Shown: in pieces, positions 1 to 35,689 of the stretch
Numbering within the stretch: position 1 is the first letter of the stretch
Layout of the letters: every line of letters starts with the position of its first letter
Assembly: GCA_903891315.1 (NCBI GenBank)
Contig: CAITEF010000118.1
Span: 1-35,689, forward strand
Source of the DNA: an uncultured Rhodospirillales bacterium
Lineage (GTDB): Bacteria; Pseudomonadota; Alphaproteobacteria; Acetobacterales; Acetobacteraceae
Direction of reading: 5' to 3'
DNA length: 35,689 nt
Notes under the pieces: model-generated
The model's input: the letters and a program-made list of their open reading frames with translations, nothing else
The model's database searches: none
What the model was told of the DNA's origin: nothing
Translations under genes and position numbers: made by a program

Positions 1-24
1 GCCAACATCCCCAAGCGCCTCTGA
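1..24 (+). CDS. possible 3' end of an upstream gene (partial)
   Basis: Read in frame 1 the first 24 bases give a short open stretch ending in TGA at 22-24, one base before the convergent mfd stop codon. A plus-strand gene could end here, abutting mfd tail to tail. Only seven codons are visible, so no product can be suggested and the reading may be chance. Confidence 0.2.
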   Translation, partial: ANIPKRL

Positions 25-3000
25 TCACGCCGCCTTCGCCTCATGTGCGATGCGGTTGAGGTTCGACAGCACGTCCCGCGCCAGCTTCACCCGCTGGGTG
101 ATCGTCATCTCGCCCACAATGGCCAGCTTGTGGTCCGGACGCAGCTTCACCAGCCCGCCCTTCTTCCCCAGCCACGTGATCAGCCCCGCCGGGTTGCGGA
201 ACTTGTTGCCGCGGAAGGTGATCACCATCCCCTTCGGCCCAGCGTCGAGCTTCTCCACACCGGAAGACCGGCACAGCCGCTTCAACGCCACGACATGCAG
301 CAGATTGTCGACCTCCTCCGGCAATTTGCCGAAGCGATCCACCAATTCAGCGGCCATTGCCTCACTCTCTGCGTCGTTCTCCAACGCTCCAATCCGGCGA
401 TACAGGCCGAGGCGAACCGGAAGTTCGCGCACATAGGTCTCAGGGATCAGCACCGGCAGGCCGAGGCCGATATTCGGCGTCCAGTCACGCGCCTCGGTGC
501 GTTTCTTGCCCTTCTCGGCGCGCATCTCGGCCACCGCGTCTTCCAGCATCTGCTGATACAACTCGATGCCGACCTCACGGATATGCCCGCTCTGCTCATC
601 CCCCAACAGATTGCCCGCGCCACGAATGTCCAAATCATGCGACGCCAGCGTGAAGCCCGCGCCGAGATTGTCCAGCGTCTGCATCACGCCCAACCGCTTC
701 TCGGCCGCCACCGACAACGCATTGGTCGGCGGCCAGGTCAGATAGGCGTATCCGCGCTGCTTGCCACGTCCGACGCGACCGCGCAGCTGATAGAGCTGGC
801 CCAGCCCGAACATCTCGGCGCGGTGAATGATCAGCGTGTTCACGGCGGGCATGTCGAGCCCGGACTCCACGATATTGGTCGACAGCAGAATGTCGTATTT
901 GCCGTCGCCGAACTCCGTCATCACCCGTTCCAACTCGGTGGGCGAGAGACGACCATGCGCCTGGATGGTCTTTGCCTCTGGGACGATCTCCGACAGGCGT
1001 TTGGCCATCCGGTCGAGATCTTCCAGGCGCGGACAGACGCAGAAAATCTGCCCACCCCGGAACCGTTCGCGCTGAATGGCTTCCCGGATCACAACCGCGT
1101 CGAACGGCATGATAAAGGTGCGCACCGCCAAGCGATCCACTGGGGGCGTTGCAATAATGCTCATCTCGCGCACGCCGGTGAGTGCGAGTTGTAGCGTGCG
1201 CGGAATCGGCGTGGCGGTGAGCGTGAGCACATGCACATCCGCCTTCATCGATTTCAGCTTCTCTTTGTGGGCGACGCCGAAATGCTGCTCCTCGTCGACA
1301 ATCACCAAGCCGAGATTGTCGAATTTTACGCTGTCTGCGAGCAAGGCGTGGGTGCCGATGACAATGCTGATCTCGCCGGTTGCCAGATCCTCCTTCACCT
1401 TCAAAGCGTCCTTGGCGGTGACCATGCGCGAAAGCTGGCCGATCTTGATCGGCAGCCCCTCAAACCGCTTGGTGAAGCCCCGGAAATGCTGGCGGGCGAG
1501 CAAGGTTGTCGGCACCACGACTGCCACCTGCGAGCCGCTCATCGCCGCCACAAACGCCGCGCGCAACGCCACCTCTGTCTTGCCGAAACCGACATCGCCG
1601 CAAATCAGGCGATCCATCGGGCGACCGGATGCAAGATCCTCCAGCACATCGGCAATCGCGCGCGCCTGATCCTCGGTCTCGGCGAACGGGAAGCGGGCGC
1701 AGAACTCGTCCCACGCTCCTTCCGGCGGCGCGATCACCTCAGCCTCATGCAGACGACGCTCGGCGGCGACGCGGATGAGCCCTGCGGCCATGTCGCGAAT
1801 CCGCTGCTTCATCTTCGATTTGCGGTTTTGCCACGACGCGCCGCCAAGTTTGTCGAGCGCCACACCAGCAGTCTCGGAGCCGAAGCGGCTCAGCATCTCG
1901 ATATTTTCGACCGGCAGAAACAGCTTCTGCTCACCGTCATAGAGAATGCGCAGGCAGTCATGCGGCGCATTGCCGACATCGAGTGTCACCAGCCCGTCAT
2001 AGCGGCCGATGCCATGATCCTGATGAACGACAAGATCGCCCTCAGCGATCTCGGTGGCCTCGGCGATAAACTGATCGGCGCGCTTGCGGCGGCGCGGCGG
2101 GCGGGCGATGCGTTCGCCGAGCAGATCCTGCTCGGAGACCAGCGCCAGCTTCTCGGCCACGAAACCGCGTTCGATCCCCAGCGTCAGCAGCGCCAACGAG
2201 CCCAGCTTCACACGCTGGATTTCATCCCAATTGGCGCAAACCTCGACCGGGAAGCTGTGCTCGCTGAGCATATGCTGCAACCGCTCACGCGAGCCCCGCG
2301 ACCACGCCGCGATGATAATCCGCCGTCCCTCGCGAATCCAGCGATCCGCCTGCGCATGCAACTGGTCGAACAGATTGACGCCAACCGTGCCGGTCTTCTG
2401 GGCGAACAACGGCGCAGGCCGTCCGCCGCCATCAACGCCGACAGCGCCATCCGGCAATCCAAACGGCGAGAAGGTGAACACGCCGAAGCCCGAAAGCATC
2501 GCGTCCCAGCCTTCGCGGTCGAGATACAGCCGCTCGGGCGGCAGCGCGCGATACGGAATTTCGCCGTCACGCGGCACCGATTTGCGGGCGGCGTAGTGGT
2601 CGGCGATCATCTCCAGCCGGGAGGTCAGAACATCCTCGCCCTGATGATCGAGGCTGATCGCGGCATTGGGCAGATAATCGAGCAGCGTCTCCATGCTCTC
2701 ATGGAACAGCGGCACGTAATGCTCCATCCCCGGATGGCGATGGCCGTCGGAGATCGACATATAAAGCGGGTCGGTCGCCGCAGCGTTGCTGAACAGATCG
2801 CGCCAATTGGTGCGGAAGCGCGCAACACTGGCCTTGTCGAGAAACACTTCCGAGACCGGGCGCAGGCTGAAACGCTCAATCGCCGCCCCGCTGCGCTGGG
2901 TCGAGGGATCGAAACTGCGCAGCGACTCGATGGTGTCGCCGAACGTGTCGATGCGGATCGGCGCGTCGAGCCCTGCAGGAAAGATGTCGATAATGCCGCC

Positions 3001-3462
3001 ACGAATAGCGTATTCGCCCGGCTCCATCACTGTGCCCGACCGATTGTACCCACGGCCTTCAAGGATGCGGGCGAGATCGTCCGACTTCACCGTACCGTTG
3101 ACTGCCAGCGACATCGACGCACCGTGAAACACATGGCGCGGCGGGATGCGCTGCACCAGCGCGTTCACCGTGGTGAGAACGATTCGCTTGCCTTTCGACT
3201 GCTCCAGCAACGCCGCCAGGGTTGCGATGCGCTCGGAGATGATCGTCGGATTGGGCGAAACGCGGTCATAGGGCAGGCAATCCCAGGCCGGGAAGCGCAG
3301 GATTTCGGCATCCGGCGCGAAGAACGCCAGATGCTCGGCCATCGTGGCCATGCGGGTATCGTCGCGCGCGACATGCAGCAGCGGATAGGCATGTTCCTGC
3401 GCCCGGCGGGCGAGAAGCATCGCATCCCAGCCTTCTGGTGCGCCGTAGACGGTGGCTGTCAT
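25..3462 (-). CDS. mfd: transcription-repair coupling factor Mfd
   Basis: Cytoplasmic ATP-dependent translocase that removes RNA polymerase stalled at DNA lesions and recruits UvrA for nucleotide excision repair. The protein has 1145 residues, the normal Mfd length. The N-terminal third resembles the UvrB damage-recognition fold (PAWDCLPYDRVSPN near residues 58-71). The RNA-polymerase-interaction (CarD-like) region, with VHQDHGIGRYDG, lies in the middle. The helicase part has Walker A GDVGFGKTE near residue 624, the DEEQ box (VIVDEEQHFG) near 720, and the QLRGRVGRG motif. A TRCF C-terminal domain follows. It lies downstream of sdhE on the same strand, so the two may be cotranscribed, with a palindromic repeat (3472-3572) in the 130-bp leader. 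Sequence identity to the family is clear throughout. Confidence 0.98.
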   Translation of the reverse strand: MTATVYGAPEGWDAMLLARRAQEHAYPLLHVARDDTRMATMAEHLAFFAPDAEILRFPAWDCLPYDRVSPNPTIISERIATLAALLEQSKGKRIVLTTVNALVQRIPPRHVFHGASMSLAVNGTVKSDDLARILEGRGYNRSGTVMEPGEYAIRGGIIDIFPAGLDAPIRIDTFGDTIESLRSFDPSTQRSGAAIERFSLRPVSEVFLDKASVARFRTNWRDLFSNAAATDPLYMSISDGHRHPGMEHYVPLFHESMETLLDYLPNAAISLDHQGEDVLTSRLEMIADHYAARKSVPRDGEIPYRALPPERLYLDREGWDAMLSGFGVFTFSPFGLPDGAVGVDGGGRPAPLFAQKTGTVGVNLFDQLHAQADRWIREGRRIIIAAWSRGSRERLQHMLSEHSFPVEVCANWDEIQRVKLGSLALLTLGIERGFVAEKLALVSEQDLLGERIARPPRRRKRADQFIAEATEIAEGDLVVHQDHGIGRYDGLVTLDVGNAPHDCLRILYDGEQKLFLPVENIEMLSRFGSETAGVALDKLGGASWQNRKSKMKQRIRDMAAGLIRVAAERRLHEAEVIAPPEGAWDEFCARFPFAETEDQARAIADVLEDLASGRPMDRLICGDVGFGKTEVALRAAFVAAMSGSQVAVVVPTTLLARQHFRGFTKRFEGLPIKIGQLSRMVTAKDALKVKEDLATGEISIVIGTHALLADSVKFDNLGLVIVDEEQHFGVAHKEKLKSMKADVHVLTLTATPIPRTLQLALTGVREMSIIATPPVDRLAVRTFIMPFDAVVIREAIQRERFRGGQIFCVCPRLEDLDRMAKRLSEIVPEAKTIQAHGRLSPTELERVMTEFGDGKYDILLSTNIVESGLDMPAVNTLIIHRAEMFGLGQLYQLRGRVGRGKQRGYAYLTWPPTNALSVAAEKRLGVMQTLDNLGAGFTLASHDLDIRGAGNLLGDEQSGHIREVGIELYQQMLEDAVAEMRAEKGKKRTEARDWTPNIGLGLPVLIPETYVRELPVRLGLYRRIGALENDAESEAMAAELVDRFGKLPEEVDNLLHVVALKRLCRSSGVEKLDAGPKGMVITFRGNKFRNPAGLITWLGKKGGLVKLRPDHKLAIVGEMTITQRVKLARDVLSNLNRIAHEAKAA

Positions 3463-3471
3463 TTCATCACA

Positions 3472-3572
3472 CCGTCATTGCGAGGCCCGCTTGCGGGCCG
3501 TGGCAATCCATCGATGTCAAAGATCACATTCTTCGCCCTCGATGGATCGCGACGCTTCGCTCGCGATGACGG
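3472..3572. repeat. imperfect palindromic intergenic repeat, copy 1
   Basis: The left arm starts CCGTCATTGCGAG and runs to CAATCCATCGA. The right arm runs TCGATGGATCGCGACG to CGCGATGACGG. Reverse-complementing the right arm gives a close match to the left, so the RNA could fold into a long hairpin. The left arm carries an extra small hairpin (GGCCCGCTTGCGGGCC). A second member of the family is at 11472-11560, sharing the GACGCTTCGCTC core and the GATGACGG end. The repeat occupies most of the gap between sdhE and mfd and would be in the mfd leader if the two are cotranscribed. It resembles the small mobile or REP-like palindromes common in alphaproteobacterial intergenic DNA. Confidence 0.75.
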
Positions 3573-3592
3573 AAAATTGGCAGGAAGGAGAT

Positions 3593-3880
3593 TCATCTCC
3601 GGCCAGAACCCTGGTCCGCCGCCAATTTCATCGCCCGCAGCATCGGACTGTCGGCATGCGACGGAATCGGCAGCCGACCTGTCAGCCAATCGGCCAGATC
3701 GGCGTCCTGGAGTTCCATCACTTCCTCCAGCGCATCCATCTCCGATTCTGACATCGAATCGATTCGCGCGGCCACGAATCCGCCGATCAGCAGGTCGGTT
3801 TCATGGGTGCCGCGATGGTTGGCGCGGAAAAGCAGGCGGCGTCGCCGAATGTCGCTGGGCGAGAGCGGGTTTTCTGTCAT
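3593..3880 (-). CDS. sdhE: succinate dehydrogenase assembly factor SdhE (YgfY/DUF339 family)
   Basis: Small 95-residue cytoplasmic protein that promotes covalent FAD attachment to the SdhA flavoprotein subunit of succinate dehydrogenase. The family signature is present: an N-terminal Arg-rich segment (RRRRLLFRANHRG) with the invariant RGxxE motif at residues 23-27 (RGTHE), then an acidic helix and DADLADWLTGR. The start ATG (complement of 3878-3880) gives the usual family length. An open frame continues far beyond this start on the same strand, but it is antisense to recG and lacks family similarity. The sdhE start lies 3 bp from the ATG proposed for divergent recG. sdhE next to recG and mfd is a familiar alphaproteobacterial arrangement. 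Confidence 0.93.
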   Translation of the reverse strand: MTENPLSPSDIRRRRLLFRANHRGTHETDLLIGGFVAARIDSMSESEMDALEEVMELQDADLADWLTGRLPIPSHADSPMLRAMKLAADQGSGRR

Positions 3881-3883
3881 GAC

Positions 3884-5971
3884 ATGGCAAGCTATAGCGA
3901 GCGTCCCCAACTGAGTCAGCCCGTGGAACCCTACCATCTCGATCCGCTTTTCGCAGAGCTGACCGCGTTGCGCGGCGTGGGCGACGCACTTGCCAAATTG
4001 ATGGCCCGCGCCACCGGCGGCAATCGGGTGATCGATCTGGTGTTTCACCTGCCCGAATCCTATCTCGACCGCCGTGAACGCAGCACAATCAAATCCTCTG
4101 TGCCGGGCCAAGTGGTCACGCTGGAGGTCGATGTCATCCGCATCGAACGGCCGCAAACCTCCAAGCAGCCGACGAAGGTGATGGTGAGCGATGGCAGTGG
4201 GTTTGCCGATCTCGTCTTCTTCCGCTCCTTCCCCGAGGCGAAACTGCGCGTGGGCAGCCGCGTGCTGATCGCGGGCAAGATGGATGACCGCCGCCAGATC
4301 GCCCATCCCGACCATATCGCGCCCGCCGAGCACCCAGATCGTTTCCCCGCCGTCGAGCAGGTCTGGCCGCTGTCGGCGGGGCTGTTCGCCTGGCATCTCC
4401 GCCGACCGGTCGTCGAGGCGGTGTCTCGGGTGCCGGAGAACATCCCGGAATGGCACGATGCCCCCTTGATGCAGCGCGAGGATTGGCCGTCCTTCCTGGA
4501 AGCCCTGCGCGGCCTGCAACTCCCCACCACCCTCCCCGCCCCCGAATTCCGCCGCCGTCTCGCCTATGACGAGTTGCTCGCGGGCCAAGTTGCCATCGGC
4601 ATCATGAAACGCCGCAACCGCGAGCGGCCTGGGAGGTCCTTGGTGGGGGATGGGAAGCTGAGGGCAAAAGCGCTCCAGGCATTCGGCCACGAACTGACCG
4701 AGGCGCAACGTCACGCCCTCGCCGAAATCGACGCCGATCTGGCCGCCCCCAACCGGATGATGCGGCTGCTGCAAGGCGATGTCGGCTCCGGCAAGACAGT
4801 CGTTGCCGCGCTGGCGATGCTGCGCGCGGTCGAAGCCGGCGCACAGGCGGCGATTATGGCCCCCACCGAACTCCTCGCCCGCCAACACGCCCGCACGCTG
4901 GCCGCGATCTCGCCCGTGCCAACCGCGCTGCTCGCTGGAACCGTCACCGGCAAGGAACGCGCGCGGGTCCTGGAAGGTCTGGCGGACGGCTCGATCCCGA
5001 TTGCCATCGGCACCCATGCGCTGGTGCAGGAGGGTGTCGCCTTCCGCGATCTGGCGCTCGCGGTGATCGACGAGCAACACCGCTTCGGAGTCAATCAGCG
5101 CCTCATGCTCGGCCAAAAGGGCGAGCAGACCGATGTGCTGGTGATGACGGCCACGCCCATCCCGCGCACCATGCTGCTCACCCAATGGGGCGAGATGCAG
5201 ACCTCGCGCCTGTCCGGCAAACCCGCTGGGCGCCAACCGATTCGTACCACCACCCACGCGCTGTCCAGCATCGGCACAGTGCTGCAGGCGGTGGCCCGCG
5301 CAATCAACGCAGGAGCGCTGGTCTATTGGGTCTGCCCGCTGGTCAGCGAGAGCGAGACCTCCGATCTCGCCGCAGTTGAGGCCCGTTATGCCACGCTGTT
5401 CGAACGCTTCGGCGATATCGTCGGCCTCGCGCATGGGCGGCAGGACACCAATGTCCGCGAGGCGGCGATTGCGGATTTCGCTGCCGGAAAGACCAAGATC
5501 CTGGTCGCCACCACCGTGATCGAAGTCGGAGTCGATGTGCCCGCCGCGAGCGTGATGGTCATCGAACAGGCCGAACGCTTCGGCCTCGCCCAGCTTCACC
5601 AGCTCCGAGGTCGCGTCGGGCGCGGGTCGGCGCAAAGTTTCTGTCTGCTGCTGTTCGACGACAACCTCACCGAAACCGCCCGCAAACGCCTCGCTTTGTT
5701 GCGCGAGACCGAGGACGGGTTCCGCATCGCCGACGAGGATTTCCGTCTGCGCGGCGGCGGTGATCTGCTCGGCACGCGCCAATCTGGCCTGCCGGGCTGG
5801 AAGATCGCCGATCCGGAGACCGATGAGGGTCTGCTGCACATGGCCGGGCGCGATGCCGACGTGTTGCTCACAGGTGACCCAAGATTAACATCTCCGCGAG
5901 GCCGCGCGATCCGACTGCTGCTAAGGTTGTTCGACCGTATAGAGGCTTTCCGAACCTTGAACTCCGGCTGA
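3884..5971 (+). CDS. recG: ATP-dependent DNA helicase RecG
   Basis: Branch-migration helicase that remodels stalled replication forks and Holliday junctions. The N-terminal wedge/OB region (LTALRGVGDALAKL, then a QVVTLEVDV strand) is followed by two helicase lobes: Walker A GDVGSGKT near residue 300, VIDEQHRFG near 393, TATPIPRT, and QLRGRVGRG near 575. The product has 695 residues, normal for RecG. The start is uncertain. ATG 3884 leaves 3 bp between the recG and sdhE starts. GTG 3923 (VEPYHLDPLF) aligns better with where most RecG proteins begin and is a real alternative. Upstream in-frame codons from 3803 overlap sdhE and are unlikely to be translated. Confidence 0.96.
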   Translation: MASYSERPQLSQPVEPYHLDPLFAELTALRGVGDALAKLMARATGGNRVIDLVFHLPESYLDRRERSTIKSSVPGQVVTLEVDVIRIERPQTSKQPTKVMVSDGSGFADLVFFRSFPEAKLRVGSRVLIAGKMDDRRQIAHPDHIAPAEHPDRFPAVEQVWPLSAGLFAWHLRRPVVEAVSRVPENIPEWHDAPLMQREDWPSFLEALRGLQLPTTLPAPEFRRRLAYDELLAGQVAIGIMKRRNRERPGRSLVGDGKLRAKALQAFGHELTEAQRHALAEIDADLAAPNRMMRLLQGDVGSGKTVVAALAMLRAVEAGAQAAIMAPTELLARQHARTLAAISPVPTALLAGTVTGKERARVLEGLADGSIPIAIGTHALVQEGVAFRDLALAVIDEQHRFGVNQRLMLGQKGEQTDVLVMTATPIPRTMLLTQWGEMQTSRLSGKPAGRQPIRTTTHALSSIGTVLQAVARAINAGALVYWVCPLVSESETSDLAAVEARYATLFERFGDIVGLAHGRQDTNVREAAIADFAAGKTKILVATTVIEVGVDVPAASVMVIEQAERFGLAQLHQLRGRVGRGSAQSFCLLLFDDNLTETARKRLALLRETEDGFRIADEDFRLRGGGDLLGTRQSGLPGWKIADPETDEGLLHMAGRDADVLLTGDPRLTSPRGRAIRLLLRLFDRIEAFRTLNSG

Positions 5972-6013
5972 GCTTTCGCCATTGAAGATGTCACCGAAGG
6001 AGAACAGCGCGAC

Positions 6014-6751
6014 GTGGCGGACATCCTGATCGACATCGCTCGTCTGACCAAGAAATTCGGCAACTTCACCGCGGTGGACGGCGTCTCGTTCAGTGTCGAG
6101 CGTGGTGAGGTGCTGGGGTTTCTCGGGCCGAACGGCGCGGGCAAATCCACCACCATGCGCATGCTGGCCGGTTTCGTCCGCCCCACCATCGGCCGCGCCT
6201 CGATCTGCGGCTATGACGTGATCGATCAAGGCGTCCAAGCCCGGCGCTGCCTCGGCTATCTGCCGGAAGGTGCGCCCTGCTACCCGGATATGAGCGTGGA
6301 GGATTTCCTCGCCTTCATCGGTCGCATGCGCGGCTTAGATGGCGGCGAGTTGCGCGACCACATCCGGCAATCGCTTCGTCTGGCCGATCTGCTGGAAGTC
6401 TCCCGCCTGCCGATCGAGACCCTCTCCAAAGGCACCAAACGCCGCGTCGGTCTCGCCCAGGCGCTGTTGCACGACCCCGACGTTCTGGTGCTCGACGAGC
6501 CTACCGACGGGCTTGATCCCAACCAGAAACACCAGATTCGCCAACTGATCCGCAGCATGGCACCGCGCAAGGCGATCATCATCTCCACCCATATCCTGGA
6601 GGAGGTCGACGCCGTCTGCACGCGGGCGATCATCATCGCGGGCGGCCGGATCGTGGCCGACGACACGCCGATGGGCCTCACCTTCAAACACCCCTCCGGC
6701 AAACTTGATGACGCCTTCCGCCTGCTCACCAGGCCCGAGGAAGCGGCATGA
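6014..6751 (+). CDS. ABC transporter ATP-binding protein, GldA-like
   Basis: ATPase subunit of an ABC-2 type transporter, 245 residues. Walker A GPNGAGKST is at 38-46, the signature LSKGTKRR at 137-144, Walker B VLVLDEP at 157-163, D-loop GLDP at 166-169 and the switch His at 193. It begins at GTG, preceded by AAGGAG at 5997-6002. The stop overlaps the next start by 4 bp (ATGA). The following genes (permease, GldG-like protein, DUF4340 protein) define the set called gliding-motility ABC transporter GldAFG in Bacteroidetes. Proteobacterial relatives have no demonstrated motility role, so the substrate is unknown here. Confidence 0.92.
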   Translation: MADILIDIARLTKKFGNFTAVDGVSFSVERGEVLGFLGPNGAGKSTTMRMLAGFVRPTIGRASICGYDVIDQGVQARRCLGYLPEGAPCYPDMSVEDFLAFIGRMRGLDGGELRDHIRQSLRLADLLEVSRLPIETLSKGTKRRVGLAQALLHDPDVLVLDEPTDGLDPNQKHQIRQLIRSMAPRKAIIISTHILEEVDAVCTRAIIIAGGRIVADDTPMGLTFKHPSGKLDDAFRLLTRPEEAA

Positions 6752-7479
6752 ATGCGGCCTGGATCATCGCGCGGCGCGAATTGGCGGCGTATTTTGCCAC
6801 ACCTGTTGCGGTGGTGTTCATCGTCATCTTCCTGGCATTGCAGGGAGCGCTCACCTTCAATGTCGGCAATTTCTTCGACCGCAATCAGGCCGATCTGGTG
6901 CCGTTCTTCAACTTCCTGCCATGGGTTCTGCTGCTGCTCGTCCCCGCATTGACGATGCGGCAATGGGCGGAAGAACGTCGCCAGGGCAGCATCGAATTGC
7001 TGCTCACCCTGCCGATCACGCCGTTCCAGGCGGTTCTCGGCAAATTCCTTGCCGCCTGGATGTTCTGCACCCTGGCGATCCTGCTCACCTTCCCCTTCGT
7101 GCTGACGGTGAATTACCTTGGCCACCCCGACAACGGCGCGATCCTGGCCGGCTATGTCGGCGCGATCCTGTTGGCGGGCAGTTTCCTCTCCATCGGGGCT
7201 GCGTTGTCGGCCAGCACGAAGAACCAGGTGATCGCCTTCATCCTCGCTGTCGCCGTGTGTTTCGCCGCCCTGGCCACCGGCACGGCGACGGTCTCCGACT
7301 ACATCTCGCGCATCGCCCCTGATGTGGCGAATGTGGTGCGGTTGCTCTCGGTCGCCGACCGGTTCGGCGATTTCACCCGCGGCGTGATCGCCTTGCGCGA
7401 TGTGCTTTATTTCGCCTCGTTCATCGTCTTTTTCCTCGTCCTGGCCACTGAACTGGTCGACGCGAAGCGGGCGGATTGA
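6748..7479 (+). CDS. ABC-2 type transporter permease, GldF-like
   Basis: Integral membrane protein of 243 residues with about six hydrophobic segments. The first is at 15-35 (YFATPVAVVFIVIFLALQG), followed by a short loop and FFNFLPWVLLLLVPALTM. The motif RQWAEERRQGSIELLLTLPI is characteristic of ABC-2 permeases of this family. The last helix lies near 215-235. ATG overlaps the ATPase stop by 4 bp. It should pair with the preceding ATPase. The product is known only by family resemblance, and no substrate can be inferred. Confidence 0.9.
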   Translation: MNAAWIIARRELAAYFATPVAVVFIVIFLALQGALTFNVGNFFDRNQADLVPFFNFLPWVLLLLVPALTMRQWAEERRQGSIELLLTLPITPFQAVLGKFLAAWMFCTLAILLTFPFVLTVNYLGHPDNGAILAGYVGAILLAGSFLSIGAALSASTKNQVIAFILAVAVCFAALATGTATVSDYISRIAPDVANVVRLLSVADRFGDFTRGVIALRDVLYFASFIVFFLVLATELVDAKRAD

Positions 7480-7486
7480 GAGGGCC

Positions 7487-9331
7487 ATGAAGCGCTTTTT
7501 CACCTCCCTGTTCGGCTGCGCTGGCCTGCTGATGCTGCTGCTCGGCCTGAACATGATCGCCCATCCGAATCTGGTCGGCGTGCAGATCGATCTCACCCAG
7601 CAGAAACTCTACACGCTCTCACCCGGCACCCGTTCAGTGCTCGCCTCGCTGAAAGAGCCGATCACGCTGCGGCTGTTCTATTCACCGGAACTCGGCACCC
7701 GTATTCCGCAATATGCCGGCTATGTCGACCGCGTGCGCGAGATGCTGCGCGAATATGCCGCCCTTGCACCAGGCAAAATCCGGCTCGAATTCCACTCCCC
7801 CGAGCCGTTCAGCGAAGACGAGGACCGCGCGGCGGGCTATGGCCTGCAGGGTGTGCCGCTCGACCAATCCGGCGAGAAGGTGTTTTTCGGCCTGCAAGGC
7901 ACCAATCTGCTCGATGACGAACGCGCCATCGCCTTCTTCCAGCCGGAGCGTGAGCGTTTCCTCGAATTCGACCTCACCAAATTGGTGCTCGACCTCGCCA
8001 ACCCCACCAAGCCCGTTGTCGGGCTGATGACGCAGCTGGAGATCGACGGCAATCCGCAACTCATGTTGCAACGTCGGGGCGGCACGCCGTGGGCGGTGAT
8101 GACCGGGCTGCGGCAAAGCGCCTCGGTGCAGCAGATTCCCGTCAACGCTGACAGCATTCCGGCCAATGTGCAGGTTCTGATGGTGGTGCATCCGCAGAAC
8201 CTGCCGGAGACCACCTTGTATGCCATCGACCAGTTCGTCATGCGCGGCGGGCGGCTGCTGGCGATGGTGGCCCCCTCCAATGAGACGGTGAGCACCGACG
8301 GCAATCCGGACAATTCCAGCAATCTCGGCAAGCTGTTCGAAGCGTGGGGCATCGGCTTCGATCCGCAGCAGGCAGTGGGCGATCAGGACGGTGCGTGGAA
8401 GGTGCGCGGCAACGGGCGTGATGGCTCGGATTCGGTGACCTTCGTCGGCTATTTCAGCGTGCGCGACGGCATCAACCACGACGATCCGGCCACCGCCGAT
8501 CTGCAGGAAGTGGTGATGGCCAATCCGGGCTTCCTCACCGTTGATCCGCAATACGGCCTGAAGGTGACCCCATTGCTCACCACCTCGGACCACTCCGCCC
8601 GGATCCCGGCGGAGGTCCTGCGCAACGATCCTGACCCGGCGAAGTTACTGGAAAGCTTCAAGCCAGATGGCCAGCACCGCATCCTCGCCGCACGGCTGCG
8701 CGGGTCGCTGCATTCGGCATTCGACACACCGCCGCCGGGGGCAAAGGGTGAGTATTTGGCCGGGAGCAAAGGCGCCGCCAATCTGGTGGTGATCGCCGAC
8801 ACCGACATGCTGTCGGATCGGTTCTGGACCCGCAGCGCCGATTTCTTCGGCGCCGCCAACGCCACACCGTTCGCCGACAACGCAACATTCATCGAGAACC
8901 TCGTCGGCACCTTGGCTGGCGGCGACGCGCTGATCGGCCTGCGCAGCCGGGGGGGTGCCGCGCGGCCGTTCGCACTGGTTGATGCGATGCGGCGCGACGC
9001 CGAGACCCGCTATCGCGAGAGCGAAACCGAGCTGACGCGCCATCTCGACGAGGTCAGCAAGCAGCTTGACGATATGCGCGGCGGTCGCGACGGCTCGTCC
9101 AATGTGGCGCTCAACGCCGCCCAACTTGCCGCGATCGACGATCTCAAACGCGACATCAGCGACACGCGGGCGCGGCTGCGTCTGGTGCAGTTCAATTTGC
9201 GCCACGACATCGGCACACTGAAGCTTCGGCTGCAGATTTTCGATGTCGTGCTGGTGCCCGCCTTGTTGCTGGTGATCGCCTTCATCCTGGCGCTGATCCG
9301 AACCGCACGACGCACGCGGAGGCCAGTATGA
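7487..9331 (+). CDS. GldG-like ABC transporter auxiliary protein
   Basis: Protein of 614 residues. It has an N-terminal membrane anchor (LFGCAGLLMLLLGLNMIAHP), a long periplasmic part of the GldG/ABC-transporter auxiliary type (LTQQKLYTLSPGTRSVLASL, then LRLFYSPELG), a predicted coiled-coil stretch near 500-580 rich in Glu/Arg/Asp, and a C-terminal helix VVLVPALLLVIAFILALI. The start ATG 7487 is 7 bp after the permease stop. An earlier in-frame codon at 7400 overlaps the permease and gives an unrelated peptide. In the family this protein and the permease form the membrane complex with the GldA-like ATPase. Confidence 0.88.
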   Translation: MKRFFTSLFGCAGLLMLLLGLNMIAHPNLVGVQIDLTQQKLYTLSPGTRSVLASLKEPITLRLFYSPELGTRIPQYAGYVDRVREMLREYAALAPGKIRLEFHSPEPFSEDEDRAAGYGLQGVPLDQSGEKVFFGLQGTNLLDDERAIAFFQPERERFLEFDLTKLVLDLANPTKPVVGLMTQLEIDGNPQLMLQRRGGTPWAVMTGLRQSASVQQIPVNADSIPANVQVLMVVHPQNLPETTLYAIDQFVMRGGRLLAMVAPSNETVSTDGNPDNSSNLGKLFEAWGIGFDPQQAVGDQDGAWKVRGNGRDGSDSVTFVGYFSVRDGINHDDPATADLQEVVMANPGFLTVDPQYGLKVTPLLTTSDHSARIPAEVLRNDPDPAKLLESFKPDGQHRILAARLRGSLHSAFDTPPPGAKGEYLAGSKGAANLVVIADTDMLSDRFWTRSADFFGAANATPFADNATFIENLVGTLAGGDALIGLRSRGGAARPFALVDAMRRDAETRYRESETELTRHLDEVSKQLDDMRGGRDGSSNVALNAAQLAAIDDLKRDISDTRARLRLVQFNLRHDIGTLKLRLQIFDVVLVPALLLVIAFILALIRTARRTRRPV

Positions 9332-10323
9332 ACGGTCGGCGCGCTTTCTTCCTGATGCTGTTTGGCGCGTTGGCGCTGGCCCTTGGTATTTCCGTGCAAC
9401 CCAAGCCGGACCTGCCACCCGCTGAGAGTGGTCAGTTGGCCTATCCCGGACTTGCCACCCAGCTCGGCAGCGCGGTGAGTGTGGAGATCAATGGCGGCGG
9501 CAAGAGCGTCACCCTGATGCACCAGGGCGACGATGCAAGTGCGAATTGGGTGGTCGCCGAGCGCGGCGGTTATCCGGCCGATGCCCGCAAATTGCGCAGC
9601 GTTCTGGTCGCCCTCGGCGAGTTGCGGCTCTACGAACCCCGCACCGTCGATCCCTCCCTCTATGCCAGGCTCGGCGTGAACAATCCGCAGGCAGAAGGGG
9701 CGACCAGCACCGGCATTGTGGTCACTGACCGCGTCGGGCGCATCATGGCCAGCCTGATCGTTGGGCATCGCGGCGTCCGCGCACGTCCTGGCGCACCGGA
9801 GCAGATCTATATCAGGCGCACCGGCGAGAAAAATGCCTGGCTGGCCGAAGGGTCGCTCGATGTCAGTCCCGATCCGCTGGCTTGGCTGCAGCGCGGAATA
9901 CTTGACATCAAGGCCGACCAAATCGCCTCGGTCGAGATCCACCGCGACGGCACCACGCTGAGCCTTCGCCGTGGCAAGGACGGCAAATTGGCGCTTGACA
10001 CCCCACCGGCCGGAAAGCTCGACGACATCAGACCCATCGAGGTATCCCAGGCGCTGGACGCGCTCACGCTGGTCGATGTCGGCAGCGACGCCCTGCCCGG
10101 CAAGCCGGTCGGCAGCGTGCAATATGTCACCACCGACACGCAGAAAGTCACCGTCCTCCTCTCGCAAGACAGCGATCATCTCTGGGCCCGCTTGGCGGCG
10201 TCGGGCGTGTCGCCGGATAAGATGCTGCTGCTCGCCAACCATGTCTTCGAATTGCCGTCCTGGCGGCTGGACGAGATGTTGCCGAAGGCTGCGGATTTCC
10301 TGAAGGCGGACCCGAAGAAATGA
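9328..10323 (+). CDS. DUF4340 domain-containing protein
   Basis: Protein of 331 residues with an N-terminal signal anchor (AFFLMLFGALALALGI) and an otherwise soluble, presumably periplasmic, beta-rich body, typical of the DUF4340 proteins that accompany GldG-like genes. The motif WVVAERGGYPADARKLRSVL is the recognisable repeat unit of the family. ATG overlaps the previous stop by 4 bp and has GGAGG at 9318-9322, a good ribosome binding site. Function is unknown; the context indicates an accessory to the ABC transporter. Confidence 0.85.
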   Translation: MNGRRAFFLMLFGALALALGISVQPKPDLPPAESGQLAYPGLATQLGSAVSVEINGGGKSVTLMHQGDDASANWVVAERGGYPADARKLRSVLVALGELRLYEPRTVDPSLYARLGVNNPQAEGATSTGIVVTDRVGRIMASLIVGHRGVRARPGAPEQIYIRRTGEKNAWLAEGSLDVSPDPLAWLQRGILDIKADQIASVEIHRDGTTLSLRRGKDGKLALDTPPAGKLDDIRPIEVSQALDALTLVDVGSDALPGKPVGSVQYVTTDTQKVTVLLSQDSDHLWARLAASGVSPDKMLLLANHVFELPSWRLDEMLPKAADFLKADPKK

Positions 10324-10796
10324 GCCGTGAATATCCGCCGCGTCCCATCGTCGGCATCGGCGTGGCCGTGCTGCGACCGGGCGGCGTTCTGCTGTGTCGC
10401 CGCGGCAATCCGCCCAATATTGGAGCTTGGAGCCTGCCCGGCGGTGCCCAGGAACTTGGCGAGACCACCATCACCGCCGCACGGCGCGAATTGGAGGAGG
10501 AAACCGGGCTGGTGGTGGGAGAGCTACATCTCGCCGCCATCGTCGACTCCATCATGTCCGACAGCGCCGGACGCACGCGCTATCACTACACGATCATCGA
10601 CTATGCGGCAGTGTGGCAGGGTGATGAGGCGCGGGCGGGTGGCGATATCACCGAGGTGGAATGGGCCGCGTTCGACGATCTGGCGCGCTTCAACCTTTGG
10701 TCCGAAGCGCATCGCGTGATTCGTATCGGCTGCGACTTGCTCGGGCTGGCACCTCCTGCCATGTCAGTCGGGCGAACGACAGGGGACCCAGCATGA
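10320..10796 (+). CDS. Nudix hydrolase
   Basis: Cytoplasmic hydrolase of nucleoside-diphosphate-X compounds, 158 residues. The complete Nudix box G-x5-E-x7-REUxEExGU is at residues 42-64 (begins GAQELGE, ends RELEEETGL), including the metal-binding glutamates. The N-terminal strand VGIGVAVLRPGGVLLCRRG is typical of the ADP-ribose pyrophosphatase/MutT-like branch, but the substrate cannot be told. ATG overlaps the DUF4340 stop by 4 bp, so it is translated as part of the transporter operon, a link that is probably incidental. Confidence 0.93.
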   Translation: MSREYPPRPIVGIGVAVLRPGGVLLCRRGNPPNIGAWSLPGGAQELGETTITAARRELEEETGLVVGELHLAAIVDSIMSDSAGRTRYHYTIIDYAAVWQGDEARAGGDITEVEWAAFDDLARFNLWSEAHRVIRIGCDLLGLAPPAMSVGRTTGDPA

Positions 10797-11416
10797 CCGA
10801 CGAGACGATGCATTTCTACGAGCCATCCAAGGGCCACGGCCTGAAACATGACCCGTTCAACTCCATCATCGCGCCCCGTCCGATTGGCTGGATTTCGACG
10901 CGTGGCAAAGACGGCACGCTGAACCTCGCCCCTTACAGTTTCTTCAACGGCTTCAACTATATCCCGCCGATCATCGGCTTCTCATCGACCAGCCTGAAGG
11001 ACACTGCGCGCAACGCCATCGAGACCGGCGAGTTCGTCTGGAATCTCGGCACCACCGCACTCGCCGAGAAGCTCAATCAAACGTCCCGCCCGCTCGCGCA
11101 TGGCGACAGCGAATTCGCCGATGCCGGTCTCACCCCGCTGCCCAGCCGCTTGGTGCAGGCACCGCGCGTGGCGGAAAGCCCGGTGCATTTCGAATGCAAG
11201 GTCACTGACGTGGTGAAACTGCGCGACATCGACGGCCAGGAGACCCCGGCCATTGTGATCTTCGGCCAGGTGATCGCCGGCCATATCTCCAACGCCCTGC
11301 TGGATGGTGGCGTCTTCAACACCTTTGGCGCGGGGATCATCATGCGCGCTGGCGGGCCGACTGCCTACGCCACCATCGGGCCAGACACGCGGTTCGACAT
11401 GCGCCGCCCGGATTGA
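10793..11416 (+). CDS. flavin reductase family protein (DIM6/NTAB-like FMN-binding)
   Basis: Protein of 207 residues with the split-barrel FMN-binding fold of the flavin reductase domain. Family landmarks are SIIAPRPIGWISTRGKDG near the N-terminus, NLAPYSFFNGFNYIPPIIGF, and FECKVTDVV in the second half. The start is ATG 10793 overlapping the Nudix stop (ATGA), with AGGGGA just upstream. Longer in-frame extensions from 10661 run inside the Nudix gene and are not credible. It may be an oxidoreductase using bound FMN or a flavin reductase for a partner monooxygenase; none is nearby. Confidence 0.88.
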   Translation: MTDETMHFYEPSKGHGLKHDPFNSIIAPRPIGWISTRGKDGTLNLAPYSFFNGFNYIPPIIGFSSTSLKDTARNAIETGEFVWNLGTTALAEKLNQTSRPLAHGDSEFADAGLTPLPSRLVQAPRVAESPVHFECKVTDVVKLRDIDGQETPAIVIFGQVIAGHISNALLDGGVFNTFGAGIIMRAGGPTAYATIGPDTRFDMRRPD

Positions 11417-11471
11417 AGGCATAGAGTGCTGTGAATCTGCGTTGAAACGCCCTCAGCCAGCACTCACCAGA

Positions 11472-11560
11472 CCGTCATCGTGAGCGAAGTGTCGCGATCC
11501 AGAAGTCGTAGATTTGGATCTTTGACCGCTGGATCCTGACGCTTCGCTCAGGATGACGGA
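11472..11560. repeat. imperfect palindromic intergenic repeat, copy 2
   Basis: The left arm is CCGTCATCGTGAGCGAAG...GCGATCC and the right arm GGATCCTGACGCTTCGCTCA...GGATGACGG. They are reverse complements with a few mismatches, separated by about 30 bases. It shares ends (CCGTCAT / ATGACGG) and the GACGCTTCGCTC core with the copy at 3472-3572. It sits between two convergent genes (the flavin reductase ends at 11416, the kinase ends at 11612), where a strong hairpin could serve as a bidirectional transcription stop. The rest of 11417-11611 shows no gene. Confidence 0.75.
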
Positions 11561-11611
11561 GTGGCTGTGACACGGCCTCAACCGAAAAACGCCCCGCTTA
11601 CGAGCGAACGC

Positions 11612-13954
11612 TCAGGCGAGGTTGCTGATGGTGATGCTCTGCGCGTGGTGCCGCAGCGCCTGATCAATCGCCGCTGACAGCGAGGCAACACTGAACGGCT
11701 TGGCGAGATCACCATCGGCCACGTCGCGCGCGAAATTCTCCCGGTCGGCGTGGCCGGTCGCCAGGATCATCACCAATTCGGGGCGCAGCTTGCGGATTTG
11801 GGTGATCAGTTCCACCCCGTTCATCGTCGGCATCACCTGATCGATGATCATCAGATCGACCTTCGTGCCACTTCGCACCTGGGCGAGCGCGGATTCCGGC
11901 TCGGAGATCAGGATCGGACGATGCCCAAGCTCGATCAGCATGTCGGCCACCAGCGAACGGATCGCTGGGTCATCATCGACAACCGCGATCACCATGCCGG
12001 TCGCACTGGGCAGTGACGGGAGTTCCTCCATCTCGGACGAGACCGCGGGCAGCACCACGCAGACCGCGGTGCCGCGGCCCAATTCACTTTCAATCCGCAC
12101 CGTGCCGCCAGATTGCGCCGCCAGCCCGTGCACCTGTGACAGGCCGAGCCCGGAACCTTGGCCGGATCCCTTGGTGGTGAAAAACGGCTCGAACACGCGA
12201 CTAAGCATCTCGGCCGCGATCCCGGTTCCGTTGTCCTCTACGCTCAATGTCACATAGCGACCGGGCGGCAACTCACCCACCGAACCGGGGAACGTCTCGG
12301 CAGACTTTAGATCGAGGCCGGCGGTGCGGATGGTGACCGTGCCACCCTTGGGCAGCGCGTCGCGGGCGTTCAGCACGAGATTGAGAATCGCCGCTTCCAT
12401 TTGGTTTGGATCGACCAGCGCATAACGCAGCATCGGCTCGAACTCGGTGCGGATCTGGATATCACGCCCGATGGTGGTGGTGAGCAGTTCCATCATCCGG
12501 CCGATGATGTCGTTCAGATTGGTCGGCACCGGCTGCAGACGTTGACGGCGTGAGAAGGCCAGCAGTTGCGCGGTCAGCCTTGCCCCGCGCTCGGCCGCCT
12601 GCATTGCATTGTCGAGCAGGCGCAGGCTGCGCAAATCGGCCTCGGGCAGGCGCGGACGCAGCATGTCCAGTGCGCCGATCAGCGCGGTGAGCAGATTGTT
12701 GAAATCATGCGCGATTCCACCGGCAAGTTGGCCGACCATCTGCATTTTCTGCGCCTGACGCAGCGAGGCCTCGCTCTTGGCCTGCTCACCGAGGGCGATC
12801 TGCAACCTGTCACGGCTTAACAGCAGATCGCGCGTGCGCTCAGCGACACGATCCTCCAACTCGGTCTGCATCACGTCGCGTTCGGCGATGCGGCGTTCGA
12901 GATCGCCAGCCATTCGGTTGAAGGCAAGTGCTATGCGGGTGAATTCGGAATGATCCTCCGGGTCGGCCGGGACGCGTACGGTGAAATCACCGCGCGCCCA
13001 GGCATGGGCGGACTCGACCAGAATGCGGGCCGGTTGGCGGATCAGGCGTTGTGCGGCAACGAAACACGCACCCAACGCCACCAGCACACCGAGCGCCATC
13101 ACCAGCAAGCCGCGACGCTCAGCGTAGGATTCCGCCGCGCCCATCGCTGCCGTCGGCACGCCCGACAGCACGAACAGGCCGGATCGACCGGCCGGAGAGA
13201 TCGAGATCAGGCTCTCATCCGGGGCACCTTTCGGCAGCAGAAGCACGCGCGGCTCAGTCTCCGTCAGCAGCACCTTGGTGTCCGACCGCAACGGCTTGCC
13301 CAATCGAAGCGGCATCGCCGGCGAATGCGCCAGAATCGTCCCCGCGCGATCCGCCACCAGAATCCGGCTATCCGGCATACGGGCGATCCGTTGCAGGTGC
13401 GTGTTCAGCCAATCAAGCCGCAGCCCCACCACAACCAGATGAACCGCCCCGTTGTGGTGAACGGTCTTTGCATAGGGGAGCAATCCCGGTGGCATGCTTG
13501 GGGTTGCGAGGAACAGGCCGGTGGAGAAATCGTCGCCGGTGAGATCATCGGTCGAATGCAGGCTCTCCAGCGGCGGCACGATCGGCGCACCAACTGCGGA
13601 TGCCGAACAGACTGGCAGACCAGCGCTGTCGATAATCGCAATCAGCCCAAACCGGGGTGCCCCCTCTATCATCGCGGTCAGCGCGCGACGGCAGCTCTCT
13701 GGCGATTGCCAGATATCGTCCGACCCGCCGATGACGCCGATCAGGTCGCGCGCGCCCTCGGCAATTCCGGTGAGATCGGTCTGAACGCTGATCGTCTTGC
13801 GCGTCATCGCATCGACAACCACCTTCTTCCGCTCGGCCCGGGTGTCGTAAAGCTGCAGCGCGAGCACGAGCAGCGCCGGGGTTGCGGCGGCTGCCACAAC
13901 CCAGAGCAGCCTGACAAACAGGTTGCCTTGGAATTTCACCCGGTTCGCTCCCAA
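11612..13954 (-). CDS. membrane-bound hybrid sensor histidine kinase
   Basis: Two-component sensor of 780 residues. Order: TM1 about 14-36; a periplasmic sensing region about 37-280 of the Cache type (RDLIGVIGGSDDIWQSPESC, ILVADRAGTILAHSP); TM2 about 282-303; HAMP about 304-360; a short coiled coil; the dimerisation domain with phospho-acceptor His416 in AGGIAHDFNNLLT; the ATPase domain with N-box Asn529, DNGTGIA at 574-580 and GSGLGLS at 600-606; and a C-terminal receiver with acidic DDD near 660-662, phospho-acceptor Asp705 and Lys752. The HDFNNLL form is frequent in alphaproteobacterial hybrid kinases. No response regulator gene adjoins it, so output must go through a distant partner. The ligand is unknown. 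Confidence 0.94.
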   Translation of the reverse strand: MGANRVKFQGNLFVRLLWVVAAAATPALLVLALQLYDTRAERKKVVVDAMTRKTISVQTDLTGIAEGARDLIGVIGGSDDIWQSPESCRRALTAMIEGAPRFGLIAIIDSAGLPVCSASAVGAPIVPPLESLHSTDDLTGDDFSTGLFLATPSMPPGLLPYAKTVHHNGAVHLVVVGLRLDWLNTHLQRIARMPDSRILVADRAGTILAHSPAMPLRLGKPLRSDTKVLLTETEPRVLLLPKGAPDESLISISPAGRSGLFVLSGVPTAAMGAAESYAERRGLLVMALGVLVALGACFVAAQRLIRQPARILVESAHAWARGDFTVRVPADPEDHSEFTRIALAFNRMAGDLERRIAERDVMQTELEDRVAERTRDLLLSRDRLQIALGEQAKSEASLRQAQKMQMVGQLAGGIAHDFNNLLTALIGALDMLRPRLPEADLRSLRLLDNAMQAAERGARLTAQLLAFSRRQRLQPVPTNLNDIIGRMMELLTTTIGRDIQIRTEFEPMLRYALVDPNQMEAAILNLVLNARDALPKGGTVTIRTAGLDLKSAETFPGSVGELPPGRYVTLSVEDNGTGIAAEMLSRVFEPFFTTKGSGQGSGLGLSQVHGLAAQSGGTVRIESELGRGTAVCVVLPAVSSEMEELPSLPSATGMVIAVVDDDPAIRSLVADMLIELGHRPILISEPESALAQVRSGTKVDLMIIDQVMPTMNGVELITQIRKLRPELVMILATGHADRENFARDVADGDLAKPFSVASLSAAIDQALRHHAQSITISNLA

Positions 13955-14048
13955 TCGCCCCGTTTTAAGACAGTGCAGGAATCGAAGTTAACGTTGCAGG
14001 ACGCTGCTTCCGCAACCTGTATCACGCAGTTTTGCGCAGAACCAAGGG

Positions 14049-14131
14049 TGGTGCGAGAGGAGGGATTCGAACCCACATGACAAAGTCGGTCGATTTTGAG
14101 TCGACTGCGTCTACCGTTCCGCCACTCTCGC
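14049..14131 (-). tRNA. tRNA-Leu(CAA)
   Basis: On the minus strand the acceptor arms GCGAGAG and CTCTCGC pair, followed by discriminator A and an encoded CCA. The anticodon stem GTCGA/TCGAC encloses the loop CTCAAAA, giving anticodon CAA for UUG. The D arm begins TGGCGGAACGGTAGACGC, the leucine pattern, and the T arm contains GGTTCGAATCC. A variable arm of type II length is present. The 3' end faces the histidine kinase; the polysaccharide locus lies on the 5' side. Confidence 0.95.
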
Positions 14132-14518
14132 GCGGCACCTTTTCTAGAGCAATCGCGGCGTCATGCAAGCGAAACTCGGCGGATTTCCAAGCTTTTTTAA
14201 ACCCGCAAATTCAACCGTATTCGGGGATCACACGGGTCTTCATCTGAGAACACGACACCTACAGACGCCCAAAATGCCCGAACTCCTGCGGGTGGACAGC
14301 ACGCGCCTACGGGAAAATCCCTATGCCGCGAAGCACCATTTTCAGCGGCAAACCGCGCGCTTCGGTGTGGCCGAACGCTTTGATCGCCGAGGCTCACCAT
14401 GAGGCTCACCATCCTGCGTGCGCTGTCGCGCCTGATTTGCAACCTTGACCGTCACCGCCGATTTTGACACCAAGGTCTCGTCGATATGGCAAGAGTTCTC
14501 CTCAAGGTAAATTAGAAG
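14132..14518. other. 387-bp non-coding stretch with a 12-bp tandem duplication
   Basis: No convincing gene is seen. Short open frames occur in several phases but lack family features, and the longer minus-strand one (to 14662) overlaps the FkbM gene. GAGGCTCACCAT is repeated head to tail at 14389-14400 and 14401-14412. The stretch is a mix of GC-rich and AT-rich blocks. It must contain the tRNA-Leu promoter (near 14132, minus strand) and probably the promoter of the first polysaccharide gene, but no clean -35/-10 pair stands out. Confidence 0.5.
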
Positions 14519-15670
14519 ATGCTCAACGAGTTGGACGCCCAGCGCAGCTTCGAAAACCTGGAACAGCGACTGCGCCAGATCGCAGCGGAGCGATCGGCGG
14601 AGCGGCTGTCGGCTCACTTGACGCTTGGCGCGTGGATTTACGGCGCAGGGAATTACGGGCAACGCGTCGCGCGGCTGATGAAAGAGAAGAACCTCCCCGT
14701 TCTCGGATTCATCGATCAGCGAGGTGCGACGCTCTCCGAAATCGCGGGCCTGCCGGTCTTTACGCCGCAGAGTTTCCCGCGCGAGCGCGCTGAAAACCGC
14801 TGCTTCGTCCTCGGCGTGTTCAACGAAGCGATGGACGCCGATAACATCCTGAATTTCGCCAAGTCGCTGCCGTTTGCCGCGCGGTTGTGGAACGCTGACA
14901 TCCCGGAAGTCTTCGGCCCAGAGGCAAACAGCGTCTGGCTGTCGTCAAGAAGCTATCTGCTGGACCATATTGACGCATTGCGCAGTGTGGCCGCAGCGTT
15001 GTCGGATCAAGCCAGCCTGGATACATTCTCCGGCCTCCTGACGTACCGATTCACCGGGGAACCTTCCGATTTCCCTGAATATAATTACCACACGCAATAT
15101 ATGCCGACGGATCTGCCGGGATTTGACCGGCCGATTACGTTCGTGGATGGCGGCGCTTTCAACGGCGACACCGGGGCCATGTTGCACAATCATGGGGTCG
15201 CAATCAGCTCCTGGATCGCGTTCGAGCCGGACGTGAGGAATTTCCACGACCTGACAGTGACCGCCCGCAAACTCGGCATTCCGGCCACGTTGTTTCCTTG
15301 CGGCCTCTCAGACGGTCTGCATCAGGCATCTTTTGTCGATAACCAGGGGCTCGGCTCCCATATCGCCCGCGGTGCCGAGCCGGACGTCATCACAATCCAA
15401 TGTATGGCGTTGGATGACGCAGTGCCAAACCTGAAGCCCGATTTCATCAAATTGGACATTGAGGGCGCGGAACTCGCAGCACTCAACGGCATGGCGAAAC
15501 TTGTCGCCAACAACGCGCCGCGTCTGGCAATCTGTGCCTATCACAAGCCCCAGGATATGTGGGAAATTCCGCAAAAGATGCTGGAGTTGACATCAAATGC
15601 CCCGCTGTATCTGAGGCAGCACCTTATCAACGGTTGGGAAACGGTGTTTTATAGCATTCCCAATTCGTAG
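14519..15670 (+). CDS. FkbM family methyltransferase with N-terminal Rossmann-like module
   Basis: 383 residues in two parts. Residues about 36-130 start with WIYGAGNYGQRVARLM and FIDQRG, a nucleotide-binding-like module of the type seen at the front of PglD-like or other sugar-modifying proteins. Residues about 205-380 are an FkbM methyltransferase: motif I VDGGAFNGDTG at 209-219, AFEPD near 234-238, and FIKLDIEGAE at 309-318. FkbM enzymes are SAM-dependent O-methyltransferases, many acting on glycans. As the first gene of the polysaccharide locus it may methylate a sugar or cap a chain. ATG 14519 is the only sensible start; its ribosome binding site is weak. Confidence 0.85.
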   Translation: MLNELDAQRSFENLEQRLRQIAAERSAERLSAHLTLGAWIYGAGNYGQRVARLMKEKNLPVLGFIDQRGATLSEIAGLPVFTPQSFPRERAENRCFVLGVFNEAMDADNILNFAKSLPFAARLWNADIPEVFGPEANSVWLSSRSYLLDHIDALRSVAAALSDQASLDTFSGLLTYRFTGEPSDFPEYNYHTQYMPTDLPGFDRPITFVDGGAFNGDTGAMLHNHGVAISSWIAFEPDVRNFHDLTVTARKLGIPATLFPCGLSDGLHQASFVDNQGLGSHIARGAEPDVITIQCMALDDAVPNLKPDFIKLDIEGAELAALNGMAKLVANNAPRLAICAYHKPQDMWEIPQKMLELTSNAPLYLRQHLINGWETVFYSIPNS

Positions 15671-15765
15671 GTTTGTTTTTTAGTCAGATTGTGCACTGCG
15701 AAAATCAAAACCGGAAGGCTTGAGAAACTTCATCAATACAACCCACGGCTATTTTGGAGAAGTTG

Positions 15766-17256
15766 ATGCAGTCACTCAGCAAGTCGGACCGGCCAAGATT
15801 GTCTTTGGTGCTGCCGACCACTGGAAACCCGCGCAGTGTGCGCCGAGTGCTGACGTCGCTTCGCAACAACGCCCCACCGTCGCTGCTCGCTGGCGCAGAG
15901 TTGATCCTGTTCCTGAACATCAACCCTGATTTGCCGTTCGACGACAAGCAAATGGCCATTTTGGTTGGCGAAGTCGAACCGCTTTTTCTCGCAACGACGG
16001 TGATCCGCACCGACACCTATCACATCACCGCCGAAACATCCGCCCTTGCCGCAGTGCGTCATGCGACCGGTGAATATCTGTGGATTGTTGGCGACAAGCG
16101 GGTCTTTTTGCCTGAGGGTCTGGCGCTGTTGGATGAGTTCATCCGCGAGCCCACAGCGCCCTGTGCCTATTTCAATTCCATCTGGTTCGACCAATCCGGC
16201 AAAACCCGCGGCTTGGCCACCACCCACTTCTCGTCACCCACCGCTCGCGTGACGCACAAGCAATTCGTCATCAGCCAAGGCATCAACTACATCGCGACCG
16301 GCATGGGCGTGTGGATTTACCAACGTCACTTGCTGGACCTCGATGTCTGGCAGACCATTATCGAAACCTGCGGACCACATTTTTCCCACGTGACGGCATT
16401 GTCGCATGGGATGCGAGATCTGGACGTTCTCTGCCACGCCGCCTTTTTGGTTCAGATTCAAGAAAAAGCCTATCACGGCGGAGATTCTGACGAGTGGACG
16501 CGCTACGCGAAAATATCGAATACGTACCGTCATTACGCCTGGACTTTCGGTATCGTTCGCCAGTTTATGTTTCTGATAAATAGCGGCATTTATCGATTTT
16601 CGGACATCCGTCGTGGAATGTGTTCAGAAACCTTGGTGCTTCGCCGTCAGGTTGACGAAATCTATGTGAATGTTTTCTTGCAACTGCAGATGGGGCGAAC
16701 ATCGCCCGCCGAACGCATAAAGCCGGAAGAATTTCACGAAATCATGCAATTTCTACATCGCGCATGCCCTGAGCACGCAATTTTGAATCAAAATATTGAA
16801 GATTTTTATGCCGGACTATTAACCGATAGCTACACTATTTTCTGGAGAAAATTCAAAAATCTCCGCAATATCCATGGCGACGGTCTAGAGTCTCGACTTT
16901 TGCCTTTGGTTGTATCCCAAATTGGCGGGTCTTACGTTCGTCTGCACCCACGCGGCTATCTGATCTCAAACGTGACGGACCGTGACGCGTTTTTGGTCGC
17001 TTACAAATTGCTCAACCCACCCGAACATGGGCCAAATTGGCGAATCTTGCGCGAGGACGAGTTCTCCGCGCTCGCCACAGAGTTCACGCCGACCTCGTTC
17101 GGCGAGTTGTTCCCAGTGATGATCAGCGATGATCGCAAACCATCCGCACGTCATCGAATGGTGCTGTTCCTGTTCAAATTCAGGCCCGTTGCGTGGGTGT
17201 TGTCGCATATGTCGGAACGGCTGAAGCAACGACTGAAACGGATCGTCCTGCGCTAA
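15766..17256 (+). CDS. putative glycosyltransferase, GT-A-like with an atypical DXD position
   Basis: 497 residues. The N-terminal part reads like a family 2 glycosyltransferase: LSLVLPTTGNPRSVRRVLTSL at 12-32, and ALAAVRHATGEYLWIVGDKRVFLPEGL at 94-119. Where family members usually have GDDD, this protein has GDKR (Asp110, Lys111, Arg112), so metal binding may differ or activity may be lost. The C-terminal half is not recognised and its DNA (about 16500-16900) is AT-richer than its surroundings, which suggests recent acquisition. The chosen start is ATG 15766 with GGAGAAG at 15756-15762; a TTG at 15754 lies within that ribosome binding site. Confidence 0.7.
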   Translation: MQSLSKSDRPRLSLVLPTTGNPRSVRRVLTSLRNNAPPSLLAGAELILFLNINPDLPFDDKQMAILVGEVEPLFLATTVIRTDTYHITAETSALAAVRHATGEYLWIVGDKRVFLPEGLALLDEFIREPTAPCAYFNSIWFDQSGKTRGLATTHFSSPTARVTHKQFVISQGINYIATGMGVWIYQRHLLDLDVWQTIIETCGPHFSHVTALSHGMRDLDVLCHAAFLVQIQEKAYHGGDSDEWTRYAKISNTYRHYAWTFGIVRQFMFLINSGIYRFSDIRRGMCSETLVLRRQVDEIYVNVFLQLQMGRTSPAERIKPEEFHEIMQFLHRACPEHAILNQNIEDFYAGLLTDSYTIFWRKFKNLRNIHGDGLESRLLPLVVSQIGGSYVRLHPRGYLISNVTDRDAFLVAYKLLNPPEHGPNWRILREDEFSALATEFTPTSFGELFPVMISDDRKPSARHRMVLFLFKFRPVAWVLSHMSERLKQRLKRIVLR

Positions 17257-17293
17257 GGCACAGCTTCAGGACTTTACAACGCATGAAACACAA

Positions 17294-18346
17294 ATGATTC
17301 CCGTTCAAAGTCTGCGACACATTGCCGATGAGGATTTCGACCGACTATCGGCGGAAATCCCGCTTACAAGCCTGGCTGGCAAAACGGTCTTGATCACCGG
17401 TGCCACTGGTTTTTTTGGCGCTTGGCTGCTCTCGGCCTTCGACTGGATGCATCGCATGCGCGGCAGCACCGCGCATGTCCTGGCCGTCTCCCGTGACGCG
17501 TCCGCCTTTCTGGCCCGCCATCCGGATTTTCGCGATGCACCCTGGCTGACCTGGATCACCGGAGACGTGAGAGATTTTCCGTGTCCAGACCGCAAGATCG
17601 ACATGGTTCTACACGCGGCCACCGACACCTCGGCGGCCGCCGGGCGGAATCCGGCATTGCTGTTCTCCACCATCGTCGATGGCACACGCCATGTATTGGA
17701 GTGTGCCCGCCGCACCCAGGCCAGTCGCATTTTGCTCGTCAGTTCCGGCGCGGCCTATGGCGGACAAGGCCGCGAGGTGACGCATGTCGGCGAAGACGCC
17801 GCCTTGCCACCGCCCCGCCCGCAAGCGCGCGACACCGACCCGTATGGCGAGGGCAAGCGCGAGATGGAGTCTATGGCGGCAGCCTTTGCCGCCGAGACCG
17901 GCGCGAGCGTCGTGATCGCGCGATGCTTCGCCTTTGTGGGTGCCGGCCTGCCGCTCGACGGGCATTTCGCGATCGGCAATTTCATTAGAGACGCGCTGAG
18001 CCAGGACCGCATCACCATTCGCAGCGGCGGCACGGCCGAGCGTTCGTATCTCTATGCCGCCGATCTGGCGATCTGGCTTCTGCGGCTACTGGTATCTGAC
18101 ACCAAATGGCCGGTCTACAATGTCGGCTCAGACCAAGCTTTGAGCATCGCCGATCTTGCGCGTGTCGTGGTCCGCACTTTGGCCCCCAGCAAGTTGGTGT
18201 CGGTCGAGGGGTGGGATGACCCGGCAAACGGTCGCCATCGTTATATCCCCTCGGTCAAGCGGGCGCGTGACGAGATCGGCTTGGAGGTCTGGACAGACCT
18301 TGCCCAAGCCATTGCGCGCACCGCCGCCTGGCGAATCTCGCCGTAA
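17294..18346 (+). CDS. NAD-dependent epimerase/dehydratase (extended SDR)
   Basis: 350-residue cytoplasmic nucleotide-sugar enzyme. Rossmann motif GATGFFG is at 36-42, GDVRDF near 90-95, SSG at 150-152, the catalytic Tyr184 and Lys188 in PYGEGK, and RSYLYAADLAIWLL in the substrate-side half. This family is often found beside rfbFGH genes. In this setting it could be the C4 reductase or epimerase acting on the CDP-deoxy-keto-sugar, as YerF does in yersiniose or RfbJ and RfbS in abequose and paratose pathways, but its specificity cannot be read from sequence. It ends about 240 bp before rfbH. Confidence 0.88.
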   Translation: MIPVQSLRHIADEDFDRLSAEIPLTSLAGKTVLITGATGFFGAWLLSAFDWMHRMRGSTAHVLAVSRDASAFLARHPDFRDAPWLTWITGDVRDFPCPDRKIDMVLHAATDTSAAAGRNPALLFSTIVDGTRHVLECARRTQASRILLVSSGAAYGGQGREVTHVGEDAALPPPRPQARDTDPYGEGKREMESMAAAFAAETGASVVIARCFAFVGAGLPLDGHFAIGNFIRDALSQDRITIRSGGTAERSYLYAADLAIWLLRLLVSDTKWPVYNVGSDQALSIADLARVVVRTLAPSKLVSVEGWDDPANGRHRYIPSVKRARDEIGLEVWTDLAQAIARTAAWRISP

Positions 18347-18498
18347 TATCAAACGGATCAGCAGGGCCCATTCCCGCTCGTCCGCCATCCGTTGACGCCG
18401 ATAACCCGATGCCTTATCCCGCAGGCGACCTTGTGACAACTTGCTGTCGCGTCGAAGCGGGCCACGCTGAGCGGTCTGCACCAAGGCAGCGTGTGTTA

Positions 18499-18549
18499 TC
18501 GGAGCATGACGCCAAATTTTTGCGGGCTTGCAACAGCGTGATGCTCCGA
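18499..18549. promoter_or_regulatory. 14-bp inverted repeat upstream of rfbH
   Basis: Arms TCGGAGCATGACGC (18499-18512) and GCGTGATGCTCCGA (18536-18549) are reverse complements except for one base. The 23-base loop contains a nested TTGC/GCAA palindrome. It lies in the 243-bp gap between the SDR gene and rfbH, 40 bp before the rfbH start, and is in neither gene. It could be a leader hairpin, an attenuator, a terminator of the upstream unit or an operator. No long T run follows, so a simple terminator is not the best reading. The remainder of 18347-18589 holds no gene. Confidence 0.5.
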
Positions 18550-18589
18550 CAGCGCGCTGAGGTTCTTGAATCGGGAGACACCGCACGAC

Positions 18590-19933
18590 ATGGCTGATCA
18601 TTCCACCGCGGCCCCGACTGAGCAGGCGTTGCGAGAGCAGATTTTAGACCTCGGCGATGCGTTCTTTGAGGCCAAGGGCAGTGCGGCTTTCGTCCCTGGT
18701 GCAACCTATATCCCCTGCTCTGGCAAGATCATCGAAGCCGACGATCTGCGCCTGCTGCTCGATTCGTCACTCGACCTTTGGCTGACCGCAGGGCGCTACG
18801 CCGACCAGTTTGAGACACAGATCGCCAAGGCCTTCGAGGTCAAGCACGCGCGTCTCACCGTCTCGGGGTCAGCGGCCAATCTGTTGGCTTTCTCGGCGCT
18901 GACCTCCTGGAAGCTGGGCGAGGACCGGATCATGCCCGGCTCCGAAGTGATCACAGTGGCCGCCGGTTTCCCCACCACGGTCGCACCGATTGTGCAAAAT
19001 CAGTGCATTCCGGTGTTTGTCGACGTCGACCTGGAAACCGCCAATGTCGATGTCAGTCGTCTCGAAGCGGCGATCACCCCCAAGACGCGGGCGATCATGC
19101 TGGCGCACACGCTGGGCAACACATTCAATCTGCGCGTGGTCACCGAGATTGCCGAGAAGCACCACCTCTATCTGATCGAGGATTGCTGCGACGCTCTGGG
19201 TGCGACCTATGACGGTAAGTCGGTTGGCTCCTTCGGCGATCTCGCCACTGTCAGCTTCTATCCTGCCCATCACATCACCATGGGCGAAGGCGGCGCGGTG
19301 ATGGCGCGGAACAAGAAGTTGATCCCGCTGGTCGAATCATTCCGCGATTGGGGCCGTGATTGCTGGTGCCCGCCGGGCAAATCCGACACCTGCTCTCGTC
19401 GGTTCGATTGGCAACTCGGCGATCTGCCGATGGGCTATGATCACAAATACACCTATTCCCATGTCGGCTATAATATGAAGACGACCGACATGCAGGCGGC
19501 CTTGGGCGTGAGCCAGCTAGCCAAAGTGGATCGGTTCATCGCCCGCCGCCGTGAAAACTTCGCAGCGTTGACCACCTTGTTCAAAGCCGAAGGTCTCGAC
19601 GCGTATTTTCACCTGCCGCAACCGACACCAAACAGCAACCCGAGCTGGTTCGGCTATCTGCTGACCCTGCGTGACGGTCTGCCGTTCTCGCGTCGCGATG
19701 TGGTGACCTATCTGGAAGCCCACAAAGTCGGCACACGCCTGCTCTTTGCCGGCAATCTGACCCGCCAGCCGGCCTTCAAGCATGTCGAATACCGGGTGGT
19801 CGGCGATCTCACCAACACCGACAAGCTGATGAACGATGCGTTTTGGATCGGCGTCTGGCCGGGCATCGACGAGCCGCGCCTCGCCTATATGATCGAGACC
19901 TTCAAGGCGATGATCAAGGATCTTGGGAAATGA
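18590..19933 (+). CDS. rfbH: CDP-4-keto-6-deoxy-D-glucose 3-dehydrase (E1)
   Basis: PMP- and [2Fe-2S]-dependent enzyme that removes the C3 hydroxyl of CDP-4-keto-6-deoxyglucose in 3,6-dideoxyhexose biosynthesis. The iron-sulfur pattern C-x57-C-x-C-x7-C is exactly present (Cys200, 258, 260, 268). The lysine that binds PLP in ordinary aminotransferases is replaced by His in YPAHHITMGEGGA (227-228), as in E1. It has 447 residues. ATG 18590 has GGGAG at 18573-18577, 12 bases upstream; a TTG at 18566 in frame is an alternative. The stop overlaps rfbF by 4 bp. The partner reductase (E3) needed for turnover is not in the window. Confidence 0.95.
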   Translation: MADHSTAAPTEQALREQILDLGDAFFEAKGSAAFVPGATYIPCSGKIIEADDLRLLLDSSLDLWLTAGRYADQFETQIAKAFEVKHARLTVSGSAANLLAFSALTSWKLGEDRIMPGSEVITVAAGFPTTVAPIVQNQCIPVFVDVDLETANVDVSRLEAAITPKTRAIMLAHTLGNTFNLRVVTEIAEKHHLYLIEDCCDALGATYDGKSVGSFGDLATVSFYPAHHITMGEGGAVMARNKKLIPLVESFRDWGRDCWCPPGKSDTCSRRFDWQLGDLPMGYDHKYTYSHVGYNMKTTDMQAALGVSQLAKVDRFIARRRENFAALTTLFKAEGLDAYFHLPQPTPNSNPSWFGYLLTLRDGLPFSRRDVVTYLEAHKVGTRLLFAGNLTRQPAFKHVEYRVVGDLTNTDKLMNDAFWIGVWPGIDEPRLAYMIETFKAMIKDLGK

Positions 19934-20697
19934 AGGCCGTTATCCTGGCGGGTGGGTTGGGCACCAGGCTCAGTGAGGAGACGTCCAGAATTCCAAAGCC
20001 GATGGTCGAAATTGGCGGCCGCCCGATCCTGTGGCATATCATGAAGATATACACCGCGCACGGCATCAATGATTTCGTGATCTGCCTTGGCTACAAAGGC
20101 CATTCGATCAAAGAATACTTCGCCAACTATGCGCTGCATCATTCCGATGTCACCTTCGATATGCGCAACAATTCGATCAAAGTGCATCAGGTCGTGCACG
20201 AGCCCTGGCAGGTGACGCTGATCGACACCGGCGAGAACACCATGACCGGCGGCCGCCTGAAGCGGGTGCGCGACTATCTGGGCGATGAAGATTTCTGCAT
20301 GACCTATGGCGATGGTGTCGGCGATGTCGACATCACCGGCAGCATCGCGTTTCACAAGTCGCATGGTCGGCACGCGACCATGACGGTCACGCAGCCGCCA
20401 GGACGGTTCGGCGTGGTGGACATTGATGGCGACAAGGTCACCGCGTTTCAGGAAAAACCGCAGGGCGAGAGCGGCTGGATCAACGCCGGATTCTTTGTGC
20501 TGTCTCCCAAGGTGCTCGATCAAATCGACGGCGATGCGACGATCTGGGAGCGCGAGCCGGTGGAGCGGATCGCCGCGGCCGATCAAATGCGGGCATGGCG
20601 CCATCACGGGTTTTGGCGGCCGATGGACGCGTTGCGCGACAAGATCGTGCTCGAACAAATCTGGTCCGACGGCAAAGCGCCTTGGAAAATCTGGTGA
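19930..20697 (+). CDS. rfbF: glucose-1-phosphate cytidylyltransferase
   Basis: Makes CDP-glucose from CTP and glucose 1-phosphate, the entry step to CDP-dideoxy sugars. 255 residues, the usual length. N-terminal nucleotide-binding motif AGGLGTRLSEET at 7-18 followed by IPKPMVEIGGRPILWHIM. MTYGDGVGDVDI carries the metal-binding Asp. GFWRPMDALRDK near the C-terminus is characteristic of RfbF. ATG overlaps the rfbH stop (ATGA) and the stop shares a base with the rfbG start (TGATG), so the three are translationally coupled. Confidence 0.97.
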   Translation: MKAVILAGGLGTRLSEETSRIPKPMVEIGGRPILWHIMKIYTAHGINDFVICLGYKGHSIKEYFANYALHHSDVTFDMRNNSIKVHQVVHEPWQVTLIDTGENTMTGGRLKRVRDYLGDEDFCMTYGDGVGDVDITGSIAFHKSHGRHATMTVTQPPGRFGVVDIDGDKVTAFQEKPQGESGWINAGFFVLSPKVLDQIDGDATIWEREPVERIAAADQMRAWRHHGFWRPMDALRDKIVLEQIWSDGKAPWKIW

Positions 20698-21782
20698 TGC
20701 ATCCCGCGTTCTGGCGCGACAAGACCGTTTTCCTGACCGGGCATACCGGCTTCAAAGGCGCGTGGCTGTCGTTGTGGTTGCAGCAGATGGGCGCCAAAGT
20801 GGTGGGCTATGCCCTTCCCCCGCCCACCAATCCTGCCTTGTTCGACGTCGCCCGCGTGGGCGCGGGCATGCAGTCGATTGTCGGTGATATTCGCGATCTG
20901 GCCATTCTGACCCAAGCGCTGCATCGCGCCGCACCCGATGTGGTGATCCATATGGCGGCGCAATCGCTGGTGCGGCTTTCCTATGAAGCGCCGGTGGAGA
21001 CCTACGCCACCAATGTGATGGGCACCGTTCACCTGCTCGAAGCGGTGCGCGGCTGCGCCTCGGTGCGGGCGGTGCTCTGCATCACCAGCGACAAATGCTA
21101 CGAGAACAAGGAATGGGTCTGGGGCTATCGGGAAAATGAACCGATGGGCGGCTACGATCCCTACAGCAACAGCAAAGGCTGCTCCGAACTGGTGGCCGCC
21201 GCGTACCGCTCCTCGTTCTTCAACTCTGCCGATTACGCCCGCCATCGTGTGGGCGTGGCCACCTGTCGGGCCGGCAATGTGATCGGCGGCGGCGATTGGG
21301 CGCGCGACCGGTTGGTGCCGGATTTGATGCAGGGATTTATTGATCGCACGCAGCCGGTCATCCGCAACCCGCTGGCAGTCCGCCCCTGGCAACACGTGCT
21401 GGAACCGCTGAGCGGCTATCTCTGCCTCGCCGAGCGTTTGTTCGAGCACGGTGACACGGTCGCGGAAGGTTGGAATTTCGGGCCTGACGAGGCCAATACG
21501 CAGCCGGTTCACGTTCTGGCCGACAAATTGGCGCAAGGTTGGGGCGACAATGCCGCCTGGGCGCTGGACCAGGGTGCGCATCCACATGAGGCGCGCTCCT
21601 TGCGGTTGGATTGCACCAAGGCACGTGTCCAGCTTCGCTGGCGTCCGGTGTGGAGCTTGGATATTACCTTGTCGAATATTCTCGCATGGTATCGCGCCTT
21701 TGTCGCAGGCGGTGACATGCGCGAAATCTGTTTGCAGCAGATCGAATCTTATCAATCCCTGGCAGTGCAAGACGAGCGGTGA
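20697..21782 (+). CDS. rfbG: CDP-glucose 4,6-dehydratase
   Basis: Converts CDP-glucose to CDP-4-keto-6-deoxyglucose, the substrate of the E1 enzyme encoded upstream. It has 361 residues. The SDR motif GHTGFKG is at 15-21, VVIHMAAQSLVRLSY near 82-96, SDKCYEN at 131-137, catalytic Tyr156 and Lys160 in YSNSK, and AGNVIGGGDWARDRLVPD is typical of RfbG. ATG 20697 overlaps the rfbF stop by one base. In-frame codons upstream (from 20595) are inside rfbF. Confidence 0.97.
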   Translation: MHPAFWRDKTVFLTGHTGFKGAWLSLWLQQMGAKVVGYALPPPTNPALFDVARVGAGMQSIVGDIRDLAILTQALHRAAPDVVIHMAAQSLVRLSYEAPVETYATNVMGTVHLLEAVRGCASVRAVLCITSDKCYENKEWVWGYRENEPMGGYDPYSNSKGCSELVAAAYRSSFFNSADYARHRVGVATCRAGNVIGGGDWARDRLVPDLMQGFIDRTQPVIRNPLAVRPWQHVLEPLSGYLCLAERLFEHGDTVAEGWNFGPDEANTQPVHVLADKLAQGWGDNAAWALDQGAHPHEARSLRLDCTKARVQLRWRPVWSLDITLSNILAWYRAFVAGGDMREICLQQIESYQSLAVQDER

Positions 21783-23167
21783 AGCGAATGGCGACGAAAA
21801 GTTACATGGGCAATATCTTCCTCGCCCCAGACCGCCCGATCCTTGAGGCAATCAGCATCATCGAAGGCCATCGCACCCAGATGGCCTTTGTGGTCGATCA
21901 GAATGAGGTGTTGGTTGGCGTGCTGACCAATGGCGATGTGCGTCGGTTTTTGCTCAAGAACGGCAATGTGCAGGACCCGGTTCATGTTTGCATGAACACC
22001 GGCTTTCGTTCTGTGCTCAGCACCGACGGTGATTCGCGCGAGAAACTGCTGAAACTCTTCGATCTGGGCTACAGCGCTGTCCCGGTGTTGTCTGGCGACG
22101 GACGCGTGGTTGACATCGTCACCCCCGGTTTCCTGGCACCGCCGATTCAGGCCGATGTGCTCGCCCGTTCCCGCGCGCCAGCGCGCATCAGCTTCGCCGG
22201 TGGTGGGTCGGATCTGACGTATTACTTCATCAACAACAAGGGCTCGGTGCTCAACACATCGATTGCGATGTATGCGCACGCCACGTTGATCCCGCATGAG
22301 CGTCCGGAAATCCGCATTTTCGCCCAGGATACCGGCGAAGAGGACCATTTCGAGTCGTTTCGTGCGTTGGTCGATGCGCCTGAAAAGAAGCTGTTGCCGT
22401 CAGTCGTGGCGGTGATCCAGCCCAAATTCGGGTTCGATCTCTACGTCCATTCCGATTTCCCAGTCGGCTCTGGCCTCGGTGGATCATCCGCTGTGGCGAT
22501 CAGCGTTGTCTCGGCCTTCAACGAATTGCGGATGGATCGCTGGTCCAATTACCAAGTGGTGGAACTCGCCTTCCACGCCGAGCGCCTGCATTTCGGCATT
22601 GCTGGCGGCTGGCAGGATCAATACGCCTCAGCGTTTGGTGGGTTCAACCTGATCGAATTCGGCGATCAGCAGAATTTGGTACACCCGCTTCGGCTCGATG
22701 CTTCCATCACCAATGAACTCGAAGAATGCCTGATCCTCTGCGACACCGGCAGCGGCCACAATTCTGGCAAGCTGCACGAGAAGCAGCGTCAGGAGTTCGA
22801 GGAACAATCGGATCGTGCGGCGCAATTCAAGGCGAATGTCGATCTGTCGTTGCGGATGCACCGACACCTGATCCGCGGCGAGTTGAAGGAATTCGGGGAG
22901 TGCCTGCATGACGCTTGGTTGCTGAAGCAGCGCATGTCGTCGGCGATCAGCAACAGCCGGATTCAGCAAATCTACGACAGCGCCATCGAAGCGGGAGCAC
23001 TGGGTGGAAAGTTGCTCGGGGCCGGTGGCGGTGGCTTCTTCACCGTGTTCGCACCACCCCGAAGCCGCGCGCAAGTTGTCGCCAACCTCAAGAAATTCGA
23101 CTGCAAAATTTTCCCGCTGCGGTTTGAAAATGCCGGCGTCGTTTCGTGGAGGACAAAAGCACTGTGA
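21779..23167 (+). CDS. CBS-domain / GHMP sugar kinase fusion (HddA-like kinase domain)
   Basis: 462 residues. Residues about 10-125 form a CBS pair (VLVGVLTNGDVRRFLL, then STDGDSREKLLKLFDLGYSAVPVLSGDGRVV). Residues about 130-460 are a GHMP kinase: SRAPARISFAGGGSD at 131-145, the ATP loop PVGSGLGGSSA at 228-238, and GGKLLGAGGGGFF near 410-422. The kinase domain resembles heptose-7-phosphate kinase HddA and related sugar 1-kinases, but none of the GmhA/GmhB/HddC partners is present, so the substrate is open. CBS pairs bind adenine nucleotides and may regulate it. GTG 21779 overlaps the rfbG stop (GTGA), as the next gene does; ATG 21788 is the alternative start. Confidence 0.87.
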   Translation: MKRMATKSYMGNIFLAPDRPILEAISIIEGHRTQMAFVVDQNEVLVGVLTNGDVRRFLLKNGNVQDPVHVCMNTGFRSVLSTDGDSREKLLKLFDLGYSAVPVLSGDGRVVDIVTPGFLAPPIQADVLARSRAPARISFAGGGSDLTYYFINNKGSVLNTSIAMYAHATLIPHERPEIRIFAQDTGEEDHFESFRALVDAPEKKLLPSVVAVIQPKFGFDLYVHSDFPVGSGLGGSSAVAISVVSAFNELRMDRWSNYQVVELAFHAERLHFGIAGGWQDQYASAFGGFNLIEFGDQQNLVHPLRLDASITNELEECLILCDTGSGHNSGKLHEKQRQEFEEQSDRAAQFKANVDLSLRMHRHLIRGELKEFGECLHDAWLLKQRMSSAISNSRIQQIYDSAIEAGALGGKLLGAGGGGFFTVFAPPRSRAQVVANLKKFDCKIFPLRFENAGVVSWRTKAL

Positions 23168-25065
23168 CCGACACCAGCTTCCTGATCGGTGATTTTGTCG
23201 TTGGCGGTCCGCGGATATTTATCATCGCGGAGATCGGCAACAACCATAACGGCTCGGTGGCTTTGGCCAAGCAGCTGATCGACCTCTCGATCGAGGCTGG
23301 CGTCGATTGCGTGAAATTCCAGATCCGCAACCGGGCAGCACTTTATCGCACGGCACCGGGCGAGGAAGGCTCCGAGGATCTGGGCGTTGAATACGTCCAG
23401 GACTTGCTCAACAAGGTTGAACTGACGGTCGCCGAGCATCTTGAGGTGCGGCAATACTGTGCTGAGCGCGGCATTCTCTATATGTGCACGCCGTGGGATG
23501 AGGCCAGCGTCGATGTGCTGGCGGGATTCGATGTCGCGGCGGTAAAAATGGCCTCGGCTGATCTGTTCAACCCCTATCTGCTGCGCAAGGCCGCCACGCT
23601 GGGCAAGCCGATCATTCTGTCCACCGGCATGTCCTATGAATTCGAGATCGAACGCGCTGTGGCCACGGCCAACACTCTGGGCGTGCCGTTTGCGCTGCTT
23701 CACTGCAACAGCGCCTACCCGGCCCCGGAGACCGACATTCATCTGGGCTATATCCGCCGCCTCGCTGAGTTGCATCCCGTTGTCGGCTATTCCGGCCATG
23801 AGCGCGGCATTTCGATTTCCATCGGCGCGGTGGCGCTGGGTGCCACGATCATCGAGCGGCACATCTCGCTCGACCGCACGATGGAAGGCCCCGATCATCC
23901 GGCAAGCCTTGAGCCGGGCGAGTTCAAGGCGATGGTGACCGGCATTCGCCAACTCGAAGAGGCGCTGCCCTGGACAGGGCCGGGCCGCGTTCTTGGTCAG
24001 GGCGAGATGCTGAACCGAGAGAATCTGAGCAAGAGCGTCGTGGCTGCCCGCCCGATTTCGGTGGGTGAGGTGTTCGATGACACCAATCTGCGCGTCGCCA
24101 GCCCAGGCCAGGGCCTGCCGCCCTATCGGATGGCCGAACTGCTCGGAAAGACGGCCGTGCGCGCTCTCCGCCAAGGGGATTTTCTCTATCCGAGCGACTT
24201 GGAAGGCACCGTTAGCGGCAAGCGCAGCTATCATTTCCCAGTGCTATGGGGCGTGCCGGTCCGGTACCACGACTTTAAGAACTATGCCGAATGGATCGAG
24301 CCGGACCTGTTCGAGTTTCATCTTTCCTATCGCGACCTGCAGCTCACCCCGGCGAACTATCTGTTCGACGTGCCGTGCAGGCGTTTGGTGGTGCATGCGC
24401 CGGAATTGTTCGAGAACAGCGAATTGCTCGACATGGTCTCCGACGACCTCGCCTATCGCCAACGCTCGATCGACAACGTCAAACGGATTGTCGACGCCAC
24501 CGAGCAGATGCGCCGGTTTTTCCCGAAGGCTGATTCGGCGCTGATCGTTGCCAATATTGGCGGCTTCTCGATGGATGCGCCGTTCGACATCAGCCGACGC
24601 AAGGCGCTGTACGAGCGATTTGCCGAGAGCAGTGCGAAGATTGATTACGGCTCAACCGAGTTGATCCCGCAGAACATGGCCCCCTTCCCTTGGCATTTCG
24701 GCGGCCAGCGGCATCAGAACATCTTCATGATGCCAGACGAGCTGGCGGCCTACGCCACGATCCTCAAGATCCGGTACTGCCTCGACGTGTCGCATCTGCA
24801 GATGGCCTGCTGTCATTTCCAACTCGACTTCCAGGCCGCCCTCAGCGCCTTGCTGCCGCACGCCGCGCATCTGCACGTCGCCGACGCGTTGGGGGTGAAC
24901 GGCGAGGGCGTGGTGATGGGCACCGGCGACATCAAATGGCCGGAAACCTGGCGAAAAATCTGCGCCTATCCCAATGTCAGCTTCATTCCAGAGGTCTGGC
25001 AGGGGCACAAAGATCACGGTGCGGGCTTCTGGAGCGCGCTTGATTTCCTCACCAAACTGGATTGA
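23164..25065 (+). CDS. NeuB-like PEP-condensing synthase fused to SAF and TIM-barrel isomerase domains
   Basis: 633 residues. About 18-270 is a NeuB/SpsE TIM barrel: AEIGNNHNGS at 22-31, KMASADLFNPYLL, STGMSYE, HCNSAYPAPETDIHLGYI, VGYSGHERG and GPDHPASLEPGEF. About 280-345 is a SAF/antifreeze-like domain (NLSKSVVAARPISVGEVF, LRQGDFLYPSDL). About 350-630 looks like a xylose-isomerase/AP-endonuclease TIM barrel (FEFHLSYRDL, LVVHAPELFEN, YCLDVSHLQM, HLHVADALGVNGEG, FIPEVWQGH). NeuB enzymes join PEP to a sugar to make nonulosonic acids; no NeuC or NeuA is near. GTG 23164 overlaps the kinase stop (GTGA), with GGAGG at 23148-23152. A GTG at 23146 is less likely. Confidence 0.87.
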   Translation: MTDTSFLIGDFVVGGPRIFIIAEIGNNHNGSVALAKQLIDLSIEAGVDCVKFQIRNRAALYRTAPGEEGSEDLGVEYVQDLLNKVELTVAEHLEVRQYCAERGILYMCTPWDEASVDVLAGFDVAAVKMASADLFNPYLLRKAATLGKPIILSTGMSYEFEIERAVATANTLGVPFALLHCNSAYPAPETDIHLGYIRRLAELHPVVGYSGHERGISISIGAVALGATIIERHISLDRTMEGPDHPASLEPGEFKAMVTGIRQLEEALPWTGPGRVLGQGEMLNRENLSKSVVAARPISVGEVFDDTNLRVASPGQGLPPYRMAELLGKTAVRALRQGDFLYPSDLEGTVSGKRSYHFPVLWGVPVRYHDFKNYAEWIEPDLFEFHLSYRDLQLTPANYLFDVPCRRLVVHAPELFENSELLDMVSDDLAYRQRSIDNVKRIVDATEQMRRFFPKADSALIVANIGGFSMDAPFDISRRKALYERFAESSAKIDYGSTELIPQNMAPFPWHFGGQRHQNIFMMPDELAAYATILKIRYCLDVSHLQMACCHFQLDFQAALSALLPHAAHLHVADALGVNGEGVVMGTGDIKWPETWRKICAYPNVSFIPEVWQGHKDHGAGFWSALDFLTKLD

Positions 25066-25076
25066 GCAATACCGTT

Positions 25077-26822
25077 ATGAACATCGCAGAATTCCTTCTT
25101 TCCATCGTCCGCAGCCTGGGCACCGATACGGCGTTCTCGCTGACCGGCGGCATGGCCATGCACATCAATCGCGCGGTCGGCGAGTCGGGCATGCAGGTTG
25201 TCTATTGCAACCATGAACAGGCCGCGGCTGCGGCTGCGGATGGTTACGCCAAGGCGCGGGAATTCAACACGCCGGGGCTCGCGGTCGTCACGTCCGGGCC
25301 GGGCGTGATGAACACGGTCAACTCGGTGGCGTCGGCCTATTACGATTCGGTGCCGATGTTCATCCTCGCCGGTCAGGTCAAGCAGGCCGACATCAACGTC
25401 TTTGGCGTGCGTAGCCGCGGTGCGCAGGAAACGCCGCATATCGACACGATGTCGCTGATCACCAAATCCGCCTTCCGCTATTTGCCCGAGATGCCGGATG
25501 CGGAATTGGCGGCGAAGATGGCACTGGCGATGTCTGGCCGCAAAGGCCCGGTTTTCATCGAGACACCGCTCGACGTGCAGCCGCAACAAGTGCCGGATGC
25601 CGAAGCGCGACTGGCCAAGATTGGTCAGTTGATCAAGCAGCACATCGCTGACGCAGCAATGTCGAGCGGCGAAGCGGCGGCGATGATCAGCGCTGAGTTG
25701 GCCAAAGCCACACGCCCCGTGGTGGTGGTCGGCAACGCGCTGCGCATCGCGGGCATCGCGCGCGACCGGATCAAGGCACTGGTAGAGGCCATCGGTGCCC
25801 CCACCCTGCTGACCTGGGCGAGCTTTGATCTGTTGGAGCACAGCCACCCGTTGAATTTTGGCTGCGCGGGCGGGCTTGCACCGACGCATTCCAACCGCAT
25901 CATCCAGAGCGCCGATCTCGTGGTGTTTCTCGGCACCCGCCTCGACCTGCTCACCACCGCCTTCAACCCGGACAATTACGGCAAGAACGCCAAGCGGATC
26001 GTGGTGGAACTGGATCAGGCCGAGATCGACAAAAATGCGGTGATGACCAACACGGTGTTCTTCCGTGAAAACGTGATCAACGTCGTGGGCCTGCTCGAAG
26101 CCAACCCGCCCAAGGTCACGCGCTCGGAGTGGCTGTCCTCGTGCCAGCAATTGCGCGCCGAAGACGAGCAGGAAGAGCTCAAAGCCTTCGACACGCCGCG
26201 TCTGACCACCTATCAGATTGCCCGCGTGCTCTCGTCCTCCCCGGAGACGCCGTATATCGTGCCGACCGCATCGGGTTTTGCCACCGAAGGTCTGGCGCGG
26301 TTTTTCAAGCCCCGCGAAGGGGCGACCTTCGCCTGGGCTGGGCATGTGCTGGGCTCGATGGGCCTGGGCTTGCCCTGCGCCATTGGCGCGGCCGCGGGGC
26401 TGAAGGCACCGGTGGTGTGCGTGGAAGGCGATGGCGGCATTCTGCTCAATGTGCAGGAATTGTTCACCCTGGCGGCCAATCCGCAATTGGTGGTCACATT
26501 GATCGTGATGAACAATGGCGGCTACCAGTCGATCATCAAATCCCAAACCCGCGTCTTTGGCCGCGAATTCGGCGCCTCGGCGCAATCCGGCCTGTTCAAC
26601 GTGCCGTTCAACCAATTGGCCGCCTTGGTCGGGTTGGACTACACCAAGTGTGACACTGTGCCGGAGTTCGAGGCGGCGATGGCAGTTCCGGTCACCAAGA
26701 GCCGGTTGATCGAGGTCATCGCGGAAGAAGACGGTTATCGTGGCCCCGGCGTGACCACCAAATTCGACGCAAACGGCAAGCCGTATTCGACCGACATTGC
26801 GGATGTGACGTGGCAGCGCTGA
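25077..26822 (+). CDS. ThDP-dependent enzyme of the acetolactate synthase family
   Basis: 581 residues with the three-domain ThDP architecture. The catalytic Glu47 is in NHEQAAAAAADGY, the central domain holds VVVVGNALRIAG, and the ThDP/Mg motif runs from GDGG near 451 to NNGGY near 479. Beside rfbF, rfbG and rfbH it recalls YerE, which attaches a two-carbon acetyl branch from pyruvate to C4 of CDP-4-keto-3,6-dideoxyglucose for yersiniose. An ordinary IlvB is less likely since no IlvN or ilvC adjoins. ATG 25077 is preferred. An in-frame TTG at 25062 would overlap the previous stop (TTGA), in the pattern of the neighbouring genes. Confidence 0.85.
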   Translation: MNIAEFLLSIVRSLGTDTAFSLTGGMAMHINRAVGESGMQVVYCNHEQAAAAAADGYAKAREFNTPGLAVVTSGPGVMNTVNSVASAYYDSVPMFILAGQVKQADINVFGVRSRGAQETPHIDTMSLITKSAFRYLPEMPDAELAAKMALAMSGRKGPVFIETPLDVQPQQVPDAEARLAKIGQLIKQHIADAAMSSGEAAAMISAELAKATRPVVVVGNALRIAGIARDRIKALVEAIGAPTLLTWASFDLLEHSHPLNFGCAGGLAPTHSNRIIQSADLVVFLGTRLDLLTTAFNPDNYGKNAKRIVVELDQAEIDKNAVMTNTVFFRENVINVVGLLEANPPKVTRSEWLSSCQQLRAEDEQEELKAFDTPRLTTYQIARVLSSSPETPYIVPTASGFATEGLARFFKPREGATFAWAGHVLGSMGLGLPCAIGAAAGLKAPVVCVEGDGGILLNVQELFTLAANPQLVVTLIVMNNGGYQSIIKSQTRVFGREFGASAQSGLFNVPFNQLAALVGLDYTKCDTVPEFEAAMAVPVTKSRLIEVIAEEDGYRGPGVTTKFDANGKPYSTDIADVTWQR

Positions 26823-26883
26823 GTTGATCCGCGCGTTGTGATGCCCGCGCTGACCGCCCGACAGTCAGAAGGATGAGCACGAA

Positions 26884-29094
26884 TTGTCCGCTGCGATCTC
26901 ATCGAACGGCAATGCCTTGCGGATGCTGCCATCGCTGACGTCGGTGCGCGTCTTCGCCGCCCTGACGGTGGCGGTGCACCACACCCGCGCCGCGTGGGCG
27001 CATACCCAATTGATCGACATAGTCGGTCAGGTCGGCTTTCTCGGGGTGCCGGTCTTCTTCGTGCTGTCCGGCTTCGTGCTGATGTGGGGGTTCAACCCCC
27101 AAATGACCGGCCAGGAATTCATCCTGCGCCGCCTGATCCGCATCTATCCGCTGCATGTGCTGACATTGCTCGCATCACTGTCCGCTTTCGTCGTGTTGCA
27201 CTCACCGATTGCAGGCTATGTCGGGACCCCGTGGGGCACTGTCGCCAATTTTCTGCTGATCCATGACTGGATTCCAGGCCACCCGAATATCCGCCAAGCC
27301 TGGAATGGCGTTTCGTGGACGTTGTCGTGCGAGTTCTTTTTCTACCTGCTCGCCCCCTTCGTGTTTTGCCGCATGTTGCGGGCGAAAAATCCGGCAGCAC
27401 CGTTTATCGCGGCGGCGGCGGTGTGGGTGGCGTTGTTTGTGCTGGCCTGGATGGCCGCGCTGTGGGACTGGGATTGGATTTCGGATTTCCTCCTCTGCCA
27501 TCCCATCGCGCGCTTCGACGAATTCGCCTTGGGTGCCAGCGGAGCCTTGCTGCTGCGCCACCGCCGGGTCCCGCAATCCCGCGCTTTGGCCTTGGCAGTG
27601 TTGACCGTCCCATTGGCGCTGTATTGCCTCTCGTTCCCTGAATCGAGCGGTCCACGGTCTGGCCCGGTGATGGTTGAATTGATCGTCCCCGGTGTGTTCC
27701 TGCTGATCCTGGCGCTCGCAGCACGCGACAATGCCGGGAAGCCGACATGGCTGCATGCGAAATGGCTCGTGTATCTTGGTGAGGCCTCTTTCGCGCTCTA
27801 CATGACCCACGCATTGTTCCTCGGCCCGTTCACCATCCTGCGCAATCGCGTCCTGCCGATCTCCGCCACCTCCGAGTTCTGGGGCGAGGTGGCGACACTG
27901 GCTTATGTGCTATTGGCCTTGCTGATCTCCGCCCTGATGCACAGCCTGCTGGAGCAGCCAATCCGCGTTCGGTTGATGCGCAGGCTCAAGAACATGTCGC
28001 AACCCGCCATTGTTGGGGGGTTTGACGTGGCAGCGCTCATGTCTCGCATGCAACATAACCTGCCGCTTCGGGCGGCAACCACCACAGAGAGCCCAGCACC
28101 AATGCCAATTCTCAGCGAAAATGCGAGCCAATCAAAGGTGGTACACTGGGCGATCCTTGGATTTGTGAGGTTTTTTCTGGCAACGGTCGTTGTCCTTGGG
28201 CATTATCATCTATTTATCGAAAAAGATCCGATCCACTTATTTGGTGGCGGATATTTGAATCCACTTAGCGCGGTGTTTGGATTTTTCATCATCTCCGGCT
28301 ACAGCATTGCCGCCAGCTTGGACCGAAATGCGGTTCATTTTTACAAACGGCGTGTTTTCAGAATATTCCCGCTTTATTTGTTTTCGATTGTGTTCGGATT
28401 AATCGTTCAGAAACTGGCCGGGCAAGGACTCATTTGGCCAAGCGGCGACACATTTGGCTTGCAGCCAATCCATATCGTTGCGTCGCTGCTGATGTTGCAA
28501 AATATATTGTCTGGACCGATTCCCATTCTTGGAGTGACTTGGTCGCTGAGCGCCGAATGGTGGCTCTATATGGTGGCACCCATTCTGCGCAAACAATCCA
28601 ATATCGTGCTTGGCGTATTGGCTTTCGCCTCCTACGCATTTTTCATCGCACAGCACCATTTCAATCCAATCCCGTTCGCGGTCGATGGATGGTCGGATTT
28701 GATGCACGGCAGAGTGCTGGCCGGCTTGTCCTGGATTTGGATCATCGGGTTCATCTACTACCGGATGCGCGGGACGGTGTATGGTTTCGTTATTCTCACG
28801 GCTCCGGCCATTTTGGCGATGACCATTGGCCGATCACCCGGCGTGCCCTATTTTGTTGCGGCCTTCGTTCTGATCTTGAGTGAAACGGTTGATCTGCCGA
28901 AATTCGCAGTTCGAATCGGAAACTTCCTGGGGGACGTGTCTTATCCGCTTTATCTTCTCCATATACCGACCATGACGGCGCTTTGGTATTTGGGCGTCGG
29001 AAATCGATTTGTGATTTTGCTATCGAGCATCGCCATCTCTGTGGCGTCAATTTATCTTATCGAGATTCCGGCAAATAAACTCCGTGATCGATAG
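26884..29094 (+). CDS. tandem two-domain membrane acyltransferase (AT3/OafA-like, duplicated)
   Basis: 736 residues containing two complete acyltransferase-3 domains. The first (about 15-370) has HH at 32-33, LRRLIRIYPLH at 81-91 and SWTLSCEFFFYLLAP at 144-158. The second (about 417-735) has H440, YKRRVFRIFPLY at 487-498 and TWSLSAEWWLYMVAP at 552-566. Each has about ten hydrophobic helices. The family transfers acetyl or other acyl groups to cell-surface glycans across the inner membrane. The second half is clearly AT-richer (20 G/C of 60 bases at 28201-28260 by hand count, against 37 of 60 at 27421-27480). The start is TTG 26884 with AGAAGGA at 26867-26873; ATG 26923 is possible. ATG 28102 could start the second domain alone. 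Confidence 0.85.
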   Translation: MSAAISSNGNALRMLPSLTSVRVFAALTVAVHHTRAAWAHTQLIDIVGQVGFLGVPVFFVLSGFVLMWGFNPQMTGQEFILRRLIRIYPLHVLTLLASLSAFVVLHSPIAGYVGTPWGTVANFLLIHDWIPGHPNIRQAWNGVSWTLSCEFFFYLLAPFVFCRMLRAKNPAAPFIAAAAVWVALFVLAWMAALWDWDWISDFLLCHPIARFDEFALGASGALLLRHRRVPQSRALALAVLTVPLALYCLSFPESSGPRSGPVMVELIVPGVFLLILALAARDNAGKPTWLHAKWLVYLGEASFALYMTHALFLGPFTILRNRVLPISATSEFWGEVATLAYVLLALLISALMHSLLEQPIRVRLMRRLKNMSQPAIVGGFDVAALMSRMQHNLPLRAATTTESPAPMPILSENASQSKVVHWAILGFVRFFLATVVVLGHYHLFIEKDPIHLFGGGYLNPLSAVFGFFIISGYSIAASLDRNAVHFYKRRVFRIFPLYLFSIVFGLIVQKLAGQGLIWPSGDTFGLQPIHIVASLLMLQNILSGPIPILGVTWSLSAEWWLYMVAPILRKQSNIVLGVLAFASYAFFIAQHHFNPIPFAVDGWSDLMHGRVLAGLSWIWIIGFIYYRMRGTVYGFVILTAPAILAMTIGRSPGVPYFVAAFVLILSETVDLPKFAVRIGNFLGDVSYPLYLLHIPTMTALWYLGVGNRFVILLSSIAISVASIYLIEIPANKLRDR

Positions 29095-29156
29095 ATGGCT
29101 CAATTCAGCATGACTCTGTCCAATCCGGATCACCCGTCGCTTGAGAGATAGAAACA

Positions 29157-30179
29157 TTGGACGCACCCAGCCCGCTGCTGACCATCGCCATTCCGACATG
29201 GAACCGGGCGGCGTATTTGGCGCTCAACCTCGAACAATTGCACAGACTGGTGGCAGAGATTTCGCCAGGGCTGGTGGAGATCCTGATCTCCGACAACGCG
29301 AGCCCCGACGCGACGCGGGACGTCGTCGATGCAGCCATCGCTGGCGGCACGCCGATCCGCTATCTGTGCAATGCGGAGAATATCGGCTCCGACGCCAATA
29401 TCGCCCAATGCTTCAACGAAGCACGCGGCACCTACGTGCTGATTTTGGGCGATGACGATCTGCTGATCGACGGCTCATTGGCAATGCTGGTGGCCTTGCT
29501 GCAGCGCCAGAAATTCGGCGTCGTCACCCTGCGCCCCTACGGCTATGACCAGGATTTCCGCGCCGAGCATCCCGGCGGCGGCGGGCGGAACCGCGTGTTT
29601 GACAGCCCCGCTGCGTTCCTGGCCGCCATTGGGCCGCTGATGACACTGATCTCCGGCTGCGTCGTCAATAAGGGCCTGATGGGTGGTGTCGATGCGCGGC
29701 AATTCTGCGGCGGCAATTTGGTGCAGGTGCATCTGGTGCTGATCGCAGCACTTGCCGCGAAGCAAAATTGCTTCCTGGAGCGCTACCTCGTTGCCTGCAA
29801 GCGCAACAACTCGGGTGGCTATGATTTCTCGTCCGTCTTCGTCACCTCATTCGCCGCCGTGCTCGACGCCCACCGAAATGCGGAGCTGACCCCACAGGCG
29901 ATCATGCAAATCGAGCGCGGCTTCTTGATCGGCTACTACCCGTATTACCTGCTGCGCCAACGGCTGGCGCGGGTTGGGGACATGCAAGGTGCTGCCAAAC
30001 GATTTGAGGATCGATTCGGCGGGCGAATGCTGTTCGACCTCTGGGTCAAACCGATCATCCTGCTGCCCCGGCCTTTGGCTCTGGCCTGGGGCGCGATGGC
30101 GACCCTGATCGGGCGCTTGATCAGCGGGGATCTGCGGCGCGGGCTGATGTTTGCTGTGAACAAGTGGCGGGCGAAGTAG
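29157..30179 (+). CDS. family 2 glycosyltransferase
   Basis: 340 residues, GT-A fold, inverting sugar transfer at the cytoplasmic face. LLTIAIPTWNRAAYL is at 7-21, SDNASPD at 45-51, NAENIGSDANIAQCFNEARG at 72-91, and the metal-binding DXD within GDDD at 98-101. A basic, hydrophobic C-terminus (WVKPIILLPRPLALAWGAM, then GLMFAVNKWRAK) suggests membrane association. Translation must begin at TTG 29157: an in-frame TGA lies at 29142-29144 and no ATG precedes the first conserved strand. It is the last gene of the plus-strand locus, 24 bp from the convergent ABC exporter. Confidence 0.9.
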   Translation: MDAPSPLLTIAIPTWNRAAYLALNLEQLHRLVAEISPGLVEILISDNASPDATRDVVDAAIAGGTPIRYLCNAENIGSDANIAQCFNEARGTYVLILGDDDLLIDGSLAMLVALLQRQKFGVVTLRPYGYDQDFRAEHPGGGGRNRVFDSPAAFLAAIGPLMTLISGCVVNKGLMGGVDARQFCGGNLVQVHLVLIAALAAKQNCFLERYLVACKRNNSGGYDFSSVFVTSFAAVLDAHRNAELTPQAIMQIERGFLIGYYPYYLLRQRLARVGDMQGAAKRFEDRFGGRMLFDLWVKPIILLPRPLALAWGAMATLIGRLISGDLRRGLMFAVNKWRAK

Positions 30180-30188
30180 GCAGGCGAG

Positions 30189-30204
30189 AGGCTGCGCGCA
30201 GCCT
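30189..30204. terminator. 16-bp perfect palindrome between convergent genes
   Basis: AGGCTGCGCGCAGCCT is its own reverse complement and fills most of the 24-bp gap between the glycosyltransferase stop and the ABC ATPase stop. As RNA it would form a short GC-rich hairpin read from either strand, which fits a shared bidirectional stop. There is no T run on either side, so termination is inferred from position only. Confidence 0.4.
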
Positions 30205-30950
30205 TATGCCGGGGCGAGATAGGCCGCCAACACTTCCGACACCGGGCCATCGGCCCGAATACGCCCCTGGTCGAGCCAGATCACCCGCGAGCACCATTCC
30301 TCGATCACGCTGGAAAGATGGGTGGAGAGCACCAGAATTTCCGCCCCCCTGACCAAGTCTTCGAGCCTCTCGCGTGCTTTTTCCAGAAAGTTGGCGTCGC
30401 CAGCGAGGAACCATTCATCCATCAGCAGCACTTGCGGTCGGATCGCCGTGGCGAGCGCGAAGCCGAGGCGGATCACCATGCCGGAGCTGTAGATGCGCAC
30501 CGGCAAATCCATGAAATCGCCCAGTTCGGCGAATTCCGACACGTCCTCTTCCATCCGCCGGATCGCCGCCCGGTCCATCCGCTGATATTGGCCGCGCAAG
30601 ACGATGTTCTCGCGACCGGTCAGTTCCGGGTTCATCCCCAGATTGGGATCGAGCAACGCGTTCAAACTGCCCTGCACCCGCACCCGGCCACGTTGCGGCT
30701 CGTAGATGCCCGCCAGCGCCCGCAGCAAGGTGGATTTGCCTGCGCCGTTGCGCCCGACCAGGCCCAGTTTGTCACCCGGCTTGAGATGGAAACTGATGTC
30801 GCGCAGCGCCTGCACCACCACGCGGTTCTGCTCGTCGGACGCCATCCGTCCGGTGACGTTGCGCACCATCGTCTTTTTCAGACTGCGCGCACTGCCATGA
30901 TATAACGGGAAATCAAGCCCGACATTCTGGACCAGCAGATCGGTTGTCAT
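30204..30950 (-). CDS. wzt: polysaccharide ABC exporter ATP-binding protein (Wzt/KpsT-like)
   Basis: 248-residue ATPase of a surface polysaccharide exporter. Walker A GRNGAGKST is at 66-74, signature YSSGMVIRLGFA at 154-165, Walker B VLLMDEWF at 174-181 and the switch His211. DEWFLAGD and RIYSSGM are hallmarks of the Wzt/KpsT/TagH group. The protein ends just after the nucleotide-binding domain, so it lacks the C-terminal carbohydrate-binding domain of O-antigen Wzt proteins such as E. coli O9a and is nearer to the KpsT form. ATG is the complement of 30948-30950, 4 bp after the permease stop. The symbol is a family label. Confidence 0.92.
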   Translation of the reverse strand: MTTDLLVQNVGLDFPLYHGSARSLKKTMVRNVTGRMASDEQNRVVVQALRDISFHLKPGDKLGLVGRNGAGKSTLLRALAGIYEPQRGRVRVQGSLNALLDPNLGMNPELTGRENIVLRGQYQRMDRAAIRRMEEDVSEFAELGDFMDLPVRIYSSGMVIRLGFALATAIRPQVLLMDEWFLAGDANFLEKARERLEDLVRGAEILVLSTHLSSVIEEWCSRVIWLDQGRIRADGPVSEVLAAYLAPA

Positions 30951-30954
30951 AACG

Positions 30955-31809
30955 TCAAACCCAGAATGGAATGCGACCGCGCACTCGCACGAAGAGCATC
31001 GAGGCAAGGAAGATGATGATCGCGCTATAGGCCAGCGCCGAGAACGTCACCAACAGCGACGGCAATTCGCCAAGCAGCGGCGCGCGAATGATTTCGAGCA
31101 GGGTGAACACCGGGTTGAAGACCAGCATCCATTCGTGCTGCCCGAGCTGGGACGGCTCCCAAATGATGGCGCTGACAAAAAATGCCAACTGCATCAAGCT
31201 CGCAACGATGGGCGGAATGTCGCGAAACCGGGCGCAGAGCGCGCCGAGCAGAAGCGACATCGCCAGTGAGACCACCAGCCACAACAGAAAGGCGGGAATC
31301 GCCAATATCCCGATCCAGCCCGGCCAGGCGTTCATCGCCAAATCGACGATGATGATCACCACCGCATTGTGCGCCAAGATCAGCAGGTTGCGCAGCACCG
31401 CGCGCATCGGGTGCAGCATCATCGGCAGGCGAACAGATCTGATCATCGCCTCGGCGCTGATAAAACACGCCGTGGCGTCGTTCACCATCTGCAGCATGAA
31501 GTTCCAGAGCACAATCGAGAGCGCCAAGAACGGGAAATAGTGGCTCACATCCATGTGGAACAAATAGGAATAGAGCACGCCCATCATGCCGATCGTCAAC
31601 GCGGAGGACAGCGTCAACCAGAAAGGGCCGAGGATGGAGCCGCGATAGCGCAGCTTGATGTCGAGAAGTGCCAGAGTCCAACTGAGGCGCCACATCGTGC
31701 CAGCGGTCAGCAGATCGTCCATCGCGCTGCGCATGCGTTCGCGTCGGTCGGCCCCAGCCTGGGTCTCGAAGATGGTCTGCGGTGGTGACATGATGGCGGC
31801 GTTGTCCAT
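30955..31809 (-). CDS. wzm: polysaccharide ABC exporter permease (Wzm/KpsM-like)
   Basis: 284-residue integral membrane subunit with about six helices. ALLDIKLRYRGSILGPFWLTL is the typical first loop and entrance to helix 1, and VSHYFPFLALSIVLWNFM, FRDIPPIVASLMQLAFFVSAIIW and LVFNPVFTLLEIIRAPLLGE are family landmarks. It pairs with the ATPase encoded 4 bp downstream to move lipid-linked glycan across the inner membrane. The start is uncertain: 31809 (MDNAAIMSPP) is chosen, 31791 (MSPPQTIF) is the alternative. The extension to 31872 is Arg-rich and unlikely. Both exporter genes are convergent with the biosynthetic operon. Confidence 0.9.
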   Translation of the reverse strand: MDNAAIMSPPQTIFETQAGADRRERMRSAMDDLLTAGTMWRLSWTLALLDIKLRYRGSILGPFWLTLSSALTIGMMGVLYSYLFHMDVSHYFPFLALSIVLWNFMLQMVNDATACFISAEAMIRSVRLPMMLHPMRAVLRNLLILAHNAVVIIIVDLAMNAWPGWIGILAIPAFLLWLVVSLAMSLLLGALCARFRDIPPIVASLMQLAFFVSAIIWEPSQLGQHEWMLVFNPVFTLLEIIRAPLLGELPSLLVTFSALAYSAIIIFLASMLFVRVRGRIPFWV

Positions 31810-31907
31810 GGTGCGGTGGCGATACCCTATAGGCTCCTCCCCCGCAACCCGGCGGCCCCGGCCCATGCGCAAATGCCCTCAAACGCAGGCCGTGATAGCC
31901 CATAAAC

Positions 31908-31949
31908 GATTGATCCCGCTGGTCCTTGTGGGGAACAGCGGGATCAATC
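31908..31949. terminator. perfect 13-bp inverted repeat between wzm and tRNA-Asn
   Basis: GATTGATCCCGCT (31908-31920) and AGCGGGATCAATC (31937-31949) are exact reverse complements around a 16-base loop. It lies 21 bp past the tRNA-Asn 3' end and about 100 bp upstream of the wzm start, all on the minus strand. On that strand the stem is followed by GTTTATGG, a weak T tract. A tRNA-Asn terminator is the simplest reading; an operator or attenuator for wzm-wzt is the alternative. Confidence 0.5.
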
Positions 31950-31970
31950 TTCACGCCGTGTTACGGCAAT

Positions 31971-32046
31971 TGGCTCCCGAAGTAGGACTCGAACCTACGA
32001 CCTAGCGATTAACAGTCGCGTGCTCTACCAACTGAGCTATTCGGGA
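31971..32046 (-). tRNA. tRNA-Asn(GTT)
   Basis: On the minus strand the acceptor arm TCCCGAA pairs with TTCGGGA, followed by discriminator G and encoded CCA. The D arm TAGCTCAGTTGGTAGAGCA, the anticodon loop CTGTTAA with anticodon GTT, and the T arm GTAGGTTCGAGTCCTAC are all standard. It closes the polysaccharide locus on the right, mirroring tRNA-Leu on the left. Confidence 0.97.
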
Positions 32047-32119
32047 TCAGCGGAGCGCCCGTATAGCGCTGTGATGGTTTGGTTGCAAAGCCCTGCGCAG
32101 TTATTTTTTGCAACCCTGT

Positions 32120-33253
32120 TCACCCGAGGCGGGCGCTGCCTTCAGCCGTCACATATGCCAGCCGCCCGGCGACAAAGGTGGCCACCGCGCTGCGCGTGGT
32201 CGGATCGACCACCACGATATCGGCGCGTTGGCCCGCGTTGAGCGTGCCACGGTCGGACAACAAAGTGGCGCGCGCCGGGTTCGTCGAGACCAATGCCCAG
32301 GATTCGGCAAATCCCAGCTCACCGCGGTCGGCCATGATGAAGGGTGACGCCATCAGGCAGGGATAATAGTAATCCGAGGTCAGCACGTTGCAGATCCCAA
32401 GCTCCGCCAATTCAGCCGCCGATTCCCATCCAGTGTGCGAGCCGCCGCGCACCACGTTGGGGGCCCCCATCACGACGAACTGCCCCTGGTCGGTTGCGTA
32501 TTGCCCAATCGCCTTGGTGGTCGGGAATTCGCAGATATCGGCACCGAGCGCATGGAATTTCTGGCGCATCTCGACGGTCTCGTCGTCATGGCTCGCCATC
32601 GGCAGCCGCATCGCGCGCGCCGCCATCGCCAAACGCTCAAGTGCCGCCGGAACCTCAGCTGAGCGGGCGGCGATCCTTTTGGTAAGTGCGGCAAAATCCT
32701 CGTTGCTCATCCCGGCGCGACCGGCATATTTCGCCGCCTCCGCGGGTTTGGCGATCTTGCGCAGGATCGACGGCGTATGATCGTTGAAGGCCAGCATCTG
32801 CACCCGACCGGCGAGGATGTCGGCAATCGCCTCCTCCAGCGCGTCGAGATTGAACGCCTCCCAGCGCAGATGGATGCGCATGTCGCAGACCCATGTGCGG
32901 GCTTCAAGCGCCGTCAGAAACGCGCGCCACGCCTGGATGGAGCGCAGGCCCGGCTCCCAGGACAGCGTCACGCCGTGAAACGCGGTGGTGATGCCGTTGG
33001 CGAGCAATTGCCGCTCGGTGTCCGCCAGACCGAACACCGGGTCGAAGCCGACATTCGGGCGCGGTTGAATCTGGCGCTCGAAGGCGTCGCCGTGAATGTC
33101 GATGATGCCGGGCAGCACCAGCAATCCGGAAGCATCGAAATGCCGGGCGGTGGCGTGCTGGTCGGTGATCACGCCGTCAATCACCCCGAGGTCGCCCGCC
33201 GCAAGCGCGCCGCCGCGCAACACCTGACCGTTGCCGATGATCCAGGAATTCAT
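32120..33253 (-). CDS. phnM: alpha-D-ribose 1-methylphosphonate 5-triphosphate diphosphatase
   Basis: Amidohydrolase-superfamily enzyme of the carbon-phosphorus lyase pathway that releases pyrophosphate from the ribose-triphosphate phosphonate intermediate before PhnJ acts. 377 residues from the chosen start. LPGIIDIHGDAFER carries the metal-binding His/Asp, ITTAFHGVTLSWEPG is a PhnM hallmark, MASHDDET holds further ligands, and ILTSDYYYPCL is near the C-terminal catalytic Asp. The start at 33253 (MNSWIIGNG) fits the family; a codon four residues earlier is possible. It lies 8 bp after phnF, so the two are cotranscribed away from phnGHI. Confidence 0.95.
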   Translation of the reverse strand: MNSWIIGNGQVLRGGALAAGDLGVIDGVITDQHATARHFDASGLLVLPGIIDIHGDAFERQIQPRPNVGFDPVFGLADTERQLLANGITTAFHGVTLSWEPGLRSIQAWRAFLTALEARTWVCDMRIHLRWEAFNLDALEEAIADILAGRVQMLAFNDHTPSILRKIAKPAEAAKYAGRAGMSNEDFAALTKRIAARSAEVPAALERLAMAARAMRLPMASHDDETVEMRQKFHALGADICEFPTTKAIGQYATDQGQFVVMGAPNVVRGGSHTGWESAAELAELGICNVLTSDYYYPCLMASPFIMADRGELGFAESWALVSTNPARATLLSDRGTLNAGQRADIVVVDPTTRSAVATFVAGRLAYVTAEGSARLG

Positions 33254-33261
33254 GGTCTGCC

Positions 33262-33984
33262 TCACGGTTCGAAGACGATCTGCACGCGGGGTGTGGGATA
33301 GCGGCCGATGCCGAACTCCACCACCCTGCCTTGGGCGTCGACATTGATGTTCTCGGCGACCAGGAGCGGTTGCGATTTGGGCATCCGCAACAACGCCGCC
33401 TCCCTGGTCGTGGGCAGACGTGCCGTCACGCGGGAGCTTTGCCGGCGGTAATCCGGCAATCCACAGGCGGCAAGCGCTTCGGATATCCCCATCCCAGTGC
33501 GGAAATATTCATGCAGCAGCGGGAAGCGGCCGGCGGGGAAACAATGCAGGCTGAGGCTGACCGGACGACCATCGGCGAACCCGAGCCGCTCCAAAATCAC
33601 CACATCGGAACCGACCGCCACACCCAACCCCGAGGCCGTCGCGGCATCGGCACCGACAAGGCGCAGATCGACATTCTGGCCTGAGGGTTCCTTGCTATGG
33701 CGTCTGATCCATTCGGAGAACCGGGTGCGGGGGCCGACCGCGTAATCAAGCAATTCCTCTGCGACGAACGAGCCGCGCCCTTGCTCCACCCGCACCAGCC
33801 CGGCACGGGACAGCGCCTCGATGGCGCGGCGGATGGTGTGGCGGTTGACGCTGAAGCGGGTGGCGAGCTGCGCCTCGGTCGGCATGCGCGAACCGGCCGC
33901 GAGCGCGCCGGTCTCGATCTCCTGACGAAGGGCGGTTTCGATGCGTTTCCACACCGCGACACCGTCCTCAGCCGGAACCGTCAT
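33262..33984 (-). CDS. phnF: phosphonate metabolism GntR-family regulator PhnF
   Basis: Cytoplasmic transcription regulator of 240 residues. The N-terminal GntR winged helix (about 8-75) has WKRIETALRQEIETGAL, RMPTEAQLATRFSVNRHTIRRAI and GRGSFVAE. A C-terminal UTRA/HutC ligand-binding domain (about 90-238) includes ILERLGFADGRPVSLSLHCF and LLVAENINVDAQGRVVEFGIGRY. It should control the phn genes through the palindrome at 34054-34075. The start at 33984 (MTVPAED) begins right before the winged helix; the longer frame to 34089 would run through the operator and is rejected. Confidence 0.95.
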   Translation of the reverse strand: MTVPAEDGVAVWKRIETALRQEIETGALAAGSRMPTEAQLATRFSVNRHTIRRAIEALSRAGLVRVEQGRGSFVAEELLDYAVGPRTRFSEWIRRHSKEPSGQNVDLRLVGADAATASGLGVAVGSDVVILERLGFADGRPVSLSLHCFPAGRFPLLHEYFRTGMGISEALAACGLPDYRRQSSRVTARLPTTREAALLRMPKSQPLLVAENINVDAQGRVVEFGIGRYPTPRVQIVFEP

Positions 33985-34027
33985 CGCAACTTCATCCAAA
34001 CCAGCCGCTCCATCGTGCCAGATACGC

Positions 34028-34075
34028 TTGACGTTAAAGCAGGGCGAAGCGTATTTGTCTAGACGTATAGACAAA
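34028..34075 (+). promoter_or_regulatory. phn promoter region with PhnF-type operator
   Basis: A 22-bp near-perfect palindrome at 34054-34075 has half-sites TTTGTCTA and TAGACAAA around a central ACGT, the form expected for a dimeric GntR/HutC regulator. It lies between the divergent phnF (start 33984) and phnG (start 34088), so one site can control both arms. TTGACG at 34028-34033 is a candidate -35 for phnG; the matching -10, GTATTT at 34051-34056, is weak and abuts the operator, which would suit repression. The operator is well supported by symmetry and position, the promoter elements less so. Confidence 0.7.
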
Positions 34076-34087
34076 TTGAGTCCTCGC

Positions 34088-34540
34088 ATGTCGACTGCTG
34101 AAACCTCCCCCCGTCAGATCTGGATGGCCGTGCTCGCCCGGGCCTCGGCGGCAGAATTGGCCGAACACCTTCATTCCGCCCCCGACCTGCCCGGCTTTCG
34201 CGTGTTGCGCGGACCAGAGGCAGGGCTGGTGATGGTGCGCGGCAGGGCCGGTGGCGGTGGGGCACCGTTCAATCTCGGCGAAATGTCCGTCACACGCTGC
34301 ACCATTCGCGATGATGAGGGCCAGATCGGCCACGCCTATGTCAGCGGGCGCGACGCAACCCAGGCCGAACTGGCCGCCCGGATCGACGCCGCCCTGCAGA
34401 ACCCGGAGCGACATGACGCGTTGCAGGCCACCGTGATCGCGCCCTTGGCCTCCACTCAGCAATCCGTCCGCCTCGCCACCACCCGCAAGGCGGCGGCGAC
34501 GCGCGTGCAGTTCTTCACCCTCGCCACGATGCGGAGCTGA
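34088..34540 (+). CDS. phnG: C-P lyase complex subunit PhnG
   Basis: 150-residue subunit of the carbon-phosphorus lyase core complex (PhnG2H2I2J2). RQIWMAVLARA at the N-terminus, FNLGEMSVTRCTIR and GHAYVSGRD near the middle are the conserved PhnG segments. ATG 34088 is the first codon past the operator; upstream in-frame codons from 33941 are inside phnF. phnH follows after 3 bp. The complex lets the cell use organophosphonates as a phosphorus source. Confidence 0.95.
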   Translation: MSTAETSPRQIWMAVLARASAAELAEHLHSAPDLPGFRVLRGPEAGLVMVRGRAGGGGAPFNLGEMSVTRCTIRDDEGQIGHAYVSGRDATQAELAARIDAALQNPERHDALQATVIAPLASTQQSVRLATTRKAAATRVQFFTLATMRS

Positions 34541-34543
34541 GCG

Positions 34544-35128
34544 ATGAGCCTCGACCTCCCAGGCTTTGCCGACCCGGTGCTCGGCGCGCAATCCACCTTC
34601 CGCGCGGTGCTGGAGGCGATGTCTCGCCCTGGCCTGATCGTCGAAGTCGGCCTCGACCTCACCCCGCCCGCCCCGCTCTGCCAATCCGCAGCGGCCGTGG
34701 TGCTGACGCTGGTTGACGCGGATTCCGCCCTCTATCTCACCCCGAACGCAGAGCAGGCGCAGGACTGGATCGTCTTTCACGCCACCCCGCGCATGACGGC
34801 CACTCTGGCCGAGGCCGATTTTGCCTTCGCGCTGACGATGCCGCGCCTCGATCAACTCAATGCCGGAACCGATGACGGCCCGGAGACCGGGGCCACCCTC
34901 ATTCTTCAGGTCGCGGGCTTCACCCAGGGGCATCATTTCGAACTCGCAGGCCCCGGCCTCGCCGAGCCGCGTCTGGTGGAGATTGCCGGTCTTCCAGGCG
35001 ACTTCCCGATGCAATGGGAGGCCAATCATCGCCGCTTCCCGCGCGGGATCGACCTCATTCTCTGCGCCGGAACCAAGCTGATGGCATTGCCGCGTTCGTT
35101 GCGCATCACCGCAAGTCGGGAGGGCTAG
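34544..35128 (+). CDS. phnH: C-P lyase complex subunit PhnH
   Basis: 194-residue subunit of the C-P lyase core. LPGFADPVLGAQSTFRAVLEAMSRPG at the start, LTLVDADSALYL, and FPRGIDLILCAGTKLMALPRSLRI at the end are the conserved PhnH blocks. The ATG lies 3 bp after phnG and the TAG stop directly abuts the phnI start, so all three are coupled. Confidence 0.96.
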   Translation: MSLDLPGFADPVLGAQSTFRAVLEAMSRPGLIVEVGLDLTPPAPLCQSAAAVVLTLVDADSALYLTPNAEQAQDWIVFHATPRMTATLAEADFAFALTMPRLDQLNAGTDDGPETGATLILQVAGFTQGHHFELAGPGLAEPRLVEIAGLPGDFPMQWEANHRRFPRGIDLILCAGTKLMALPRSLRITASREG

Positions 35129-35689
35129 ATGGCCTATGTTGCCGTCAAGGGTGGCGAGCGCGCCATCGACAATGCGCATCTCTGGATGGCCGAGGAACGT
35201 CGCGGCAATCCGGAGGTGCCGGAAATCAGCACCGCGCAAATCAGCGAACAGCTTGGCCGCGCCGTCGACCGCGTGATGGCCGAAGGCTCGCTCTATGACA
35301 CGGGGCTCGCGGCCCTTGCGGTCAAGCAGGCGCAGGGCGACCTGATCGAGGCCGCCTTCCTCGTCCGCGCCTACCGCACCACCCTGCCCCGCTTCGCCGC
35401 TTCGCTGCCGCTCGACACCGCCGAGATGACGGTCCGCCGCCGGATTTCGGCGGTGTTCAAGGACATGCCTGGCGGCCAGTTGCTTGGCCCCACCTATGAC
35501 TACACCCACCGCCTGCTCGACTTCGCACTGCAGGCCGGCTTCACCCCGCCCGCCCCGGCCGAGGCGGAGGCAGGCCCTGCCGACCTCGCCCATATCCACA
35601 CCATTCTCGGACACGAAGGCCTGATCGAAGCCGACATCGCCGGCGACCAGGAGCCCGGCGACCTCACCCGCGAGCCGCTCGCCTTCCCC
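35129..35689 (+). CDS. phnI: C-P lyase complex subunit PhnI (5' part, runs off the window)
   Basis: The first 187 codons stay open to the last base. MAYVAVKGGERAIDNAHLW and EERRGNPEVPEI are the classic PhnI N-terminus, followed by VMAEGSLYDTGLAALAVKQAQGD, ARAYRTTLPRF-like VRAYRTTLPRF and LLGPTYDYTHRLLDF. PhnI removes adenine from ATP (with PhnGHL) to load the phosphonate on ribose triphosphate. GGGAGG at 35118-35123 is a good ribosome binding site. The rest of the gene, and presumably phnJ, phnK and phnL, lie to the right. Confidence 0.95.
   Translation, partial: MAYVAVKGGERAIDNAHLWMAEERRGNPEVPEISTAQISEQLGRAVDRVMAEGSLYDTGLAALAVKQAQGDLIEAAFLVRAYRTTLPRFAASLPLDTAEMTVRRRISAVFKDMPGGQLLGPTYDYTHRLLDFALQAGFTPPAPAEAEAGPADLAHIHTILGHEGLIEADIAGDQEPGDLTREPLAFP

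Follow-up and report, generated by a model that had tools for sequence, protein, structure and literature searches.

Acyltransferases of the AT3 family are described, in the excerpts of four reports considered here (PMC9558356, PMC7448272, PMC9833829, PMC12423673), as AT3-only, AT3-SGNH and AT3-racemase proteins and as eukaryotic NRF fusions; these excerpts contain no AT3-AT3 form. The family signature consists of R-x10-H in TM1, FFxxSG in TM2, RxxR in TM3, a Gly in TM6 and SxxxY in TM9, and R-x10-H, RxxR and SxxxY are placed at or near the acyl-CoA site (excerpts of PMC7448272 and PMC12423673). For Oac, an excerpt of PMC9833829 gives ten helices with the N- and C-terminus both cytoplasmic by reported analysis, and the part of PMC9558356 considered raises the question of how an AT3-only protein can work when no SGNH domain is fused to it. 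Here, we describe an open frame that carries two AT3 domains (Table 1).

Table 1. Features of the tandem AT3 frame and its neighbours (coordinates within the window)
Feature	Coordinates	Strand	Remark
Upstream TPP-dependent enzyme gene	25062..26822	+	67% relative in Rhodopila MAG
15-nt exact direct repeat, two copies	26806-26820 and 28023-28037	+	pair brackets half 1
AT3-linker-AT3 single open frame	26884..29094	+	736 codons
Half 1, complete AT3 domain	26923..27999	+	residues 14-372
Linker, about 45 residues	28000..28134	+	approximately residues 373-417; mostly predicted unstructured
G6 homopolymer	28015..28020	+	shortly past domain 1
ATG at the linker	28102..28104	+	near the Met site of three standalone half-2 relatives
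Half 2, complete AT3 domain of a phage/prophage/plasmid clade	28102..29094	+	low GC3
Downstream glycosyltransferase family 2 gene	29157..30179	+	

The tandem frame and its genomic setting

The stretch of DNA analysed as a whole (35,689 nucleotides; hereafter, the window) is a single contig from a draft assembly of 4.58 Mb in 697 contigs. From a TTG at 26884 the frame reads open without interruption to its stop, and Pfam matches PF01757 (curated cut-off, 31 bits) twice, once at residues 17–350 in half 1 (profile positions 3–322 of 326; 97.3 bits for half 1 alone) and once at residues 21–320 of half 2 (profile positions 6–324 of 326; 68.8 bits), as a sequence-only reading of this locus had proposed in describing two complete AT3 domains in one frame. 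All 11 site residues checked are present in each half, including R-x10-H (R22/H33 in half 1 and R429/H440 in half 2), FFxxSG (F58–G63 and F467–G472), RxxR (R83/R86 and R490/R493), and SxxxY (S302/Y306 and S686/Y690); also common to both are a Gly (G217/G622), a His (H309/H693), and a Glu (E150/E558). G217 is invariant across the half-1 alignments and G622 in the half-2 alignment, and we infer that these two residues are the TM6 Gly of the family; both halves carry the AT3 residue signature from R-x10-H in TM1 to SxxxY in TM9. The motifs previously assigned to both halves are present as regards the His and RxxR, while SWxLSxE is replaced in half 2 by TWSLSAE. Identity between the halves is approximately 26% over 106 residues, which, along with their separation in trees (see below), led us to reject a recent tandem duplication of one gene. 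The 736-residue frame has no SGNH/GDSL match at E 0.001 and therefore lacks the C-terminal SGNH domain after an 11th helix that marks AT3-SGNH proteins; a sequence search of the PDB gave no match at E 0.1.

Modelled alone with AlphaFold, half 1 reached a pLDDT of 82.6 and a pTM of 0.83, with the last long helix ending at residue 372; this model aligned with HGSNAT at Z 16.6 (296 aligned at rmsd 4.8, whereas the next row, an unrelated one, reached Z 5.2), and the predicted structure has the core 10-TM TmAT fold. Foldseek with the half 1 model gave no match at E 0.001, nor did a structure search with the full-length model, for which the best rows were HGSNAT from E 0.07. The full-length model (mean pLDDT 53.9, pTM 0.44) represents half 1 poorly, whereas half 1 is modelled well alone; residues 368–414 are below pLDDT 50, and from residue 411 onwards 21 of 33 ten-residue blocks are at pLDDT of at least 70; half 2, as part of this run, is modelled moderately. 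No hydrophobic helix or stretch was found in the linker.

The frame sits in a nonulosonate (NeuB-type) surface-polysaccharide cluster that includes genes for NAD epimerases, a DegT aminotransferase, a nucleotidyltransferase, a GHMP kinase, a NeuB-SAF-TIM-barrel enzyme, a TPP enzyme, a glycosyltransferase, and an ABC exporter. Relatives of the window genes indicate Acetobacteraceae, the family that includes Rhodopila. Eight of 20 window genes have a match in a 22-kb stretch of a Rhodopila MAG (G129), at 47–76% identity and in partly changed order, and neither AT3 half is matched in that stretch. The relative of the TPP gene in this MAG is followed by other genes and no AT3, and the window TPP gene had no match at E 1e-60 in seven sampled congeners. 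The first copy of the 15-nt repeat is at the end of the TPP gene, and the genome contains no more than these two exact copies; we do not rely on the repeat as an insertion scar, given two longer repeat pairs within 3 kb in the same window, and the end of the TPP gene appears natural (ADVTWQR in the window and GDVAWSR in the relative).

Several other features of the region were observed. One protein (window 23146–25065) combines NeuB, SAF, and a xylose-isomerase-like TIM barrel, and has a 76% identical copy in the Rhodopila MAG, where the cluster is rearranged. A 500-aa frame (15754–17256) of low GC (0.53) has no Pfam or PHROG match and is kept at 48% in a related cluster. A tRNA-Leu (14049–14131) and a tRNA-Asn (31971–32046) bracket the sugar cluster, which suggests possible island borders; no repeat of over 10 nt was found to be common to the two. 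Elsewhere in the same genome another AT3 gene (G000:C505:8165-9204) is split across two frames and is either a pseudogene or the product of an assembly frameshift.

Relatives, phylogeny and rarity

The nearest relatives of half 2 are standalone genes with 46–50% identity. The relative at 50% is located in a prophage of the Rhodopila MAG that carries primase, baseplate, and tail genes; another, at 47%, is found in Paraburkholderia elongata, among weakly phage-like neighbours, and three come from IMG/VR viral contigs (L152, 47%; L153, 46%; L154, 34%), where they are flanked by baseplate, tail, or lysis genes. With a relative at 33% on a Nostoc plasmid and one more copy from the Rhodopila MAG, these genes and half 2 form an eight-row clade (SH-aLRT 100, then 98 in an enlarged tree) of phage, prophage, and plasmid rows, showing at the level of sequence that half 2 is akin to phage AT3s. 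Half 2 itself is not carried on a phage or prophage, as no phage structural or integrase family was found by Pfam among 24 window frames; three window frames compared with PHROGs gave one weak GtrB-like match. Half 2 matches phrog_3333 (4.7e-29) and phrog_6705 (1.5e-9); as half 1 matches phrog_3333 more strongly (1.6e-45), this family alone cannot set the halves apart.

A GDSL/SGNH gene lies directly upstream of the AT3 in three of the five half-2 loci examined (L091, L152, and L153, the match in L153 being below the Pfam cut-off), while the gene upstream in L154 has no PHROG match and the G129 prophage has a regulator and an opposite-strand esterase/lipase in this position. These standalone SGNH/GDSL-type genes 5′ of an AT3 (L091 4976–7155, L152 3871–5975, and L153 237–3258) occur on two viral contigs and on a bacterial contig whose neighbouring genes are weakly phage-like; the adjoining pair may represent the AT3-SGNH enzyme in split form. 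None of the 24 window frames scanned gave an SGNH match.

Half 1 has a sole close relative among the matches listed, a standalone gene of the Rhodopila MAG with 60% identity, which stops 15 residues past a shared EQPIR, 258 bases from a contig end and outside the sugar cluster; each tree joins half 1 and this gene as sisters (SH-aLRT 100). In the tree with few viral rows, half 1 belongs to a 37-row set of Acetobacteraceae rows (SH-aLRT 96); when 67 viral AT3s were added, half 1 and its Rhodopila relative moved to a 66-row set of which 60 are viral (SH-aLRT 95), a sample tilted by the fact that viral rows were gathered mainly by the half-1 alignment. The nearest viral row to half 1 in this enlarged tree is far off (path 2.76). 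The half-1 alignment found 260 relatives in viral contigs, of which the best 80 are all at 34% identity or less; half 1 thus appears to have no close phage relative among the best 80 of 260, but many viral copies are found among its more distant kin. The matches listed for the seven sampled congeners contain no close copy of either half.

These trees place the halves in different parts of the AT3 family, and relatives carry them as separate standalone genes. The suggestion that a resident gene had been joined to an imported one therefore holds as regards separate histories and a phage-type, low-GC3 half 2; the part concerning a resident half 1 is not supported, given the lack of a close congener copy of either half, the lack of a congener match to the TPP gene at E 1e-60, and the 60 viral rows of 66 in its tree set. 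For the latter reason, a scheme of one host half and one phage half was dropped. Since the nearest relatives are 46–60% identical, a "recent" date for the joining, as also proposed, is beyond what can be dated.

A tandem AT3-AT3 frame is rare among the genomes and viral loci sampled. PF01757 searches at E 1e-8 in three genome sets yielded 137 matches in 30 genomes, 94 in 45, and 79 in 58; after removal of repeated genomes, there were 275 AT3 matches in 126 genomes, and the window alone held a two-domain frame. In the loci examined, which contain 175 distinct AT3 frames, the window's frame was likewise the only one with two AT3 domains, and no two-domain frame was found among the 89 AT3 frames of 83 viral loci. 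Adjoining but unfused AT3 pairs numbered four (in G296, G139, G110, and a viral contig), with one more in each of G049, G045, and G070; on the viral contig L229, two adjoining unfused AT3 frames lie at 2574–5236. A match over 80% of the query was seen in none of the 15 plasmid and 12 phage records that had a match, and the matches listed when each half was searched against 299 family genomes included no fused example. Two genome-contig scans, which used short peptide patterns and may omit the window's own genome, gave no relative in one case and three loci, none fused, in the other. Nine long AT3 frames (530–1153 aa) considered as further fusions each had one AT3 match by Pfam. We found no literature on a two-AT3 or fused two-AT3 gene architecture. 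Some proteins with two AT3 domains may have entries in public domain databases, and for this reason we do not claim a first case.

The junction and its competing explanations

The composition break that the sequence-only reading placed at the junction was confirmed; GC3 falls from 0.79 in 26884–28011 to 0.60 in the 30 linker codons of 28012–28101 and 0.57 in 28102–29091. Only two of 66 stop-to-stop frames sampled from the same genome (each at least 200 aa; mean 0.718, sd 0.073) have a GC3 of 0.571 or less. The codon-usage score is approximately -0.05 bits per codon in the linker, 0.33–0.42 in half 1, and 0.02–0.27 in half 2. We rejected a non-coding linker, as in-frame GC1, GC2, and GC3 of 28012–28101 (0.70, 0.57, and 0.60) are not clearly non-coding.

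We favour, with modest confidence, the explanation that two AT3 genes of separate history were joined in frame and now encode a single two-site protein. The two full PF01757 matches with every checked site residue in place, the HGSNAT-like model of half 1, the linker free of hydrophobic stretches and, in the full-length model, low-scoring beside the mostly well-scoring blocks from residue 411, the separate tree sets, the baseplate, tail, or lysis genes around half-2 relatives, the polysaccharide-cluster setting, and the cytoplasmic termini of Oac (PMC9833829, in excerpt) all argue for it. Against it stand the lack of a second fused example in plasmids, phages, and the matches listed for the 299 family genomes, the near-neutral codon usage of the linker (although half 2 also scores low), the kept start region of half 2, which would be expected if it were still a gene of its own, and the SGNH gene that is upstream in three of five half-2 relatives examined and has no match among the 24 window frames scanned. 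The near-neutral linker, the G6 run with the stops behind it, the split G000:C505 gene, and the kept ATG hold our confidence at this level, with the remainder falling mainly on two products and on a join by frameshift. It is unlikely that one message gives two products, with a separate half 2 started at ATG 28102 next to either the long fusion or half 1 by itself; this ATG is at the linker as had been noted. A Met is found 12 residues before a conserved Trp in L152, L091, and L153, and 15 before it in the window (Met 28102); in L152 the listed ORF has no start codon before this Met, and half 2 looks, from its sequence, like a whole gene behind a linker, all of which suits a second product. However, the open frame reaches further upstream of this Met in L091 and L153, and L092 and L154 are without the same Met. 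The putative ribosome-binding site of ATG 28102 is weak, at background level (anti-Shine-Dalgarno energy -2.9 vs. a background median of -2.4), and the Mets of the relatives (0.3, 1.5, and -4.3) are mostly no better, as is also true of several other window genes; the junction RNA (141 nt) shows no unusual degree of structure (z -0.8). A linker hairpin considered as a former terminator or regulatory element was no more than expected by chance.

Another explanation, which we regard as unlikely, is that two separate genes exist in the cell, or in sister cells, and that the G6 run differs here by one base in length, through assembly error or a true slippage mutation, and so joins them. The neighbouring frame meets a TGA at 28023 and a TAA at 28056 right past this run, so a single length change would separate two genes, and a half 1 ending at these stops would have about the length of its standalone relative; runs of at least six G or C number four in the whole 35.7-kb window, the same assembly contains the split AT3 mentioned above, and adjoining unfused AT3 pairs occur. 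Nevertheless, the given sequence is open, such runs are not rare genome-wide (22 in approximately 100 kb of the genome at large), and six bases is short for slippage as well as for short-read error. An accidental fusion with one non-functional half, i.e., a decaying cluster gene, would agree with the atypical composition of half 2 and with its lack of the SGNH neighbour present beside three relatives; the 736 codons without a stop and the complete set of checked site residues in each half make this very improbable. The single two-site protein keeps its standing after the enlarged tree, as it is unaffected by the origin of half 1.

Proposed function and comparison with known systems

As a single two-site protein, the frame would be translated into one membrane protein in which a flexible cytoplasmic linker of approximately 45 residues joins two 10-helix TmAT bundles; with AT3 termini reported to be cytoplasmic, a head-to-tail joint would require no additional helix. 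Acyl-CoA of the cytosol, probably acetyl-CoA, would serve as the donor for each bundle, and the acyl group would be transferred to an exported glycan; the donor, the acceptor, and the order of these steps are those we infer. Two modifications would result, or a single one placed at two sites, with a fixed stoichiometry, and acylation of two positions on the exported nonulosonate-containing glycan is the likely function. As a speculation that is itself improbable, a phage-type coat-modifying acetylase may have been captured by fusion in cis to an unrelated AT3, giving a 20-helix two-site AT3-AT3 enzyme that would place two acyl marks on the same exported glycan and in which the G6 run may act as a slow switch between fused and split forms. 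As a naturally occurring pair of unrelated AT3 domains in tandem, the frame would offer a tractable case for AT3 function, and it suggests a route by which phage-type coat-modifying genes may enter bacterial polysaccharide clusters. Each half is ordinary in its biology; the join is the unusual part.

Compared with AT3-only O-acetyltransferases (Oac of Shigella, WbaK, and Lag1, as given in the excerpt of PMC9558356), each half is a complete AT3-only domain sharing R-x10-H, FFxxSG, RxxR, and SxxxY, and the polysaccharide-cluster setting recalls WbaK as the NeuB-type sugar recalls Lag1 (same excerpt); unlike these enzymes, the window frame has two AT3 domains, from different parts of the tree. 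It resembles the AT3-SGNH proteins OafA, OafB, and OatA in being a fused AT3 protein that probably acts on surface glycans, but its second domain is an AT3 rather than an SGNH, it does not require an 11th helix, and its linker would lie in the cytoplasm. VanT, an AT3-racemase, similarly combines an AT3 with a second, C-terminal domain, which in VanT is a soluble racemase. Like the phage O-acetyltransferases of phrog_3333 and the O-antigen acetylase of phrog_6705, half 2 clusters with phage copies (46–47% identity); unlike phage acetylases, it is located in a sugar cluster where none of the scanned frames was recognised as a phage gene, and is fused to another AT3.
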